DNA from: Micromonospora carbonacea
Lineage (GTDB): Bacteria > Actinomycetota > Actinomycetes > Mycobacteriales > Micromonosporaceae
Length of the DNA stretch: 64,000 nt
Assembly: GCF_014205165.1 (NCBI RefSeq)
Contig: NZ_JACHMZ010000001.1
Coordinates: forward strand, 6,864,501 to 6,928,500
Direction of reading: 5' to 3'
Position 1 is the first letter of the stretch; each line of letters opens with the position of its first letter. The translations under genes and the position numbers were made by a program. This document shows, piece after piece, positions 1-64,000 of the stretch. Under the pieces are notes generated by a model. That model did not search any database, had not been told where the DNA came from, and was given only the letters and a program-made list of their open reading frames with translations.

Positions 1-787
1 CGGACGGCCCGTGCATGACCTCGCCCCCGTTGAGCCGGAACGCGCTCCCGTGCCACGGGCAGACGACGCAGGCGTGCCCGTCGATCTCGGTGACGTCGCC
101 CTCGCCGAGCGGGCCGCTCTGGTGCGGGCAGCGCTCCAGCATCACCGTGACCTCGTCGCCGTGCCGGTAGAGGATCACCGAGACGTCGTCGACCTCGCGG
201 GTGACCAGCTTCCGTTGCGGCAGGTTGGCCATGTCCGCCAGCGGGTGCCAGCCCTCGCCGATCCGGTGCAGCTCGGAGATGCTCTGGTTGACCTGCGCCC
301 CCTGCTTGTACGCGAGGTGCCCGCCGAGGTACGCCCCCGCGCTCGCCGCGCCCAGCCCGAGGTACGCCAGCGCCCGCCCCGTGCCGTGCCGCCCGCGCAG
401 CCGGGCCGCCAGCGAACCCGCGTACAGGGTCAGGCCGACGGCGTTGGCGGCGGCGTGCACCAGTCCGACGCGGCGCTGCTCCCGGGAGAGGGCCGCCCAG
501 TCGTTGAGGCCGGCGATCGCCGCGGGGAGGGCGCTGACGGTGCCCAGCCCGACCAGGGCGGTGGCCGCCCGGCGCTGGCCGGGCATCAGGTCGAGCACGG
601 CCGCGCTGATCCAGGAGCCGACCGGCACCTGCACCAGTGCCGGGTGCAGCGGATGACCGATGAAGACGCCGTGCAGCAGGTCACGGACCCGCTGCGGGCG
701 CAGGGTGGCCTGGACGGCGCGTTGCAGCCGGTCACCGGTCCGGTCCAGCGTCGAGGCCTGTTCGAGTTTCGTCAAGAGTGCCCGCAT
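1..787 (-). CDS. DUF2231 plus Rieske [2Fe-2S] protein (3' end outside window)
   Basis: Reading leftward from ATG at 787 gives an open frame that runs off the window edge, at least 262 residues. Residues about 35-60 contain GHPLHPALVQVPVGSW, the DUF2231 membrane-domain signature, followed by hydrophobic segments. The far end contains CPHQSG and, 20-odd residues later, CPWHGS, the two Cys-X-His pairs that bind a Rieske [2Fe-2S] cluster. The fusion suggests a membrane-anchored electron-transfer or ferredoxin-like protein, but its partner is unknown. The true C-terminus is not visible. The start was chosen because MRALLTKLEQ is the first Met ahead of the conserved region. Confidence 0.85.
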   Translation of the reverse strand, partial: MRALLTKLEQASTLDRTGDRLQRAVQATLRPQRVRDLLHGVFIGHPLHPALVQVPVGSWISAAVLDLMPGQRRAATALVGLGTVSALPAAIAGLNDWAALSREQRRVGLVHAAANAVGLTLYAGSLAARLRGRHGTGRALAYLGLGAASAGAYLGGHLAYKQGAQVNQSISELHRIGEGWHPLADMANLPQRKLVTREVDDVSVILYRHGDEVTVMLERCPHQSGPLGEGDVTEIDGHACVVCPWHGSAFRLNGGEVMHGPS

Positions 788-882
788 TCCGTCCGACTTC
801 CCGGCAGAAGCGGTCGCAAACCGGGCAGTCGCGGCGGCTGTCCGGCGTACGCGGGTCCACGCGTACGCCGGACGGGGCCCGG

Positions 883-1224
883 CTACTGCCAGGGGCCGCT
901 GCGGCAGATGAACTGGGTGGTCCCGCTGTACTGGGTGGCGCTGCCGTCGAAGTAGCTGTAGCTGGCCCGTACGGGGTGGCCGAGGTTGCTGGCCGGGCAG
1001 GTGGCGAAGAGGGTCGACCCGGCGGTCGTGAAGGTGCCGACGCTGCCGGAGTACCAGGTGACGGTCCACGTCGTCGTGCCGGTGCTGCTGGCGTCGCAGT
1101 AGAACTGCGACGCGCCGGACTCGCAGAAGGGCGCCGGGGCGGCGGCGAGCGCCGGGGTGGCGGCGGCGGCCAGACCCAGGGTGGCGAGGGCGGATGCGGC
1201 CAGGACCTTGACGGTGGTACGCAT
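883..1224 (-). CDS. Small secreted protein, function unknown
   Basis: The product has 113 residues. It starts MRTTVKVLAA and has a typical Sec signal peptide: basic n-region, Ala/Leu-rich core and an A-X-A cleavage site near residue 28. The mature part of about 85 residues is rich in Ser, Thr, Tyr and Gly and has four Cys residues that could form two disulfides. An AGGAG-like site (complement of 'actcctcc') precedes the ATG. It stands alone between the Rieske gene and bluB, both on the same strand. I do not recognise the mature domain. Confidence 0.75.
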   Translation of the reverse strand: MRTTVKVLAASALATLGLAAAATPALAAAPAPFCESGASQFYCDASSTGTTTWTVTWYSGSVGTFTTAGSTLFATCPASNLGHPVRASYSYFDGSATQYSGTTQFICRSGPWQ

Positions 1225-1297
1225 GGAACTCCTCCCGACGTAGCTAAGCGATGACTCAGGGCGACGTCAGCCTAGCCGCCGCATAGACGTACCTGAA

Positions 1298-1942
1298 TTA
1301 GCTGTTCGGTCGGTCAGCCGCCCGCCGCGCCCAGCGGTCGTGGTGCACCGCCTCGGCGAGGGGCCGGCCCCGCCGCCACCCGTGCCGCTCCAGGTCGGGC
1401 ACGGCCTCCAGATGCGTCACCGGCCCGACGCAGAGCCAGGCCACCGGCCGGATGCCGGCCGGCACGCCCAGCAGCTCGGCGAGGAACGGCTCCCGGTAGA
1501 AGGAGACCCACCCGACGCCCAGCCCCTCGGCGGTGGCGGCGAGCCAGAGGTTCTGGATGGCCAGGCAGACCGAGTAGAGGCCGGCATCGGCGATGGCGTG
1601 CCGACCGAGCACGGCCGGGCCGCCGCGCTGCGGGTCGTAGGTGACGACGACCGACAACGTCGACTCCAGCACCCCGTCGATCTTGATACGCGCGAACCGT
1701 TCGGCCGCCGCGCCGTCCAGGGTGGCGGCGAAGGCGGCCCGCTCGACCTGCACGTGCCGGTGGAACCGGCGGCGGACGGCGGGATCCCGGACCAGGACGA
1801 AGTCCCACGGCTGCGAGTAGCCGACGCTGGGCGCGGCGTGCGCGGCGACGAGGATCCGGTGCAGGGCGTCGGCCGGCACCGGCTCCCCGGTGAACTGGGC
1901 CCGGACGTCCCGGCGGCGGCGGATGGCGTCGTAGAGTTCCAC
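1298..1942 (-). CDS. bluB: 5,6-dimethylbenzimidazole synthase (BluB)
   Basis: BluB is an oxygen-dependent, nitroreductase-fold flavoenzyme that cannibalises FMNH2 to make dimethylbenzimidazole, the lower ligand of cobalamin. The 214-residue product matches the family from RRRRDVRAQF through AAPSVGYSQPW (FMN contact), NLWLAATAEGLGVGWVSFY and the C-terminal HGWRRGRPL. The frame stays open upstream to 2158, but that stretch is riboswitch RNA. The start is therefore placed at GTG 1942, which has GGGAG about seven bases upstream. The cobalamin riboswitch directly ahead supports both the function and repression by B12. Confidence 0.9.
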   Translation of the reverse strand: MELYDAIRRRRDVRAQFTGEPVPADALHRILVAAHAAPSVGYSQPWDFVLVRDPAVRRRFHRHVQVERAAFAATLDGAAAERFARIKIDGVLESTLSVVVTYDPQRGGPAVLGRHAIADAGLYSVCLAIQNLWLAATAEGLGVGWVSFYREPFLAELLGVPAGIRPVAWLCVGPVTHLEAVPDLERHGWRRGRPLAEAVHHDRWARRAADRPNS

Positions 1943-1989
1943 AGGCAGGCTCCCGCTGCGCTCGGCCCACCTCGACGGGTGGGCGGTCG

Positions 1990-2170
1990 ACGCGAGGCCG
2001 GTCTTCGGACTCCCGGATCGACGCCTGCCCGTCCGCCTTCCCAGCCGCACGGCCAGTGGCTGCGCTCCTCGCGCGTGGACGGTGGCTCCCCGGTCACCGC
2101 GGCGGGCCCGTGCCGGATTCGCACCGGCTTCCCGATTCTCCCCGCGCAGGCGGGGCACCTCGCATGATCG
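1990..2170 (-). promoter_or_regulatory. Cobalamin (B12) riboswitch controlling bluB
   Basis: On the minus strand the leader contains a GC-rich hairpin, then GGGAAGCCGGTGCGAATCCG, which is the B12-box region. It is followed by the CCCGCCGCGGTGAC stretch, GGGAAGGCGG, and finally GGGAGTCCGAAGACCGGCC close to the coding region. These elements are in the order expected of a cobalamin riboswitch. It ends about 50 bases before the bluB GTG, so control could be on ribosome access. Edges are approximate. Confidence 0.88.
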
Positions 2171-2194
2171 TGCCGCCGGCGATGCTAACCCGCG

Positions 2195-3172
2195 TCAGCG
2201 GCGCAGCGTCCGGCCGGGCAGCTCCCCGTACGTGGCGAGATAGCGGGCGGCGAAGCGGCGCGGGTCGGCGAATCCCCAGCGGGCGGCGACCGCGGCCACC
2301 GAGACGCCGTCGCCGGGCACGGCCCGGGTCAGGTCCCGACGGGCCAGATCGAGCCGCACCCGGCGCAGGTAGGCCAGGGGGGTCGTGCCGAGCTGACTGC
2401 GGAACGCGAGCTGCACCGCGCGGGGGGTGGTGGCGGCGGCGCGGGCGATGTCGACGAGACCGATGTCGGTCCCGGCGGCGGACTCGATGAAGGCGATCGC
2501 CCGGCGCAGGGTCCCCGCGTGGGCGTCGGCCCGGTCGCACGGCCGGTCCGCCACGACGGCGTTGCTGGGGAACGCGGCGAGCGTCGCCGCGGCGAGCAGG
2601 CGGCCGAGGCCGCCGAGCACGAGCGGCGACGCGCCCGGCGCGCCACCGGCGGCGATGACGGACTCCGCGTACCGGACGGTCTGCCGCCACCGCCACTGGG
2701 CATCGGCGCAGACCGACCGGAAGCTGGCGAACCGCAGGGGTGTCAGCGGGCGGTCCGGGTCGACGCGGGCGACCTGGTCGAACAGCGAGAGGTCCAGCAG
2801 GACGGAGGTCACGTCCAGGTCGCTGGACCACGAGGAGCCGGGCAGGTCGGGCTGGTAGAGCACGCCGACCTCGCCGGGCCCGATCAGCTCGTCGACCCCG
2901 TCGCACCGGTGCCCGAAGCACCCCCGGCGGGGGGCGGCGAGCAGGACGTACCCGAGTGGTTCCGCCTGCACCCGCAGGTCCAGGGAGATGCTGATGTCGT
3001 CGATGCAGAACGCGCCGGCGTTCCACCGGTCGTGTCGCAACGGAAGCCCGGTCGGCACGGCGGCCAGCCGCACGCTGCGGCCGTACGCGGTCTCGAAGAC
3101 GTGCGCCGCCTCGGCCGGATCGCTGGTCGAGAACCGGGTGAGCACCGGCGGGCCATGACTACCGTACGTCAT
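2195..3172 (-). CDS. AraC-family transcriptional regulator
   Basis: The product has 325 residues. The N-terminal two thirds is a ligand/oligomerisation-type domain without close recognition. The C-terminal ~100 residues form a double helix-turn-helix with the AraC pattern TTPRAVQLAFRSQLGTTPLA, YLRRVRLDLARRDL and ARWGFADPRRFAARY. The longest frame starts at GTG 3193, but ATG 3172 has GAGGGG nine bases upstream and is preferred. The adjacent gene at 3303 on the same strand encodes a clear paralogue. The target is unknown. Confidence 0.85.
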   Translation of the reverse strand: MTYGSHGPPVLTRFSTSDPAEAAHVFETAYGRSVRLAAVPTGLPLRHDRWNAGAFCIDDISISLDLRVQAEPLGYVLLAAPRRGCFGHRCDGVDELIGPGEVGVLYQPDLPGSSWSSDLDVTSVLLDLSLFDQVARVDPDRPLTPLRFASFRSVCADAQWRWRQTVRYAESVIAAGGAPGASPLVLGGLGRLLAAATLAAFPSNAVVADRPCDRADAHAGTLRRAIAFIESAAGTDIGLVDIARAAATTPRAVQLAFRSQLGTTPLAYLRRVRLDLARRDLTRAVPGDGVSVAAVAARWGFADPRRFAARYLATYGELPGRTLRR

Positions 3173-3302
3173 TGATTCACACCCCTCGGTCACGAGGGAG
3201 CCTAGCTACTCGGCGCGCGCGGGCCGCGCAACGGCACGCCGGGGCGGTTCCTCCCCCGCCCGGCGACCGGCGCGGCCGACGGGCCAGGGTCCGCGCCGTC
3301 CG

Positions 3303-4349
3303 TCAGCCCCGCAGGGTCCGGCTGGGCGGCTGCCCGTAGGCCCGGCGGTACTCGGTGGCGAACCGGCCGAGGTGGACGAAGCCCCACCGCGCGGCGACGG
3401 CGGCCACGGTGAGCCCCGCGCCGGGCTCGGCGGCCTGGAGGTCGCTGTGTACCCGCTCCAGGCGCACCCGCCGCAGGTAGCCCGTCGGTGTGGTGTCGAG
3501 GTATTTCCGGAATGCCTGCTGGAGCGCCCGCGCGCCCAGCCCGGCCGCGACCGCCACGTCGGTCACGGTCAGGGCCTGGTTCGCGTGCTGCTCGATGTAG
3601 GCGACCGCGCGACGGACCGCGGCCGGCGCGACGGCCCCTGCGCCGCGCGTCGGCGCTTCGGTCATCGTCGTGTTGGGGAACGTGGCCAGCGCGACGGCCA
3701 CCAGCAGGCCCGTCGCCTCCGCCTGCACCAGGGCGTTCGCCCCGAACGCGGCAACCGGCAGCGCCACCTGGGTGAGATAACGCGTGGTGGTGCGCCAGAG
3801 CTGCGCGGCGGACGGGGACACCGGCGCCAGTCCCTGGAATCGCAGGTCGACCGGCGCGAGTCCGCACCGCTCCTGCGCCACCCGCTCCACGTCGGCGAGG
3901 GGAATCTCCATGGCGACGACCTCCATGTCGCGGTGCAGGATCGTCCTGGTCCGCCGGGGCGGCACCAGCAGCAGGTCACCCGCGCCGGCCATCACCTCCC
4001 CGGCCCCGACGTCGACCCCCCAGCCGCCGGAGAGCACCTCCGCCACCCCAAGAACGTCCCGGGTGAACACATCGTTGTCCGCGTTCATCGGGTAGCGCAC
4101 CCGGGCGACGCTCGCCGAGCCGAACCGCGCGTGGGCAGCCCGGAAGACAGCCCCCGCGCGACGGTCGAACGCGCGTAGCCGGTGTTCCGGATAGGCCGCC
4201 AGCAGCCAGCGGTGCGCCTCGTCCGGGTCGGCCGTGACGAGCCGCGACCACGACCCGGGCGGGTCGGCGGTCGACTCGTCTCCACAGTCGACCCGCTTCG
4301 TCGCGGAAGGTCCCGCCCCGGTTCGTCCTGCCACGGCCTCTCCCCGCAT
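3303..4349 (-). CDS. AraC-family transcriptional regulator (paralogue of the next gene)
   Basis: The product has 348 residues and the same architecture as the regulator at 2195-3172: an AraC-binding-like N-terminal domain and a C-terminal double HTH with ARALQQAFRKYLDTTPTGYL and ARWGFVHLGRFATEYRRAYG. The two probably arose by tandem duplication. ATG 4349 is taken as the start. GTG 4334, just after GGGGAGAGG, is a possible alternative. The gene is upstream of the second AraC gene with a gap of about 130 bases, and diverges from the enoyl-CoA hydratase at 4591. Confidence 0.82.
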   Translation of the reverse strand: MRGEAVAGRTGAGPSATKRVDCGDESTADPPGSWSRLVTADPDEAHRWLLAAYPEHRLRAFDRRAGAVFRAAHARFGSASVARVRYPMNADNDVFTRDVLGVAEVLSGGWGVDVGAGEVMAGAGDLLLVPPRRTRTILHRDMEVVAMEIPLADVERVAQERCGLAPVDLRFQGLAPVSPSAAQLWRTTTRYLTQVALPVAAFGANALVQAEATGLLVAVALATFPNTTMTEAPTRGAGAVAPAAVRRAVAYIEQHANQALTVTDVAVAAGLGARALQQAFRKYLDTTPTGYLRRVRLERVHSDLQAAEPGAGLTVAAVAARWGFVHLGRFATEYRRAYGQPPSRTLRG

Positions 4350-4590
4350 CGCCGACCGGCGTCCCTCGCCTCACCCGGGCCACGGGCGCGACGCGCACGG
4401 CGCGAGTTCACTTCAGCACTGTCGGTGGCCCTCCAGCGGGCATTCTGTCCGTCGACGGCAGACGAGAGAAGTGGCCACGGACCGCGCTGTCCGCCGCGCG
4501 AAGTCGATGTACGAAGTACGAACACCGCGGCCGTCCGCCCGGCTCCCGTCCACGCTGGTGCGTCGACGCCCGGGCAGGCATGCTGTCCCG

Positions 4591-5352
4591 ATGGGGGTAC
4601 GGGTCGAGCACGCCGCCGCGGTGACCACGGTGATCCTGGACCGGCCGGCGTCCCGCAACGCCGTCGACGGTCCCACCGCCCGGGCCCTGGCCGACGCGTT
4701 CCGCGCCTTCGAGGCCGACCCGGCGGCGGCGGTGGCCGTGCTGTGGGGGGCCGGCGGCACGTTCTGCGCCGGGGCGGACCTCAAGGCGATCGGCACGCCG
4801 AGCGGCAACCGGGTCGAGCCGGACGGCGACGGACCGATGGGACCGACCCGGCTGCGGCTGTCCAAGCCGGTGATCGCCGCGATCTCCGGCTACGCCGTGG
4901 CCGGCGGGCTGGAGCTGGCGCTCTGGTGCGACCTGCGGGTCGCCGAGTCCGACTCGGTGCTCGGGGTGTTCTGCCGACGCTGGGGCGTGCCGCTGGTCGA
5001 CGGCGGCACCGTCCGGCTGCCGAGGCTGATCGGCGAGAGCCGGGCGATGGACCTGATCCTCACGGGCCGACCGGTGCCGGCCGAGGAGGCGTACGCGATG
5101 GGGTTGGTGAACCGGCTGGTCGCGCCGGGCACGGCCCGCGCGGAGGCCGAGCGGCTGGCCGCCGAGATCGCCCGGCACCCGCAGGCGTGCCTGCGCAACG
5201 ACCGGGCGGCCGTGCTGGCCGGCGCGAACCTGCCCGAGCCGGAGGCCCTCGCGGTGGAGCTGGCCTACGGCGCGGCGTCCCTCGCGGCCGACGCGACGGC
5301 GGGGGCGGCCCGGTTCGCGGCCGGCGCGGGCCGCCACGGCGCCCCCGCCTGA
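4591..5352 (+). CDS. Enoyl-CoA hydratase/isomerase family protein
   Basis: The 253-residue product is a crotonase-fold enzyme. GGTFCAGADLKAI and [19 protein letters not shown] form the CoA-binding and oxyanion-hole region. The second catalytic Glu segment (usually P-E/R-x-G) reads RRWGVPLVDGGTVRLPRLIG, a variant seen in non-classical members, so the exact reaction is uncertain. The frame is open from 4234, but homology begins at ATG 4591. No strong ribosome site is visible, so initiation may be leaderless. It is convergent with the flavoprotein at 5367. Confidence 0.85.
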   Translation: MGVRVEHAAAVTTVILDRPASRNAVDGPTARALADAFRAFEADPAAAVAVLWGAGGTFCAGADLKAIGTPSGNRVEPDGDGPMGPTRLRLSKPVIAAISGYAVAGGLELALWCDLRVAESDSVLGVFCRRWGVPLVDGGTVRLPRLIGESRAMDLILTGRPVPAEEAYAMGLVNRLVAPGTARAEAERLAAEIARHPQACLRNDRAAVLAGANLPEPEALAVELAYGAASLAADATAGAARFAAGAGRHGAPA

Positions 5353-5366
5353 GGGGTGCCGGCCGG

Positions 5367-6815
5367 CTACCTCAGGTCGCGCACGGCGGTCTCGATGGCG
5401 CGGTGGAACGTCGGGTACGCGTAGATCATGTGCCGGAGCCGGGCCAGCGGCACCTCCGCGTGCACCGCCACCACCAGGCCCGACAGCACCTCGCCGCCGG
5501 CCGGACCGGCCGAGGTGGCCCCGACCAGCACCCCCCGGTCGGCGTCCGCCACCAGCTTGACGAACCCGTCGCCCCGGTGGATCCAGCCCCGGGTGGACGA
5601 GTCGAGCCGGCTCATCCCGACCTGCACGTTGATGCCCCGCTCGCGGGCCTGGCGCTCGGTGAGCCCGACCGCGCCGATCTCGGGGTCGGTGAAGGTGACC
5701 CGGGGCAGCGCCCGGTAGTCGGCGTGCGGCACCCCGCCGGCGATCCCGGCGCCCTCCGTGCGCGCCACGCCGCCGACCGCGCTGGCGCTGCCGCTCGCGT
5801 CCGCGCCGGCCTGCGCCCGCCGGACGTGGTCGAGCACGTCGGCGACCACGATGGCCGCCTGGTACATGGCGATGTGGGTGAACGCGCCCTCCCCGGTCAG
5901 GTCGCCGACGCCCCAGATCCCGGCGGCGGCGCGCATCCGGTCGTCCACGGCGAGGAACCGCTGGCCCGGGTCGAGGCCGACCGTGTCGAGGCCCAGCTCG
6001 TCGAGGTGCGCCCGGCGGCCGGTGACCACGAGCAGCCGCTCGGCGGTGAACTCGGCCCCGCCCGCCGCCCGCAGCGTGAACGCCCGCCCGTCGTGGTCGA
6101 CCCGCTCCGCGCGTACGTCGGTGGCGATCCGCACCCCGTCGGCGCGCAGGGCGGCGGCGGCCACCTCGGAGGACTCGGGCTCCTCGACGGCGAGCACCCG
6201 GCCCGACGCCTCCAGCACGGTCACCTCGACGCCGAACCGGGCGAAGACCTGGGCCAGCTCCAGCCCGATCGCGCCGCCGCCGAGCACCAGCAGGCTGCCC
6301 GGCAGCTCCTCGACCTCGATGGCCTGCTGGTTCGTCCAGTACGGCGTGTCGGCCAGCCCGGGCAGCGGCGGCACGAAGGGCCGGGTGCCGGTGCCGAGCA
6401 CGATGCCGTGCCGGGCCTGGAAGACCCGGTCGCCGACGCGGACCCGGCCGGGGCCGTCGAGCGCCCCGCTGCCCCGCACGAACCGGCCGCCCTTGCCGGT
6501 GAACCGCTCCACCGCGACCCGGTCGTCCCAGGTGTCGGTGGCCTCCTCGCGGATCCGCTTCGCCACCGGGGCCCAGTCGGGGCGGACGTCGGCCTCGCCC
6601 GCGAACTCGGCGACCCGCCGGGCCTCGGCGACCGCGTTCGCCGCCCGGATCATCATCTTGCTCGGGATGCACCCCCAGTACGGGCACTCGCCGCCGACCA
6701 GCCGCCGCTCGACGCCGACGACGCTCAGGCCCGCCTCGGCGAGCCGGCCGGCGACCTCCTCGCCGCCGACGCCGAGCCCGAGCACGACCACGTCCACCAG
6801 TTCCGGTTCCGCCAT
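5367..6815 (-). CDS. FAD-dependent pyridine nucleotide-disulfide oxidoreductase
   Basis: The product has 482 residues. It opens with the FAD-binding Rossmann motif VVVLGLGVGGEEVAG. The redox-active disulfide follows in GGECPYWGCIPSK (Cys-X4-Cys), as in lipoamide dehydrogenase and mercuric reductase. A second Rossmann segment LLVLGGGAIGLELAQVF binds NAD(P)H, and the C-terminal dimerisation domain contains YAYPTFHRAIETAV. The His-Pro-Thr of classical lipoamide dehydrogenases is here YPTFH. The substrate is unknown; mycothione or thiol-disulfide reduction is possible. A roughly 40-residue Gly/Ser/Ala-rich insert lies before HADYRALPRVTFTDPE. ATG 6815 is the first start next to the FAD motif. Confidence 0.88.
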   Translation of the reverse strand: MAEPELVDVVVLGLGVGGEEVAGRLAEAGLSVVGVERRLVGGECPYWGCIPSKMMIRAANAVAEARRVAEFAGEADVRPDWAPVAKRIREEATDTWDDRVAVERFTGKGGRFVRGSGALDGPGRVRVGDRVFQARHGIVLGTGTRPFVPPLPGLADTPYWTNQQAIEVEELPGSLLVLGGGAIGLELAQVFARFGVEVTVLEASGRVLAVEEPESSEVAAAALRADGVRIATDVRAERVDHDGRAFTLRAAGGAEFTAERLLVVTGRRAHLDELGLDTVGLDPGQRFLAVDDRMRAAAGIWGVGDLTGEGAFTHIAMYQAAIVVADVLDHVRRAQAGADASGSASAVGGVARTEGAGIAGGVPHADYRALPRVTFTDPEIGAVGLTERQARERGINVQVGMSRLDSSTRGWIHRGDGFVKLVADADRGVLVGATSAGPAGGEVLSGLVVAVHAEVPLARLRHMIYAYPTFHRAIETAVRDLR

Positions 6816-6980
6816 CGGACCAGCATTCCGCACCGACGGACCGCCGGCCACCGCGCCGGGCGAATTCCCGGCCCGGCTGCCACCGCCGGCCACCCGTCTT
6901 TCGCCTCCGTCGCCCGCCTCCCCTCGCCCCGCTCCCGGAATTTCCGCGCCCCGGGCTCGCCGGGCCCCTACCGTGGCCGG

Positions 6981-8081
6981 ATGCGCGCACGCTTCGCCCC
7001 CGTCCGGGACTGCTTCCACGACCTGTTCGCCGCCGGCCGGGAGACCGGGGCCGGCCTCGCCATCTGGTACGACGGCACGCCGGTCGTCGACCTCGTCGCC
7101 GGCTCCCGGGCCGCCGTCGCACCGGGCCGGTCGGTGCCGCCGGCCGGGGGCGGCGACCCGTGGCGACCGGACACCCTGGTGGACGTCTACTCGGTCGGCA
7201 AGCCGGTGGCCGCGCTCTGCCTGCTCCTGCTCGTCGACCGGGGGCGGCTCGACCTGGACGATCCGGTCGCCGACCACTGGCCGGGGTTCCGCGCGCCCGC
7301 CACGGTCCGCCAGGTGCTCAGCCACACGGCCGGGCTGCCGGCGTTCCCGGTGCCCCGCCCGGCCGAGGCGGTCGCCGACTGGGACCTGCTCTGCGCCGAC
7401 CTGGCCGCCGCCGAGCCGCAATGGACGCCGGGGACCGTCGCGGGCGAGCACGCCTGGACGTACGGGCACCTCGTGGGCGAGCTGGTGCGCCGGGTGGACG
7501 GGCGGTCGGTGGGCCGGTTCCTGGCCGAGGAGATCGCCGGCCCGTGGCGGCTCGACCTGGGCTTCGGGCTCGGCGCGGCCGACCGGCGGCGGTGCGCCGA
7601 CCTGTCGTACGCCGATCCGGGCTGGCCGGTCCGCACACTCGGCGAGCCGGGGTCGCTGCGGGCGGCGGCCCTGGGCAACCCGGCCGGCGGCCTGGACGTG
7701 GCGGTGCTGAACAGCGATCTGTGGCGGGGCGCGCAGGTGCCGGCGGTGAACCTGCACGCCACGGCCGCCGGGCTGGCCCGCTGCTATGCCGGGCTGCTGG
7801 CCGGCGGCACCCTGGACGGGGTGCGGCTGTTCAGCCCGGAGCTGGTCGCCGAGGCGACCCGGACCCAGTACGACGGGCCGGACCTGGTGCTCGACCGCCG
7901 GGCGTGCTGGACGCTGGGCATGCAGCGGGAGCCGGACGGGAGCTGGGGCATGGGCGGGATCGGCGGCAGCAGCGCCTGGGCCGACCCGGACCGGGGCTAC
8001 GTGTTCGCGTACGCGACCGCGCGGCTGGCCGACCACGACCGCGTCGACGAGCTGGTCGAGGCCCTGCACTCCTGCCTCTGA
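6981..8081 (+). CDS. Serine hydrolase, beta-lactamase/EstB-like family
   Basis: The 366-residue product has the class C beta-lactamase-like serine hydrolase fold. The nucleophile motif is SVGK (Ser71, Lys74). HTAGLPAF is the usual segment downstream of it, and WTYGHLVGELV supplies the conserved Tyr (YxH in place of YxN, typical of EstB-like esterases). GGIGGSSAWADP near the C-terminus replaces the KTG box. There is no signal peptide, which favours a cytoplasmic esterase over a penicillin-binding enzyme. It is convergent with phr, with a repeat copy between them. Confidence 0.85.
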   Translation: MRARFAPVRDCFHDLFAAGRETGAGLAIWYDGTPVVDLVAGSRAAVAPGRSVPPAGGGDPWRPDTLVDVYSVGKPVAALCLLLLVDRGRLDLDDPVADHWPGFRAPATVRQVLSHTAGLPAFPVPRPAEAVADWDLLCADLAAAEPQWTPGTVAGEHAWTYGHLVGELVRRVDGRSVGRFLAEEIAGPWRLDLGFGLGAADRRRCADLSYADPGWPVRTLGEPGSLRAAALGNPAGGLDVAVLNSDLWRGAQVPAVNLHATAAGLARCYAGLLAGGTLDGVRLFSPELVAEATRTQYDGPDLVLDRRACWTLGMQREPDGSWGMGGIGGSSAWADPDRGYVFAYATARLADHDRVDELVEALHSCL

Positions 8082-8113
8082 CCGCGCGCTGCGGCCCACG
8101 CCGGGGCCGGGGT

Positions 8114-8166
8114 GTTAGGAGGGGTCCCTTGTACAACAGAATGCGTTAACCAGGGGCCCTTCCTTT
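8114..8166. repeat. Dispersed GTTAACGC repeat, copy A
   Basis: This is one of four copies of a ~53-bp repeat in the window (the others are at 24134, 57118 and 59151). Read on the minus strand it runs AAAGGAAGGGCCCC, then GTTAACGCATTCTGT, then AAGGGACCCCTCCTAAC. Two GC-rich arms therefore flank the GTTAACGC core. It lies between the convergent serine hydrolase and photolyase genes. The last seven codons and stop of phr (VKGRAPG) fall inside it. Confidence 0.85.
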
Positions 8167-9408
8167 CACCCAGCGGCGGACGTACGCGCCGTCGGGGTCG
8201 AAGCGGGCCGCCTGGCGGGTCGGGTTGAACCCCCGGTGTGGCCGGCTGTCGTTGCCGGTGCCCGCCACCCACTGCCAGTTGCCGGCGTTGTTGGCCACGT
8301 CGCCGTCGAGCAGCCAGCGGGAGAAGACGGCGACCCCCTCGCGCCAGTCCAGCCCGACAACCTTGGTCAGGTAGCCGGCCGTGATCAGCCGGGCCCGGTT
8401 GTGCATCCAGCCCTCGGCGCGCAGCTGCCGCATCCCCGCGTCGACGATCGGCAGGCCGGTGCGCCCCCGCGTCCAGGCGTCGAGCGCCTCGGGGTCGTGC
8501 CGCCAGTCCTCGGTGGCCCCCCGCCGGTACGCCTTCGTGGCGATCTCGGGGAAGACGGCGGTGACCTGGTGGTAGAAGTCCCGCCAGCAGAGCTGCCGGA
8601 CGAACGGGCCGAACCGCGCGCCGCCCGGGTCGCCGGCCCGCTCACCCGCCCGGTTCGCCAGCTCCAGCGGCGACAGGCAGCCGAACCGCAGGTACGGGCT
8701 GAGCCGCGAGGTCGCGTCGCCGGCCAGGTCGTCGTGGCTGTCGCCGTACCGGTCGACGGTGGGCAGCCACTGCGCGAGGCGGCGGCGGGCGGCGGCCTCC
8801 CCGCCCGGCGCGGCGTGCGGCGACTCCCCCGGCGGCGGTGCGGGCAGCTTGCCGACCGGCGGCCCGTCGGGCGATGACCCGGGCCTCAGCCGCTCGGGCA
8901 GCCGGATCCGGTCGGGCGGGGCCAGCTCCTCCCGCCACAGCGCCCCCTGCCAGGCCCGGAAGTAGGGGGTGAAGACCCGGTAGTGGTCGCCGCCGGCCGG
9001 ACGCACCGCGCCGGGGTCGACGATCGTGAGGCCGGGGAAGAGGCGCAGGTGCAGACGGTGCCGCTCGCACTCGGCGCGCAGCCGGCGCTCGCGGGTGCCG
9101 GCGTAGCGGCTGACGTCGGCGGAGCAGGCGATCCCCTCGGCGCCCACCTCGCCGGCCAGCCGGATCGTCTCGGCCACCGGGTCGCCGTGCCGGATCACCA
9201 GGTCGCCGCCGCGGTCCCGCAGCGCGTCGCGTAGGGCGGCGAGGCTCTGGTGCAGGAAGCGCGTCCGGTTGGGCGAGCGGCCGGTGAGCGCCGGGTCGAG
9301 CACGAACAGCGGGACGACCCGGGCGAAGGCGGAGCAGGCCGCGGCCAGCGCCGGGTGGTCGTGCACCCGCAGGTCGCGGGTGAACAACACGATCGCGGTA
9401 CGCGTCAT
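8146..9408 (-). CDS. phr: Deoxyribodipyrimidine photolyase (DNA repair)
   Basis: The 420-residue product is a photolyase/cryptochrome. The N-terminal antenna-binding Rossmann domain starts MTRTAIVLFTRDLRVHDHPA. The FAD-binding helical domain includes SRLSPYLRFGCLSP, QLCWRDFYHQV, GWMHNRARLITAGYLTK and the NNAGNWQWVAGTG segment. It repairs UV pyrimidine dimers with light. Its ATG overlaps the crtB stop by four bases (ATGA), so the two genes are translationally coupled. The C-terminal KGRAPG is encoded by repeat copy A, so the natural end may have been replaced. Confidence 0.93.
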   Translation of the reverse strand: MTRTAIVLFTRDLRVHDHPALAAACSAFARVVPLFVLDPALTGRSPNRTRFLHQSLAALRDALRDRGGDLVIRHGDPVAETIRLAGEVGAEGIACSADVSRYAGTRERRLRAECERHRLHLRLFPGLTIVDPGAVRPAGGDHYRVFTPYFRAWQGALWREELAPPDRIRLPERLRPGSSPDGPPVGKLPAPPPGESPHAAPGGEAAARRRLAQWLPTVDRYGDSHDDLAGDATSRLSPYLRFGCLSPLELANRAGERAGDPGGARFGPFVRQLCWRDFYHQVTAVFPEIATKAYRRGATEDWRHDPEALDAWTRGRTGLPIVDAGMRQLRAEGWMHNRARLITAGYLTKVVGLDWREGVAVFSRWLLDGDVANNAGNWQWVAGTGNDSRPHRGFNPTRQAARFDPDGAYVRRWVKGRAPG

Positions 9409-10328
9409 CGGCCGGCGGGCGGCAGGGTCGGGCCGGGGACCACGACGGGGGTGCCGGCGGGGGTGAGCAGGGCCCGCCCGGCCACCGCCATCCGCCGCCG
9501 CCGGGGCACCAGCGCCCGCCGGGTGAACACGTCGTAGTCCTGGGCGGCGACCTCGTCGAGGATGCCGCCGTAGAGGACGTACGCGGTGCGCATGCACGCC
9601 TGGGAGGCGGGCGTGAGCATGGTGACGCCCGGCGCGGCGGCCGCGTAGTGCGTCTGGGCGCGGCTCACCTCGTACTCGACGAGGTCGCGGATCCTCGGGG
9701 TGGCCCGGCCCCGGGCGGCGGCGGCGAACAGGTCCTCGCGGGTGACGTCGAACTTGGCGAGGTCCTCGTCGGGCAGGTACGTCCGGCCGCGTGCGAGGTC
9801 CTCGGCGACGTCCCGGATGAAGTTGGTGAGCTGGAAGGCGAGGCCGAGCTGCCGGGCGGGCTCGCGGGCGGCGGCGGGGTCGGAGCTGCCGAGGATCGGC
9901 AGCATCATGGTGCCGATGACGGCGGCCGAGCCCTCCATGTAGTCGAGCAGGTCGTCGTAGGTCGGGTACGCGGTGACGGTCAGGTCCATCGCCATGCTGC
10001 GCAGGAACGACGCGAAGTCGGCCCGGTCCAGGTCGAAGACGGCGATGGTGTGCAGCACGGCGGGCAGCAGCGGGTCGTCGACCGGGGCCCCGGCCAGCCC
10101 GGCCAGGAAGCGGGCCGACCAGTCGTCGAGCCGGGCGGCCCGCTCGGCAGGCGGCAGGTCCTCGGTGCGGTCGACGATCTCGTCGGCGTACCGGGTGAAT
10201 CCGTACAACGCGTGAACGTGTCGCCGTTTCCAAGCGGGAAGCAGGCGGGTGGCGAGATAGTAGGTGCGGCCGTGACGTCTGTGCAGCTCGCGGCAGCGGT
10301 CATAGGCAGCGGTGAGGTCGACGTCCAC
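9405..10328 (-). CDS. crtB: Phytoene synthase
   Basis: The 307-residue product is a squalene/phytoene synthase family member. It condenses two GGPP molecules to phytoene. The two Asp-rich motifs are visible as YADEIVDRTED and QLTNFIRDVAEDLARGRTYL. GTG 10328 is chosen because GAGGGAGGG lies just upstream and homology begins at AAYDRCRELHRRHGRTYY. The gene is divergent from crtE with only 65 bases between starts, and is coupled downstream to phr. Confidence 0.92.
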   Translation of the reverse strand: MDVDLTAAYDRCRELHRRHGRTYYLATRLLPAWKRRHVHALYGFTRYADEIVDRTEDLPPAERAARLDDWSARFLAGLAGAPVDDPLLPAVLHTIAVFDLDRADFASFLRSMAMDLTVTAYPTYDDLLDYMEGSAAVIGTMMLPILGSSDPAAAREPARQLGLAFQLTNFIRDVAEDLARGRTYLPDEDLAKFDVTREDLFAAAARGRATPRIRDLVEYEVSRAQTHYAAAAPGVTMLTPASQACMRTAYVLYGGILDEVAAQDYDVFTRRALVPRRRRMAVAGRALLTPAGTPVVVPGPTLPPAGR

Positions 10329-10371
10329 CGGCCCTCCCTCGAATTCGACGCAGAAATCGACGCAACTCGTA

Positions 10372-10381
10372 ACCCTAGGGT
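10372..10381. promoter_or_regulatory. Candidate operator between divergent crtB and crtE
   Basis: ACCCTAGGGT is a perfect 10-bp palindrome in the 65-base divergent promoter region. TACGCT, a possible -10 box for crtE, begins on the last base of the palindrome and is followed by only seven bases before the ATG, which suggests a leaderless crtE transcript. The nearby MerR/B12 regulator is an obvious candidate to bind here, but that is inference. Confidence 0.4.
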
Positions 10382-10393
10382 ACGCTCGCCGAC

Positions 10394-11548
10394 ATGGCCA
10401 ACGACGCAGTTGCGGGTAATGCGCTCCGCGTCGCGCCGGCACAGCCGGGAGCGACGGACGATCCGGTCCGCGGCGTACTGGCCGCGTTCACGAAAGACCT
10501 GGTCAAGGGGGTCGACGAGACTCTCGACGGCTTCCTCGCCGCCGAGGTCTCGACGCTCGCCGAAATCGACTCGGCGATGGGCGAATTCGCCGCGACCGCG
10601 CGCGACTGCGTGCTGGCCGGCGGCAAGCGGGTCCGCCCCACCTTCGCGTACTGGGGCTGGCGGGGGGTCGCCGGCGGCAACGAGCCGCTGCCGGCGGTGC
10701 TGCCGGCCCTCGCCGCCCTAGAGCTGCTGCACACGTTCGCCCTCGTGCACGACGACGTGATGGACGCGTCCGACACGCGGCGCGGCCGCCCCACGGCGCA
10801 CCGGGCCGCCGCCGCCCGGCACGTCGCCGCCGGCCACACCGGCGACCCGGGCCGGTTCGGCGAGGCGGTGGCCGTGCTCGTCGGCGACCTGTGCCTGGTG
10901 TGGGCCGACCGGCTGCTCGCGCACGCCACCGTGCCGCCGGCCCGGCTGCTCGACGTCCGGCGCGGCTACGACCAGATGCGCGTCGAAACGGTCGCCGGGC
11001 AGTACCTCGACATCCTGGGCGAGAACGACGCGGCCAACTGGTCGCTGGACCGGGCCCTGCGGGTCGCCCGCTACAAGACCGCCAGCTACACCGTCCAGCG
11101 TCCGCTGCTGTTCGGGGCGGCCCTGGCCGGCGCCGACGCCGACGGGCCGCTGACCGCCGCGTACACCCGCTACGGCCTGGCCGTCGGCGAGGCGTTCCAG
11201 CTCCGCGACGACCTGCTCGGCGTCTACGGCGACCCGGCGACCACCGGCAAGCCGACCGGCGACGACCTGCGCACCGGCAAGCCGACCGCGCTGCTGATGC
11301 TCGCCCGGCAGCTCGCCACCGCGACCCAGCGCCGGGTCCTGGAGCGGGCCGGCACGGTCACCGCGGCCCGCGACGTGGCCCGGCTCGCCGAGCTGGTCGC
11401 CGACACCGGCGCGGTCGCCAAGGTCGAACGGATGATCTCCGACCGGGTCGCCGACGCGCTGGCCGCGCTCGACACCGCGTCGATCGACGAGACCGCGCGC
11501 ACCGCGCTGACGGGCCTCGCCACCGCCGCCACCGCACGGCGGGCATGA
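10394..11548 (+). CDS. crtE: Geranylgeranyl diphosphate synthase (polyprenyl synthetase)
   Basis: The 384-residue trans-isoprenyl diphosphate synthase makes GGPP for carotenoids. The first Asp-rich motif is in LVHDDVMDASDTRRGRPT and the second in QLRDDLLGVYGDP. GGKRVRPTF supplies the conserved Lys-Arg pair that binds IPP. The first ~30 residues are an unconserved extension. It is the first gene of a plus-strand run crtE-crtI-idi-merR with gaps of about 25-30 bases or less. Confidence 0.92.
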   Translation: MANDAVAGNALRVAPAQPGATDDPVRGVLAAFTKDLVKGVDETLDGFLAAEVSTLAEIDSAMGEFAATARDCVLAGGKRVRPTFAYWGWRGVAGGNEPLPAVLPALAALELLHTFALVHDDVMDASDTRRGRPTAHRAAAARHVAAGHTGDPGRFGEAVAVLVGDLCLVWADRLLAHATVPPARLLDVRRGYDQMRVETVAGQYLDILGENDAANWSLDRALRVARYKTASYTVQRPLLFGAALAGADADGPLTAAYTRYGLAVGEAFQLRDDLLGVYGDPATTGKPTGDDLRTGKPTALLMLARQLATATQRRVLERAGTVTAARDVARLAELVADTGAVAKVERMISDRVADALAALDTASIDETARTALTGLATAATARRA

Positions 11549-11576
11549 TGGGCAAACTCGTGAGGGAGGTGGTCGC

Positions 11577-13058
11577 GTGCGCACCGTGACCGGACGTACG
11601 GACCGGGTGGTGGTCGTCGGCGCGGGGCTCGGCGGGCTGGCCTGCGCGCTGCACCTGGCCGGCAGCGGACGACAGGTGACCGTGCTCGAACGCGAGGCGG
11701 TGCCCGGCGGCCGGGCCGGCCGGCTCGGCGTCGACGGGTACGAGTTCGACACCGGCCCCACCGTGCTCACCATGCCCGACCTGATCGCCGAGGCGCTCGG
11801 GGCGGTCGGCGAGGAGCTGCGCGACTGGGTCGAGCTGATGCCGCTGGACCCGGCGTACCGGGCCTACTACCCGGACGGCTCGACGCTGGACGTCATCACC
11901 GACACCACCCGGATGGCCGCCGAGATCGCCTCGGTCTGCGGGCCCCGGGAGGCCGACGGCTACCTGCGCTTCGTCGACTACGCCCGCGAGCTGTGGCGGC
12001 TGGAGCGGGCCGACTTCATCGAGCGCAACCTCGACGCCCCCACCGACCTGCTCACCGGCAACCTGCTGAAGCTGCTGGCGGGCGGCGCGTTCCGCCGGCT
12101 CCAGACGAAGATCGGGCAGTTCTTCCGCGACCCGCGCACCCAGCGGATCTTCTCCTTCCAGGCCATGTACGCCGGGCTCGCCCCGCACGACGCGCTGGCC
12201 ATCTACGCCGTCATCGCGTACCTCGACTCGGTGGCCGGGGTCTACTTCCCGCGCGGCGGCATCCACGCGGTCTCCCGGGGGATGGCCGGCGCGGCCGAGA
12301 AGCACGGCGTGCAGATCCGCTACGGCACCACGGTGGCCCGGGTGGAGACCGCGAACGGCCGGGCGACCGGGGTGGTCACCGCAGACGGCGAGTTCGTCGG
12401 AGCCGACGTGGTGGTGCTCAACCCGGACCTGCCGGTCGCCTACCGGGACCTGCTCCCGCCGACCCGGCGACGCCGGTTGACGTACTCGCCGTCGTGCGTG
12501 GTGCTGCACGTCGGCTCGCGGCAGGGCTATGAGAAAATCGCCCACCACAACATCCACTTCGGACGGTCCTGGAAGGGCACGTTCGACGAGGTGATCCGGC
12601 GGGGGGAGCTGATGACCGACCCGTCCCTGCTGGTCACCAACCCCAGTCGCACCGACCCGGCGGTCGCCCCGGCCGGCGGGCACACGTACTACGTGCTCGC
12701 CCCGGTGCCGAACCTCGACCGGGCCCCGTTCGAGTGGCGCGGCGACCTCACCCGCCGGTACACCGACCAGCTCGTCGGCACGCTGGAGAAACGCGGGTAC
12801 GTCGGCTTCGGCGCCGGCATCGAGGTGTTGCGCGCGGTCACCCCGGCCGAGTGGGCCGAGCAGGGCATGGCCGCCGGCACCCCGTTCGCGTCCGCGCACA
12901 GCCTCTTCCAGACCGGCCCCTTCCGCCCGTCGAACCTGCACCGCACGCTTGGCAACGTGGTGTTCGTCGGCTCCGGCACCCAGCCCGGCGTCGGCGTGCC
13001 CATGGTCCTGATCTCCGGCAAGCTGGCCGCCGCCCGCGTGACGGGCGGCGACCGGTGA
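11577..13058 (+). CDS. crtI: Phytoene desaturase (carotenoid dehydrogenase)
   Basis: The 493-residue FAD-dependent desaturase introduces double bonds into phytoene. The N-terminal dinucleotide-binding motif is VVVVGAGLGGLACALHL, followed by VLEREAVPGGRAG. The C-terminal FAD contact is VVFVGSGTQPGVGVPMVLISG. The GTG start at 11577 has GAGGGAGG seven bases upstream. It sits 28 bases after crtE and 25 before idi, consistent with one operon. Confidence 0.93.
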   Translation: MRTVTGRTDRVVVVGAGLGGLACALHLAGSGRQVTVLEREAVPGGRAGRLGVDGYEFDTGPTVLTMPDLIAEALGAVGEELRDWVELMPLDPAYRAYYPDGSTLDVITDTTRMAAEIASVCGPREADGYLRFVDYARELWRLERADFIERNLDAPTDLLTGNLLKLLAGGAFRRLQTKIGQFFRDPRTQRIFSFQAMYAGLAPHDALAIYAVIAYLDSVAGVYFPRGGIHAVSRGMAGAAEKHGVQIRYGTTVARVETANGRATGVVTADGEFVGADVVVLNPDLPVAYRDLLPPTRRRRLTYSPSCVVLHVGSRQGYEKIAHHNIHFGRSWKGTFDEVIRRGELMTDPSLLVTNPSRTDPAVAPAGGHTYYVLAPVPNLDRAPFEWRGDLTRRYTDQLVGTLEKRGYVGFGAGIEVLRAVTPAEWAEQGMAAGTPFASAHSLFQTGPFRPSNLHRTLGNVVFVGSGTQPGVGVPMVLISGKLAAARVTGGDR

Positions 13059-13083
13059 GCGCCCGGGTAGTGGGAGGTGTGCG

Positions 13084-13698
13084 ATGAGCGTGCGCGAGGA
13101 ACACCTGGTCGAGCTGGTCGACGACGATGGCCGGGCGCGGGGCGAGGCGACGGTGTCCGCCGCCCACCAGCCGCCCGGCCGGCTGCACCGGGCCTTCTCC
13201 GTGCTGCTCGTCGCCCCGGACGGCCGGGTGCTGCTCCAGCGCCGGGCCGCCGTGAAGACCCGGTTCCCGCTGCGCTGGGCCAACTCCTGCTGCGGCCATC
13301 CCGCGCCGGGCGAGTCGCTGGTGACCGCCGCGAACCGCCGGCTGGGCGAGGAACTGGGCGTCGGGCCCGTCGAGCTGACCGAGGCCGGCGTGTACGTCTA
13401 CTACGCCGAGGACCCGGCCACCGGGCGGGTCGAGTTCGAGTACGACCACGTGCTGCGCGCCGACGTCCCGGCCGACCTGCCGGTGCGGCCGGACCCGGCC
13501 GAGGTGGCCGAGCTGCGCTGGGTCGACCCGGCGACCCTGGAGACCGACCTCGACGTCGACCCCCGGGCGTACGCCCCCTGGCTGGGCGGGGTGGTGAACC
13601 GCCTGCTGCGCCCGTCCCCGCCGGCGCGCGGCGCGGCACCGGCCGGTCCCCGCGTCGACGAGGTGAACGAGGCGGCGGAGCGGTCGGGTGGGCGATGA
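13084..13698 (+). CDS. idi: Isopentenyl-diphosphate delta-isomerase, type I
   Basis: The 204-residue Nudix-fold isomerase interconverts IPP and DMAPP, supplying the starter for crtE. NSCCGHP contains the catalytic Cys. HRAFSVLL and the Glu-rich EFEYDHVL segment carry the metal ligands and catalytic Glu. A ~30-residue C-terminal tail after NRLLRPSPP is not conserved. The ATG follows GGGAGGTGTGCG. The 3' end overlaps the start of the MerR gene at 13688 by 11 bases. Confidence 0.92.
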   Translation: MSVREEHLVELVDDDGRARGEATVSAAHQPPGRLHRAFSVLLVAPDGRVLLQRRAAVKTRFPLRWANSCCGHPAPGESLVTAANRRLGEELGVGPVELTEAGVYVYYAEDPATGRVEFEYDHVLRADVPADLPVRPDPAEVAELRWVDPATLETDLDVDPRAYAPWLGGVVNRLLRPSPPARGAAPAGPRVDEVNEAAERSGGR

Positions 13699-14647
13699 GG
13701 CGTTGAGCGCGGGGGCCGTGGCACGCCGCCTGGGTGTCGCGGTCACCACGCTGCGCACCTGGCACCAGCGGTACGGCCTGGGCCCCAGCCAGCACCTGCC
13801 GGGCCACCACCGGCGGTACACGCCGGACGACCTCGCGCGCCTGGAGATCATGCGCAAGCTCACCGCCGAGGGGGTCACCCCGGCCGAGGCGGCCCGCTGG
13901 GCCCGGCAGGTGCCCGCCCCCGCCCCGGGCGACGCGGCGGCCGGCATCGTCGCCAACCGGATCCGGCCGGGCAGCGGACGCGACGGCGGCGGGCAGACCA
14001 TCCCGGTCGGCCGGGCCGGGCCGGCGGCCCGCGGGCTGGCCCGGGCCGCCATGCGGCTGGACTCGGTGGCGATCGGGGAGGCCATCGCGCACGCCCTGGC
14101 CACCGACGGCGTCGTGGGCACCTGGGAGGGACTGCTGCGCCCGGTGCTCGTCGGCATCGGCGAGCGGCACGCCGCCACGGCCGGGCTCATCGACGTGGAG
14201 CACCTGGTGTCGCGGTGCGTCTCGGAGGCGTTCGCGGCCGTCGCCCGCGCCGCCTCGGCCACCGGCCCGGCCCGCATCCTGCTCTCCTGCGCCGACGAGG
14301 AGCAGCACACCCTGCCGCTGGAGGCGCTCGCCGCCGCGCTGGCCGAGGCCGGCGTCGCGTACCGGATGCTCGGCGCCCGGGTGCCGACGGCGGCCCTGCT
14401 CGAGGCGGTCAACCGCACCGGCCCGGCGGCCGTGGTGGTCTGGTCGCACATCCGGGCCACCGCCGACCCGGCCCAGCTCAGCGCGCTGCTGGCCAGCCCG
14501 CGCCGGCCCCTGCTGGTGCTGGCCGCCGGCCCCGGCTGGCGGGCCGACTCGCTGCCGGCCGGCGTGGTCCGCCCGGTCGACCTCGCCGAGGCGGTCTCGC
14601 TCGCCCTGGCCGTGCGGGACTCGCTGGACCAGTCGACGGGGGCCTGA
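13688..14647 (+). CDS. MerR-family regulator with B12-binding domain (LitR/CarH type)
   Basis: The 319-residue product has an N-terminal MerR winged helix (AGAVARRLGVAVTTLRTWHQ, then HHRRYTPDDL). A helical domain with VGTWEGLLRPVL and IDVEHLVSRCV follows, and then a Rossmann-like cobalamin domain starting RILLSCADEEQHTL. In CarH and LitR the His of the EQH element is the lower axial ligand of adenosylcobalamin, and it is retained here. These proteins repress carotenoid genes in the dark and release DNA when light breaks the Co-C bond. Position in the crt operon supports the same role. The start is GTG 13688, overlapping idi. Confidence 0.88.
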   Translation: MGDEALSAGAVARRLGVAVTTLRTWHQRYGLGPSQHLPGHHRRYTPDDLARLEIMRKLTAEGVTPAEAARWARQVPAPAPGDAAAGIVANRIRPGSGRDGGGQTIPVGRAGPAARGLARAAMRLDSVAIGEAIAHALATDGVVGTWEGLLRPVLVGIGERHAATAGLIDVEHLVSRCVSEAFAAVARAASATGPARILLSCADEEQHTLPLEALAAALAEAGVAYRMLGARVPTAALLEAVNRTGPAAVVVWSHIRATADPAQLSALLASPRRPLLVLAAGPGWRADSLPAGVVRPVDLAEAVSLALAVRDSLDQSTGA

Positions 14648-14719
14648 CCGCCCTGCCGCCGTTCACGTTTCGTCCACTACGGTCGAGTGGCCCACGGCCC
14701 CCGACCCCTCGGAGTGACG

Positions 14720-15517
14720 ATGAGCGTACGGAGAGCACTGGCGCTCGGCCTCTGCCTGGCGTTGTTCCTCGCTGGCTGCGGCGAGCGGACGACCGACCGA
14801 CGGCCGGAGGCCGCCGCCTCCCCGGCGGCACCGACCGCGCCCCCGCCGGAGTCGACACCCAAGCCGACCGTCACCCCCAGGCCCACCCGCACCAGCCCGC
14901 CCCCGCTGCGCCCGCGCCCCACCAAGCTCCCGGCCGGGTTGCGTCGGACCACGGGGGTCAAGGCCGTGGCGTTGACCTTCGACGACGGGCCCGACCCGGC
15001 CTGGACGCCGAAGATCCTCGACCAGCTCAAGGCAGCCGGGGCGAAGGCCACCTTCTGCGTGGTCGGCACGCAGGTGCGCAAGCACCCGCAGCTGGTCGCC
15101 CGGATCGCCCGCGAGGGGCACCAGCTCTGCAACCACAGCTGGCGGCACGACATCGACCTCGGCCGGCGACCCGTCGCCGACATCCGCGCCGACCTGACCC
15201 GCACCAACCGCGCCATCCGGGCGGCGGCGCCCGACGCCAAGGTGACCCTCTACCGGCAGCCGGGCGGGCGGTGGACCCCCGAGGTGGTGACGGTGGCGAA
15301 GCAGCTCGGCATGCGATCGCTGCACTGGGCCGTCGACCCGCAGGACTGGGCGAAGCCCACCGCCCCGACGATCAGGAAACGGGTCACGGGCGCGACGAAG
15401 CCGGGCTCGATCGTGCTCATGCACGACGGGGGCGGGAACCGGGCCGCCACGGTCGCCGCCTGCGCCCACCTCATCGGCGACCTGAAGCGGCGCTACGGGC
15501 TCACCAGGCTCGGCTAG
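14720..15517 (+). CDS. Polysaccharide deacetylase lipoprotein (NodB domain)
   Basis: The 265-residue product has a lipoprotein signal (lipobox LFLAGC). A Pro/Thr-rich spacer of ~50 residues follows, then a NodB/CE4 deacetylase domain. The catalytic motifs are TFDDGPD (base Asp and metal Asp), NHSWRHD (metal His pair, H-x3-H) and RQPGGRW. It probably removes acetyl groups from peptidoglycan or another wall glycan on the outer face of the membrane. ATG 14720 is preferred over 14687 because GGAG lies five bases upstream and the signal peptide starts there. Confidence 0.9.
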   Translation: MSVRRALALGLCLALFLAGCGERTTDRRPEAAASPAAPTAPPPESTPKPTVTPRPTRTSPPPLRPRPTKLPAGLRRTTGVKAVALTFDDGPDPAWTPKILDQLKAAGAKATFCVVGTQVRKHPQLVARIAREGHQLCNHSWRHDIDLGRRPVADIRADLTRTNRAIRAAAPDAKVTLYRQPGGRWTPEVVTVAKQLGMRSLHWAVDPQDWAKPTAPTIRKRVTGATKPGSIVLMHDGGGNRAATVAACAHLIGDLKRRYGLTRLG

Positions 15518-15569
15518 ACCGCCCATGACCTGCGGCTTTGCGGTTGGATGTGCCACCGGCCATACCGAT

Positions 15570-15599
15570 TTGTTTCGTGGGCCGACCGTCACGTATGCT
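15570..15599 (+). promoter_or_regulatory. Candidate promoter for the tRNA cluster
   Basis: TTGTTT at 15570-15575 and TATGCT at 15594-15599 are spaced by 18 bases, about 75 bases ahead of tRNA-Glu. The spacing and boxes fit a vegetative sigma promoter. No other promoter-like pair is obvious in this gap. Confidence 0.4.
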
Positions 15600-15671
15600 T
15601 TCGAAGCCTCCGGCGGGGCCGGATGGGAGCAAGTCCGCTAGAAGTTGCGAGTGTGCAATGATGGCGGGGCC

Positions 15672-15744
15672 GCCCTCATCGTCTAGCGGCCCAGGACGCC
15701 GCCCTTTCAAGGCGGTAGCACGGGTTCGAATCCCGTTGGGGGCA
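15672..15744 (+). tRNA. tRNA-Glu (anticodon TTC)
   Basis: A complete cloverleaf can be read. The acceptor GCCCTCA pairs with TGGGGGC, with discriminator A. The anticodon stem CCGCC/GGCGG encloses the loop CTTTCAA, giving anticodon TTC. The T arm contains GGGTTCGAATCCC. No CCA is encoded. Confidence 0.95.
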
Positions 15745-15784
15745 CGACCGGCGCAAGCCGGAGCAACACCGGTAACACCAGCGA

Positions 15785-15858
15785 GGTCCTGTGGAGCAGT
15801 CGGAGTGCTCGCCGCCCTGTCAAGGCGGAGGTCGCGGGTTCAAGTCCCGTCAGGACCG
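15785..15858 (+). tRNA. tRNA-Asp (anticodon GTC)
   Basis: Acceptor GGTCCTG pairs with CAGGACC, with discriminator G. The anticodon stem CCGCC/GGCGG encloses CTGTCAA, giving GTC. The T arm is GCGGGTTCAAGTCCCGT. It lies 40 bases after tRNA-Glu and CCA is not encoded. Confidence 0.95.
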
Positions 15859-15867
15859 CAAGCGCTG

Positions 15868-15892
15868 ACGCCGCGCGTAAGATGCGCGGCGT
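15868..15892 (+). terminator. Hairpin after tRNA-Asp
   Basis: ACGCCGCGC and GCGCGGCGT form a perfect 9-bp stem around a 7-base loop, ten bases after tRNA-Asp. It is followed by TTCTG rather than a long T run, so it may be a terminator or a processing site. Confidence 0.6.
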
Positions 15893-15961
15893 TCTGCGTA
15901 TCGGAGCAGGTGCCCTGCCGGCGGCGATCCCGTCACTTGGGTACGATGAGCCGAGCAGCAC

Positions 15962-16035
15962 GGCCAGGTAGCTCAGTTGGTACGAGCGTCCGACTGAAAA
16001 TCGGAAGGTCGGCGGTTCGACCCCGCCCCTGGCCA
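15962..16035 (+). tRNA. tRNA-Phe (anticodon GAA)
   Basis: Acceptor GGCCAGG pairs with CCTGGCC, with discriminator A. The anticodon stem TCCGA/TCGGA encloses CTGAAAA, giving GAA. The T arm is GGCGGTTCGACCCCGCC. It lies about 100 bases beyond tRNA-Asp, after a terminator-like hairpin. Confidence 0.95.
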
Positions 16036-16061
16036 CATAGCCTTTCGCCGGGCTACAGAGG

Positions 16062-16089
16062 TCCCCACCAGCGGAAACGCAGGTGGGGA
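16062..16089 (+). terminator. Hairpin after tRNA-Phe
   Basis: TCCCCACC at 16062-16069 pairs with GGTGGGGA at 16082-16089 around a 12-base loop, 26 bases after the tRNA. It is followed by TCTTGCTTAT, which is T-rich for this genome. It probably ends the tRNA transcript. Confidence 0.65.
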
Positions 16090-16569
16090 TCTTGCTTATG
16101 TGGCCCCGGGTCGTAGCGATCAACGCTGTCCGTGGATTGACCGCTGGGCAGCCGACTTCCTTCACTTGCCCCAAGACCCTCCCCGCCTGGCTGCTGGACC
16201 GCTGACTCGCCGCACTTGGCGCACCGCGCCCGCCGCCCCCACGGCCCAGGGCCGCGACCGTTCGGCAACTCCGTCCCGGAAGCGTCGGCCCCGTCATGGT
16301 CAGCCCAATCCCGATCCGCGCCACCGCAGGGCGGGTGGGATCTCGCGCCTCTGACGCTTCGGTCGCGCCGAGGCCCGCCGCTGGCCGCACCGGTTCGCCA
16401 GCCGCAGTCCGCCCTCGACACCGCGCTGGCCAGCGCAGTCACGACGAGCAGGAGCCAGTAACCCCTCGGCGACCACGTCGTTCAACAGATTGGAGTGCCC
16501 TAGGGATCCGATGGCAATATCGGGGCGGACAGCTTGGAACCAGGGCATACCAGCATCTATCGTGCCTGC
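16090..16569. other. Gene-free 480-bp stretch between tRNA-Phe and the toxin-like gene
   Basis: No frame here looks like a real protein. The open frames are short, overlap on both strands and have no ribosome sites or recognisable motifs. The stretch is slightly poorer in GC toward its right end and probably contains the promoter of the toxin module. I saw no duplicated 3' end of tRNA-Phe that would mark an integration site. Confidence 0.5.
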
Positions 16570-16806
16570 ATGACCCCGAAGCGCCACCCCGACTCAGCGG
16601 TGCGTGCCGTCCTGAAGGACGCGAAGCAACTCGGCTGGCGCTTCGAGCCCGCCGCAGGCGGACGAGCGCACATCTTCGGCAAGCTCCTGTGCCCGGGCGG
16701 CCTCTGCCAGCCGGTCTGGGTGCTCAGCACGCCGCGAGGCGACGCGCAGAGCAGGATCCTTCGACGCAATATGGCGCGCTGTCCACACCGCGACAACCGA
16801 GAGTGA
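16570..16806 (+). CDS. HicA-like toxin (candidate mRNA interferase)
   Basis: The 78-residue basic protein resembles HicA-type small dsRNA-binding-fold toxins. It has an N-terminal helix (AVRAVLKDAKQLGWRFEP), then GGRAHIFG with the candidate catalytic His34, a Cys-containing strand, and STPRGDAQSRILRRNM with a CPH end. HicA toxins cleave mRNA and are held inactive by a partner encoded next door. The next gene, 71 bases downstream, encodes an HTH protein and the third a SecB-like protein. Homology is judged by eye and is weaker than for classical HicA. Confidence 0.6.
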   Translation: MTPKRHPDSAVRAVLKDAKQLGWRFEPAAGGRAHIFGKLLCPGGLCQPVWVLSTPRGDAQSRILRRNMARCPHRDNRE

Positions 16807-16877
16807 GAAACGCGTCTAGCCTGTATGTGTACTCAGCTGAGTGCGGTCCGGTACCGTAAGCCCATGCGAGGGGAGCG

Positions 16878-17522
16878 GTGGTAACGATGATTCGGGCATC
16901 CCGCGACCGGACGTACCTGTTCACGCTGGCGATAGACGGGGTCGATCTCGCAGACGAGGACGTCGTGGAGGCACTTGTCTCCGGCGAGATCGAGGTATAT
17001 CCGGCCGTCGTGGCCGGAAAGGCGACCCTGACATACCGGCTGTCCGCCGAGAGCAGCTACGACGCCGTTATCGACGCCGTGACACATGCGCATTCACTGC
17101 TCCCCCACGTGAAGGTGTGTCGCGTGGAGGTGGACCTCGTCTCCATCAGCGACATAGCCGGCCGCCTGGGTCGGCCCCGCGAGTCGGTGCGTGCCTGGGT
17201 GGTGGGCTCGCGCGGGCCGAAGGACTTTCCCGCGCCGGTGACCGTCATCGGCGACGGCGTGCGGGTCTGGGACTGGCCCAGCGTGAACCAGTGGCTCAAG
17301 CGCGAGGGGATTGCGGGGCACGACGAGGAACACCTCCTCTCCCGTGAGGAGATCGACGAGTTGAACGTGATGCTGGTCCGCCGCTTCTCCGGCCTACGCG
17401 ACAGCGCCTTCCGCCCGGACCGCTCGGTCTCACGATCCGCGATGCTGACCGTGAGCAGGACCAGGGTCGCGTCCCCCAGTGTCACCTACACGTCTTCCTC
17501 GTCATCCTTCACGAAGGCATAG
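16878..17522 (+). CDS. HTH DNA-binding protein, candidate antitoxin
   Basis: The 214-residue product has an N-terminal domain of ~80 residues (TYLFTLAIDGVDLADEDVVE onward) reminiscent of actinobacterial HicB-like or ligand domains. A helix-turn-helix follows at about 86-140: VSISDIAGRLGRPRESVRAW, then a wing ending RVWDWPSVNQWL. The last ~50 residues are Ser/Thr-rich and probably disordered (SPSVTYTSSSSSF). Because a SecB-like gene follows six bases later, this tail could be the chaperone-addiction segment known from toxin-antitoxin-chaperone systems; that is inference. GTG 16878 is used, with ATG 16887 as an alternative. Confidence 0.6.
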   Translation: MVTMIRASRDRTYLFTLAIDGVDLADEDVVEALVSGEIEVYPAVVAGKATLTYRLSAESSYDAVIDAVTHAHSLLPHVKVCRVEVDLVSISDIAGRLGRPRESVRAWVVGSRGPKDFPAPVTVIGDGVRVWDWPSVNQWLKREGIAGHDEEHLLSREEIDELNVMLVRRFSGLRDSAFRPDRSVSRSAMLTVSRTRVASPSVTYTSSSSSFTKA

Positions 17523-17528
17523 GGAACC

Positions 17529-17987
17529 ATGAGCGAAACTCGGTCCGACGAAGAGCTGCTCCAACAGGCCGACGATCTGATTCGTCAACTGGAGCTGGTC
17601 AGCGTCACCTTCGACCGGGCCGCTGGTGAGATCAGAAACCGGTCGGCGCTCGATATTCCGAGCGGCCAGGATGTGCCTACGCACGTGACTTTGATGTTGG
17701 CGCATCGCTTCGACGCAGAGGGTCTCACCTTCAAGCACGACGCCAAGGTCGCCATCGGTGGCAGCGACGAGGACGCGGACGATGCGGCCGCGATCGTGGA
17801 GGCTTCCATCGTCGTTCAGTTCAAGGCTGAATCACCTCTCGTGCCCGACCACGAGCGCGCGCTGGCCTTGGGGCAGACGCACAGCCACCGAGTCATGTAC
17901 CCCTACCTCCGCGAATTGGTGCAGAGCATGCTTGCCCGGTTGGGAGTTTCAGGCGCAACCTTGGGCCTGTTCAAAGCCGTGGGATAG
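17529..17987 (+). CDS. SecB-like chaperone of a toxin-antitoxin module (candidate)
   Basis: The 152-residue product is acidic. Its beta-rich middle (VTLMLAHRFDAEGLTFKHDA, then VEASIVVQFKAESP) and C-terminal segment HRVMYPYLRELVQSMLARLG correspond well to the SecB fold. In SecB the matching segment reads LFPYARECITSMVSRG and continues into a NLAPVNF-like end; here it ends TLGLFKAVG. Export SecB is rare in actinobacteria, but SecB-like chaperones that control toxin-antitoxin pairs are known there (Rv1957 in M. tuberculosis). AGGGAACC precedes the ATG. Base composition is lower in GC than in flanking genes. Confidence 0.6.
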   Translation: MSETRSDEELLQQADDLIRQLELVSVTFDRAAGEIRNRSALDIPSGQDVPTHVTLMLAHRFDAEGLTFKHDAKVAIGGSDEDADDAAAIVEASIVVQFKAESPLVPDHERALALGQTHSHRVMYPYLRELVQSMLARLGVSGATLGLFKAVG

Positions 17988-18219
17988 CTTGCGGAGTCCA
18001 CGCCGGGCGGTTCTGGACGGGGATGGCAAACTCGGGTGATTCCGGGCGATTCCCTACCCAGGGAGTCGCCGCAAGCAGCATGAGTGACCCCGGCGCGGGG
18101 CAGCAGCGCGTTGCTCGACGACCACTCGGCGCGACTGTCCGACATCCGGGCGCAGCGGGTCTGCAAGCCGGCACTTTGCAAGCTGCACTTGAGGACACCA
18201 GCCGGTATGGTCCGGGCCT

Positions 18220-18738
18220 ATGGGACAGGAGATCGACGGTCCGACAGCCGTCCGGCAGGACGTCGCACAATACTCGCTCCGCAGCAGCCTCCTCGTTCCC
18301 GCCCCCGCCGAACGGGCCTTCGCGGTCTTCACCGGTGCCCTCACCGACTGGTGGGTGCCGGAATACACCTGGTCCGGGCCGGCCGAGCTGGTCGAGTTGG
18401 GCGTCGAGCCCCACGCCGGCGGCATGCTCTACGAGATCGGCCCGCACGGGTTCCGCGCCGACTGGGGCCGGGTGCTCACCTGGGATCCGCCCCGCCGGCT
18501 GGTGTTCGTCTGGCAGATCGGGCCGGACCGGGTGCCTGTCCCCGACCCGGCGCGGGCCAGCGAGGTGGAGGTGCTGTTCCTCCCCGAGGGCCCGGAGTGG
18601 ACCCGGGTGCAGGTCGAGCACCGGCACTTCGACCGGCACGGCGCGGCCGCCGAGGGGTACCGGGAGGCGCTCACGGCCGGCTGGCACGAGCTGCTGACCC
18701 GCTACCTTTCTTGCGTCCTGCACCCCCACGACAGCTGA
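18220..18738 (+). CDS. SRPBCC (START-like / AHSA1) domain protein
   Basis: The 172-residue product has the helix-grip fold of Bet v1/AHSA1-type proteins. SLLVPAPAERAFAVFTGALTDWW is the typical first strand and helix, followed by GRVLTWDPPRRLVFVWQIGPD and a long C-terminal helix EGYREALTAGWHELLTRY. Such proteins bind hydrophobic ligands or act as small enzymes; nothing visible fixes the ligand. The ATG is 230 bases after the SecB-like gene, and the region between holds nothing I can identify. Confidence 0.82.
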   Translation: MGQEIDGPTAVRQDVAQYSLRSSLLVPAPAERAFAVFTGALTDWWVPEYTWSGPAELVELGVEPHAGGMLYEIGPHGFRADWGRVLTWDPPRRLVFVWQIGPDRVPVPDPARASEVEVLFLPEGPEWTRVQVEHRHFDRHGAAAEGYREALTAGWHELLTRYLSCVLHPHDS

Positions 18739-18783
18739 CGACCCGCGACAACGGCGTCGACCCCACGGCGGCCCGCGCGACGG

Positions 18784-19491
18784 TCAGCGGGTGAGGCCCT
18801 GTGCCGGCCGGGCCGCGGGGGTCACCTCCCGGCCGCCCAGGTCGGCGCGGCGGCCCGCCGCCGCGCCCGAGCCGAAGCCGGTGCCGGCGAGCCGCCTCGG
18901 CGCGGCCGTGCGCAGCCGGGGATAGACCTCGGCGACCCGCCGCTGGACCCGGTCGGAGCGGTCGGCCAGCACGAGCGCGACGGAGGGGCCACCCGAGTCG
19001 GCGATCGCGTCGGCCTCCGCCGCCGCCAGTCGCGCGCCGACCACCTGGGCGAACCCGGCGAGCCAGGACCGCCGGAACGCGGCCGGGTGCTCGCCCGCCG
19101 GGACCCCGGCGGCGGCCAGCCCGTGCGCGGCCTGCACCAGCAGCGAGGTGAAGAGCAGGTCGACCCGTTCCAGGTCGCTGGCGAAACCGAAGAGGTGCAT
19201 GGCGAAACCGTCGCCGTGCCGGCGGCGCACGCAGCGGCAGCGCAGCGGGTCGGCGACGGCCGCGAGCAGGCCGGCCTTGTCCCGGGCGTACGGGGCGACG
19301 ACCTCGACCACCCGGTCGCCGACCGGGTCGGTGGTCGGGTCGCGGGCCGCCAGCAGGGCCCGGTCCACGCCGTAGCGGGCGATCAGCTCGGTCGCCTTGG
19401 CGGTGAAGGCCGCCGACTCCTGGGGCGTGCAGGCCGGGTCCTCGGCCTTCGCCAGCAGCTTGCGCACCTTGGCGAGCATGGCCTGCGACAT
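18784..19491 (-). CDS. DUF2786 domain protein
   Basis: The 235-residue product begins with the DUF2786 signature AMLAKVRKLLAKAEDPACTP and EAAAFTAKATELIARYGVD-like sequence (here ESAAFTAKATELIARYGVD). The middle of the protein is helical, and the C-terminal ~50 residues are Arg/Ala/Gly-rich and probably disordered. The domain is widespread in actinobacteria and phages but has no assigned biochemical role. It is convergent with the SRPBCC gene and divergent from the secreted protein at 19615. Confidence 0.82.
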   Translation of the reverse strand: MSQAMLAKVRKLLAKAEDPACTPQESAAFTAKATELIARYGVDRALLAARDPTTDPVGDRVVEVVAPYARDKAGLLAAVADPLRCRCVRRRHGDGFAMHLFGFASDLERVDLLFTSLLVQAAHGLAAAGVPAGEHPAAFRRSWLAGFAQVVGARLAAAEADAIADSGGPSVALVLADRSDRVQRRVAEVYPRLRTAAPRRLAGTGFGSGAAAGRRADLGGREVTPAARPAQGLTR

Positions 19492-19614
19492 GCCACCAGA
19501 GCTATCACACCGGCCCCGCCACGGCCGGGCCGACGCCGGGAAGATCGACCAGTATCATCGTCCCGGTCGGTCGGCCGTCCCACCCGGACGGTCAACAACC
19601 CGTTGGAGGCACCC

Positions 19615-20049
19615 ATGTCGTCCCCGGTCGTCCGCCTGCTGTCCACCTCGACGGCCGCGGCCGTGTCGGCGCTCGCCGTCGCCGCGCCCGCCGTCGCCGC
19701 CCCCGCCCAGCCGCTGGTGGCCGGCAACCTCGCCGGCACGTACGCCACCTGCTACGGCGGCGCCGTGCGCTCGTACTTCCAGACCGGAAGCTGGGGCGGC
19801 GAGGCCGGGACCTACCGGACCACCAGCCGCTGCGCGGACGTCAACGTCCGCAACGACAGCAGCTTCGGCACCCAGGCGTGCGTGGTCTTCGTCGACAAGA
19901 CCAACAACTGCAACTACCTGACCTACCTGCCCGCGAAGTCGGGGTGGACGACGATCGCCACCAACGTCCGCGACGGGGTGAACTTCCGGGTCCGGTTCCA
20001 GAACCTGCGCTACGAGTACGAGCCGCTGGTCGCGTACCACGCGTTCTGA
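19615..20049 (+). CDS. Small secreted protein, function unknown
   Basis: The 144-residue product starts MSSPVVRLLSTS and has a clear Sec signal ending near AVAAPAQP. The mature region of about 115 residues has four Cys and many aromatic residues and looks like a compact beta-sandwich (GTYATCYGGAVRSYF ... FRVRFQNLRYEYEP). GGAGG lies six bases before the ATG. I know of similar secreted orphans in actinomycetes but no function. Confidence 0.75.
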   Translation: MSSPVVRLLSTSTAAAVSALAVAAPAVAAPAQPLVAGNLAGTYATCYGGAVRSYFQTGSWGGEAGTYRTTSRCADVNVRNDSSFGTQACVVFVDKTNNCNYLTYLPAKSGWTTIATNVRDGVNFRVRFQNLRYEYEPLVAYHAF

Positions 20050-20054
20050 CCGAC

Positions 20055-20093
20055 GACGCCCGACGCCCGGCCCGTCGTCGGGTGTCGGGCGTC
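20055..20093. terminator. Bidirectional terminator hairpin
   Basis: GACGCCCGAC at 20055-20064 pairs with GTCGGGCGTC at 20084-20093. It sits between the convergent secreted-protein gene and the hypothetical gene ending at 20092, so it could serve both. Confidence 0.7.
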
Positions 20094-20481
20094 AGCCGGC
20101 CCGGCTGCGCAGGGTCGCCACCGTCGAGCCGGCGAGGGTGAGCAGGCAGTCCGGCAGCAGGCCGTCGGCGACCGCCGCGCCGAAGAGGGCCTCCCCCGTG
20201 TCGGCGTCGGCGTTGGCGTACGCGCTGACGAAGCGCGCCACCCAGCGGGTGTCGTAGCCGGCCTCGTCGATGCCGGGGAAGTCCAGCGCCGCGCCGCCGG
20301 AGGCGTGCACGTCCCCGACCATGGTGGCCGCGAGGCACCAGGCCACCCCGTACGCCCCGGCGAGGCCGGCCCGGTCGACCACCTTGTCGAAGGTGCCCAC
20401 CACCGCGTCGCCGTCCCCGGCGAGGGCGGAGTGGAGCACGGCGGTCGCGTCGTCCAGCGTCTGCTGCGGTACGTCCGTCAC
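20092..20481 (-). CDS. Hypothetical protein
   Basis: The 129-residue product starts at GTG 20481 (VTDVPQQTLDDATAVLHSAL). The frame is open further to 20586, but that part is Gly/Arg-rich with no conserved look. The sequence is acidic and helical (GTFDKVVDRAGLAGAYGVAW, then FVSAYANADADTGEALF). It has no signal peptide or membrane segment. I do not recognise the family. Confidence 0.65.
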   Translation of the reverse strand: MTDVPQQTLDDATAVLHSALAGDGDAVVGTFDKVVDRAGLAGAYGVAWCLAATMVGDVHASGGAALDFPGIDEAGYDTRWVARFVSAYANADADTGEALFGAAVADGLLPDCLLTLAGSTVATLRSRAG

Positions 20482-20650
20482 CCGCCGAACTGTACGTCCG
20501 GTGGTCAAGCGGTGACCACCCGAGAGCGTGCGCCCCGTGACGGTCCGTGCGTCGCCGGGGCTAGCAGGGGCTTGACCCTGCTCCACGGTCCCGCCGATCA
20601 GCCAGGCACGCTAATGTGCGCAGCGGACCTTTCCCGGAGGAAGGACGACC

Positions 20651-21994
20651 ATGCTCGTATCACCCGGCTCGCGCGTCGCCGCCCTGGCGGCGTGCGGGGC
20701 GCTGCTCCTCGTCGGCGCCGGCTGCGGCGCCGACAAGTCCGAGGAGGCGACCACCAACCCACAGGTCCGCCTCTACGGCAGCGACGGCAACATGACCAAC
20801 GCGTACGCTGGCGAATTCAAGGAGCGCGCCGATCTGCTCGACGGCATGAAGGGCACGACCCCGCTCACGCCGTTGCCGGAGGCCTTCAAGAACCGGCTCC
20901 GCGCCGTCGACCCGAAGCTGACGGACTACCTCTACTCCGCCGAGTCGTACGACGCCGTCATCATCAGCGCCCTGGCCGCGCAGCTGGCCGGCAGCACCGA
21001 TCCGGCCGCGATCGCCAAGCAGATCGTCGGCGTCACCAACAACGGCGAGCGGTGCGAGAAGGCGGCGGACTGCCTGCGGCTGGCGCGGGACGGCCGGGAC
21101 ATCGAGTACCGGGGGGTGTCGCTCAACCGGGCCGGGTTCACCGACGCAGGCGAGCCGGCCACCGCCAGCTACGCCACACTCACCTTCGGTGAGGAGAAGC
21201 TCGACGACGGCAAGACCGAGTTCGTCGGCGCAGGCGACGAGTCGGCGGCGAGCACCAAGAACCCGCCCCGGCCGCACCGGCAACGCACCGGCAAGGCCCC
21301 CTCGGCGCCCCTGGTCCTCGGCGGTCTGCTGCCGCGCACCGGCGACCTGGCCATCGCGTACCCGCCGCTGGCCGCCGGGGCCGAGCTCGCCCTCAAGGAG
21401 ATCAACGCCGCGGGCGGCGTGCTCGGCGAGGACGTGCGCTGGGTCGACGGGGACGACGGCACGAACCCGGCCGTGGCGAAGGCGACCGTGGAGAAGCACA
21501 TCGCCGACGGCGTGCACGTCATCATCGGCGCGGGCGCGTCGGGCATCTCCCGGGCCGTCCTGCCGGACGTGGTGGCCGCCGGCCTGGTCCTCTTCTCGCC
21601 GTCCAACACCGATGCCGGGCTGACCTCGATCGAGGACAAGGGGCTCTACTTCCGCACCGCCCCGCCCGACAGCCTCCAGGGGCGGGCCCTGGCCGACGTG
21701 ATCCTGCGCGACGGGCCGCACCGGATCGCCCTGGTCGCCCGGAAGGACTCCTACGGCGAGGGCCTCCAGGAGAACGTCCGCGCCGAGCTGGAGCGGGCCG
21801 GCATCGACGGCGACCGGGTGAAGCTGCTGACGTACGAGCCGCCGGCCGACGCGAAGGCCCCGCCGCTGGACTTCACCGCCGGGGCCCGCGAGATCAAGGA
21901 GTACGGCGCGGACGCCGTGCTGGTCATCGGCTTCGGCGAGTCCGCGCAGGTGATCCGGGCGCTGGCCGACTCCGGGGTGCAGATCCGGCACTGA
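20651..21994 (+). CDS. Substrate-binding lipoprotein, circularly permuted LivK-like
   Basis: The 447-residue product has a lipoprotein signal with lipobox LVGAGC (Cys25). It is related to branched-chain amino-acid type (type I) binding proteins, but the two parts are swapped. Residues ~39-190 (RLYGSDGNMTNAYA ... YSAESYDAVIISALAAQ ... FTDAGEPATASY) match the usual C-terminal half. After a Pro/Arg-rich linker at ~191-219, residues ~220-447 (LVLGGLLPRTGDLA ... LALKEINAAGGVLG ... YGEGLQENV ... GFGESAQVIRALADSGVQI) match the usual N-terminal part. The protein ends exactly where a normal one would continue. No ABC permease or ATPase gene is adjacent. GGAGGAAGGACG precedes the ATG. Confidence 0.85.
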   Translation: MLVSPGSRVAALAACGALLLVGAGCGADKSEEATTNPQVRLYGSDGNMTNAYAGEFKERADLLDGMKGTTPLTPLPEAFKNRLRAVDPKLTDYLYSAESYDAVIISALAAQLAGSTDPAAIAKQIVGVTNNGERCEKAADCLRLARDGRDIEYRGVSLNRAGFTDAGEPATASYATLTFGEEKLDDGKTEFVGAGDESAASTKNPPRPHRQRTGKAPSAPLVLGGLLPRTGDLAIAYPPLAAGAELALKEINAAGGVLGEDVRWVDGDDGTNPAVAKATVEKHIADGVHVIIGAGASGISRAVLPDVVAAGLVLFSPSNTDAGLTSIEDKGLYFRTAPPDSLQGRALADVILRDGPHRIALVARKDSYGEGLQENVRAELERAGIDGDRVKLLTYEPPADAKAPPLDFTAGAREIKEYGADAVLVIGFGESAQVIRALADSGVQIRH

Positions 21995-22016
21995 CGGTCC
22001 CGGTCGAGCTGTTCGC

Positions 22017-22056
22017 GCGACGGCCGCCACCGCAGGATCGCGGGGGCGGCCGTCGC
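22017..22056. terminator. Bidirectional terminator hairpin
   Basis: GCGACGGCCGCC at 22017-22028 pairs perfectly with GGCGGCCGTCGC at 22045-22056. It lies between the convergent binding-protein and enoyl-CoA hydratase genes. Confidence 0.75.
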
Positions 22057-22084
22057 GGTTGCGGCTCCGGTCACGCAGCGGCGG

Positions 22085-22828
22085 TCACCGGTCCCGGCGG
22101 CGCTCCAGGAACTCGGTCATCCGCCGCCGCTTCTCCTCGTCCTCGAACAGCACCGCCTGGCTGACCAGGTCGAGGTGCGGGTGGGCGGCCGGGGGCGCGT
22201 CCACGGCCAGCTTGGTCAGCCGCAGCGCCAGCGCGGACCCCTTCGCCATCTCGTCGAGCAGCCCGTGCGCGGTGGGCAGCAGCTCGGCCGGCTCGTCGAC
22301 CACCCGGTTGACCAGGCCGATCCGCAGCGCCTCGGCGGCGTCCACCCGGCGGCCGGTGAAGAGGAGCTCCTTGGCGAGGGCCTCGCCGACGAGCGCCGGC
22401 AGCCGGTGGGTCGCGCCCGCGCCGGCCAGGATGCCCAACCGCACCTCGGGCTGCCCGAACACCGCGCGGGCCGTGCACACCCGCAGGTCGCACGCGTACG
22501 CCAGCTCGGCCCCGCCGCCCAGCGCCGGCCCGTCCACGGCGGCGACGGTGGGCATCGGCAACGCCCGGACCCGGGCGAACACCGCCGAGTTGATCGCGGC
22601 GAGCGCGTCGAGCCGGCCGCGCTCGCGGAGCTGGCCGATGTCCGCCCCGCCCGCGAAGATCCCCTCGGTGCCGCCGGTGAGCAGCAGCAGCCGGGGCCGG
22701 GCCTCCAGCTCGGCGCAGACGGCGTGCAGCTCGGCGACCAGGTCGGCGTCGATCGCGTTGCGCTTCTCCGGCCGGTCGAGCGTCACCACGAGCCGGTCGG
22801 GGCGCTCCTCGACGCGCAGGCCGCTCAC
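22085..22828 (-). CDS. Enoyl-CoA hydratase/isomerase
   Basis: The 247-residue crotonase has FAGGADIGQL and GPALGGGAELAYACDLRVC for CoA binding and the oxyanion hole. FGQPEVRLGILAGAGATHRL supplies the Pro-Glu and Gly-rich catalytic loop of true hydratases. The GTG start at 22828 overlaps the stop of the 3-hydroxyacyl-CoA dehydrogenase gene (GTGA), so the two are coupled. Together they would carry out two successive beta-oxidation steps. Confidence 0.9.
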   Translation of the reverse strand: MSGLRVEERPDRLVVTLDRPEKRNAIDADLVAELHAVCAELEARPRLLLLTGGTEGIFAGGADIGQLRERGRLDALAAINSAVFARVRALPMPTVAAVDGPALGGGAELAYACDLRVCTARAVFGQPEVRLGILAGAGATHRLPALVGEALAKELLFTGRRVDAAEALRIGLVNRVVDEPAELLPTAHGLLDEMAKGSALALRLTKLAVDAPPAAHPHLDLVSQAVLFEDEEKRRRMTEFLERRRDR

Positions 22829-23682
22829 CGCCTGCCGTCCTCGTCCCAGTGGTAGAAGCCCTGCCCGGACTTCCGGCCCAGCTTCCCCTCGGCGACCATC
22901 TGCTCCAGCAGCGGCGGCGGCGCGAACCGGTCTCCGTACGCGGCCTGGAGGGTGCGGGCGATGTCGAGCCGGACGTCCAGCCCCACCAGGTCCGTCAGCT
23001 CCAGCGGGCCGACCGGGTGCCGGTAGCCGAGCACCATGGCCTTGTCGATGTCGGCGGGGCTGGCCACCCCGTCGGCGACCATCCGGATCGCCTCCAGGCC
23101 CAGGGTCACGCCGAGCCGGGAGGTGGCGAAGCCGGGCATGTCGCGTACGACGACGGGGTCCTTGCCCAGCCGGCCGGCGAGCGCGACGGCCGCCGCGGTG
23201 GTCTCGTCGGTGGTGGCCCGGCCCACCACGACCTCCAGCAGCGCCATGGCCCAGACGGGGTTGAAGAAGTGCAGGCCGAGGAAGCGTTCGGGCCGGTCCA
23301 GCCCGGCGGCCAGCTCGGCGATGGCGATGCTCGACGTGTTGCTGCCGAGCAGCGCGGGGCGCAGGGCGGCGGCGTCGCGCAGCACCGTTCGCTTGAGGTC
23401 GAGCCGCTCGGGGACGGCCTCCACCACCACGTCCGGCTCGGCCGCGACCCCGCCGAGGGACGGGCGCAGCGTCAACCGGTCCCGGTTGGCCGCCGCCGCG
23501 TCGGCGGTGAGCTTCCCGCGCTGCACCGCCCGCTCCCACAGCTCGCCCAGCCGCTCCCCGGCGGCGGTGGCCCGGCCCGGGTCGACCTCCACCAGCTCGA
23601 CGCGGTATCCCGCGCCGGCCGCCACGTAGGCGATGCCGAGGCCCATCGTGCCGGCCCCGACGACGACGAACCGACCGCTCAT
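22825..23682 (-). CDS. 3-hydroxyacyl-CoA dehydrogenase
   Basis: The 285-residue product has the NAD-binding motif VVVGAGTMGLGIAYVAAGAGY and the family signature LGLHFFNPVWAMALLEVV with its catalytic His. The helical C-terminal domain contains HPVGPLELTDLVGLDV and ends KLGRKSGQGFYHWDEDG. ATG 23682 has GAGGAG six bases upstream and replaces the longer frame from 23742. It oxidises 3-hydroxyacyl-CoA in beta-oxidation or makes 3-hydroxybutyryl-CoA. It is translationally coupled to the hydratase at 22085. Confidence 0.92.
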   Translation of the reverse strand: MSGRFVVVGAGTMGLGIAYVAAGAGYRVELVEVDPGRATAAGERLGELWERAVQRGKLTADAAAANRDRLTLRPSLGGVAAEPDVVVEAVPERLDLKRTVLRDAAALRPALLGSNTSSIAIAELAAGLDRPERFLGLHFFNPVWAMALLEVVVGRATTDETTAAAVALAGRLGKDPVVVRDMPGFATSRLGVTLGLEAIRMVADGVASPADIDKAMVLGYRHPVGPLELTDLVGLDVRLDIARTLQAAYGDRFAPPPLLEQMVAEGKLGRKSGQGFYHWDEDGRR

Positions 23683-23843
23683 GACGTCTCCTCGCTCCGC
23701 CCGGCGCGCGGGGTCTCCGCCGTGCCGGGGCGCTCGCTGCACTGGCTCATGGGTGCGACCCTATGCAGCACCGCCACCCGGCGGATGCGTGGGGGCGCGT
23801 CGATCCGGGTAAGGACGGCCGTCAACCGAGGGAAGGACCCGAC

Positions 23844-24131
23844 ATGAGCCAGGCACCGGAGAGTGTGGAGACCAACGAGACCGTGGAGACCCGGGGCGAC
23901 GAGCGGGTCGACCTGCTCCGCGCGGACACCAACAACGACGGGAAGACCGACGTCTGGGTGGTCGACACCGACGGTGACGGCCGGGCCGACCTGTTCCAGT
24001 TCGACACGGACGGCGACGGCAAGGTGGACATCACGATGGTCGACCTCGACGAGGACGGCACCCCCGACGAGGTCGTCGACGGCGACGGCGGCCTCCCGCC
24101 GGAGCAGCTCCCCCCGACCGTCCAGGTCTGA
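23844..24131 (+). CDS. Acidic EF-hand/dockerin-like Ca-binding repeat protein
   Basis: The 95-residue product is very acidic. It has a tandem of D-x-D/N-x-D-G-x-x-D loops (DTNNDGKTD, DTDGDGRAD, DTDGDGKVD, DLDEDGTPD), a thrombospondin-3/dockerin-like calcium-loop pattern with about 11-residue spacing. It has no signal peptide, so it would be intracellular. GGGAAGGACCCGAC precedes the ATG. Calcium binding is inferred from the loops only. Repeat copy B begins three bases after the stop. Confidence 0.75.
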   Translation: MSQAPESVETNETVETRGDERVDLLRADTNNDGKTDVWVVDTDGDGRADLFQFDTDGDGKVDITMVDLDEDGTPDEVVDGDGGLPPEQLPPTVQV

Positions 24132-24133
24132 CG

Positions 24134-24187
24134 TGCAAGGAGGGGCCCCTTGTTAACGCATTCTGTTGCACAGGGGGCCCCTGCAAA
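24134..24187. repeat. Dispersed GTTAACGC repeat, copy B
   Basis: Reads AAGGAGGGGCCCCTT, then GTTAACGCATTCTGT, then GGGGGCCCCTGCAAA on the plus strand. It fills the gap between the convergent Ca-loop gene (stop 24131) and the methyltransferase gene (stop at 24192). Its position suggests it could act as a terminator. Confidence 0.85.
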
Positions 24188-24191
24188 CAGC

Positions 24192-24980
24192 TCAGCCCGT
24201 GAGCGTCAGCGTCGCCAGGTAGTACGGGGCGTCCCGGTCGTCCACGTCGGCCAGCCGCCACGGGGTGCCGCGCACGAGGTCGGCCAGCTCGGCGACGGAG
24301 CAGACCAGGTAGTCGAACCACTCGGTGCCCAGCTCGCGGTAACGCAGCCGCAGCCGTAGCTGGCCGCCGAGCCGGCCCCGCCGGCGGTTGCGCTCGTGGT
24401 AGCCGGTGTGCACGGGGTCGCTGGTGCCGTACGGGTCGGTGCCGTGGGCGATGACCTGCGCTCCGGGCCGGGCGAGCGCGGCCAACGCGGCGAGGAACGC
24501 CGGCGCCCGGTCCCGCCCCTCGATCAGTCCGAGGTTGTTGCCGAGCAGCAGGAACGTGTCGTACCGCCGGCCGTCGGCGACGTGCTCGTCGACCGTGCCG
24601 TGCACCAGGTCGCGTACGCCGCGCCGCCGGCACACCTTCAGCGCGCCGAGCGAGGTGTCCAGCCCGGTCACGGGCACGCCGCGCTCCTGGAGCAGCAGCG
24701 CGATCCGGCCGGCGCCGACGCCGACGTCCAGCGTCTCGCCGCGCACCCGGTCCACGGCCCGGTGGTCGTACGGCTGCCAGTCCTCGGGCCCGGCCAGGTA
24801 GTGAGCGGCGGGGGCCCCGTTGATCAGGCCGTCGTCCCGCTCGATGACCTCGATGACCGGTCGGGGCAGTCGCCCTCCGGCCAGCGGCCGGGCGCCGACT
24901 CCGCGTTGCACGGCGAGCGCGTCGCGCAGCAGCTCGCCGAAGACGTCGCCGATCCTGGGTTCCCCGGTCACAAGATTCAC
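24192..24980 (-). CDS. Class I SAM-dependent methyltransferase
   Basis: The 262-residue product has the Rossmann SAM-binding motif TLDVGVGAGRIALLL and an acidic loop VTGLDTSLGAL, then FLLLGNNLGLIEGRD, in the order of class I methyltransferases. The C-terminal part (ELGTEWFDYLVCSVAELADL) would hold the substrate side. The substrate cannot be read. The start is GTG 24980, and the gene diverges from the PPOX gene at 25025 with a 44-base gap. Confidence 0.85.
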   Translation of the reverse strand: MNLVTGEPRIGDVFGELLRDALAVQRGVGARPLAGGRLPRPVIEVIERDDGLINGAPAAHYLAGPEDWQPYDHRAVDRVRGETLDVGVGAGRIALLLQERGVPVTGLDTSLGALKVCRRRGVRDLVHGTVDEHVADGRRYDTFLLLGNNLGLIEGRDRAPAFLAALAALARPGAQVIAHGTDPYGTSDPVHTGYHERNRRRGRLGGQLRLRLRYRELGTEWFDYLVCSVAELADLVRGTPWRLADVDDRDAPYYLATLTLTG

Positions 24981-25024
24981 GCTATCCCCGCTGTCCCCGG
25001 GTCGCTCGGCCGTATCCTGGCGGC

Positions 25025-25435
25025 GTGACCACCTTGGACCGGCTGGGCGCCGAGAAGTACGTGCTGTTGACCACGTTCCGCAAGGACGGGCGGGCGGTGC
25101 CCACTCCGGTGTGGGTGGTCCGTGACGGTGACGCGCTCGCCGCGTGGACCGTCGCCGACTCGGGCAAGGTGAAGCGGATCCGGCGCAGCGGCGAGGTGAC
25201 GGTCGCCCCGTGCGACGTGCGGGGCCGCCCGCACGGTGCGGCGGTGCCCGGCCGGGCGGCCATCTGCGACCCGGCGCAGACCCGCCGGATCCGCGAGTTG
25301 CTGAAGCAGAAGTACCGGCTGGTGGGCCGCCTCAGCCTGCTGGGCAGCCGGCTGCGCCGGGGGGAGGGCGGCACGGTGGGCATCCGGGTGGTCCTCACCG
25401 AGGGGGCCGTGCCGGGAGACGAGGGGCCCCGGTGA
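25025..25435 (+). CDS. PPOX-class F420-dependent oxidoreductase
   Basis: The 136-residue split beta-barrel flavin/F420-binding protein starts at GTG. TTLDRLGAEKYVLLTTFRKDG, PVWVVRDGDALAAWT and SGKVKRIRRSGEVTVAPCDVRG are typical of actinobacterial F420H2-dependent reductases of the PPOX/FDOR-B group. No ribosome site is visible, so leaderless translation is possible. The reduced substrate is unknown. Confidence 0.85.
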   Translation: MTTLDRLGAEKYVLLTTFRKDGRAVPTPVWVVRDGDALAAWTVADSGKVKRIRRSGEVTVAPCDVRGRPHGAAVPGRAAICDPAQTRRIRELLKQKYRLVGRLSLLGSRLRRGEGGTVGIRVVLTEGAVPGDEGPR

Positions 25436-25446
25436 GGGGGCCGGAC

Positions 25447-25489
25447 ACGGATCAGGGGCGGCAGAATCGCTCTGCCACCCCTGATCCGT
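25447..25489. terminator. Strong bidirectional terminator hairpin
   Basis: Bases 25447-25465 and 25471-25489 form a 19-bp stem with one mismatch (C25459 against A25477) and a 5-base loop. It lies between the convergent PPOX and bldC genes. Confidence 0.85.
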
Positions 25490-25507
25490 ACGTCTGAAGG
25501 AACTGGC

Positions 25508-25717
25508 TCAGTCGCCTTGGCGTTGCTGGGGGATCTGCCCCTGCAGCAGGGCGCGAACCTCCGACTCGCGGTAACGGCGGTGGCCGCCCAGGGTGCGGAT
25601 GGCGCTGAGCTTGCCAGCCTTGGCCCACCGGGTCACCGTCTTCGGGTCGACACGGAACATCGACGCCACCTCGGCCGGTGTGAGCAGCGGCTCCGGTTCG
25701 TGCGTTCGCGATGCCAT
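25508..25717 (-). CDS. bldC: BldC developmental transcriptional regulator
   Basis: The 69-residue MerR-like single-domain DNA-binding protein is nearly identical to BldC: LLTPAEVASMFRVDPKTVTR, WAKAGKLSAIRTLGGHRRYR, then a C-terminal IPQQ. In Streptomyces BldC binds DNA cooperatively and delays sporulation genes. ATG 25717 has GGAGGA nine bases upstream; the longer frame to 25780 is rejected. The neighbourhood bldC, unknown gene, vdh is conserved in actinomycetes. Confidence 0.95.
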   Translation of the reverse strand: MASRTHEPEPLLTPAEVASMFRVDPKTVTRWAKAGKLSAIRTLGGHRRYRESEVRALLQGQIPQQRQGD

Positions 25718-26003
25718 ATCGGTCACTCCTCCACAGGTATAGACATCGGCCGGGGTCCCGCCGGCCGACGCGTCTCCCATGGTCCGGCTAGTCCCCGATG
25801 TCCGACATGGGCCGAACGGCCGAAGGTCCCTAGACGGACGGATGAACCATGCCCGATTTATACGACTAATACACGCCAGAACCCACCTTATTTGGACTCA
25901 TAATCACTGGTCGTGATGCTCCAACTACGAGAGCATCTCACCTTGGGAGCGCTTCCATGAGGGGTTTGCGCCCCCTTGCGGCGTTCTTTACCCAGGTCAG
26001 CGG
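25718..26003. other. AT-rich intergenic region upstream of bldC
   Basis: This is the least GC-rich stretch nearby. It holds the bldC promoter and a long leader. On the minus strand TTGGAG followed 16 bases later by TATGAG (around 25895-25925) is a possible -35/-10 pair. No open frame of substance is present. Confidence 0.45.
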
Positions 26004-26843
26004 CTAGTTGCACCGTTCGAGCAACTGGACCGCACGCCACCGCGCGACGAGCCGGTCGTACGCCGCCGACGCCTCGTCGGCCTCACCCTTGGCCAGCCCG
26101 GCGAGACCGCCCGCGACGAGCGCCGGGGAGTCGTCCTCGGCGAGGGTCTCGTCGGAGAGCAGCTGGACCAGGCCGCCGTAGTCCAGCTCCACCACCGAGC
26201 GCGGGTGGAACTCCTCCAGCCACCGCGCGGCCTCCTCGACCGCCTCCGTGATGGGCGCCTCGCCGACGGTCTTGCGGAGCACCGACAGCGCCCGCGACGA
26301 CCGGCGGCGGGCCTTGGAGATCTCGGTGCGGTAGCGCAGCGCCCGCCGCCCGGGCCGGGTCACCAGGTCCCGCTCCTCGAAGTCGAACAGGACGAACCAG
26401 CGCAGCGGCACGCCCCACGTGGCGATCTGCTCGTGCACCCTCGGCACGCCGTGCTCCAGCACCCGGGCCCCGCTGCGCCAGTCCTCCACGACCGCCCTGG
26501 CCTGCCCGGCCAGGATCGGCGGGACGAACGCGTCGGCCAGCACCGACGGCACGCCGTCGCGGGCGCTCAGCGCCGCCTCGGCCACCCGGATCCGCAGGTT
26601 CCACGGGCAGACCAGCAGGGCGTCGTCGACCTCCAGGACGTACGCCTCCTCGGGCAGGTCGGGCAGGCGGGTCCAGCCCGCGCCGAGCGCCTCGATGACC
26701 GCCGTGCGCTGCCGCAGGGGCCCCTCCGACGGGGCCACCGCCCGCCCCTGTTGCACGTAGCGCCGCCAGAAGGACTGGCGATCACGGTCGAAGGCGGTCA
26801 GCGGCTCGTACACCCGCAGGTACGAAGCGAAGAGCGACGGCAC
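26004..26843 (-). CDS. Conserved actinobacterial protein next to bldC, function unknown
   Basis: The 279-residue product starts [20 protein letters not shown]. It is soluble and mixed alpha/beta with a helical C-terminal half ([27 protein letters not shown]). [27 protein letters not shown] sequence (residues ~160-185) is strongly basic. It has no catalytic motif that I recognise. From memory an equivalent gene lies between bldC and vdh in Streptomyces, so the synteny is old. Confidence 0.75.
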
Positions 26844-27049
26844 GGCGCGATCCTCCCACGAGACGGAACCCGGACGCCCGCAGCGCCCCCCGATCAGGCG
26901 CGCTGCCCGCCCGGACGCCCCTGGACGGGCACGCTGCGCACGACGGTACGGCGTCGGCCGGTACTAGGCTCGGCAGCACCGGCACCATCCCGCCGGACGC
27001 GCCACCAGGTCCACGTCCCACAAGGACGCACACCGCACAGGAGTCAGCC

Positions 27050-28132
27050 ATGGGCGTTTTCACCAGCCTCGACGACCCGTCCTCCACCGGCCACGAGCAG
27101 GTCGTGTTCTGCCAGGACACACAGACCGGCCTCCGCGCGATCATCGGCATCTACTCCACCGCGCTGGGCCCCGCGCTCGGCGGCACCCGCTTCTACCCGT
27201 ACGCGAGCGAAGAGGCCGCGCTGGCCGACGTGCTCGACCTGTCGCGCGGCATGGCGTACAAGAACGCGCTCGCCGGGCTGGACCTGGGCGGCGGCAAGGC
27301 GGTCATCTGGGGCGACCCGGACCAGCTCAAGAGCGAGCCGCTGCTGCGCGCGTACGGCCGCTTCGTCGAGTCGCTCAACGGCCGCTACTACACCGCCTGC
27401 GACGTCGGCACGTACGTGGCGGACATGGACGTGATCGCCCGGGAGACCCGCTTCGTCACCGGCCGCAGCGTCGAGCACGGCGGCGCGGGCGACTCCTCGG
27501 TGCTGACCGCCTGGGGCGTCTTCCAGGGCATGCGGGCCGCCGCCGAGCACGTCTGGGGCGCGCCCACCCTCAACGGCAGGCGGGTCGGCGTGGCCGGGCT
27601 GGGCAAGGTCGGCAAGCACCTGACCCGGCACCTGCTCGACGACCACGCCGAGGTGGTGGCGACCGACGTCGACCCCCGGGCGCGCGAGTGGGTGCGCGCC
27701 AACCACCCGCAGGTCGAGCTGGTCGACGACGCCGCCGCGCTCGTCGCCGCCGACATCGACGTGTACGCCCCGTGCGCGCTGGGCGGCGCCCTCGACGACG
27801 ACACGGTGCCGGCGCTGCGGGCGAAGGTGGTCGCCGGGGCGGCGAACAACCAGCTCGCCCACCCGGGCATCGAGAAGCTGCTCGCCGACCGGGGCGTTCT
27901 CTACGCCCCCGACTACGTGGTGAACGCCGGCGGGGTGATCCAGGTGGCCGACGAGATCGAGGGCTTCAACTTCGAGCGGGCCCGGCTCCGGGCCACCCGC
28001 ATCTACGACACGACCCGGCAGATCCTGCGGCTCGCCGACGACGAGGGGGTGCCCCCGGCGGTGGCGGCGGACCGGCTCGCCGAGCGCCGGATGGCGGAGG
28101 TCGGCCGGCTGCGGACGATCCACCTGAGGTGA
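27050..28132 (+). CDS. vdh: Valine/leucine dehydrogenase
   Basis: The 360-residue product is a Glu/Leu/Phe/Val dehydrogenase. [21 protein letters not shown] carries the substrate Lys and catalytic Lys. [19 protein letters not shown] is the NAD-binding Rossmann motif. [10 protein letters not shown] and [16 protein letters not shown] are conserved late motifs. It deaminates branched-chain amino acids to 2-oxo acids, feeding acyl-CoA precursors. The divergent neighbour at 26004 and the downstream DUF3073 gene match the Streptomyces arrangement. Substrate preference (Val or Leu) cannot be read. Confidence 0.9.
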
Positions 28133-28147
28133 CGGCCACCGCGCGGC

Positions 28148-28237
28148 GCTGAGCCCGGCCCTGCGGCGGGCGCTGAACGCGGCCCCGCGAGCTGAGTGTC
28201 GGCCCTGCTAGCTGAGTGCCGGCCCTGCTAGCTGCGG
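28148..28237. repeat. Imperfect ~20-bp tandem repeat
   Basis: Two almost identical 20-bp units (28191-28210 and 28211-28230) of the form GCTGAGTGYCGGCCCTGCTA are preceded by two degenerate units (28148-28171 and 28172-28190) and followed by a partial one. It lies just after the vdh stop. The rest of the 420-base gap to 28554 shows no gene. Confidence 0.75.
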
Positions 28238-28553
28238 CGAAGGTCACAGTCCGGCCCGGGGCGTGCCCGACCCCGGGTCGGGCGACCGGGCCGGGCCCGG
28301 GGGCGGGCGGCGTTAAGCTGGAAATCGGGGTGATTACTGCCCAACTGCCCGATGTCACGAGTGATTCGGCAGCGACCCCTTACCTCAGTACAATCGGTGA
28401 CGGCCGGATGACTGCGACGCGCAGAGCCGGCCTGCGGTAACCCGAGGTGCCGAAGGGCGGCATCCCCATGTACCGTAAGAGCCACGAGAGATGCCTGACG
28501 TCATCGGGGCCCGCCTTCGGGCTGCCCCGAATTCTGTGCGAGGGGGTCGAGCC

Positions 28554-28766
28554 ATGGGGCGCGGCCGTGCTAAGGCCAAGCAGACGAAGGTGGCCCGGGA
28601 GTTGAAGTACCACTCCCCGAACACCGACCTCACCGCCTTGCAGCGCGAACTGGCGGGTGCTGGTAAGTCGAACCACGACTTCGACGACGACTACAAAGAG
28701 TATGTCGACGACGACGAGGATCACGCGGACGAGGACCCGGACCCCTGGGTCCGTCCGACCCGTTGA
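28554..28766 (+). CDS. DUF3073 family protein
   Basis: The 70-residue product starts MGRGRAKAKQTKVARELKYH, the DUF3073 signature, and ends in an Asp-rich tail (DFDDDYKEYVDDDEDHADED). The basic head and acidic tail suggest nucleic-acid or ribosome contact, but no function is established. AGGGGG lies seven bases before the ATG. The family is found next to purM/vdh in actinomycetes. Confidence 0.9.
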   Translation: MGRGRAKAKQTKVARELKYHSPNTDLTALQRELAGAGKSNHDFDDDYKEYVDDDEDHADEDPDPWVRPTR

Positions 28767-28782
28767 CCCCCGGGAGCAGCTG

Positions 28783-28804
28783 AGCACGCGGCAGTCCGCG
28801 TGCT
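28783..28804 (+). terminator. Terminator after DUF3073 gene
   Basis: AGCACGCGG at 28783-28791 and CCGCGTGCT at 28796-28804 form a perfect 9-bp stem with a 4-base loop, followed by TGCGTTTGTG. It is 17 bases after the stop codon. Confidence 0.75.
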
Positions 28805-28843
28805 TGCGTTTGTGCCCGTCCCGGGGCCGGCGTACCAACCGAT

Positions 28844-28897
28844 GATCAAGGATCTGTCCACCGGACCCCGTTCCGGGCGATCGGCAGGTCCTTGATC
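28844..28897. terminator. Second hairpin between DUF3073 and the RiPP precursor
   Basis: GATCAAGGA at 28844-28852 pairs with TCCTTGATC at 28889-28897 with a 36-base intervening region that itself can pair (CCGGACCCCG/TTCCGGG). It could terminate transcription from the convergent precursor gene. Confidence 0.5.
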
Positions 28898-28911
28898 TCG
28901 GAGCCGTGTCC

Positions 28912-29148
28912 TCAGCGGGGCCGGTTGTTCCAGTTGTAGAACGTCGGGATGTTCTCGAAGTGGTTCCAGGCGCACACTGCGCCCGCGCCCTCTCCACCCG
29001 TCGCCTCCGACCGCAGCCGGCGCGCGTCCTCCGCCTCCTGGAGCAGCGCGGCGAGCCCGTCGGCGGCATCCCGCACCCGGTCGACGACCGGGCCCTCCGT
29101 GGCCCCTCCGACGCGCTCAGACCGCCGGTGTCCGGTGTTCTCGGGCAT
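28912..29148 (-). CDS. RiPP precursor peptide with aromatic-X-Asn motifs (AmcA-like)
   Basis: The 78-residue peptide starts MPENTGHRRSERVGG. Its leader contains a helix (VDRVRDAADGLAALLQEAED) and its core ends AWNHFENIPTFYNWNNRPR. Within the last 20 residues WNH, FEN, FYN and WNN each place an aromatic two residues before Asn or His. This is the pattern radical SAM enzymes crosslink into 3-residue cyclophanes (triceptides). The next gene upstream, which overlaps it by 32 bases, is a matching radical SAM/SPASM enzyme. The name follows my memory of the NCBI AmcA family ('multiple cyclophane-containing RiPP') and is not checked. Confidence 0.75.
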   Translation of the reverse strand: MPENTGHRRSERVGGATEGPVVDRVRDAADGLAALLQEAEDARRLRSEATGGEGAGAVCAWNHFENIPTFYNWNNRPR

Positions 29149-30253
29149 GGTCCAACACTCCCTCCAGTAAGCGGATCTTGCTGTTACGGCAGTGCTCGGT
29201 CTCCGTACCGTTGAAACGCCCCAGCTCGAAGTAACGGTTGGCGGCGTGCCCGCCCCCGCAGAACCCGAAGTACGGGCAGGACGCCCGGCACGCCTCCACG
29301 CCGGCCAGGAACTCACCCACCCAGCCGGTCGTCCGCTCCGCGCCGGCCACGATCTCGGCCAGCGGGGTCGTCAGCACGTTGCCGCTGCTGAAGTCGCCGT
29401 AGCGGGGGTCGGAGAAGCCGGCCAGCTCCGGGGAGAGCACGACCACGGAGCCGTCGTGGCCGACCGTGGGGATCGGGTCCAGCCGCCGGGGCAACAGCCC
29501 GTCGACGCTGCCGTCGAGGACCGCCGCCGCGTACCGCAGCGACCACTCCACCTCGCGCAGGTGGATGCGGGGGTCCCGCCGCCAGGCGGCCACCAGCTCC
29601 GCCCAGAACGCGCGCACCCGGGCCGCCTCGTGGGCGTTGCTCCGGGTGTTGACCCCCTCCGTCTCCTCGATGTTGACGCCCAGCACCTCGCAGCCCAGGC
29701 CGAGGAAGTAGTCGTACAGCTCGGCGGCCCGGCCCGGATCCGGGTCGTTGACGACGGCCAGGGCCGAGAAGGGCAGCCCGTGCCGGCGCAGCGCCGCCAC
29801 CCCGCGCATGATCCGGTCGTACGCCGGCCGGCCGGCCCGGGTGACCCGGTCGCCGTTGCGCCCGCGTGGCCCGTCCACGCTCACGCTGACCCGCACCCGG
29901 TGCGCGGCGAGGAACTCGCACCAGGCGTCGTCGATGAGGGTCGCGTTGGTCTGCACGTGGTGTTCGACCTCCGGGCCGAACGGGGCGATCAGCGCGGCCA
30001 GGTGCTCCCGGCCGGCGGCCAGGGGCTCCCCGCCGTGCCACACCACCGAGAAGCGGTCGGCCTCTGCCCAGCGGTTCACCGAGGCCGCCACCGCCTCGGC
30101 GACCGGGACCGGCATCCGCCGGTCGGCCGCCCGCATCGGGAGGTAGCAGTATGCGCAGTCGAGGTTGCACAGGGTCGTCGGCTGCATCACGACGTACGAC
30201 GGGACCGGGGAGATTCCCCGCATCCCGCTCAACGGCCGTCCCCGAGCAGCCAT
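29117..30253 (-). CDS. Radical SAM/SPASM peptide maturase, cyclophane-forming (AmcB-like)
   Basis: The 378-residue product has the radical SAM cluster motif LCNLDCAYCYLP (Cys29, Cys33, Cys36) and WHGGEPL. The C-terminal SPASM domain carries Cys-rich motifs: ACRASCPYFGFCGGGHAANRYF and TETEHCRNSK. These ligate auxiliary Fe-S clusters used to modify ribosomal peptides. AAGGAGGGCG precedes the ATG. The precursor gene follows directly and overlaps the 3' end, so enzyme and substrate are probably co-translated. No transporter or protease gene is adjacent. Confidence 0.87.
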   Translation of the reverse strand: MAARGRPLSGMRGISPVPSYVVMQPTTLCNLDCAYCYLPMRAADRRMPVPVAEAVAASVNRWAEADRFSVVWHGGEPLAAGREHLAALIAPFGPEVEHHVQTNATLIDDAWCEFLAAHRVRVSVSVDGPRGRNGDRVTRAGRPAYDRIMRGVAALRRHGLPFSALAVVNDPDPGRAAELYDYFLGLGCEVLGVNIEETEGVNTRSNAHEAARVRAFWAELVAAWRRDPRIHLREVEWSLRYAAAVLDGSVDGLLPRRLDPIPTVGHDGSVVVLSPELAGFSDPRYGDFSSGNVLTTPLAEIVAGAERTTGWVGEFLAGVEACRASCPYFGFCGGGHAANRYFELGRFNGTETEHCRNSKIRLLEGVLDHAREHRTPAV

Positions 30254-30354
30254 CGCCCTCCTTCCCGACCCGAAGGGTGCCCCTCAGGCTAGGCGGCGAC
30301 GGCCGCTCGGGTGAACCCCCGACCAGACGCCGAGCAAATCAATGAACCTCGATG

Positions 30355-31509
30355 TTAACCCCGAGTGTGCTGGCCGACCATCTGCACCTTGCCCGTGCCC
30401 TCGATGATCTCGCCGGCCTGCCAGGCGTCCACGCCCCGCCCGGTCAGCGTGGCCAGCGCCCGGTCGGCGTCCTCGGCGGAGACGATCGCGAACATGCCGA
30501 CGCCCATGTTGAACGTCGACTCCATCTCGTGGTCCTCGATCCGGCCCTTGGACTGGATCAGGTCGAAGATGGGCTGCGGCTTCCACGTGGAGCGGTTGAC
30601 CACCGCGTCGACGTTCTCCGGCAGGATGCGCACCAGGTTGCCCGGGATGCCGCCACCGGTGACGTGCGCGATCGACCGCACCTCGGCCTCGGCGATCAGC
30701 TTGAGGCAGTCCTGGGCGTAGATCTTGGTCGGGGTGAGCAGCTCCTCGCCGAGGGTGCGCTGCCGGCCGAAGTCCTCGATCACGACGTCCAGGCGCATCC
30801 GGCCCGCGCCCAGCAGCACGTGCCGCACCAGCGAGTAGCCGTTGGAGTGCAGGCCCGACGAGCGCATCGCGATGACCACGTCACCGGTCTCCACCCGCTC
30901 CGGGTTGAGGATCTCGCTCTCCTCCACCACGCCGACGCCCGTGGCGGAGACGTCGTACTCGTCCGGGCGCAGCACGCCGGGGTGCTCGGCCGTCTCGCCG
31001 CCGAGCAGCGCGCAGCCCGCGTAGCGGCAGCCGTCGGCGATGCCCGCGCCGATCTCGGCCACCTTGTCGGGGACGACCTCGCCGCAGGCGATGTAGTCGA
31101 GCAGGAACAGCGGCTCGGCCCCGCAGGCCACCAGGTCGTCGACGACCATGGCGACCAGGTCGATGCCGATCGTGTCGTGGATGTCGAGCTGCTGCGCGAT
31201 CACCAGCTTGGTGCCCACCCCGTCCGTGGAGGACGCCAGGATCGGGTTCTTGTATTTCTTCGTGTCCAGCCGGAACAGGCCGGCGAAGCCGCCCAGGTCG
31301 CCCATGACCTCCGGGCGACGGGTCTGCTTGACCTTGGACTTGAGCAGCTCGACCGCGCGGTCGCCCGCCTCGATCGAGACGCCGGCGTCCGCGTACGAGA
31401 CCGAGCGTTTGCGCGCCGGGCGGCCGTTGCCGGCCGTCCAGGGCTGGCGGTCGCCGCCAGCGCCGGTCGGGCTGCTTCCTGTGCCGCTGCGCTCGGAAAC
31501 GTGCGTCAC
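30355..31509 (-). CDS. purM: Phosphoribosylformylglycinamidine cyclo-ligase
   Basis: The 384-residue AIR synthetase performs step five of purine synthesis. SYADAGVSIEAGDRAVELLK, SSTDGVGTKLVIAQQ, GIDLVAMVVDDLVACGAEPL, LLGGETAEHPG and HVTGGGIPGNLVRILPE are family hallmarks. A ~35-residue Gly/Ser/Arg-rich N-terminal extension precedes the conserved part. The GTG start at 31509 has GGGGAG just upstream. It lies 65 bases after purF on the same strand. Confidence 0.95.
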   Translation of the reverse strand: MTHVSERSGTGSSPTGAGGDRQPWTAGNGRPARKRSVSYADAGVSIEAGDRAVELLKSKVKQTRRPEVMGDLGGFAGLFRLDTKKYKNPILASSTDGVGTKLVIAQQLDIHDTIGIDLVAMVVDDLVACGAEPLFLLDYIACGEVVPDKVAEIGAGIADGCRYAGCALLGGETAEHPGVLRPDEYDVSATGVGVVEESEILNPERVETGDVVIAMRSSGLHSNGYSLVRHVLLGAGRMRLDVVIEDFGRQRTLGEELLTPTKIYAQDCLKLIAEAEVRSIAHVTGGGIPGNLVRILPENVDAVVNRSTWKPQPIFDLIQSKGRIEDHEMESTFNMGVGMFAIVSAEDADRALATLTGRGVDAWQAGEIIEGTGKVQMVGQHTRG

Positions 31510-31574
31510 GGTTCTCCCCTTTTGCGGTTCTCGCGGGCTCCGGCGGTTGGCCGGTCGGCCCGCGTCGGGCGGTG

Positions 31575-33128
31575 CTACTGGCGGTGTACGGTCGCGCCGC
31601 CCGAAGTGGCGACGAGCGGTGGGACGGCGTGCCCGGGGGCGTCCGGGGCATCGGCGACCCGGCGTCCCACCCCTTCGAGCACGTGCTTGCCGATCAGGTT
31701 CCCGGCCGGCAGCTCGATCGGGTATTCCCCGTCGAAGCAGGCCCGGCAGAGCCGGGTCTTCGGCTGCTCGGTCGCGGCGATGAGGCCGGGAAGCGAAACA
31801 TAGCCCAGCGTGTCGGCGCCGATGGACCGCCGGATGCCCTCGTTGTCCAGTCCGTTGGCCAACAGCTCGGCCCGGGTGGCGAAGTCGATGCCGTAGAAAC
31901 ACGGCCAGTTGACCGGCGGGGAGGAGATCCGCACGTGGACCTCCAGCGCGCCCGCCTCGCGCAGCATCCGCACGATCGCCCGCTGGGTGTTGCCGCGCAC
32001 GATCGAGTCGTCGACCACCACCAGCCGCTTGCCCCGCACGTTCTCCCGCAGCGGGTTGAGCTTCAGCCGGATGCCGAGCTGGCGCAGGGTCTGCGACGGC
32101 TGGATGAACGTCCGGCCGACGTAGGGGTTCTTCATCAGGCCGGCGCCGTAGGTGATGCCGGACTCCTCGGCGTAGCCGATGGCGGCCGGGGTGCCGGACT
32201 CCGGCACCGGGATGACCAGGTCGGCCTCGACCGGGTGCTCCTTGGCGAGCTGGCGGCCGATCTGCACCCGGGCGGCGTGCACGTTGCGCCCGGCGATGGT
32301 GGCGTCCGGGCGGGCGATGTAGACGTACTCGAAGAGGCAGCCCTTCGGCTCGGGCGCGGCGAACCGGGCCGAGCGCAGGCCGTTCTCGTCGATGGCGATC
32401 AACTCGCCCGGCTCCACCTCGCGGACGACGCTCGCGCCCACGATGTCGAGCGCGGCGGTCTCGCTCGCCACCACCCAGCCGCGCTCCAGCCGGCCGAGGA
32501 CCAGCGGGCGCACGCCGTGCGGGTCGCGGGCCGCGTAGAGCGTCGACTCGTCCATGAAGACGAAGCTGAACGCCCCGCGCAGCTGGGGCAGCACCTCCAG
32601 CGCGGCGGCCTCGACCGAGAGATCCGGACGGCTGGCCAGCAGCATCGTGACCAGCGAGGTGTCGTTGGTCGAGCCGTCTGCGGCCAGGCCCCGCTCGGCC
32701 ACCTCACGCTGCAACTCGGCGGTGTTGACCAGGTTGCCGTTGTGCGCCAGCGCGATGGTGGTGCCCGCGCTGGTGGACCGGATGGTCGGCTGGGCGTTCT
32801 CCCAGGTCGAGCCGCCCGTCGTCGAGTAGCGCGCGTGCCCGATCGCGAGGTGCCCGCGCAGGCTCGCCAGGGTCGGCTCGTCGAAGACCTGGGCCACCAG
32901 GCCGAGGTCCTTGTAGACCACCACACCGGAGCCGTCGCTGACGGCGATCCCGGCGGCCTCCTGGCCACGGTGCTGGAGGGCGTAGAGCCCGAAGTAGGTG
33001 AGGTTGGCGACCTCTTCCCCGGGCGCCCAGACGCCGAAGACGCCGCAGGCGTCCTGGGGGCCGGGTCGTTGGGGATCGAGATCGTGGCTCAGCCGGCCGT
33101 CGCCTCGGGGCACCTGCCGCTCCCTCAT
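31575..33128 (-). CDS. purF: Amidophosphoribosyltransferase
   Basis: The 517-residue product commits PRPP to purine synthesis. After a short propeptide, Cys28 in DACGVFGVWA is the N-terminal nucleophile of the glutaminase domain; it should be exposed by cleavage. LVVVDDSIVRGNT is the PRPP-binding loop. Further Cys residues in NWPCFYG and RLCRACFDG match the 4Fe-4S ligands of the Bacillus-type enzyme. It is upstream of purM in an apparent purF-purM operon. Confidence 0.95.
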   Translation of the reverse strand: MRERQVPRGDGRLSHDLDPQRPGPQDACGVFGVWAPGEEVANLTYFGLYALQHRGQEAAGIAVSDGSGVVVYKDLGLVAQVFDEPTLASLRGHLAIGHARYSTTGGSTWENAQPTIRSTSAGTTIALAHNGNLVNTAELQREVAERGLAADGSTNDTSLVTMLLASRPDLSVEAAALEVLPQLRGAFSFVFMDESTLYAARDPHGVRPLVLGRLERGWVVASETAALDIVGASVVREVEPGELIAIDENGLRSARFAAPEPKGCLFEYVYIARPDATIAGRNVHAARVQIGRQLAKEHPVEADLVIPVPESGTPAAIGYAEESGITYGAGLMKNPYVGRTFIQPSQTLRQLGIRLKLNPLRENVRGKRLVVVDDSIVRGNTQRAIVRMLREAGALEVHVRISSPPVNWPCFYGIDFATRAELLANGLDNEGIRRSIGADTLGYVSLPGLIAATEQPKTRLCRACFDGEYPIELPAGNLIGKHVLEGVGRRVADAPDAPGHAVPPLVATSGGATVHRQ

Positions 33129-33271
33129 GCTGGTCGGGACTGGCCGGGCCGGACGGATGCGCTGGTCCGCGTTGCCCGGCCGGGACCACTGTCGTCGCCT
33201 GACAGTGTACGCGAATCGGTGTCAATACAGTAAGTCACGATTCGGCTCCTTTCCGTGACTGCCCGCCCGGA

Positions 33272-33637
33272 CTATTCGCCCAGGTGGAGCGGAAGGTGCG
33301 CGGAGAGGTCGGCGCGGACCCCGCTGACCCGCACGCGACCCTCGGTGACCGCGTCCGCCCAGCTCCGCCGGCCCGTCGCCAGCTCCAGCCAGGTGGTCGG
33401 ATCCAGCTCGACGACGTTCGGCGGGGTCCCCCGGGTGTGTCGGGGACCGGGAATGCACTGAACTGCACCGTAAGGTGGGACACGCACCTCCACCGATCGG
33501 CCGGGGGCACGCTCCGCGAGGGCGGTCAACAGGGCCCGGACCGCCTCCCGGAACACCAGCCGTTCGGGGGTGCGACCCTCGTCGAGCGCGGCGAGCGCCT
33601 CGGCGACCGCTGCGGACTTAATGTGCGGAGAGGACAC
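33272..33637 (-). CDS. SCP2-like sterol-carrier domain protein
   Basis: The 121-residue product, from GTG 33637, resembles the actinobacterial SCP2/MDMPI C-terminal type of lipid-binding domain: [36 protein letters not shown] and a C-terminal [17 protein letters not shown]. Ligand and partner are unknown. It is upstream of purF on the same strand with a 143-base gap, and an equivalent gene accompanies purF in other actinomycetes (from memory). Confidence 0.78.
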
Positions 33638-33797
33638 GACGGGACGATACGACCCGGCTCCGGCGCTTTCGACGCTGGCCCTGGGTCGCGCCGATCCGGT
33701 CAGACAAGGCATAGTTGCCGACGGCGTATTCGTACCGTGATGATCCCCGGCCCGGCGCCCCGCCGGCGGAGGGAAGTCAGACCGGAAGGCGGTGGAC

Positions 33798-36050
33798 GTG
33801 TCAACACACCGACGTGCCTGGCAGCAGCGGGCGGGTGTGGTCGTGGCGCTGGCAATCGGCGCCCTGCTCACCGTCCCCGCCACACCGGCCTTGGCCGCCG
33901 GGGTCACGGTCACGCCCGGCTCGATCAACCTGAACGCGGGCAGCGACGCCACCGTGAGCGTCAAGGTGACGCCCAGCGACGACGACGCGAGCGCCCAGAT
34001 CAGCCTCACCGGGCTGCCGGCCGGCGTGAGCTGCACGGGCGGCTGCGGCCAGATCAGCTTCAACGGCCAGGCCCCGAGAACTCAGCTCCTGACGATCAAG
34101 GCCAGCGACAGCGCGCCGGACGCCGGCGGGATCAACGTGACGGTCCAGGTCCAACCCGACAAGTCGGACTCCACCACCGGCAGCTTCCAGCTCAACGTCA
34201 AGGGCAAGGCCGCGCCGACCACCCCCGCCCAGACGCAGACCGTCAAGTCGGTCTCCGGCAAGGTGGTCGCGGCGGCCAACGGCGAGGCGGTGCCGAACGC
34301 CGTCGTGATGCTCCAGGACAGCACCGGGGCGAAGTTCGAGACCACCAGCGACGGCAGCGGCAACTTCCGCTTCACCGGCAGCACCGACAAGCCCATCGTT
34401 CCCGGGCGGCTCAGCATCGGCGCGATCCAGGGCGAGGTCCGCGTCACGAAGTCCTTCACCGCCAGCGCCGGGCAGAGCATCAGCGGGCAGCGGCTCAGCC
34501 TCGCGATCAAGGTCGAGGTGAGCCCGAGCCCCAGCCCGTCGGCCAGCGAGGAGCCGCTGCCCTCCGACGAGGCCACCGACGACGCCGTCGAGGAGCCGAC
34601 GGAGGCCGCCCCCGGCGCCGCGAACAACGCCGCCTCGACCGAGGAGGACAGCGGCATGTCGTGGCTGCTCATCCTGCTCGGCGGCCTGTTCGTGGCGGTC
34701 GGCGTCGGCACCATCGTGCTGCTCTGGATGAAGCGCCGGGAGAACGGCGACGACGTCGACGACGCCCCGAAGGGCGCCGCCGCGGCCGGCGCGGTCCCGG
34801 CCGCCCGGGGGGCGTACGGCGGGACGGACGACCAGACCCGGGTGGTGAACCGGGTCGGCGCCGGGCCCGACCCGACGATGGTCGGCGGCACCTCGCTCAG
34901 CGACGCCCCGACGATGATGCACCGGCCGGTCGTCGACGACGTCCCGCCGGACCCCTACGGCGCTCCGCCGGCCCCGTACGGCGCGGGCGGCCAGCAGCAG
35001 GGCGGCTGGGGCGGCGGCGGGTACGGCGACGAGCCCCAGACCGGCGGCTACGGCGCGGCCGGCGGGTACGGCGCCGCGCCGGCCTCCGGCGGCGGCTACG
35101 GCAACCCCGGTGGCGGCTATGGTGCCGACGCGCCCGCCTCGGGCGGCGGCTACGGCACTGCCCCGGCCTCCGGCAGCGGCTACGGCAACGCTGGCGGCGG
35201 GTACGGCGCCGAGGCGCCCGCCTCGGGCGGCGGCTACGGCACTGCCCCGGCCTCCGGCAGCGGCTACGGCAGCGCCTCCGCTTCGGGCGGGTACGGCAGC
35301 GCGCCGGCCTCCGGCGGCGGCTACGGTTCCGCCCCGGCCTCCGGTGGCGGCTACGGCAGCGCGCCCGCCTCGGGTGGCGGCTACGGCAACGCCGGCGGCG
35401 GGTACGGTGCCGAGGCGCCGACCTCCTCCGGTGGCGGCTACGGCAACCGCGACTACGGCGCGCCCGCGCCGGCCGGCGGGTACCCCGGCCAAGGCGGTGG
35501 CGGCTACGGCGGCGAGCGCTACGACGAGCCGACCGGGCGGTACACCGGGGACACCGGTTCCTCCTACCCGCCGCCCGCGGCGGACCCGTACCCGACCAGC
35601 ACCTACCAGCCGGAGCAGGGCCACGGCGGCTACGGCCAGCCGGAGCCCCCGCAGTACGGCGGCCGGGGTGGCGGCGAGCCCACCGGCGGCTACGGCGCGG
35701 CCGAGCCCACCGGCGGCTACGGCGGCGGCGGTTACGGCCAGCACAGCCAGCAGGGCGGCGGTTACGACGCCGGCCAGCAGCAGGGCGGCTACGACCAGCG
35801 TGGCGGATACGGCTCCGAGGGCTACGGCCAGCAGGGCGGGTACGGCCAACAGGGCGGCTACGGTCAGGAGCCCCCACACCAGCGTGGCGGCTACGACGAC
35901 CGTGGCTACGAGCAACCCGGTGGCTACGACCAGCAGCAGCCCGGCGGCTACTACGGCGACCAGAACCAGCAGCCGGGCCGGGCCCGGCCCGACGGCCCGC
36001 CGCAGCAGCAGGACCGGGGCGGCCGTCGGCTGGACTGGCTGGACGACTGA
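33798..36050 (+). CDS. Single-pass membrane protein with Gly-Tyr-rich low-complexity tail
   Basis: The product has 750 residues. It has a Sec signal, then an extracytoplasmic beta-domain ([20 protein letters not shown]) of Ig/NEW3-like type and a carboxypeptidase-regulatory-like (Cna-B-like) domain [20 protein letters not shown]. An acidic Pro/Ser linker leads to one transmembrane helix ([20 protein letters not shown]) at ~residues 285-315. The cytoplasmic part of about 430 residues begins with two TM-rich motifs ([15 protein letters not shown]) that could be phospho-Thr sites for FHA domains. It continues as dozens of GGYG/GGGYG units with Gln, Ser and Pro. GTG 33798 is preferred over 33792 for GGAAGG spacing. 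Function unknown. Confidence 0.8.
34986..35960 (+). repeat. GGCGGCTACGGC-type repeats encoding the GYG tail
   Basis: In-frame short repeats of GGCGGCTACGGC and variants are interspersed with GCCCCGGCCTCCGGC units. They encode alternating GGGYG and APAS blocks between 35050 and 35450, then GGYGQQ-like blocks to about 35960. Several 60-90-bp segments recur almost unchanged (for example around 35130-35200 and 35215-35275), showing recent expansion. Confidence 0.85.
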
Positions 36051-36085
36051 CCGACGCGGGCCGACGGCCCGCACGACGCGACGAA

Positions 36086-36124
36086 AGGAGGGCGGCTACC
36101 CCGGGACGGGGCAGCCGCCCTCCT
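36086..36124 (+). terminator. Strong intrinsic terminator
   Basis: AGGAGGGCGGCT at 36086-36097 pairs with AGCCGCCCTCCT at 36113-36124, and an inner CCCCG/CGGGG extends the stem past one mismatch. It is 35 bases after the membrane-protein stop and ahead of the convergent comB-like gene. Confidence 0.9.
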
Positions 36125-36137
36125 CGTGGCGACGCGT

Positions 36138-36203
36138 GAGCCGGGTCGGCTCCGCTCAGGACCGGAAGGCGGCTCCGCCCAGAGCCGGGTCGGCTCCGCT
36201 CAG
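36138..36203. repeat. 22-bp direct repeat pair at the comB 3' end
   Basis: The 22 bases at 36138-36159 recur exactly at 36182-36203, with a related GGCGGCTCCGCCC segment between them. The second copy covers the stop codon of the comB-like gene. Confidence 0.8.
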
Positions 36204-36961
36204 AGCCGGGCGGCGGAGAAGACGCCCCGCCGCAACACAGGCACCACGCCCGAGACGCCGACCTGGACGGCCACCTCCACGTCCCCGCCGAAGCCGCCCT
36301 CGACGAGTTCCCGGCCGGAGACGCAGCCGCGCACGGCAGCCGGGACGTCCGGCGTCGCGGCGAGCGCGGCCAGCGCCATCGCCGCCTCCACCGACAGCCC
36401 GCCGGGGACACCGGAGAGCGCATCGAGCACGCATGCCGCCCCGAGCTGGTCCTCCACGCACGGGCGCAGGGAACCGTCCGGCCAGCGTTCCCCGGAGGCC
36501 ACCACGCCGACCGGGGCGTCGATCGAGCCGTACCCCTGGTCGGTCAGCCAGCGCCCGACGGCGCGGGCGTTACGCAGGCATGCCGCGACCACCGGCAGGC
36601 CCGTGGCGCTGGCGGCGGCGCTGATCGCCGAGCCGTTCGGCGAGGGCAGCACCAGGTCGGCGACGGCCGGCGCGGTGCGCAGGCCCGCCGGGGAGAGCGA
36701 CCACGGCTGTTCCGGGGTCGCCTGCCGGCGGCCCACGGCGGCGACCGCGCCGACCCGGCGGGCGTACTCGGCGGCCTGCTCGCCCCAGGGGAACGGATGC
36801 ACCCGCATGCCCCGGGCGACCGCCACCTCCACGGCGGTGGTGAACGAGAGGACGTCCACCACCACCAGGACGGCGCAGACCCGGCCGAGTTCCGCCGCGC
36901 CGGCCAGCCCCCAGTCGAACCGGGCACCCGAGCCGGGCTGGGCGTGGACCGTCGCGGTCAC
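36200..36961 (-). CDS. 2-phosphosulfolactate phosphatase family protein (ComB-like)
   Basis: The 253-residue product carries the ComB signature VVVDVLSFTTAVEVAVARG, followed by LVLPSPNGSAISAAAS, CLRNARAVGRWL and VGVVASGERWPDGSLRP. ComB proper hydrolyses 2-phosphosulfolactate in coenzyme M synthesis; bacterial homologues are often of uncertain role. GTG 36961 is three bases after the purL stop, so the two genes are almost certainly cotranscribed. A purine-linked phosphatase function is worth considering. Confidence 0.82.
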   Translation of the reverse strand: MTATVHAQPGSGARFDWGLAGAAELGRVCAVLVVVDVLSFTTAVEVAVARGMRVHPFPWGEQAAEYARRVGAVAAVGRRQATPEQPWSLSPAGLRTAPAVADLVLPSPNGSAISAAASATGLPVVAACLRNARAVGRWLTDQGYGSIDAPVGVVASGERWPDGSLRPCVEDQLGAACVLDALSGVPGGLSVEAAMALAALAATPDVPAAVRGCVSGRELVEGGFGGDVEVAVQVGVSGVVPVLRRGVFSAARL

Positions 36962-36964
36962 ACC

Positions 36965-39856
36965 TCAGCGCTGATCGGGCGCGACGAAGCCGGGGCCGTC
37001 GGTCGGCTCAGCGCCGTCGGCCCGCTGCGGCTCAGGCCAGGCCTGCGGCGACCCGTCGTCGGCCGGCTGCGCCGCGTCGGCGACCGGGGCAGCCGCGGTG
37101 GCGGCAGCCGGCCCGCCGGGCGCGGGGTCCGTCTCCGCGTCGGCCGGGGCGGCCTGCGCGGCCGGCGCGGCCGGTGCCCCGGCAGCCTGCGGGACGGGCG
37201 ACGATGCCACGTCGGCGGCCGGCGTCGCCACGGCGGGCGGTGCCGGTGTCGCCACCGGGGCGGGCGGTGCCGCCACGGCGGGCTCCGTCGGCGTCGGCGT
37301 CGCCGTCACCGGCGGGGCCGGTGCCTCGGCGGCGGGCGGCACCGCAGCGGTGGCCCGTACGACCGGGACGGCCGGCTCCGCCCCGCCGAAGAGGCGGGGC
37401 AGCGTGGCGCTGTGCGCGGCCGACAGCTCGTCCAGGCCGATCCGGAACTGGTCGCGCACCTCCAGCGCGCCGCTCGCCGGGTCGGTGACCCCGATGAACT
37501 CCCACGGCACCCCGCGCTCGGCGCAGAGGGCGGTGAACGCCTTCTCGTGGCCACGCGGCACCGAGACCAGGACCCGCCCGGCCGACTCGCTGAACAGGAA
37601 GACGAACGGCATCGAGCCGCCGGAGAACTGCTCCGGCACCGCGATCACCGCGCCCACCCCGCGCCGCAGACAGGACTCGACCAGGCTCTGCGCGAGACCA
37701 CCGTCGGAGAGGTCGTGCGCGGAGCTGAGGTGCCCGACGCGGGCCGCCTCGGCCAGCAGGTCGGCCAACTGCCGCTCGCGGCCCAGGTCGACCTGCGGCG
37801 GGATGCCGCCGAGGTGCTCGTGGGTCACCCAGGCCCACTCGGAACCGGAGAGCTCCACGTGCGTCTCGCCGAGCAGGAAGAGCTGGTCGTGGTCGCCGGC
37901 GGTGCGGGGGACGAAGCCCATCGGCACCCGGCTGGCCACGTCGTCCAGCACGCCGAGCACGCCCACCACCGGGGTGGGGTGGATCGCCGCCGCGCCGGTC
38001 TGGTTGTAGAAGCTGACGTTGCCGCCGGTCACCGGGATGCCCAGCTCCAGGCAGCCGTCCGCCAGGCCGCGCACGGCCTCGGCGAACTGCCACATCACGC
38101 CCGGGTCCTCGGGCGAGCCGAAGTTGAGGCAGTTGGTCACGGCGATCGGCTTCGCGCCGGTCACGGCCACGTTCCGGTACGCCTCGGCCAGCGCCAGCTT
38201 GGTGCCGTGGTACGGGTCGAGGCGGGCGTACCGGCCGTTGCCGTCCAGCGACAGGGCGACACCCAGGCCGGTGCGCTCGTCGATGCGGATCACACCGGAG
38301 TCCTCCGGCTGGGCGAGCACGGTGTTGCCCAGCACGTACCGGTCGTACTGCTCGGTGACCCAGGTCTTGTCGGCGAGGTTCGGCGACGCGATCATGCGCA
38401 GCACGGTCTCGCGCAGGGCCTCCGGCGTCGACGGCCGGGGCAGCGTCTCGGCGCGGTCGGCCTGGAGCAGGATCAGGTCGGCCGGCTCGCGCATCGGGCG
38501 GGCGTAGACCGGACCGTCGTCGACCAGCGAACCCGGCGGGACGTCCACGACGAGCTGGTCGCGCCAGGTGATCACCAGGCGGCCGGGCCGGCCGTCCGGC
38601 GACGGCGCGGTGACCTCGCCGATCGCGGTGGCCCAGACGCCCCACTTCTCGGCGGTCTTGAGCACCGCCTCCAGCTTGTCCGGGGCGACGACCAGCAGCA
38701 TCCGCTCCTGGGACTCGCTGGCCAGGATCTCCTGCGGCTCCATCGACGCCTCGCGCAGCGGGACCCGCTCCAGCCAGACCCGCATGCCGGTGCCGGCGGA
38801 CGCCGCCGTCTCGGTGAGCGCGCAGGTCAGGCCCGCGCCGCCGAGGTCCTGGATGCCGACGACCAGCTCGGCGTCGTACAGCTCCAGGCACGCCTCGATC
38901 AGCAGCTTCTCCATGAACGGGTCGCCGACCTGCACGGACGGGCGGCGCTGCTCGCTGCCCTCGTCGAAGGTGGCGCTGGCCAGCACCGACACGCCGCCGA
39001 TGCCGTCGCGGCCCGTGCGGGCGCCCATCAGCACCACGACGTTGCCGGGGCCGGTGGCCTCCTTCTTCTGCAGCCGGTCGACCCGCAGCACACCCAGGCA
39101 GAGCGCGTTGACCAGCGGGTTGCCCTGGTAGCAGGGGTCGAAGACGACCTCGCCGCCGATGTTGGGCAGGCCGAGGCAGTTGCCGTAGCCGCCGACGCCG
39201 GCCACCACGCCGGGCAGCACCCGGGCGGTGTCGGGGTGCTCGGCCGCGCCGAAGCGCAGCGGGTCCATGACGGCGACCGGGCGGGCGCCCATGGCGAGGA
39301 TGTCCCGGACGATGCCGCCGACGCCGGTCGCCGCGCCCTGGTACGGCTCGACGAAGCTCGGGTGGTTGTGCGACTCGACCTTGAAGGTCACGGCCAGCTC
39401 GTCGGAGACCTGGACCACACCGGCGTTCTCGCCGATGCCGGCCAGCAGCCGGTCGCTCGGCGGGGCCTTCTCGCCGAACTGGCGCAGGTGCACCTTGCTC
39501 GACTTGTAGGAGCAGTGCTCGCTCCACATGATCGAGTACATGGCCAGCTCGGCCTGGGTGGGCCGCCGGCCGAGGATCTGCCGGATCCGGTCGTACTCGT
39601 CGTCGCGGAGGCCCAGCTCGGCGTACGGCTGGAGCTCCTCGGGGGTCTCGGCGGCGCGCGGCACGGTGTCCAGGCCGTGCGCCCAGTCGGCGGCCGGGAC
39701 GGGCCGGGACGACTCGGGGTGGACCGGCTCGCCGGGACGGGCGGCCGGGTCGACCGGGCCGGCCTGCGGCGCCACGGTGGCCGCGAAGGGCTCCGCCGGG
39801 ACGGCCGGCTGGCCGCCCGGGGTCTCCCGTACCGCCGGGTCCGGATGGGTGGTCAT
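36965..39856 (-). CDS. purL: Phosphoribosylformylglycinamidine synthase, large subunit, with extra tails
   Basis: The 963-residue product is the small-type PurL that works with PurQ and PurS. The catalytic core runs from [20 protein letters not shown] and [14 protein letters not shown] through [45 protein letters not shown] and [14 protein letters not shown]. It is ~200 residues longer than usual. It has ~75 Pro/Glu-rich residues before the core and ~150 Ala/Pro-rich residues after [11 protein letters not shown], without frameshift. GAGGAGAGG precedes the ATG. It lies 64 bases after purQ. Confidence 0.95.
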
Positions 39857-39920
39857 GACCTCTCCTCGCTGCGCTCGCCGCCGCAGGGGCGGTGGAGCCG
39901 ACCGTTGGTGCCGCGCACGG

Positions 39921-40604
39921 TCACGCCGGCGCCCCCACCAGGTGCTTGAGCACCGAGGTGAAGAAGCCGAGGCCGTCCAGGGAGGGGCCGGTGAGGGCCT
40001 CCACGGCGTGCTCGGGGTGCGGCATGATGCCGACCACGTTGCCGGCGGGGTTGGTGATGGCGGCGATGTCGCGCTGCGACCCGTTGGGATTGCCGCCGAC
40101 GTAGCGGGCGACGACCCTGCCCTCGGCCTCCAACTGGTCCAGCGTGGCGGCGTCGGCGACGTAGCAGCCCTCGCCGTTCTTGACCGGGATCAGGATCTCC
40201 TGGCCGGACTGGAAGGCGTTGGTCCACGCCGTGCCGACCGCCTCGACCCGCAGGACCTGGTCGCGGTTGCGGAAGTGCAGGTGCTGGTTGCGGGTCAGCG
40301 CGCCGGGCAGCAGGTGGGCCTCGCAGAGGATCTGGAAGCCGTTGCAGATGCCGAGCACCGGCAGGCCGCCCCGGGCGGCGTCCACCAGGGTCTCCATCAC
40401 CGGCGCGAACCGGGCGATGGCCCCGCAGCGCAGGTAGTCGCCGTACGAGAAGCCACCGGGGAGGACGACGGCGTCCACCCCGCGCAGGTCCGGGTCACCG
40501 TGCCAGAGCCGGACCGGCTCGGCGCCGGCGATCCGGACGGCCCGGGCCGCGTCCCCGTCGTCGAGCGAGCCGGGGAAGGTGACCACACCGACCCGGGCGG
40601 TCAC
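39921..40604 (-). CDS. purQ: Phosphoribosylformylglycinamidine synthase, glutaminase subunit
   Basis: The 227-residue class I glutamine amidotransferase supplies ammonia to PurL. The nucleophile Cys lies in [11 protein letters not shown] and the His-Glu of the triad in [29 protein letters not shown] forms the oxyanion loop. The GTG start overlaps the purS stop by four bases (GTGA). Confidence 0.95.
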
Positions 40605-40864
40605 GGGTGCGCGCCCGCGGTCTCGTCGGTCTCGACCAGGCGGACGGTGAAGTCCTCGATGACCGGGTTGGCGAGCAGCTTGTCGGCGATCTCCCGGGCC
40701 CGGTCAAGGTCCGGTTCACCGGTGAAGTCGATCTCGATCCGCCTGCCGATCCGGACAGAGGCGACGTCGCTGACGCCGAGCCGGGGCAGCGCGTTTGCGA
40801 CGGCCTGGCCCTGAGGATCGAGGATCTCGGGCTTGAGCATGACGTCGACGACGACGCGAGGCAC
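40601..40864 (-). CDS. purS: Phosphoribosylformylglycinamidine synthase subunit PurS
   Basis: The 87-residue product bridges PurL and Pur[39 protein letters not shown] and [13 protein letters not shown] are the conserved strands and helix. GTG 40864 is chosen because AGGAGTGCCCA lies just upstream; the longer frame has no homology. It is the first gene of purS-purQ-purL-comB. Confidence 0.94.
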
Positions 40865-41230
40865 TGGGCACTCCTGACTGTGTACGCAGTTGGGTGCCGA
40901 CCCACAACGGGCGAGCGCAGCCAGCCTACCTGGCAGATACCGCCTCAGCCGCACCGGCCGGGCGCGGTTCAGGCAGTGATCAACATAACCACCGGGACGC
41001 AGGGCCGCACCATGTCCGATCCCACGCGAAACGTCCCGGAGCAGGCGGTTCACCACGCCAGGGGTCGCCAAATTGTTACATCGGCTAGCCTCGATCACAT
41101 CCTTGCCGCCGGAATCGGCCGCCCCCAGTATCCATCGATACGGGTCAATGGAAGTCCTGGCGGGTGACCCCCGCGCCCGCCGGCACGACCGACCCGGCGA
41201 CCCCGGGTCCTAGGCAAGGAGTACGTCCCC
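40865..41230. other. Divergent intergenic region, purS and protease remnant
   Basis: The 366 bases hold the promoter of the purS operon on one side and of the decayed protease on the other. TTGTTACATCGGCTAGCCT (around 41073) is the most promoter-like plus-strand stretch. I see no riboswitch motif and no gene. Confidence 0.4.
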
Positions 41231-41760
41231 ATGCGTATCCGTTCCCTGCTCGCCGTGGCCGGCGCCGCCCTGGCCGGCGTCCTCGGCGTCACCAGCGGCG
41301 CCACCGCCGCACCGGCCGGCCCCCAGCCCATCATCGGCGGCGGCACCGTCTCCTCCGCACCGTGAGCGCCTCGTACACCCGCTACGACCTGGCGCTGCTG
41401 CGGCTCTCCAGCGCGGTCAGCACCTCCACCGTCTCGCTGGCCAGCAGCAACCCGCCGGTCAACTCCACCAACACCATCTACGGCTGGGGCATGACCTGCT
41501 ACAGCGGCTGCGGCGCGTCCAGCCAGCTCAAGACCGCCAGCGTGCGGGTGACCAGCACGAACGTCACCGACGCGTACGGCGGCCAGGCGATCCGGAGCAC
41601 CGAGATCAACGGCAACGCGTGGCGGGGCGACTCGGGCGGCCCGCAGTTCTACAACGGCCAGCAGGTGGGCGTCGCCTCCACCGCCGACGGCGTGAGCATC
41701 CAGAACTACGGCAGTGTCGCGTACAACCGGGCCTGGATCACCTCCGTGGCCGGTGTCTGA
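41231..41760 (+). pseudogene. Trypsin-like (S1) secreted protease, internally deleted and frameshifted
   Basis: Frame 1 from ATG 41231 encodes a good signal peptide and the activation region (MRIRSLLAVAGAALAGVL ... QPIIGGGTVSSAP), then stops at TGA ~41363. A second frame continues TVSASYTRYDLALLRLSSA, with the catalytic Asp in YDLALLRLS, and later the catalytic Ser in WRGDSGGPQFY. It ends at 41760. The normal segment with the catalytic His (TAAHC-type), about 60 residues, is missing at the junction. CACCGT occurs on both sides of the junction (GGCACCGTCTCC and GCACCGTGAGC), which could have promoted the deletion. No active protease can be made. Confidence 0.82.
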
Positions 41761-41888
41761 CGGTTAGCGCCCGCCTCGGCGCGGATGGTCGGCCGAGCGC
41801 CGACCGTCCGCGCCGACCCCTTTTGCAGCATCCGATCAGTCGGCCACGGTCGACGAACCGTCGCCCGCCCGTGCGACAGCATCAGAAC

Positions 41889-42350
41889 GTGCTGGTCGTG
41901 ACGACGGATCAACTGCCCGGCTACGAGATCCGCCAGATCCTCGGCGAAGTGGTGTCCTCGATGGCCAGGACGCGCAACCCGTACCGCGAGGGGGTGAAGA
42001 ACCTCCGCGGCGGCGCGTACGACCCCATGGCGCCGGACAACCTGACCCGCTGGCGTACGGACTCGGTGGCCCGCCTCGGCGAGGAGGCCCGCCGCCTCGG
42101 CGCGAACGCCGTGATCGGCATGCGCTTCGACAGCCGGGACTGCGGCGAGATGTGGATGGAGATCTGCGCGTACGGCACCGCCGTCATCGTGGCCGCCAAG
42201 ACCCCGGACGTCATGCCCCCGGACCAGCCGACGATCGCCGCCGACACGGCCCACGACCCGGCGATCGCCGAGGCCCCGGGCGGCATCGCCGAACCGGCCA
42301 GCGCCCCCAACCTCTCCTCGGCCGCCGAAACCCCCACCCGCAACCCGTGA
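41889..42350 (+). CDS. YbjQ/UPF0145 family protein
   Basis: The 153-residue product starts at GTG 41889 (VLVVTTDQLPGYEIRQILGE). NPYREGVKNLRGGAYDPM, ARRLGANAVIGMRFDSR and ICAYGTAVIV are UPF0145 hallmarks; the family is sometimes called putative heavy-metal-binding and forms pentamers. The C-terminal ~45 residues are Pro/Ala-rich and not conserved. Start choice is limited by the Ser/Arg-rich, non-homologous upstream frame. Convergent with purB. Confidence 0.85.
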   Translation: MLVVTTDQLPGYEIRQILGEVVSSMARTRNPYREGVKNLRGGAYDPMAPDNLTRWRTDSVARLGEEARRLGANAVIGMRFDSRDCGEMWMEICAYGTAVIVAAKTPDVMPPDQPTIAADTAHDPAIAEAPGGIAEPASAPNLSSAAETPTRNP

Positions 42351-42354
42351 GGGG

Positions 42355-43788
42355 TCAGAGGATGGGGGGTGGGGTGTAGGTGGCCGCCCCGGGGTGGGTG
42401 AGGGCGATCTTCGCGATGCGGGTGGTCACCCGGTCGACCTGGGCGCCGGCGGTGCCCACGAAGGCGGTGCGGTCGGCGATCAGCGCGTCGATGTCGGCGC
42501 GGGACAGGCCCAGGCGCGGGTCGGCGGCGAGGCGGTCGAACAGGTCGTTCTCGGTGGCGCCCCGCTCCCGCATGGCCAGCGCCACGCCGACCGCGTGCTC
42601 CTTGATCGCCTCGTGCGCCGCCTCCCGGCCGACGCCCCGGCGCACCGCCGCGACCAGGATCTTCGTCGTGGCCAGGAAGGGCAGGAAGCGCTCCAGCTCC
42701 CGGTTGACCACCGCCGGGTACGCCCCGAACTCGTCCAGCACGGTGAGGAACGTCTGGAACAGCCCGTCGGCGGCGAAGAACGCGTCGGGCAGGGCGACCC
42801 GGCGCACCACGGAGCAGGAGACGTCGCCCTCGTTCCACTGGTCGCCGGCCAGCTCGCCGACCATCGACAGGTAACCCCGGATGATCACCGCGAAGCCGTT
42901 CACCCGCTCGCTGGACCGGGTGTTCATCTTGTGCGGCATCGCGCTGGAGCCCACCTGGCCGGGCTTGAACCCCTCGGTGGCCAGCTCCTGCCCGACCATC
43001 AGCCGGATCGTGGTGGCCAGCGACGACGGCGCGGCGGCGACCTGGGCCAGCGCGGCGAGCACGTCGAAGTCGAGCGAGCGGGGGTAGACCTGGCCGACGC
43101 TGTCCAGCACCCGGGCGAAGCCGAGGTGCTCGGCGACCCGGTGCTCCAACTCGGCCACCTTGTCGGCGTCGCCGTCGAAGAGGTCGAGCTGGTCGGCGGC
43201 GGTGCCGACCGGGCCCTTGATCCCCCGCAGCGGATAGCGGGCGATCAGGTCCTCCAGCCGCTCGTACGCGATCAGCAGCTCCTCGGCGGCCGACGCGAAG
43301 CGCTTGCCCAGCGTGGTGGCCTGCGCGGCGACGTTGTGCGACCGGCCGGTCATGACCAGCCCGGAGTGCTCGTTGGCGAGCCGGGCGAGCCGGGCGAGGG
43401 CGGCCACCACCCGGTCCCGGATCAGCTCCAGCGACGCGCGGACCTGGAGCTGCTCGACGTTCTCGGTGAGGTCCCGGGAGGTCATCCCCTTGTGCACGTG
43501 CTCGTGCCCGGCGAGCGCGCTGAACTCCTCGATGCGGGCCTTCACGTCGTGCCGCGTGACCCGCTCGCGCTCGGCGATCGAGGCCAGGTCGACGTCGTCG
43601 AGCACCCGCTCGTACGCCTCGACCACGCCGTCGGGGACGGCCACGCCGAGGTCGCGCTGGGCGCGGAGCACGGCGAGCCAGAGCCGCCGCTCCATCCGTA
43701 CCTTCTCCTCCGGCGACCAGAGGGCGACCAGTTCGGGCGAGGCGTACCGGTGGGCGAGCACGTTCGGGATCGTCGTCACGTGCCCCAT
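42355..43788 (-). CDS. purB: Adenylosuccinate lyase
   Basis: The 477-residue fumarase-superfamily enzyme acts twice in purine synthesis. HEHVHKGMTSRDLTENVEQL, MTGRSHNVAAQATTLGKRFA and the signature GSSAMPHKMNTRSSERVNG identify it. The N-terminus NVLAHRYASPELVALWSPEEK is typical of actinobacterial PurB. It begins 76 bases after the lipoprotein gene stop on the same strand. Confidence 0.95.
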   Translation of the reverse strand: MGHVTTIPNVLAHRYASPELVALWSPEEKVRMERRLWLAVLRAQRDLGVAVPDGVVEAYERVLDDVDLASIAERERVTRHDVKARIEEFSALAGHEHVHKGMTSRDLTENVEQLQVRASLELIRDRVVAALARLARLANEHSGLVMTGRSHNVAAQATTLGKRFASAAEELLIAYERLEDLIARYPLRGIKGPVGTAADQLDLFDGDADKVAELEHRVAEHLGFARVLDSVGQVYPRSLDFDVLAALAQVAAAPSSLATTIRLMVGQELATEGFKPGQVGSSAMPHKMNTRSSERVNGFAVIIRGYLSMVGELAGDQWNEGDVSCSVVRRVALPDAFFAADGLFQTFLTVLDEFGAYPAVVNRELERFLPFLATTKILVAAVRRGVGREAAHEAIKEHAVGVALAMRERGATENDLFDRLAADPRLGLSRADIDALIADRTAFVGTAGAQVDRVTTRIAKIALTHPGAATYTPPPIL

Positions 43789-43863
43789 TCTCCCGTACGC
43801 CGGGACCGCCGCCCGAGCCAGCCCGCCCCTCGCGCCGGGGCGGGCCGGCGGTGACGTCGCTGG

Positions 43864-44520
43864 TCAGACGCGCGGGATGTCGTGCACCTTCGCGGTCACC
43901 ACGAGGGTCTTCGCCTGCTTGCCGTGCGCGTTGCGGACGGTCAGCGTGTAGGTGTGCTCCTGGACGTCGCCCTCGCCGCCGGAGCAGGGGAAGTTGACCG
44001 TCTCGCTGCCGGCCGGCGGGTAGTTGTCGCCGTACACGCCGGGGCCGTCGACCGAGAGGGCGACCGAGTCGACGTTGCCGGTCTTCCACTCCAGGACGAC
44101 CGGGGTGCCGGCGATCGGGTTGACGTTGGTCCCGGCCGGGCAGGTCGGCTTCTGGGCGACCCGGAAGTATCCGATGGTGGGGCCGCTGGACTTCGTGCCG
44201 GATCCGCCGCCGCTGCTGCCGCCCGTCGACCCGCCGCCTGTCGAGCCGCCGCCCGTGGACCCGCCGCCGGTCGAGCCGCCGCCGGTCGTGCCGCTGCCTC
44301 CGTCGCCGGTGCCGGTGCCGGTGCCCGTGCCCGTACCGGTGCCACCGGCGGTGACGGCCGAGGCCCGCGCCTCGCCGGGTGCTTCCGTCACGGTCGTCTT
44401 CGCGGTGGATCCCCCGGAACCCGTGGCGGTGGACGCGCAGCCGGCGGCGGCGAGCACGACGGCCAGGCCGAGGGCGACGGGGACGACGGGGGCGGGGCGG
44501 AGCAGGACTCGACCGGGCAT
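43864..44520 (-). CDS. Lipoprotein with Gly-Thr and Gly-Ser repeat spacer
   Basis: The 218-residue product has a lipoprotein signal with lipobox LAAAGC. It then has a low-complexity spacer of (GT)n and (GGGST)n units at ~70-125, which would hold the C-terminal domain off the membrane. That domain of ~90 residues (IGYFRVAQKPTCPAGTNVNP ... YTLTVRNAHGKQAKTLVV) looks like a PKD/Ig beta-sandwich with a Cys pair. ATG 44520 has GAGGAGTGGCC upstream; the longer frame to 44589 lacks a signal. Role unknown. Confidence 0.8.
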   Translation of the reverse strand: MPGRVLLRPAPVVPVALGLAVVLAAAGCASTATGSGGSTAKTTVTEAPGEARASAVTAGGTGTGTGTGTGTGDGGSGTTGGGSTGGGSTGGGSTGGGSTGGSSGGGSGTKSSGPTIGYFRVAQKPTCPAGTNVNPIAGTPVVLEWKTGNVDSVALSVDGPGVYGDNYPPAGSETVNFPCSGGEGDVQEHTYTLTVRNAHGKQAKTLVVTAKVHDIPRV

Positions 44521-44596
44521 GGCCACTCCTCGACGGGTGCCGCCGGTGACGTCCGGGCGGGCTGGATCCACAGTAGGAACGCCCGGCAACCGGAGA

Positions 44597-44848
44597 TCAG
44601 TACGGCGCGGGCCGACCCGTCAGCGCCGTGTAGAGGCCGGCGGCGGCCGCCTGCTCGGAGTCGTACGCCTGGCGGACGTCGTGCGTCCCGCGTTCGTACA
44701 GGCCGATCTCCCAGCGTCCGTCGGGCGAGCGGCGCAGGAACCAGAAGTCGGGCGGGACCGGCACGTGCTCGTGCACGCCCTCGATCTCGAAGGCGTCCGG
44801 GGACAACCCGGCCGCCAGCAGCGCGGCGCGTACGTGGTGCCGGTCCAC
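44597..44848 (-). CDS. Small conserved protein downstream of TNT toxin, possible immunity factor
   Basis: The 83-residue product has no signal peptide, so it is cytoplasmic. The sequence (VPPDFWFLRRSPDGRWEIGL, YERGTHDVRQAYDSEQAAA) suggests a small alpha/beta domain. GTG 44848 has GGAGG six bases upstream, and the gene begins 28 bases after the TNT stop. Small cytoplasmic proteins encoded directly after secreted toxins are often immunity factors, but it does not resemble the mycobacterial TNT inhibitor that I know of. Function is inference only. Confidence 0.6.
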   Translation of the reverse strand: MDRHHVRAALLAAGLSPDAFEIEGVHEHVPVPPDFWFLRRSPDGRWEIGLYERGTHDVRQAYDSEQAAAAGLYTALTGRPAPY

Positions 44849-44876
44849 ACCCGACCTCCGTTCATCCGATTCATCG

Positions 44877-45791
44877 TCAGCAGACGGCCGGGACGCCGCC
44901 GCGCCGGAGCGGGGCGGCGCACGGTGCCGCCTCCAGGTTCTCCTCCACCAGGAAACCGTGCGCGAGCAGCCAGGTGACGCTCAGGTCACCCCCGGCCTGC
45001 GGCAGGTACGCCGGGTTGAGCTGGAACTGGGTGCCCAGCCCGGGCTGGGCGAACCACGGGGCGATCGGCCCGGAGTCCACCGGGAACGGCTTGACCACGC
45101 AGTAGACGTGGTAGTTGGCCAGCGGCGCGTTCGCCGGCGTGTTCAGGTTCGACGGCGGCAGCGAACGGGCGCTGAACGGGGTGCCGAGCGGGGCGAGGAA
45201 CGCGCCGCCCGGGAAGCCGAAGCGGTCGAGCCGGTAGCCGGGCAGCAGGGTCTGCTTCGCCTTGATCGGCACCCCGTCCGGGCCGAGGACGAAGCCGCTC
45301 GCGGGCGGGAAGACGTACGCGGTCTGGGTGGCGTTGCCGTACTGCCGGAGGAACTGCGACTCGGTGAGGCCACCGAAGCGCTGGTAGCCGGCGAGCAGCG
45401 GACCGACCGGCGACGCGGTGGGCAGCGTGGCGGGTCCGAGCAGCGGGTTGCCGTCGTAGAACTGGGTGGTCGGTGGCGCGTTCGGCGGGACGCCGGGGCG
45501 GCACAGGCTGTCGCCCACGGGCGGCTGCGGCTGGGCGGGACCGGTGGGTGCGACGTCGCCGGGGCCCTGGGGTCCGCCGCCGCCCCCCAGACCCGGGCCG
45601 AGGAGACCGGTGTCCAGGGGTTCCGAGCCCTGGCGGCCCGGCCCCGGGCCCCAGAGGCCCCCGGCGGCGGACCGGTCGGCGACGAGCCGCGTGCCGTCGG
45701 CGTCGGTCGGGGCGGCCTGGGCCGCCACGGCGGGAAGCAGGGCCAGGGCCGCGCCGGAGATCGCGGCCAGGGCCCAACGAGGTATTTTCAC
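44877..45791 (-). CDS. Secreted TNT-domain protein (predicted NAD glycohydrolase)
   Basis: The 304-residue product has a Sec signal (MKIPRWALAAISGAALALLP), a Gly/Pro-rich spacer of ~60 residues and a C-terminal TNT domain at ~160-290. The domain shows LPGYRLDRFGFPGGAFLAP, FSARSLPPSN, YHVYCVVKPFPVDSGPIAPW and QPGLGTQFQLN, followed by LLAHGFLVE. TNT (tuberculosis necrotizing toxin) hydrolyses NAD+; the Gln in GTQF is part of its active site. Cys residues at the ends may form disulfides. GGAGG precedes the GTG start. Confidence 0.88.
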   Translation of the reverse strand: MKIPRWALAAISGAALALLPAVAAQAAPTDADGTRLVADRSAAGGLWGPGPGRQGSEPLDTGLLGPGLGGGGGPQGPGDVAPTGPAQPQPPVGDSLCRPGVPPNAPPTTQFYDGNPLLGPATLPTASPVGPLLAGYQRFGGLTESQFLRQYGNATQTAYVFPPASGFVLGPDGVPIKAKQTLLPGYRLDRFGFPGGAFLAPLGTPFSARSLPPSNLNTPANAPLANYHVYCVVKPFPVDSGPIAPWFAQPGLGTQFQLNPAYLPQAGGDLSVTWLLAHGFLVEENLEAAPCAAPLRRGGVPAVC

Positions 45792-45888
45792 GTCAAACCT
45801 CCAGGAAAAGGACAGGAGCTGCCCTCATCTTCTGGAGATCGGACCCAGGATGTGAGTTTTCGTGCGGTTTATACCGGTAAGGGGTTGG

Positions 45889-48270
45889 TCAGCGCAGCCG
45901 GTAGACGGTCACCGGGCCGGCGACGAACGCCGGTTCGGCGAGCCGGGCCAGCTCCGGCGACACCGGGCCGGCGGCCGGGTCGGCGAGCAGCCACCGCACG
46001 CCGTCCTCGCGGCGCGCCCGGTCCAGCTCCCCGGCGGTCGGCGCGGTGAACAGCCGCTCGTTGCGGGCGAACAGCTCCGGGTCGGGGGCGGGCTGCCGGG
46101 GGTAGGAGAAGCCGTCCCGGGCGTGCCCGGCCAGGGCCTCGTCGGTGTAGCCCCAGCTCTCCACGAGCGTGCGCCGGCCGCCCAGCCCGCTCACCCAGAA
46201 GGCCCGCGCGTCGCAGTGCGCGACGGTCCGCACCGGCCGGCAGTGCACGTTGGTGGCCACCACGTCCGCCGGGCCGGCGTGGGCGTCCAGCCAGAGGGCC
46301 GCCCGCGCCTCGTCCCGGGTGAGCGCCCAGGGACGTTCGGCGGCGGTGAGCACCCGGGGCGGGTCCCCGATCCGGCGCGCGGTCCACTCCAGGCCGCCGG
46401 CCACGCTCGCCCCGCACAGCGCGGCGACCACCCCGGCCACCGCCGTTCGGAGCAGCGGGACCGCCGGGAGCCGACCCCCGGGCGACGCCGGGCCCCGGGC
46501 GCGTCGGGCGCGCAGCGCGACGAGCAGGACGGCGAGCAGCGCGGCTACGCCGGCCAGCGCCAGCACCCGGCCCGCCGGCACGGCCATCGCCCACAGCCAG
46601 GCCCGCCCGGTCCGCTCGGGCGGGGCCGGCGGGTCGAGCAGCCACTGGGCCGCCGCGCCCACGGTCGCGGCGACCGCCACGACCGGCCACCACGGGCGCG
46701 CCTCGGCCAGCAGCCACGCGGTCAGCAGCGCCCCGAGCGGGACCACCGCCAGGAAGAAGTAGAGCTGGCTGACCGACGGGTGGAAGAAGGACCAGGCACC
46801 GCCCGCCCCGGCCAGCAGCGCCCCGGCCAGCAGCCACGCCGCCGGGTCACCCCGGGTGCCCCGGCGGGCCAGGAGCAGCACGCCGACGAACCGGGGCGCC
46901 TGGAGCGCCGACCACCAGCCCAGCACGGCGAGCGCGAAGAGCCATCCGGACACGCCGGCCGCCGCGAGGCCCGGCGGCAGCAGGCCGCCCGCCGCGATGC
47001 CCCCGCCCGCGCCGACGGTCTCCCGCCACGGCGCGAGGAACCGCAGCACCCCGAACACCTGCGGGGAGAGCACCCCCGCGCCGCCCCCGGCGAACAGCCG
47101 GTATCCGACGGCCATCGCCGCGACCAGCACCGCAAGCAGCGTCACGACCGCCCACGGCACCCGGCGGGACCGCCGGGCGACGACCACCCCGGCCAGCGCC
47201 ACGCCGGCGATCAGCGGGGGCAGGCCGCTGGACTTGGCCCCGGCGACGGCCAGGCCCGCCGCCGGCACCAGCGCCCAGCCCCACCCGGGCCGCCGGCCGC
47301 GCACCACGTCCGCACAGAGGCCGGTGAGCAGCAGGAGCAGGGGCAGCAGGTACGTCTGCGAGGGGCTCTCCACGGACAGCGGGAGGGTGCCGCTGGCCGT
47401 CGCGGCGGAGCCGAGGGAGAGCGACACCCCGAGGTACGCGGTCGCAGCGGCGACCGGCCCGGCCCACCAGCGCCCGATGAGGTCCCGGGCCAGCCCGGCG
47501 GTGACGACGACCGCCGTCGCGGCGACCGGCACCAGCCACAGCCGGAGCAGGACCGTCGCCGGTTCCGTACCGGTGATCATGCTGGCGCTGGCCAGGTGCG
47601 CGTCGACCAGGTAGTGGTAGCGCAGCGGTTCCCCGGCCAGTTGCGGCAGCTCGAAGGGCATCGTCCGGGTCAGCTCGTGCACCAGCCCCAGGTGGTAGAG
47701 CAGGTCCTGGTAGTAGACGTGGTCCACCGGCGGCAGCGGGTTCGCCCGCCAGCCCACGGCCGCCCAGGCCACGACGAGGACCAGCACCCCGGCGACCGCG
47801 AGCGTCCAGCGCAGCGGCAGCGGCCGGGGGCTGGCGATCCGCCAGTGCCGGCGCAGCCGGGGCACCGCGACGAACAGCGTCAGCACCGGCACCGGCCACC
47901 AGCGCAGCGCCGGCTGGGCGCCGGTGGCCGCGGCGAGCGCCCAGGCGGCGAGTTCCAGCAGCAGGCCGACGGCGGCACCGTAGCCCAGATCCTCCGGCAG
48001 GTTGCCCCGGCTGCCCCGCAGCGCTCGGTGCACGAGCGTGCCCGGCAGCACCAGGGCGAGCGCCCAATAGGCGACGTACCGGGCGACGTCGCCGCCCGGG
48101 GTGTCCGTCCACCACCAGCCGGCGACCAGCGCGCCGAGGACCGCCGACCAGGCGAGGGCCGCCACGACCCGGCGGGCCGCCGGGCCGCCCCGACCGGCAG
48201 GCGCGTCGCGTGGGGCGGGCGCGTCCGACGCCGGCGGCGGGTCCTGCGTCAGCACCGCCGGTTCAGTCAC
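45889..48270 (-). CDS. Large polytopic membrane protein, GT-C/PMT-like
   Basis: The 793-residue product has a basic Pro/Ala N-terminus, about 14-16 hydrophobic segments and a soluble C-terminal domain of ~160 residues (DAHAGPADVVATNVHCRP ... DGVRWLLADP). The pattern, including the early acidic loop PVDHVYYQDLLYHLGLVHEL and a 'RYHYLVDAH' loop, fits GT-C type polyprenyl-sugar glycosyltransferases. No definite catalytic motif is proven. The GTG start overlaps the GT2 gene stop by 8 bases, so both are cotranslated. A role in moving sugars onto surface glycans is inferred. Confidence 0.78.
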   Translation of the reverse strand: MTEPAVLTQDPPPASDAPAPRDAPAGRGGPAARRVVAALAWSAVLGALVAGWWWTDTPGGDVARYVAYWALALVLPGTLVHRALRGSRGNLPEDLGYGAAVGLLLELAAWALAAATGAQPALRWWPVPVLTLFVAVPRLRRHWRIASPRPLPLRWTLAVAGVLVLVVAWAAVGWRANPLPPVDHVYYQDLLYHLGLVHELTRTMPFELPQLAGEPLRYHYLVDAHLASASMITGTEPATVLLRLWLVPVAATAVVVTAGLARDLIGRWWAGPVAAATAYLGVSLSLGSAATASGTLPLSVESPSQTYLLPLLLLLTGLCADVVRGRRPGWGWALVPAAGLAVAGAKSSGLPPLIAGVALAGVVVARRSRRVPWAVVTLLAVLVAAMAVGYRLFAGGGAGVLSPQVFGVLRFLAPWRETVGAGGGIAAGGLLPPGLAAAGVSGWLFALAVLGWWSALQAPRFVGVLLLARRGTRGDPAAWLLAGALLAGAGGAWSFFHPSVSQLYFFLAVVPLGALLTAWLLAEARPWWPVVAVAATVGAAAQWLLDPPAPPERTGRAWLWAMAVPAGRVLALAGVAALLAVLLVALRARRARGPASPGGRLPAVPLLRTAVAGVVAALCGASVAGGLEWTARRIGDPPRVLTAAERPWALTRDEARAALWLDAHAGPADVVATNVHCRPVRTVAHCDARAFWVSGLGGRRTLVESWGYTDEALAGHARDGFSYPRQPAPDPELFARNERLFTAPTAGELDRARREDGVRWLLADPAAGPVSPELARLAEPAFVAGPVTVYRLR

Positions 48271-49318
48271 CGGCCCGGCCAGCCGCCACCGCCACGGCCG
48301 GCGCGTCGGACGCCGGGCCGGCGGGCACCCCGCCGGTGCGGAAGGGTTCCCCGGCGGCGTCGAAGAGGGCTTCGGCGGAATCGAAGCCGACCAGGTGGGT
48401 GGGTCGGTCCTGCACGGTGCGGTAGATGCGGCCGACGTACTCGCCGAGCAGCCCGAGGCAGATCAACTGGACGGCGCTGAACAGCAGCACCGCCACGAAC
48501 AGCGAGGTCCAGCCCGGGATGGTCGCGCCGTCGGCGTAGGCGACCAGGCCGAGGACGGCAAGCACCAGGCAGGCCGCGAAGCTGACCACGCCGAGCCAGG
48601 TGGCCAGCCGCAACGGGGCGGCGGTGAAGTTCGCCGTGCTGTCCCAGGCCAGCGCGATCATCCGGCGCAGCGGGTACTTCGTCTCCCCGGCGGCCCGCGC
48701 CGCGCGGGAGTAGCGCACCTCGGCGGCGGCGAAGCCGAGCGAGGGCACCAGCAGCCGGTAGACCGGAGTGCGCTCGGGCAGCCGGCGCAGCACCTCCACC
48801 ACGTCGCGGCTGACCAGCCGGAAGTCGCCCGCCTGCGCGGGCAGGTCCGCGCCGACGATGCGCCGCATCAGCCGGTAGTACAGGCCGGCGGTGCCGCGCT
48901 TGAACGGCGTGTCGGTGCTGCGGTCGGCGCGCACCCCGTACACGACGTCGACGCCCCGGTCGCGGGCGGCGGCCAGCATCTCGGGGATGACCTCGGGCGG
49001 GTCCTGGAGGTCGGCGTCGATGCTGACCACCCAGCGGCCCCGGGCCCGGTGCAGCCCGGCGGTGAGCGCGGCCTGGTGGCCGCTGTTGCGGCGCAGCCGG
49101 ACCAGCCGGAGCTGGGGCCAGGACCGGGCGTGGTCGAGCAGCAGCCGGGCCGTGGCGTCGCGGCTGCCGTCGTCGACGGCGACCACCTCGTAGGTGGCGT
49201 CGGTGCGGTCGAGCACCGGCCGGAGCCGCTCGACGAACACCGCGACGACGTCCTGCTCGTTGTACATGGGGACGACCACGGACAGGTCCGGTGTCGCCCC
49301 GGCTGCGCTGATGTCCAT
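48263..49318 (-). CDS. GT2 glycosyltransferase, dolichol-phosphate-mannose synthase/GtrB type
   Basis: The 351-residue product has the GT2 N-terminal motif LSVVVPMYNEQDVVAVFVER, the nucleotide-binding VAVDDGSRDAT and the metal DXD in VSIDADLQDPPEVI. Two transmembrane helices near residues ~235-310 follow KYPLRRMIALAWDS, as in GtrB/ArnC polyprenyl-phosphate glycosyltransferases. It likely loads a sugar onto polyprenyl phosphate for use by the coupled membrane protein at 45889. ATG 49318 is used. Confidence 0.9.
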   Translation of the reverse strand: MDISAAGATPDLSVVVPMYNEQDVVAVFVERLRPVLDRTDATYEVVAVDDGSRDATARLLLDHARSWPQLRLVRLRRNSGHQAALTAGLHRARGRWVVSIDADLQDPPEVIPEMLAAARDRGVDVVYGVRADRSTDTPFKRGTAGLYYRLMRRIVGADLPAQAGDFRLVSRDVVEVLRRLPERTPVYRLLVPSLGFAAAEVRYSRAARAAGETKYPLRRMIALAWDSTANFTAAPLRLATWLGVVSFAACLVLAVLGLVAYADGATIPGWTSLFVAVLLFSAVQLICLGLLGEYVGRIYRTVQDRPTHLVGFDSAEALFDAAGEPFRTGGVPAGPASDAPAVAVAAGRAGD

Positions 49319-49486
49319 CGCCGGCCACCCTGCCGGTCCGAGGCCACCACAGCCACACACCGAGTTGAACGCCCGGTGAACGTCGGCCGCCCGGCGCCGG
49401 ACGCCCGGACGGCGGCGGGTCAGCGCGGCGAGCTGCGCCGCGGCCCGGCGAGGCGAGGTGGCGGAGCGAGGCCGCGGGGCCGGGCG

Positions 49487-50779
49487 TCAACGCTCCAGGA
49501 TCGCGGTGACCCCCTGGCCGCCGGCCGCGCAGATCGAGATCAGCCCCCGCCCGGAACCGGACTCGGCGAGCAGCTTGGCCAGGGTGGCGACGATCCGCCC
49601 GCCGGTGGCGGCGAACGGGTGGCCGGCGGCCAGGGACGAGCCGTTGACGTTGAGTTTGTCCCGGTCGATCGACCCGAGCGGGGCGTCCAGGCCGAGCCGG
49701 TCCTTGCAGAACTCCGGCGACTCCCAGGCGGCGAGGGTGGCCAGCACCTGCGAGGCGAACGCCTCGTGGATCTCGTAGTAGTCGAAGTCCTGCAACGTCA
49801 GCCCGGCGCGGGCCAGCATCCGGGGCACGGCGTAGGCCGGGGCCATCAGCAGCCCCTCGTCGCCGTGCACGAAGTCGACGGCGGCCGTCTCCGACCAGGA
49901 GAACCAGGCGAGCACCGGCAGGTTGCGCTCGGCCGCCCACTGTTCGGAGGCGAGCAGCACCGTGGACGCGCCGTCGGTGAGCGGGGACGAGTTGCCGGCG
50001 GTCATGGTCGCCTGTCCGGCGTCGGGGCCCCGGTGGCCGAAGACGGGCTTGAGCGAGCCCAGTTTCTCTCCGGTGGTGTCGGGGCGGAGGTTCTGGTCCC
50101 GGGTGAGCCCCAGGTAGGGGGTCATCAGGTCGTCGAAGAACCCCCGCTCGTAGGCGGCGGCGAGCCGTTGGTGGGAGCGGAGCGCCAGCTCGTCCTGGGC
50201 CTGCCGGTCGACGTGCCAGCGCAGGGCGGTGCGGGCGGCGTGCTCGCCCATCGACAGCCCGGTACGCGGCTCGGCGTTGCGCGGGATCTCCGGCCGGAAC
50301 GGCTGGAGCGGGCGCAGCTTCGCCGCGGTCTTCAGCCGCTCGCCGAGGGTGCGGGCGGAGTTGAGCCGGAGCAGGGTGCGGCGCAGCTCCTCGTTGACGG
50401 CCAGCGGGGCGTCGGAGGTGGTGTCGACGCCGCCGGCGATGCCGGCCTCGATCTGCCCGAGGGCGATCTTGTTGGCGACGAGGATCGCCGCCTCCAGGCC
50501 GGTGCCGCAGGCCTGCTGGATGTCGTACGCCGGGGTGTGCGGGTCGAGCTTCGAGCCGAGCACCACCTCGCGGGTGAGGTTGAAGTCCCGGGAGTGCTTG
50601 AGCACCGCCCCGGCGACGACCTCGCCGACCCGCTGCCCGGCCAGCCCGAACCGCGCGACGAGCCCGTCGAGGGCCGCGCCGAGCATGTCGGAGTTCGAGG
50701 CGCTGGCGTACCGCGAGTTGGACCGGGCGAAGGGGATGCGGTTGCCGCCGATGACCGCGACCCGCCGGATGCTCTGCAC
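49487..50779 (-). CDS. Acetyl-CoA C-acyltransferase (thiolase)
   Basis: The 430-residue thiolase has the nucleophile Cys91 in IQQACGTGLEAAIL. It also has NSSPLTDGAS, the NEAFA-type motif as EIHEAFASQVLA, NVNGSSLAAGHPFAATGGR with the catalytic His, and the final CAAGGQG Cys. It acts in beta-oxidation or in acetoacetyl-CoA formation. It is divergent from fabG-maoC with 56 bases between starts and a shared palindromic operator, so all three are probably co-regulated. Confidence 0.93.
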   Translation of the reverse strand: MQSIRRVAVIGGNRIPFARSNSRYASASNSDMLGAALDGLVARFGLAGQRVGEVVAGAVLKHSRDFNLTREVVLGSKLDPHTPAYDIQQACGTGLEAAILVANKIALGQIEAGIAGGVDTTSDAPLAVNEELRRTLLRLNSARTLGERLKTAAKLRPLQPFRPEIPRNAEPRTGLSMGEHAARTALRWHVDRQAQDELALRSHQRLAAAYERGFFDDLMTPYLGLTRDQNLRPDTTGEKLGSLKPVFGHRGPDAGQATMTAGNSSPLTDGASTVLLASEQWAAERNLPVLAWFSWSETAAVDFVHGDEGLLMAPAYAVPRMLARAGLTLQDFDYYEIHEAFASQVLATLAAWESPEFCKDRLGLDAPLGSIDRDKLNVNGSSLAAGHPFAATGGRIVATLAKLLAESGSGRGLISICAAGGQGVTAILER

Positions 50780-50811
50780 GATCCCGCCTCCGTTTCAGGG
50801 CTTGCCCACAA

Positions 50812-50827
50812 CCTACTGGCCAGTAGG
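50812..50827. promoter_or_regulatory. Perfect 16-bp palindromic operator in divergent lipid promoter
   Basis: CCTACTGGCCAGTAGG is a perfect palindrome between the thiolase and fabG starts. On the plus strand TTGCCC, a 16-base spacer and TAGGCT form a promoter whose -10 box overlaps the palindrome and ends six bases before the fabG ATG, implying a leaderless mRNA. The size and position fit a TetR-family repressor site of a lipid regulon. The regulator is not identified. Confidence 0.75.
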
Positions 50828-50835
50828 CTACGCCT

Positions 50836-52191
50836 ATGACCGACAGGTACGCGAGCTTCGTCCGATCGGGGGCCGGCCGCGCGCTGGTCAAGCGCCTGGG
50901 GCTGCCCGACCCGCCACGACTGCGCCGGCACACCCCGGGGGACCCGCTGCTCCCCGGGCCGGCCCTGCTCGGCTCGGCCACCGGCGGCCGGCTCGCCGGG
51001 CCGGTCGGCACGATCCTGACCGCCGCCGGGGTGGAGCTGCGCGATCCGGTCGCCGCCGAGGCCCAGGAGCGCTTCGGCGCCCTGGTGTACGACGCCACGG
51101 GCATCACCGACTCCACCGGGCTGCGCCAGCTCTACGACTTCTTCCACCCGCGGGCCCGCTCGGTGCTGCCCGGCGGCCGGGTGATCGTGCTCGGCACCCC
51201 GCCCGACGAGTGCGGCACGCCGCGCGAGGCGACCGCCCAGCGGGCCCTGGAAGGGTTGACCCGCAGCATCGGCAAGGAGTTCGGCCGGGGCGTCACCGCC
51301 CAGCTCGTGCACGTCACGGCGCACGGCGACGCCGGCACGGCCACCGGCCTGGAGGCCACCCTGCGGTTCCTGCTCTCGGGCCGCTCGGCGTACGTCTCGG
51401 GGCAGGTGGTCCGGGTCGGCGCCGGCGCGGCCGAGCCGCCGGCCGACTGGGACCGGCCGCTCGACGGCCAGGTCGTCCTGGTGACCGGGGCGGCCCGGGG
51501 CATCGGCGCGGCCCTGGCCCGGGTGCTGGCCCGCGACGGCGCGCAGGTCGTCGCGCTCGACGTCCCGGCCGCCGGGGACGAGCTGGCCGCCGTCGCCAAC
51601 GAGATCGGCGGCACCGCCGTCCAGCTCGACCTGACCGCCCCGGACGCGCCCATCCGGCTCGCCGAGCATCTCGCGTCCCGGCACGGCCGGGTCGACGTGG
51701 TGGTGCACAACGCCGGCATCACCCGGGACCGGACGCTGGGTCGGATGGACGCCGACCGGTGGGACAGCGTCATCGACGTCAACCTGTCCAGCCAGGAACG
51801 CATCAACGACGTGCTGCTGGAGCGCGGGCTGATCCCGGCCGGCGGCCGGGTCGTCTCGGTCTCCTCGATCGCCGGGATCGCCGGCAACCGGGGCCAGACC
51901 AACTACGCCACCTCGAAGGCGGGCGTGATCGGCCTCGTGCAGTCGCTCGCCCCGGCGCTGCGCGAGCGCGGGATCAGCGTCAACGCGGTCGCCCCCGGGT
52001 TCATCGAGACCCGGCTGACCGCCCGCATCCCGCTCGTCGTCCGGGAGGCGGGCCGGCGGATGAACAGCATGGCCCAGGGCGGCCTGCCCGTGGACGTCGC
52101 CGAGACGATCGGCTGGCTGGCCTGGCCGGCGAGCGGGGCGGTCAGCGGCAACGTCGTCCGGGTCTGCGGCCAGAGCCTGCTGGGGGCGTGA
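50836..52191 (+). CDS. 3-oxoacyl-ACP reductase, high-molecular-weight FabG4 type
   Basis: The 451-residue product has two Rossmann-like halves. The N-terminal ~210 residues are a degenerate, flavodoxin-like domain. The C-terminal SDR domain starts VVLVTGAARGIGAALARVLA and has the active site SSIAGIAGNRGQTNYATSKAG (Ser, Tyr, Lys) and NAVAPGFIETRLT. This matches the FabG4-type reductases of actinobacteria, which prefer long-chain CoA substrates. The ATG is probably used leaderless. The stop overlaps the maoC ATG (TGATG). Confidence 0.92.
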   Translation: MTDRYASFVRSGAGRALVKRLGLPDPPRLRRHTPGDPLLPGPALLGSATGGRLAGPVGTILTAAGVELRDPVAAEAQERFGALVYDATGITDSTGLRQLYDFFHPRARSVLPGGRVIVLGTPPDECGTPREATAQRALEGLTRSIGKEFGRGVTAQLVHVTAHGDAGTATGLEATLRFLLSGRSAYVSGQVVRVGAGAAEPPADWDRPLDGQVVLVTGAARGIGAALARVLARDGAQVVALDVPAAGDELAAVANEIGGTAVQLDLTAPDAPIRLAEHLASRHGRVDVVVHNAGITRDRTLGRMDADRWDSVIDVNLSSQERINDVLLERGLIPAGGRVVSVSSIAGIAGNRGQTNYATSKAGVIGLVQSLAPALRERGISVNAVAPGFIETRLTARIPLVVREAGRRMNSMAQGGLPVDVAETIGWLAWPASGAVSGNVVRVCGQSLLGA

Positions 52192-53072
52192 TGGGCGGCG
52201 CGGACACGCAGGGCCGGACCCTGCTGGAGCTGCCCCGGCTGCCACAGGCCGGCCCGCTCTACCGGCGGGCGCTGCTCGGGGCGCTGCCCGGCCCGGGTCG
52301 CCGGCGCGGCGACGCGCTGCCGCAGGTCGAGCTGGCCGTCGTCGGGGTCACCGTCGACCGGGCGCACCTGGCCGACTACGACCGGGTCTGCGGGTTCCGG
52401 CTGGCCGACCGGCTCCCGGGGACGTACCCGCACGTGCTGGGGTTTCCGCTGGCGCTGCGGCTGATGACCGCGCCGCAGTTCCCGCTGCCGCTGGTCGGGC
52501 TGGTGCACGTGGCCAACCGGATCACCGTGCGCCGTCTGGTCGAGGCCGGCGAGACGCTGGACTTCCGCGCGTACGCCGAGCACCTGCGCCCGCACGAGCG
52601 GGGGCGGCAGGTCGACGTGGTGCTGGTCGGGTCGGTCGGCGGGGCGGAGGTGTGGCGCGGCGTGTCGACGTACCTGGGCAGGGAACGCACGGCCGGCGGC
52701 GGCGCGCGGCGCGACCGGGGTGAGCGGCCCGCCGCGCCGGCCGCCACCGCCTCCTGGCGGGTGCCGCCGAGGGTGGGCACCGACTACGCCCGGGTCTCCG
52801 GCGACCACAACCCGATCCACACGTCCCGGCTGGGGGCGCGGCTGTTCGGCTTCCCCCGCCCCATCGCGCACGGCATGTGGAGCAAGGCGCGCTGCCTGGC
52901 CGCGCTGGAGAATAGGCTGCCGGAGGCGTACGCGGTCGAGGTGGCGTTCAAGCTGCCGGTGCCGCTGCCGTCCACGGTGGCCTTCACCGCCACCGCCGAC
53001 GGCCCGGCCTGGGAGTTCGCCCTGCACGACGCGCGCAGCGGCAGGCCGCACCTGGCGGGCTCCGTGCGCTGA
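52191..53072 (+). CDS. MaoC-like (R)-specific dehydratase
   Basis: The 293-residue double hotdog product has the hydratase 2 motif YARVSGDHNPIHTS with catalytic Asp and His, then FGFPRPIAHGMWSKA. The N-terminal hotdog (VDRAHLADYDRVCGFRLADR, PHVLGFPLALRLM) is non-catalytic. With FabG4 it would perform the reduction and dehydration steps of fatty acyl-chain metabolism. ATG 52191 overlaps the fabG stop; GTG 52188 is an in-frame alternative. Confidence 0.9.
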   Translation: MGGADTQGRTLLELPRLPQAGPLYRRALLGALPGPGRRRGDALPQVELAVVGVTVDRAHLADYDRVCGFRLADRLPGTYPHVLGFPLALRLMTAPQFPLPLVGLVHVANRITVRRLVEAGETLDFRAYAEHLRPHERGRQVDVVLVGSVGGAEVWRGVSTYLGRERTAGGGARRDRGERPAAPAATASWRVPPRVGTDYARVSGDHNPIHTSRLGARLFGFPRPIAHGMWSKARCLAALENRLPEAYAVEVAFKLPVPLPSTVAFTATADGPAWEFALHDARSGRPHLAGSVR

Positions 53073-53156
53073 CCGGGGTTTCTTGCGCTGATCGGCGACT
53101 CAGGATGATGCCTCGGTGCGAAGGCTTGGCATTCACTCTTTCGTGCGCTAAGTTGT

Positions 53157-53185
53157 TCTCACGTTGAGATGTTCTCAGAGTGAGA
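53157..53185 (+). promoter_or_regulatory. Two inverted-repeat operators ahead of the NrtR-like gene
   Basis: TCTCACGTTGAGA at 53157-53169 and TCTCAGAGTGAGA at 53173-53185 share the form TCTCA-N3-TGAGA. They are spaced 16 bp centre to centre and end nine bases before the GTG start. Two phased sites so close to the start suggest cooperative autorepression by the encoded regulator. Confidence 0.75.
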
Positions 53186-53193
53186 GAGACGCC

Positions 53194-53946
53194 GTGAACG
53201 AGCAGGAGTTCCTCGCCGCCTACGACCCCCGGGCCTACCCGGCGGTCGCCGTCACCGTCGACGTGGTCGCCCTGACCGTCCGGTCCGACGCGCTGCACCT
53301 GCTGCTCGTCCGCCGGGGCGGGCCGCCGTTCGAGGGCCACTGGGCGCTGCCCGGCGGGTTCGTCCGGCCCGAGGAGGACCTGGCGGCCGGGGCCCGACGG
53401 GAGCTGGCCGAGGAGACCGGCCTCGGCGGCGAGCGGCTGCGCCGGGTCCACCTGGAGCAGCTCGCCAGCTACGGCGACCCCGACCGCGACCCCCGGATGC
53501 GGATCGTCTCGGTGGCCTACCTCGCGTTCGCCCCCGACCTGCCCGACCCGGCCGCCGGCAGCGACGCCGACGACGCGATCTGGCTGCCCGTGACCGCGCT
53601 GAGCAGCCGGCAGCTCGCCTTCGACCACGACCGGATCATCGACGACGGCCTGGAGCGGGCCCGGTCCAAGCTGGAATACACCCCGCTGGCCACCCGCTTC
53701 CTCGACACCGAGTTCACCATCAGCGAGCTGCGGGCCGTCTACGAGACCGTCTGGGGGCACCCGCTGCACCCCGGCAACTTCCACCGCAAGGTGCTCTCCG
53801 TGCCGGGCTTCGTGGAGAGCACCGGCGCGAGCACCGAACGCGGCGGCACGCGCGGCGGCCCCCGCGCCAAGCTCTACCGGGCCGGCGACGCCCGGCTGCT
53901 GCACCCGGCGCTGCTGCGCCCCGCCCGGGAGGAGACGGTGCGGTGA
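53194..53946 (+). CDS. NrtR-type regulator: Nudix domain fused to winged helix
   Basis: The 250-residue product has an N-terminal Nudix domain (LLLVRRGGPPFEGHWALPGG, RRELAEETGLGGE) and a C-terminal winged helix (FTISELRAVYETVWGHPLHP, GNFHRKVLS). This is the NrtR layout, in which the Nudix part senses ADP-ribose or a related NAD metabolite and releases DNA. The Nudix box reads G-x5-E-x7-REL-x2-ET (E for E-E at one place), so hydrolysis may be weak. GTG 53194 is preferred over ATG 53164, which lies inside the operators. The stop overlaps the next gene by four bases. Confidence 0.88.
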   Translation: MNEQEFLAAYDPRAYPAVAVTVDVVALTVRSDALHLLLVRRGGPPFEGHWALPGGFVRPEEDLAAGARRELAEETGLGGERLRRVHLEQLASYGDPDRDPRMRIVSVAYLAFAPDLPDPAAGSDADDAIWLPVTALSSRQLAFDHDRIIDDGLERARSKLEYTPLATRFLDTEFTISELRAVYETVWGHPLHPGNFHRKVLSVPGFVESTGASTERGGTRGGPRAKLYRAGDARLLHPALLRPAREETVR

Positions 53947-54929
53947 ACACCCACGAGGCGATCCGGCTGGTCACCGCCGCGCGCACCGACGCCGACCTGT
54001 TCGGCGTCGACCCGTCGGCCCACCGCTACCGCGAGCTGGTCGCGGCCCTGCACCCCGACCGGCTGGGCGCGCTCGACCCGGCCGTACGCGCCGCCGCCAC
54101 CGACGCGTTCGTGCAGGTCACCAACCGGTGGCGGGCCGGGCGGGCCAGCGCCGACCCGATCGTCCTCGGCGGCCACCGGCTCGGCCCGCTCGCCCACACC
54201 GGCGACCTCGCCGACCTCTACGACGTCGGGTCGGACCGGCTGCTCAAGCTGCCCCGCGACCCCGCCGACAACGACCTCGTCGCCCGCGAGCAGCACGCGC
54301 TGCGCACCATCGCCGAACGCGGCGACCCCCGCTACCTGCCGTACGTGCCCCGGCTCGTCGACACCCTCCGGCACCGGGACCCGGCCACCGGGGCGGAACG
54401 GCGGATCAGCGTGCTGGCCACCGCGCCCGGCCTGCACAGCCTCGACGAGGTGCGCCGCGCGTACCCCGACGGGCTCGACGGACGGGACGCGGCCTGGATG
54501 TGGCGGCGGCTGCTGGTCGCCCTCGGCCTGGCCCACCGGGCCGGCATCGTGCACGGCGCGGTGCTGCCCCGGCACGTGCTGATCGAGCCCGACGGGCACG
54601 GCGTGGTGCTCGTCGACTGGTGCTTCTCCGCCGCCACCGGAAGCACGATCCCCGCGCTGGTGCCCGGCCACGAGGACTGGTACCCGCCGGAGGTCGCCGC
54701 CCGGCGGCCCTGCGGGCCCGGCACCGACCTGGCGATGGCCGCCACGTGCATGGCGTGGCTGATGGGCGACCGGGCCCCGCGCGAGCTGCGCGCCTTCGCC
54801 CACGGCTGCCGCCGCCCGGCGCTGGCGTCCCGACCCGACGACGCGTGGCGACTGCTGCGCGAACTGGACGAGGTGCTCGAACGGCTCTACGGGCCGCGCA
54901 CCTTCCGACCCTTCACCCTCAACCCCTAG
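53943..54929 (+). CDS. J-domain-like plus protein-kinase-like fold (pseudokinase)
   Basis: The 328-residue product begins with a J-like domain: YRELVAALHPDRLG carries His-Pro-Asp (residues 37-39), the motif by which J-proteins stimulate Hsp70. A kinase-like fold follows: LLKLPRD supplies the ATP Lys. The usual HRDLKPEN loop reads VHGAVLPRHVLI (catalytic Asp replaced by Ala206), and DFG reads DWC. It is therefore probably a pseudokinase or a non-protein kinase. The C-terminal part keeps kinase C-lobe features (DLAMAATCMAWLMG). It overlaps nrtR by four bases and precedes the VWA gene by ten. Confidence 0.75.
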   Translation: MNTHEAIRLVTAARTDADLFGVDPSAHRYRELVAALHPDRLGALDPAVRAAATDAFVQVTNRWRAGRASADPIVLGGHRLGPLAHTGDLADLYDVGSDRLLKLPRDPADNDLVAREQHALRTIAERGDPRYLPYVPRLVDTLRHRDPATGAERRISVLATAPGLHSLDEVRRAYPDGLDGRDAAWMWRRLLVALGLAHRAGIVHGAVLPRHVLIEPDGHGVVLVDWCFSAATGSTIPALVPGHEDWYPPEVAARRPCGPGTDLAMAATCMAWLMGDRAPRELRAFAHGCRRPALASRPDDAWRLLRELDEVLERLYGPRTFRPFTLNP

Positions 54930-54939
54930 GGAGGCTGCC

Positions 54940-55902
54940 ATGGGCAGTGGAATGTGGTCCACCGACGTGTACGACGCCGCCGACCGGTACCGCCGGGCCA
55001 CCGGCAAGAGCGCCTTCGCCTACAGCGACAGCGGGGCGCGCAAGGTGCACCCCGCGCTCGACCCGCGCGACGCGATGCGGGAGAGCCGCGACTCGGCCGA
55101 GCACCCGCAGTCGACGGCCATCACGGTGCTGTTCGACGTCACCGGCTCCATGCGGAACGTGCCCCGCACCCTCCAGGCCAAGCTGCCGCAGCTGCTCGGG
55201 CTCCTGCTCCGCCAGGGGTACGCCCGCGACCCGCAGATCATGTTCGGCGCGATCGGCGACGCCACCTGCGACCGGGTGCCGTTGCAGGTCGGGCAGTTCG
55301 AGTCGGACAACCGGATGGACGACGACCTCGGCCGGATCGTGCTGGAGGGCGGCGGCGGCGGCCAGATGACCGAGTCCTACGAGCTGGCCATGTACTTCAT
55401 GGCGCGGCACACCGTCACCGACTGCTGGGAGAAGCGGGGCCGGCGCGGCTATCTGTTCATCATCGGCGACGAGCTGGCCTACCCCCAGGTCGACCGGCGG
55501 CAGGTGAGCCGGCTCATCGGCGACGACCTCCGCGAGGACGTGCCGCTGGCGCAGATCGTCGACGAGGTGACCCGGCGCTGGGACACCTACTACCTGCTCC
55601 CCGCCGGCAGCAGCTACGCCGGCAGCACGAAGGTGCTGGACTTCTGGCGCGACCTGCTCGGGCAGAACGCCGTCGTGCTCGACGACCTCGACGCGGTGTG
55701 CGAGACCATCGCGCTCACCGTCGGCCTCGGGGAGCAGGCCGTCGACCTCGATCAGGGCATCGCCGACCTCAAGAAGGCCGGCTCGAAGGCCACCGGCACC
55801 GTGTCGAAGGCGCTGGCCCGCCTCGGCCGGGGCGCCCGCGACCAGGTGGCCACGCTGCCCGCCCCGTCGACGCCGCCCACCCGTGGGGTGACCCGGCTGT
55901 GA
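54940..55902 (+). CDS. VWA-like (MIDAS) domain protein
   Basis: The 320-residue product has a von Willebrand A-like fold. ITVLFDVTGSMRNVPRTLQA contains the metal-site motif Asp66-X-Thr68-X-Ser70. GQMTESYELAMYFMARHT supplies the Thr of the second MIDAS segment, and YLFIIGDELAYP the third Asp. The tail after residue ~270 is Lys/Ala-rich. No signal peptide is present. Such proteins act as metal-dependent scaffolds. GGGAGGCTGCC precedes the ATG. The stop overlaps the next gene (GTGA). Confidence 0.85.
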   Translation: MGSGMWSTDVYDAADRYRRATGKSAFAYSDSGARKVHPALDPRDAMRESRDSAEHPQSTAITVLFDVTGSMRNVPRTLQAKLPQLLGLLLRQGYARDPQIMFGAIGDATCDRVPLQVGQFESDNRMDDDLGRIVLEGGGGGQMTESYELAMYFMARHTVTDCWEKRGRRGYLFIIGDELAYPQVDRRQVSRLIGDDLREDVPLAQIVDEVTRRWDTYYLLPAGSSYAGSTKVLDFWRDLLGQNAVVLDDLDAVCETIALTVGLGEQAVDLDQGIADLKKAGSKATGTVSKALARLGRGARDQVATLPAPSTPPTRGVTRL

Positions 55903-57152
55903 ACCACGTGCTGGTGGTCGACCTCGGCTACGGCGACGCAGGCAAGGGCACCGTCGTGGACTGGCTCTGCGCCACCCGGCCCGTCCACACGGTGATCCGC
56001 TTCAACGGGGGCGCGCAGGCGGCGCACAACGTCGTCCTGCGCGACGGGCGGCACCACACGTTCGCGCAGTTCGGGGCGGGCACCTTCCGCCCCGGCGTGC
56101 GGACCCACCTGTCCCGGCACGTGGTGGTGGACCCGCTCGCCCTGGCCGCCGAGGCCGACCACCTCGCCGCGGTGGGCGTGCCCGACGCGCTCGACCGGCT
56201 CACCGTCGACGGGGAGGCGCTCCTGGCCACCCCGTACCACCGGGCCGCCAACCGGGCCCGCGAGCTGGCCCGCGGGGCCGACCGGCACGGCTCCTGCGGG
56301 CTGGGGGTGGGCGAGGCCGTCGCGTACGGGCTCGCCCACCCCGACTCCGCGCCCCGGGTGGCGGACTGCCGCACCCCGGCCGTGCTGCGCCGCCGGCTGG
56401 CCGCCCTGCGCGACCGGCTCACCGCCGAACTCGGCCCGCTGGACGCCCCGCCCGTCGACGACTGCCTGCCCGCGTTCACCGCGTTCGCCGACCGGGTGGC
56501 GATCGTCGACCGGTCCCACCTCGCCGGGGTGCTGCGCGCCGGGACCTGCGTCTTCGAGGGCGCGCAGGGGGTGCTGCTCGACGAGTGGCACGGCTTCCAC
56601 CCGTACACGACGTGGAGCACCACCACGTTCGCCAACGCCGAGGGGCTGCTCGCCGAGGCGGGGCTGGCCGGCACCGCCGAGCGGCTGGGCGTGCTGCGGA
56701 TCACCACCACCCGGCACGGCCCCGGCCCGCTGGTCACCGAGGACCCGACGCTGCCGCTGGCCGACGTGCACAACGCGACCAACCCGTGGCAGGGCCGGTT
56801 CCGGTTCGGCCACTTCGACGCGGTCGCCCACCGGTACGCCCTCGCCGCGGCCGGCGGCGTCGACGGGCTTGCCCTCACCCACCTCGACCTGGCCCACCGG
56901 GGCCTGCGGATCTGCCGCCGCTACGACAGCATGGACCGCCTGGAGCCCGGCCCACCCGGCGACCTGGACCGCCAGGCCGCCCTCACCACCCGCCTGCTCG
57001 CGGCCCGCCCCGGCTACGACGACGGCCCGCCGGCCGACTGGCCCGCGGCGGTCGAGGAGGCGCTGGGCACCCCGGTGACGCTCACCTCCCACTCACCCAC
57101 CGCCGAGGGCAAGCAGGTAAGGAAGGGCACCTTGTTAACGCCTTTTGTATAG
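55899..57152 (+). CDS. Divergent adenylosuccinate synthetase-like enzyme
   Basis: The 417-residue product has the PurA fold but an altered signature. The GTP loop reads DLGYGDAGKGTVVDWL (Asp13 and Lys16 kept) where PurA has a WGDEGKGK form. The IMP-site segment is RFNGGAQAAHNVVL, in place of GGNNAGHTV, and FEGAQGVLLDEWHGFHPYTT follows. This points to a paralogue with a different substrate, not the housekeeping enzyme. GTG 55899 overlaps the VWA stop by four bases. The last ~11 codons, including a rare TTA Leu codon at 57135, come from repeat copy C. Confidence 0.82.
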   Translation: MNHVLVVDLGYGDAGKGTVVDWLCATRPVHTVIRFNGGAQAAHNVVLRDGRHHTFAQFGAGTFRPGVRTHLSRHVVVDPLALAAEADHLAAVGVPDALDRLTVDGEALLATPYHRAANRARELARGADRHGSCGLGVGEAVAYGLAHPDSAPRVADCRTPAVLRRRLAALRDRLTAELGPLDAPPVDDCLPAFTAFADRVAIVDRSHLAGVLRAGTCVFEGAQGVLLDEWHGFHPYTTWSTTTFANAEGLLAEAGLAGTAERLGVLRITTTRHGPGPLVTEDPTLPLADVHNATNPWQGRFRFGHFDAVAHRYALAAAGGVDGLALTHLDLAHRGLRICRRYDSMDRLEPGPPGDLDRQAALTTRLLAARPGYDDGPPADWPAAVEEALGTPVTLTSHSPTAEGKQVRKGTLLTPFV

Positions 57153-57172
57153 GAAGGGCCCCTTCCTAACGC
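57118..57172. repeat. Dispersed GTTAACGC repeat, copy C
   Basis: Reads TAAGGAAGGGCACCTT, then GTTAACGCCTTTTGT, then AGGAAGGGCCCCTTCCTAAC. The left two thirds is coding sequence of the PurA-like gene. The right arm AGGAAGGGCCCCTTCCT is itself a near-perfect palindrome and could act as a terminator before the DedA gene. Confidence 0.88.
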
Positions 57173-57194
57173 CGCGACGGCAGAGCATGAGGGC

Positions 57195-57812
57195 ATGCAG
57201 TCGGTCCTCGGCCTGCTCCACGACACGGTCACCTCGCCGTGGGTGTACCTGGTGATCTTCGCGGTCACCGCCGTCGACGCCGTCTTCCCGGCGGTGCCCG
57301 GCGAGACGATCGTGGTGACCGCCGGGGTCTTCGCGGTCGGCGGGAAGCCGGACCTGACCATGGTGATCGTGCTCGCCGCGGGCGGCGCGCTGGCCGGCGA
57401 CCACCTGTCGTACGCCATCGGCCGCCGCGGCGGCGCGCACCGGCTGGCCCGGCTGCCGGCGGACAGCCGGCGGCGCGCCGGGTCGGAGTGGGCCCGGCGG
57501 GCGGTCGACCGGCGCGGCGGCATGATGCTCACCACCGCCCGCTACGTTCCCGGTGGGCGCACGGCGGTGACCCTGACGATGGGCGCGGTCCGCTATCCGC
57601 TGCGGTCGTTCGTGCTCTTCGACGCGCTGGCCGCCGGCACCTGGGCGGCGTACTGCGGGCTGCTCGGCTACTTCGGCGGGCTGGCCTTCGAGCGGGAGCC
57701 CGTGCTGGGCATCCTGGCCGGGATCGGGCTGTCGGTCGCGATCACCGGCCTGCTGGAGGCCGCCCGCTGGTGTCGGCTCCGCGCCCGCCGCCGCGCCGCC
57801 GACCGGCGCTGA
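57195..57812 (+). CDS. DedA/VTT-family membrane protein
   Basis: The 205-residue product has the DedA layout. It has an N-terminal amphipathic/hydrophobic region with AVFPAVPGETIVVTAGVFAV (the P-x-E motif), GDHLSYAIGRRGG, then TTARYVPGGRTAVTLTMGA with the conserved Arg in a re-entrant loop, and two C-terminal transmembrane helices. DedA/VTT proteins flip phospholipids or undecaprenyl phosphate. It starts 42 bases after the PurA-like stop and is separated by repeat copy C, so cotranscription is uncertain. Confidence 0.85.
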   Translation: MQSVLGLLHDTVTSPWVYLVIFAVTAVDAVFPAVPGETIVVTAGVFAVGGKPDLTMVIVLAAGGALAGDHLSYAIGRRGGAHRLARLPADSRRRAGSEWARRAVDRRGGMMLTTARYVPGGRTAVTLTMGAVRYPLRSFVLFDALAAGTWAAYCGLLGYFGGLAFEREPVLGILAGIGLSVAITGLLEAARWCRLRARRRAADRR

Positions 57813-57884
57813 GCGACCCACCCGGCTGGCTGGGCGCTGACCGGCCTGCGGCCCCGGTGGGTCGGAGGCCGGGGCCGTCGAGGG

Positions 57885-59111
57885 TCAGGTCGGAGTGCCT
57901 TCCAGGTAGGCCAGCATCGCCTCCCGGCTGCGCGGCAGGCCGTAGTCGCCGACGAGCAGGCTGAAGTTGCCGAACGTCGAGCCACCGATCAGCCACGCCT
58001 CGGGCGACCGGGCCAGCACCTCGACGAGCCGACGCTGCCGGGGAGCCAGCGCCGCACACGGCACCCCCCTGGCCAACCTGCCGTCGGGAAACGCCAGGCG
58101 CAGGGCCTCGGCCGTCACCGGCAACGTCTGCTCGCCGGTGACGGCGGGCAGCCGGTCGAGCAGCGCGTCGAACGCCCGATCGGTGTGCCGGGGGCCGAGC
58201 AGGCGCAGGGACAGCCCCGCGTACCCGTGGAGGTCGCCGTCGAGGAACGGCACCTCGGCCCCGTCGGCCGCCGGCCGGTCGCCCGGACCGGCGGCCGTCC
58301 AGGCGAGCAGCTCGTCGACCGTCGCCTGGTCGGCGTCGACGCCGAGCGCCCGGGCCCGGCCGACCGCGGCGGCCCAGCGGATCACCGGGCGCGGGTCGGT
58401 CAACAGGCCGGCGTCGGGCGCGGCGCCGAGCAACCCGGCCGCCACCAGGGCGGTCGCGGCCTCGTCCTCGTCCACCTGTGCCGCGGCTTCGGCCGCCGCG
58501 ACGACCGCCGGGAGGCTGCCGGCCGCGTCCTCCGGGAACCAGGCGAGCGCGTACGCCGCCCCGGCGCGCAGCCCCGGGTCGTCGTTGGTGAGCAGGTCGC
58601 GGAACAGGGGCACGCCGGCCCGCACGGCGTCGTAGACGGCCAGCTCGATGTAGGCCCACAGCCGCTGCTGGTCCGCCTCGTCGAGCGACTCCACGTACGC
58701 GTACTCGACGTGCTCCTTCTGGGTCTCGTCGTCGCCGTGCCACGGCGGCGGCTTGGCGGCGAGCAGCTCCCGCCCGCCGTCGGCGGCCCGGCGGAACTCG
58801 GCCACCGGGACGCCCTCGGGCAGCCACCGCTCGTCGTAGCCCACCGCGAGCGCCGTCACCAGGTAGAGCACCAGCTCCCGGTCGGGGGTGTCCGGGTCGG
58901 CGAGCAGCTCCAGCAGGAACGGCACGGCGTACGCCGACGCCTCGTAGCGGGAGCCCTGGTGGAAGATGTTGGCGTAGAGCGCGCCGAAGGCGGCCTGCCG
59001 CTCCTCCTCGGCGGGCGAGCGCAGGGCGCGGAGTTGGCCGGGCACGTCCCCGGCCGAGCCGTAGGCGTGGCCGAGCCGCCGCCAGTCGATGTCGTCGATT
59101 CCGTCGAACAC
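57885..59111 (-). CDS. HEAT-repeat-like protein
   Basis: The 408-residue product is alpha-helical throughout with HEAT-like helix pairs, for example ASAYAVPFLLELLADPDTPD, PLFRDLLTNDDPGLRAGAAY and the helices following VIRWAAAVGRARAL. The N-terminus (MFDGIDDIDWRRLGHAYGSA) is typical of actinobacterial orphans of this kind. It is acidic and soluble and probably a scaffold. It is convergent with the DedA gene, and repeat copy D lies about 40 bases upstream of its start. Confidence 0.78.
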   Translation of the reverse strand: MFDGIDDIDWRRLGHAYGSAGDVPGQLRALRSPAEEERQAAFGALYANIFHQGSRYEASAYAVPFLLELLADPDTPDRELVLYLVTALAVGYDERWLPEGVPVAEFRRAADGGRELLAAKPPPWHGDDETQKEHVEYAYVESLDEADQQRLWAYIELAVYDAVRAGVPLFRDLLTNDDPGLRAGAAYALAWFPEDAAGSLPAVVAAAEAAAQVDEDEAATALVAAGLLGAAPDAGLLTDPRPVIRWAAAVGRARALGVDADQATVDELLAWTAAGPGDRPAADGAEVPFLDGDLHGYAGLSLRLLGPRHTDRAFDALLDRLPAVTGEQTLPVTAEALRLAFPDGRLARGVPCAALAPRQRRLVEVLARSPEAWLIGGSTFGNFSLLVGDYGLPRSREAMLAYLEGTPT

Positions 59112-59150
59112 GCGCCCATCCTCGCCAACCCCACCGACATTCCCGCCAGG

Positions 59151-59207
59151 CGTGTTAACAGGGGGCCCTTCCTATACAGAAGGCGTTAACAGGGGGCCCT
59201 TCCTTAC
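59151..59207. repeat. Dispersed GTTAACGC repeat, copy D
   Basis: Read on the minus strand it runs TAAGGAAGGGCCCCC, then GTTAACGCCTTCTGT, then AGGAAGGGCCCCC and a second GTTAAC. The first TAA is the stop codon of the TetR gene. It lies between the TetR gene and the HEAT-repeat gene on the same strand. Confidence 0.88.
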
Positions 59208-59839
59208 CCCTCGGGGTGCCAGGTGAGGCCGCGCAGGAGCTGGTCGGCGCCGAGCCAGGCGACGTTCATCATCCGGGTGGCGGTCTTCTCCGGGTCGGCC
59301 TCCGGGTGGTCGGCGAGCCAGTCGCCCAGCGACTCGCTCGCGCCGACCAGGGCGTACGCGACGACCTCCAGGTCGGTGGCGCTCACCTCGCGGCCCCGGG
59401 CGCGCAGGGCGTGGTCGAGCATCCCGGCGACCACCTCGACGAGCCGGGCCCGCATGGCGGCGAGTTCCCCGGCGAACGGCTGGGAGCCGCGGGCCTGCCG
59501 GTAGAGCACCGCCCAGCCGTCGCGGTGCGCCCCGACGAAGCCGAAGAACGCGCGCAGCCCGCGCCAGAGCCGCTCGTCGGCGTCGAGGTCGGGGGCGGCG
59601 GCCCCGGCGATGGCCTCCATCATGCGGGTGCCCTCGCGGTGCAGGCAGGCGACGAAGAGCTCCTCCTTGCTGCCCAGGTACGCGTACACCATGGGTTTGG
59701 AGATGCCGGCGTCCTCGGCGATCTCGTCCATGCTGGCCGCGTGGAAGCCGCGTCGTGAGAAGACCCGGACGGCCGCGTCGAGCATCTGCTGCTCGCGTAC
59801 GGCCCGGGGGAGGCGCTTGAACGTGGGGGTGCCGGGCAC
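59204..59839 (-). CDS. TetR-family transcriptional regulator
   Basis: The 211-residue product has an N-terminal TetR HTH (REQQMLDAAVRVFSRRGFHA, SMDEIAEDAGISKPMVYAYL, GSKEELFVACL) and an all-helical ligand domain. GTG 59839 lies six bases after TATGCT on the minus strand, suggesting a leaderless transcript. It is divergent from SCP2 and the acyl-CoA dehydrogenase, so it probably represses them and itself. Its stop codon is the first triplet of repeat copy D. Confidence 0.88.
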   Translation of the reverse strand: MPGTPTFKRLPRAVREQQMLDAAVRVFSRRGFHAASMDEIAEDAGISKPMVYAYLGSKEELFVACLHREGTRMMEAIAGAAAPDLDADERLWRGLRAFFGFVGAHRDGWAVLYRQARGSQPFAGELAAMRARLVEVVAGMLDHALRARGREVSATDLEVVAYALVGASESLGDWLADHPEADPEKTATRMMNVAWLGADQLLRGLTWHPEG

Positions 59840-59860
59840 CTTGCGAGCATACCTACTCGT

Positions 59861-59874
59861 GCGTAAGGTTACGC
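59861..59874. promoter_or_regulatory. Candidate TetR operator in the divergent promoter
   Basis: GCGTAAGGTTACGC is an inverted repeat (GCGTAA and TTACGC with a 2-base spacer). It lies between the TetR start and the SCP2 start, overlaps the likely -35 region of the TetR gene and lies next to a TACGCT/TAGAGT -10-like region for SCP2. Confidence 0.6.
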
Positions 59875-59912
59875 TAGAGTAACCACAGTCACCGCGCGAG
59901 AGGTTCCTTTCC

Positions 59913-60365
59913 ATGACTGACTTCGACCCGGCAAACTTCGCCAACTACGGCCCCAAGGAGTTCGCCCAGCTGGTCAAGTCCACCCCCGACGACAAGATCG
60001 TCGAGGTGATGTCCGGCGAGCTGCGCGGCAAGGTCCTGAGCGAGGTCTTCGGCCGGATGCCCACGCTGTTCCGCGCCGACCGGGCCGGCTCGACCAGCGC
60101 GGTGATCCACTGGGGCATCACCGGCCGCCCCGACGGGGGCACCGACACCTACGAGATCGTCGTCGCCGACGGCGCGTGCACGGTCAACGAGACCCCGCAG
60201 CACGACCCCAAGCTGAGCCTCACCATGGGCCCCCTGGAGTTCCTGAAGATCGTCTCCGGTGGCGCGAACCCGGTGATGATGTTCATGACCGGCAAGCTGA
60301 AGGCCAAGGGCGACCTCGGCCTCGCCGCCAACATCGCCAACCTGTTCGACATCCCCAAGGGCTGA
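59913..60365 (+). CDS. SCP2 sterol-carrier-like protein
   Basis: The 150-residue product has the SCP2 fold: STSAVIHWGITGRPDGGTDT, YEIVVADGACTVNETPQHDP, SLTMGPLEFLKIVSGGANPV and TGKLKAKGDLGLAANIANLF are all typical. It binds lipids or acyl-CoAs. GAGAGGTTCCTTTCC precedes the ATG. It is two bases from the acyl-CoA dehydrogenase start and is probably its lipid-handling partner. Confidence 0.9.
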   Translation: MTDFDPANFANYGPKEFAQLVKSTPDDKIVEVMSGELRGKVLSEVFGRMPTLFRADRAGSTSAVIHWGITGRPDGGTDTYEIVVADGACTVNETPQHDPKLSLTMGPLEFLKIVSGGANPVMMFMTGKLKAKGDLGLAANIANLFDIPKG

Positions 60366-60367
60366 CG

Positions 60368-61582
60368 ATGGCCGAGTTCTCGCTCGACCTGAACGAGGAA
60401 CAGCGGGACCTGCGGGACTGGGTGCACGGCTTCGCCGCCGAGGTCGTGCGCCCGGCCGCCGCCGAGTGGGACGAGCGCGAGGAGACCCCCTGGCCCGTGA
60501 TCCAGGAGGCGGCGAAGGTCGGGCTGTACGGCTTCGAGTTCCTCGCCACCTGCTGGGCCGACCCCACCGGCCTGTCCCTGCCGATCGCCAGCGAGGAGCT
60601 GTTCTGGGGCGACGCCGGCATCGGCCTGGGCATCTTCGGCACCTCGCTGGCCGTCGCCGCCATCTACGGCGCGGGCACCCCCGACCAGCTCGTCGAATGG
60701 GTCCCCCAGTGCTTCGGCGACGCCGACTCCCCGGCCGTCGCGGCGTTCTGCACCACCGAGCCGGAGGCCGGCTCCGACGTCGGCGCGATGCGCACCCGGG
60801 CCGTCTACGACGAGGCCACCGACGAGTGGGTGCTGCGCGGGCAGAAGGCGTACGCCACCAACGGCGGGATCGCCGGGGTGCACGTCGTCACCGCCTCGGT
60901 CGACCCGACGCTCGGCTCGCGCGGGCAGGCCGCGTTCGTCGTACCCCCGGGCACCGCCGGGTTGAGCGCGACCCGGAAGCTGCGCAAGCTGGGGCTGCGC
61001 GCCTCGCACACGGCGGACGTCTTCCTCGACGACGTCCGGGTCCCCGGCCGCTGCCTGCTCGGCGGCAAGGAGGCCCTCGACGAACGGCTGGCCCGCGCCC
61101 GATCCGGCCAACGGGCCTCCGGCCAGGCCGCCATGCGCACGTTCGAGCTGTCCCGGCCGACCGTCGGCGCGCAGGCGCTCGGCGTGGCCCGCGCCGCCTA
61201 CGAGTACGCGCTCGACTACGCCAAGGACCGGGTGCAGTTCGGTCGGCCGATCATCGAGAACCAGGCGGTCGCGTTCGCGCTGGCCGACATGAGAATGGAG
61301 ATCGACGCCGCCCGGCTGCTGGTCTGGCGGGCCTCCTGGATGGGGCGCAACAACCGCCCGTTCACCGCCGGCGAGGGCTCGATGTCCAAGCTCAAGGCCG
61401 GCGAGGTGGCCGTGTCGGTCACCGAGAAGGCCGTGCAGCTGCTCGGCGGGGCCGGCTTCCTGCGGGACCACCCGGTCGAGCGCTGGTACCGGGACGCCAA
61501 GATCTACACCATCTTCGAGGGCACGTCGGAGATCCAACGGCTGGTGATCTCCCGCGCCATCTCCGGCGTCCACGTCCGCTGA
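60368..61582 (+). CDS. Acyl-CoA dehydrogenase
   Basis: The 404-residue product is a complete FAD-dependent acyl-CoA dehydrogenase. AAFCTTEPEAGSDVGAMRTR and KAYATNGGIAGVHVV form the FAD/substrate region. RVQFGRPIIENQAVAFALAD and LGGAGFLRDHPVERWYRDAK follow, and the catalytic Glu is in IYTIFEGTSEIQRL. It performs the first step of beta-oxidation; chain-length preference is not readable. The ATG is two bases after the SCP2 stop. Confidence 0.94.
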   Translation: MAEFSLDLNEEQRDLRDWVHGFAAEVVRPAAAEWDEREETPWPVIQEAAKVGLYGFEFLATCWADPTGLSLPIASEELFWGDAGIGLGIFGTSLAVAAIYGAGTPDQLVEWVPQCFGDADSPAVAAFCTTEPEAGSDVGAMRTRAVYDEATDEWVLRGQKAYATNGGIAGVHVVTASVDPTLGSRGQAAFVVPPGTAGLSATRKLRKLGLRASHTADVFLDDVRVPGRCLLGGKEALDERLARARSGQRASGQAAMRTFELSRPTVGAQALGVARAAYEYALDYAKDRVQFGRPIIENQAVAFALADMRMEIDAARLLVWRASWMGRNNRPFTAGEGSMSKLKAGEVAVSVTEKAVQLLGGAGFLRDHPVERWYRDAKIYTIFEGTSEIQRLVISRAISGVHVR

Positions 61583-61650
61583 CCCGGGCCGGCCGGCTCG
61601 ACCCGATTCAGTCCCGACCCGGGCCAGCCGGCTCGACCCCACCCAGTCCC
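61581..61650. repeat. 35-bp tandem direct repeat
   Basis: The 35 bases at 61581-61615 are repeated with a few changes at 61616-61650, and a shorter GACCCAGACCCGACCCG run follows. The repeat begins at the stop codon of the acyl-CoA dehydrogenase gene. The 139-base gap to the ligase gene holds nothing else that I can identify. Confidence 0.8.
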
Positions 61651-61721
61651 GACCCAGACCCGACCCGGCCCGCGCCGCACGGTCGCCGGGTGGGTCCCGC
61701 ACGCCCGAGGGAGGCCCGCGG

Positions 61722-63284
61722 ATGGATCTGCCGTTCACCGTCGCCACGCTGACCCGGCGCGGGCTGCTCACCCCGGGCCAGCCGATCCGGGTCGCCGCCC
61801 AACTCAACGCGCTGCGCCGGTGGGGCTGGAGCCTCGCCGGCGAGCTGCGCCAGGCCGCCGCCCGGGACCCGGGCCGCGCCGCTGTCGTCGACGAGCAGGG
61901 CACCGAGCTGACGTACGGCGCCCTGCTCGACCGCGCCGAACGGCTGGCGAAGTCGCTGCGCGGCGGGCTCGGCGTGCACAGCGGGGACCGCATCGGGCTG
62001 CTCTGCCGCAACCACCACGGGCTGATCGAAGCCATGGTCGCGGCCACCCTGCTCGGCGCGGACGCGGTGCTGGTCAACACCGGGCTCTCGCCCGCGCAGC
62101 TCGCCACCGTCGCCGAGGAGCAACGGCTCAGGGTCCTCGTGCACGACGCCGAGTTCGCCGACCGGACCCTCGGCCTCCCCGCCGACCTGCACCGGGTCGA
62201 CGAGGCCGGGCTGGCGGAGCTGATCGCGGCGGCGCTGCCCGGCGATCTCCAGCCGCCGCCGCGCGAGGGCCGCACCATCGTGCTGACCTCCGGCACCACC
62301 GGCGCGCCCAAGGGGGCACGCCGGCCCACCCCGCACGGCTTCGGCCCGCTGGTCTCCATCATCGACCGCATCCCGCTGCGCGTCCGGGACACCGTGCTGA
62401 TCGCCGCGCCGCTGTTCCACACCTGGGGGTACGCGGCCCTCCAGGTCTGCTTCGCCCTGCGGGCCACGATCGTGCTGCACCGCCGCTTCGACCCGGCCGC
62501 CACGCTCGACGCGCTCGTGGCGCGCCGCTGCGACGCCATGTTCGCCGTGCCGGTGATGGTGCAGCGCCTGATGGAGGTGCCACCGCCCGACCCGAGGCCG
62601 CCCCTGAAGGTGGTCGCCCTGAGCGGGTCGGCGCTGCCCGGCGGGCTCGCGCTGCGCTTCATGGACACCTACGGCGACGTCCTCTACAACCTGTACGGCT
62701 CGACCGAGGTGTCCTGGGCGTCCATCGCCGGCCCCGCCGAGCTGCGGGCCGCACCGACCACCGCCGGCCGTCCGCCGCACGGCACCCGGCTGCGCATCCT
62801 CGACGACGAGGGCCGGCCGCTCCCCGCCGGCCGGGTCGGGCGGATCTTCGTCGGCAACGAGATGCTCTTCGAGGGATACACCTCGGGTGCCGCCCGGGAG
62901 AGCCGGGACGGGCTGCTGGACACCGGCGACCTCGGCCAGGTCGACGCCGACGGGCTGCTCTTCGTCGACGGGCGGGCCGACGACATGATCGTCTCCGGCG
63001 GGGAGAACGTCTTCCCGTCCGAGGTGGAGGACCTGGTCGCCCGGCTGCCCCAGGTCCGCGAGGTGGCCGTCATCGGCGTGCCCGACGACGAGTACGGCCA
63101 GCGGCTCGCCGCGTTCCTCGCCCTGCACCCCGGCGAGACCCTGGACCCGGAGGCGGTCCGCGAGTACGTCCGGCACTACCTGGCCCGGTTCAGCGTCCCC
63201 CGCGACGTGGTCTTCGTGAAGTACCTGCCGCGCAACGCCACCGGCAAGGTGCTCACCCGCGAGCTACGCCGCTACTTCGCCTGA
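61722..63284 (+). CDS. Acyl-CoA ligase (AMP-forming, FadD-like)
   Basis: The 520-residue ANL-family enzyme has the ATP loop TIVLTSGTTGAPKGARRP and APLFHTWGYAALQ. It also has NLYGSTEVSWASIA, DTGDLGQVDADGLLFVDGRA, the hinge GRADDMIVSGGENVFPSEVE and the catalytic Lys in PRNATGKVLTREL. It activates fatty acids to acyl-CoA, feeding the upstream dehydrogenase. GGGAGGCCCGCGG precedes the ATG. Confidence 0.93.
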   Translation: MDLPFTVATLTRRGLLTPGQPIRVAAQLNALRRWGWSLAGELRQAAARDPGRAAVVDEQGTELTYGALLDRAERLAKSLRGGLGVHSGDRIGLLCRNHHGLIEAMVAATLLGADAVLVNTGLSPAQLATVAEEQRLRVLVHDAEFADRTLGLPADLHRVDEAGLAELIAAALPGDLQPPPREGRTIVLTSGTTGAPKGARRPTPHGFGPLVSIIDRIPLRVRDTVLIAAPLFHTWGYAALQVCFALRATIVLHRRFDPAATLDALVARRCDAMFAVPVMVQRLMEVPPPDPRPPLKVVALSGSALPGGLALRFMDTYGDVLYNLYGSTEVSWASIAGPAELRAAPTTAGRPPHGTRLRILDDEGRPLPAGRVGRIFVGNEMLFEGYTSGAARESRDGLLDTGDLGQVDADGLLFVDGRADDMIVSGGENVFPSEVEDLVARLPQVREVAVIGVPDDEYGQRLAAFLALHPGETLDPEAVREYVRHYLARFSVPRDVVFVKYLPRNATGKVLTRELRRYFA

Positions 63285-63371
63285 CCGGGGATCCCCCCGA
63301 GGCCGCCGCCCGGGTCCTTCGGGGGACTTGCCCGGATGCTCCCGGGCGCGCCCCGCCGGCAGGCTGACGGC

Positions 63372-64000
63372 ATGACAATCGTGAATCGGCGTACGGTCGC
63401 AGCCACGGCGCTCGCCGCCCTGCTCGCCGTCGCCGTGCCCGGCGCGGCCACCGCCGCCCCGCGCGCCACCGCGCCCCTCGGCCCCGCGCCCGCCCCGGTC
63501 GCCGCCGCCGCAGTCGACAACGACCGGGGCGGGGTCGACTGCCGCCCCGGCACCCTCGACCCCGCCCCGATACGGGCGGCGATCGCCGGCCTACCCGACG
63601 CCGACGCCACCAGCGCCCAGGTCCGGATCACCACCCCGGACGGCTGCTGGACGGGCACCAGCGGGGTGCGGGACCTGCGCACCGGGGCCCCGGTGCCGCC
63701 GCACGCCCGGTTCCGGGTGGGCAGCGTCACCAAGGTGTTCACGGCCGCGCTGGTGCTGCAACTCGCCGCCGAGGGACGGGTCGACCTCGACGGGTCCGTG
63801 CAGGGCTACCTGCCGGGCCTGCTGCCCGCCGACTACCCGACCGTGACCGTCCGCCAGCTCCTCGACCACACCAGCGGCATCCCCAGCCCGATGTCGCCGG
63901 GCGACATCGAGTGGCAGCTCGCCCACCGGTACGACCGGTGGACCCCGGAGCAGATCGTCCGGGCAGGGCTGGAGAACCCGCGCGCGTTCGACCCCGGCGA
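63372..64000 (+). CDS. Secreted serine hydrolase (beta-lactamase/DD-peptidase type), 3' end outside window
   Basis: At least 209 residues are visible. There is a Sec signal (VNRRTVAATALAALLAVAVP with A-X-A site), a Pro/Ala spacer with Cys, and a serine hydrolase domain. The nucleophile motif is GSVTK (Ser118, Lys121). LDHTSGIPSPMSPG is the next conserved segment. Two Cys residues may form a disulfide. It resembles D-alanyl-D-alanine carboxypeptidase class C proteins. The YxN and KTG boxes lie beyond the right edge. Confidence 0.87.
   Translation, partial: MTIVNRRTVAATALAALLAVAVPGAATAAPRATAPLGPAPAPVAAAAVDNDRGGVDCRPGTLDPAPIRAAIAGLPDADATSAQVRITTPDGCWTGTSGVRDLRTGAPVPPHARFRVGSVTKVFTAALVLQLAAEGRVDLDGSVQGYLPGLLPADYPTVTVRQLLDHTSGIPSPMSPGDIEWQLAHRYDRWTPEQIVRAGLENPRAFDPG

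Follow-up and report, generated by a model that had tools for sequence, protein, structure and literature searches.

The 64-kb stretch of DNA analyzed here (the window) contains an accessory operon, apparently under the control of an NrtR-type regulator, which encodes a J-domain pseudokinase, a VWA protein, and a PurA-like enzyme, a module shared with phages. From its sequence we tentatively interpret this operon, with slightly less than even confidence, as a putative ligase system for a new substrate. The PurA-like proteins constitute a distinct family which, judged by its conserved positions, has kept the residues predicted to carry out phosphoryl transfer to a 6-oxopurine. Such an enzyme would use an NTP to activate a purine nucleotide at its 6-oxygen and would then join it to an amine other than simply free aspartate. 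We thus infer a PurA-type ligase that would couple a 6-oxopurine nucleotide to such an amine, with the VWA protein as its partner. Circumstantially, the setting is probably one of stress or phage-host conflict.

Operon organization and regulation

The four genes are all located on the forward strand. The first, nrtR (53194..53946, an ORF read from the sequence), probably starts at GTG 53194, the alternative TTG at 53164 being inside the operators. It overlaps by 4 bases with the J-domain pseudokinase gene (53943..54929), which is followed 10 bases downstream by the VWA gene (54940..55902), with GGGAGG ahead of its start, and this in turn shares 4 bases with the PurA-like gene (55899..57152, GTG start at 55899, 417 amino acids). 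A MaoC-like gene (52188..53072) and a VTT/DedA-like gene (57195..57812), both on the forward strand, flank the operon on the left and right and lie outside it. The original prediction treated the four genes as one unit because they overlap or lie within ten bases of each other, and this agrees both with the layout and with their co-occurrence in other genomes, as all four were found together in each of the 20 Micromonosporaceae loci that were given and read, out of 75 matching genomes. It also placed the real purine genes elsewhere in the window, which holds for purF, purQ, and purB but not for purA, as the host's own housekeeping copy is situated about 2 kb beyond the window end. The host is a soil actinobacterium. 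An open-access literature search found no description of the four-gene set.

The first gene product had been described as a Nudix-winged-helix protein, and it scores above the Pfam cut-offs for NUDIX (79.2 bits) and NrtR_WHD (45.6 bits). The two TCTCA-N3-TGAGA sites predicted upstream are both present, as operator 1 (TCTCACGTTGAGA, 53157..53169) and operator 2 (TCTCAGAGTGAGA, 53173..53185), which begins 16 bases after operator 1 does. Operator type and position upstream of nrtR are conserved in relatives, operator 1 included; 18 of 21 rows have a CTCA-N3-(T/C)GAG site upstream, compared to 42 of 4200 random windows. Since the exact operator pair occurs only once in the whole genome, NrtR seems to be a local regulator that controls this operon alone. 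The protein resembles the NrtR of Mycobacterium smegmatis (PMC6800001) in its Nudix and winged-helix domains and in its apparent autoregulation. The operator of the M. smegmatis protein is GTTTTCGA-N7-TCGAAAAC and its targets are NAD genes, whereas the NrtR in the window has the TCTCA-N3-TGAGA pair and apparently this operon only. By analogy solely with NrtR relatives, its ligand may be of the NAD type, and NrtR would then repress the operon as long as the level of an ADP-ribose-type ligand stays low. Against the equivalog model for ADPR-responsive repressors (NF050029) it scored 135.8 bits, below the cut-off of 400.

An NrtR-type regulator accompanied by a vWA protein is also a feature of predicted ARG-centred, NrtR/WYL-regulated host systems of actinobacteria (Iyer 2022; PMC9503650, section 3.8). 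That the operon is a host system of this kind, repairing or countering ADP-ribosylation with the PurA-like protein in the enzyme slot, would fit its scattered occurrence, in 75 of 150 genomes of the family, but we consider it improbable. The enzyme is a different one, none of the four genes matched an ADP-ribosylglycohydrolase, phosphatase, Macro, or NADAR, so that no ADP-ribose-removing gene is seen among them, and the terms PurA and adenylosuccin are absent from the main text of PMC9503650. A profile scan extended to four neighbouring genes likewise gave no ADP-ribosylglycohydrolase match. In PADLOC, kinase-domain models matched the pseudokinase and one Nudix model matched NrtR, and no model matched the VWA or PurA-like proteins at E values up to 1.

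The second protein was expected to be J-like and kinase-like and to be devoid of the catalytic Asp. Profile comparison with PDB chains of DnaJ and of kinases revealed a J-domain at about residues 20-71 (best match to DnaJ chains, E 1.3e-6) and a kinase C-lobe. The HPD motif is kept, while the HRD Asp is an Ala (HGA) in the window's copy, in line with that expectation, and the catalytic Asp is present in 11 of 137 rows. The protein would be a non-catalytic adaptor able to call in Hsp70. It is not essential to the VWA/PurA-like pair, since many loci of Bacillota and viruses have an unrelated small protein in its place. The J-pseudokinase was also not found in L204 and L207, two genomes of a single genus, and the latter has no convincing NrtR either.

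The PurA-like enzyme and its VWA partner

The PurA-like enzyme matches Pfam Adenylsucc_synt (PF00709) over the cut-off (196.5 bits) and shares with PurA the full-length fold and residues D13, K16, H41, and Q224, of which Asp13, Lys16, and His41 are each found in 158 of 158 rows. It differs from PurA in its linkage to the VWA protein and by fixed substitutions in its pockets for IMP, aspartate, and GTP (N38Q, V273H, and T301Q, with K331H in most members); in addition, R143 is not conserved and R303 is mostly lost. The enzyme in the window carries the family signature Q40, H43, H273, and Q298, and among N38, V273, T301, R303, and R143 it retains R303 only, so that some aspartate contact may survive. 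In the phylogenetic tree, PurA-like and housekeeping PurA proteins formed separate groups with a split of 100/100, at a point where the program flagged long branches meeting. The proposal of a PurA paralogue with an altered nucleotide signature is thus borne out by the changed pockets and by its position outside housekeeping PurA; the motifs quoted for it, GYGDAGKGT and GGAQAAHN, are present, with the refinement that the catalytic Asp, Lys, and His are retained there. Neither of the two outcomes named beforehand as refuting the prediction, a placement among housekeeping PurA proteins or a lack of co-occurrence of the four genes, was seen.

The tree, the changed pocket residues, and a score of 115.3 bits against NCBIfam TIGR00184 (cut-off 395.55) exclude a housekeeping PurA identity. 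Among the PurA-like carriers searched, 14 of 17 genomes, including that of the host, also hold a housekeeping-type PurA. The fold and the retained catalytic Asp, Lys, His, and Gln would suit an ordinary PurA isozyme for special conditions, but with IMP, Asp-loop, and GTP-base residues changed family-wide, a model score this low, and the VWA gene as a near-constant neighbour, this explanation is very unlikely. The PurZ/PurZ0 proteins of 2-aminoadenine phages are also divergent PurA paralogues. A PurZ identity is excluded by the invariant Asp13, which is replaced by Ser in phage PurZ members (PMC12884076, section 24), and by a score of 37.7 bits against NCBIfam NF038379 (cut-off 300). The same section of that recent paper sorts phage PurA homologues into PurA and PurZ groups and leaves the remainder unnamed.

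Profile searches with the third protein gave no significant VWA-domain match, and its library matches were weak (DUF6456, E 0.0024; DUF444, E 0.11; CobT, E 0.14), the last two of which are VWA proteins. It also matched PHROG phrog_2971 (7.5e-76). Its assignment as a VWA protein is based on the near-invariant motif D66-x-T68-G69-S70 together with D177. In line with the earlier description as MIDAS-type, D66, S70, and D177 are present in 352 of 352 rows and T68 in 350 of these. The N-terminal codons, Met-Gly-x-Gly-x-Trp (54940..54957, forward strand), read MGSGMW in the window. Gly2 is near-invariant, with a Met-Gly start in 349 of 351 rows; in a set of 501 rows, 16 were without a literal Met-Gly, most of them with another start letter before the Gly, and about five being fragments or exceptions. 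We infer that the VWA protein is a near-constant, perhaps obligate, partner of the PurA-like enzyme, serving as acceptor, presenter, or regulator.

One specific, and in our judgment unlikely, form of the ligase proposal is that the PurA-like enzyme is a putative protein-modifying ligase that would place the nucleotide on VWA Gly2; once Met is removed, the free alpha-amine of this glycine would stand in for that of aspartate. We know of no precedent for a covalent purine nucleotide on the N-terminal glycine of a protein. Residue coupling in 352 VWA/PurA-like pairs (effective number 278 at 80%) gave no more than a hint of a connection between the VWA N-terminus and the aspartate-site region. With all pairs included, coupling links positions 3 and 7 of VWA to PurA-like residues 56, 58, 278, and 297, placed near the aspartate site, and exceeds three within-clade shuffles where compared. 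VWA residues 1-7 rank 1 of 259 for that PurA-like region, which was defined after seeing the pairs, 2 of 259 with other settings, and 47 and 17 in two 70% samples. Across these settings and samples, three of the four VWA 3/7 pairs dropped one or more times to a rank in the hundreds or thousands, and in four 85% samples these pairs ranked 8-457 of 83,258; VWA/PurA-like pairs 28-328 and 216-188 ranked 14 or better in all of these runs. VWA residues 1-14 contributed 7 of the top 80 pairs compared to 4.2 expected and 3-6 in shuffles, and are therefore not clearly enriched.

Distribution in bacteria and phages

The J-pseudokinase, VWA, and PurA-like proteins form a three-protein module common to bacteria and phages. 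This core was also identified in Clostridia, Alphaproteobacteria, and phages, and the VWA/PurA-like pair additionally in Bacteroidota. A single-sequence search of the phylum gave 2 of 396 genomes, but a narrow spread was rejected, since a profile search within the taxonomic order was positive in 45 of 249 genomes and the single-sequence search thus under-reports. Of the 413 encoding stretches confirmed in one viral scan, 80 were retained and examined. Cluster C mycobacteriophages (Bxz1 group) carry homologues of the kinase, VWA, and PurA-like genes, arranged as in the operon and annotated as 'serine/threonine kinase' and 'PurA-like adenylosuccinate synthetase' with the VWA gene unannotated, and differ from it by a small ORF between the VWA and PurA-like genes and by having no NrtR in the stretch read. 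To our knowledge, this phage gene set has no known function.

Among 77 viral VWA loci, none was seen to have an NrtR-like gene, and in another set read it was present in 5 of 80 loci; given this scarcity, the core works without that sensor. This weighs against a possible but rather doubtful alternative, namely that the PurA-like enzyme produces an alarmone, a diffusible modified nucleotide to which the Nudix repressor or the VWA protein responds, and that the VWA protein and J-pseudokinase are effectors and not substrates. The changed enzyme pockets are compatible with such a product, as is the Nudix-type regulator, whose Nudix box is intact in the window and in 18 of 21 Micromonosporaceae rows, but only 7 of the 42 other bacterial copies have an intact box.

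Bacterial and viral PurA-like copies interleave in the tree, which, along with the phage distribution and the PHROG label '2-aminooxy adenylosuccinate synthetase', could indicate a PurZ-like nucleotide-modification set of phages for producing a modified base of DNA or RNA, from which the bacterial copies would derive. The conserved Asp13 and the low PurZ model score make this quite unlikely, as do the commonest neighbours (PurA-like, VWA, a small protein, a Nudix gene, and the J-pseudokinase) and remnants placing the locus at this chromosomal site prior to its loss in relatives. MaoC and VTT genes adjoin without the operon between them in 9 of 30 loci read. One MaoC-VTT site lacking the operon (L284) retains a PurA-like scar, while another genome (L283) retains nrtR and fragments of the kinase and PurA-like genes. 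Because of these remnants, a newly arrived cassette in the genus was dismissed and loss in relatives fits better; as read from the sequences, this is an accessory operon that relatives have lost. A second kinase fragment in L283 lies at a contig end, so part of the oddity of this genome could be due to assembly.

The recurrence of the core in distant bacteria and many phages points to unstudied nucleotide chemistry. This enzyme family, although classed as adenylosuccinate synthetase, appears to have another activity, together with a near-constant protein partner. If Gly2 were the acceptor, a purine nucleotide bound covalently to the VWA protein would act as a switch in bacteria and phages. Being small, regulated, and found outside pathogens, the operon lends itself to study, with acceptor and regulator predicted from sequence.

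Operon layout and operators

The four genes are a true unit. On the forward strand of the window, nrtR (53194-53946), the first gene of the operon, overlaps the J-domain pseudokinase gene (53943-54929) by four bases, the VWA gene (54940-55902) follows after a 10-base gap and is itself overlapped by four bases by the PurA-like gene (55899-57152), and the set is flanked by a MaoC-like gene on one side and a VTT gene on the other. At the protein level, the nearest named relatives of the genome are Micromonospora. A family search with the VWA query matched 75 of 150 genomes, and in the 20 Micromonosporaceae loci out of these 75 used for the order count, our own included, all four protein profiles were found in the same order and on the same strand (20/20). 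The spacing and the shared order bear out the original prediction that the genes act as a unit, and the check for co-occurrence in other genomes likewise found the four together in these loci. Another sample of 20 relatives, which had longer flanks and overlapped in part with the first, contained the VWA and PurA-like genes in 20/20, a convincing NrtR in 19/20 and the J-pseudokinase in 18/20. No J-pseudokinase was found in L204 and L207, two loci of genus g241 with VWA and PurA-like matches, nor was a convincing NrtR found in L207. By profile, the VWA protein was identified in 45 of the 249 genomes of the order.

Two TCTCA-N3-TGAGA palindromes, with starts 16 bases apart, lie upstream of nrtR. 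The exact pair occurs once in the 7.5 Mb genome, both strands scanned; all remaining matches differ at two positions, and the reversed control had one match. Given this single occurrence, the operon NrtR seems to act as a local switch rather than as a controller of an NAD regulon. In 18 of 21 rows (our own locus and 20 others), at least one exact CTCA-N3-(T/C)GAG site was present 5' of the operon, versus 42 of 4200 random windows drawn from the same loci. L195 and L201 carry one-mismatch copies, and none was found upstream of the operon in L207, one-mismatch copies included. By a strict pattern, the Nudix box is intact in 18/21 Micromonosporaceae NrtR rows versus 7/42 other operon-linked copies. 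ADP-ribose would be the NrtR ligand in this operon. The M. smegmatis NrtR (PMC6800001) has a damaged Nudix box, no detected hydrolase activity and an operator that differs from the palindrome pair found here.

The expectation that the real purine genes lie elsewhere in the window was right for purF (31575-33128), purQ (39921-40604) and purB (42355-43788), all on the reverse strand, but the housekeeping purA is located ~2 kb beyond the window end. The window also contains a carotenoid gene, encoding a CrtI-family phytoene desaturase (11577-13058, forward strand), and a gene for an AmcB-type radical SAM cyclophane peptide maturase (29117-30253, reverse strand; NF041718, 520 bits versus a cut-off of 425), suggesting a RiPP locus.

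Loss within the genus and spread in phages

A MaoC protein search matched 41/41 genomes of the genus, and flanks were compared at 30 of the 41 loci. nrtR and the kinase gene adjoin MaoC in 20/30 (our own, 18 others and G510), a count of these two genes and not of the full operon, as short MaoC loci end before the VWA gene. VTT follows MaoC directly in 9/30, and one locus stops at a contig edge. G510 (locus L283) retains nrtR, kinase residues 1-142 and, just ahead of VTT, a PurA-like tail, together with an additional, unexplained kinase fragment at the contig end, while G521 (L284) carries a PurA-like scar at an otherwise empty site. Because of these two remnants, the operon seems to have been present once at this chromosomal site in the genus and later lost in several relatives, the remnants pointing to loss by deletion.

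Two copies of a dispersed short repeat (GGAAGGGCCCCTTCTTAAC-like) are located at the 3' end of the PurA-like gene (57121-57170). The repeat has 275 genome sites (140 + 135) with at most two mismatches, versus 0 in the reversed control, and two operon-less relatives, L285 and L286, have it between MaoC and VTT.

The operon genes are common to phages and distant bacteria. PHROGs searches matched the nudix protein encoded by nrtR to phrog_1198 (4e-25), the kinase to phrog_3043 (3.5e-51), the VWA protein to phrog_2971 (7.5e-76) and the PurA-like enzyme to phrog_1211 (6.5e-75). Cluster C mycobacteriophages have the order kinase, VWA, small ORF, PurA-like, and VWA adjoins PurA-like in one Rhizobium phage and one Vibrio phage. 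Among the best 80 of at least 565 confirmed loci in the genome collection, the 58 with a called VWA gene had PurA-like in 54, NrtR-like in 35 and J-pseudokinase in 13; among the best 80 of 334 confirmed viral loci, the 77 with a called VWA gene had PurA-like in 76, and NrtR and J-pseudokinase in 0/77 at the threshold used (22 bacterial and three viral loci lacked a called VWA gene and are left out of these counts). A viral scan seeded with PurA-like gave 80 loci with VWA in 76, the other four being cut off upstream; J-pseudokinase was present in 54/80, as counted from the listing, and a Nudix match in 5/80, two of the five with apparently identical sequence.

The VWA and kinase-like proteins

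Conservation was analyzed in 352 distinct paired VWA/PurA-like rows, taking columns in which a single residue makes up at least 98%. In the VWA protein these include D66, T68, G69, S70 and D177, in accord with the MIDAS-type protein initially proposed, as well as D107, E121, G139, G140 and E145. Gly2 (349/351) is the sole such column among the first 46 residues; residue 2 of the PurA-like enzyme is not conserved in the same rows. By pattern, 138/140 VWA ORFs of the first scans start with Met-Gly; among the 129 distinct ones, 128 begin with ATG and one with GTG, and 125 are preceded by a stretch resembling a ribosome-binding site. In a larger set, 485/501 rows start with Met-Gly, and in most of the other 16 the Gly is preceded by Val, Leu or Ile, which we take as alternative start codons. 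Fragments or exceptions without Met-Gly are L063, L388, L442, L524 and L585. Enzymes of the class to which the PurA-like protein belongs join an alpha-amine to an activated purine. A near-invariant N-terminal glycine beside such an enzyme raises the unlikely but novel case in which the PurA-like enzyme would use the VWA glycine as amine acceptor. Residue coupling between the two proteins hinted in this direction, but was unstable on subsampling and is thus not counted as evidence.

The J-pseudokinase matches J-domain (best E 1.3e-6) and kinase C-lobe profiles. The HPD letters are kept in 125, 122 and 124 of the 126 rows that are not gapped there, whereas the HRD aspartate is present in only 11/137, as anticipated for a J-like, kinase-like protein lacking the catalytic Asp; at the DFG position, 71 rows carry Asp and 61 carry Gly. 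The most fitting view of the protein is that of an adaptor with an arm for recruiting Hsp70, which, judging from its family, it would bind. De novo clustering recovered the same families and one extra, a conserved small protein of ~200 residues found in 106 loci, mostly directly 5' of VWA, in Bacillota and viral loci (cluster 2; e.g., L006, 7391-7999). Three of three tested had no clear Pfam match. It is absent from all 17 loci that have the J-pseudokinase, for which it may be a functional stand-in.

Relation to known systems

Phage records label the PurA-like protein as PurA-like adenylosuccinate synthetase or 2-aminooxy adenylosuccinate synthetase. A 2026 analysis of PurA homologues from viruses (PMC12884076) assigns 251 of 767 sequences to the PurA group and 151 to the PurZ group. 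In the predicted ARG-centred host systems, vWA proteins accompany an NrtR-type regulator (section 3.8 of PMC9503650); PurA and adenylosuccinate are absent from the main text of that paper. No account of the four-gene set was found in searches of the open-access literature, and subscription papers could hold one. When compared with PurA, PurZ and ARG-type systems, the set fitted none of them, and we therefore rate it as a system new in kind built from known folds.
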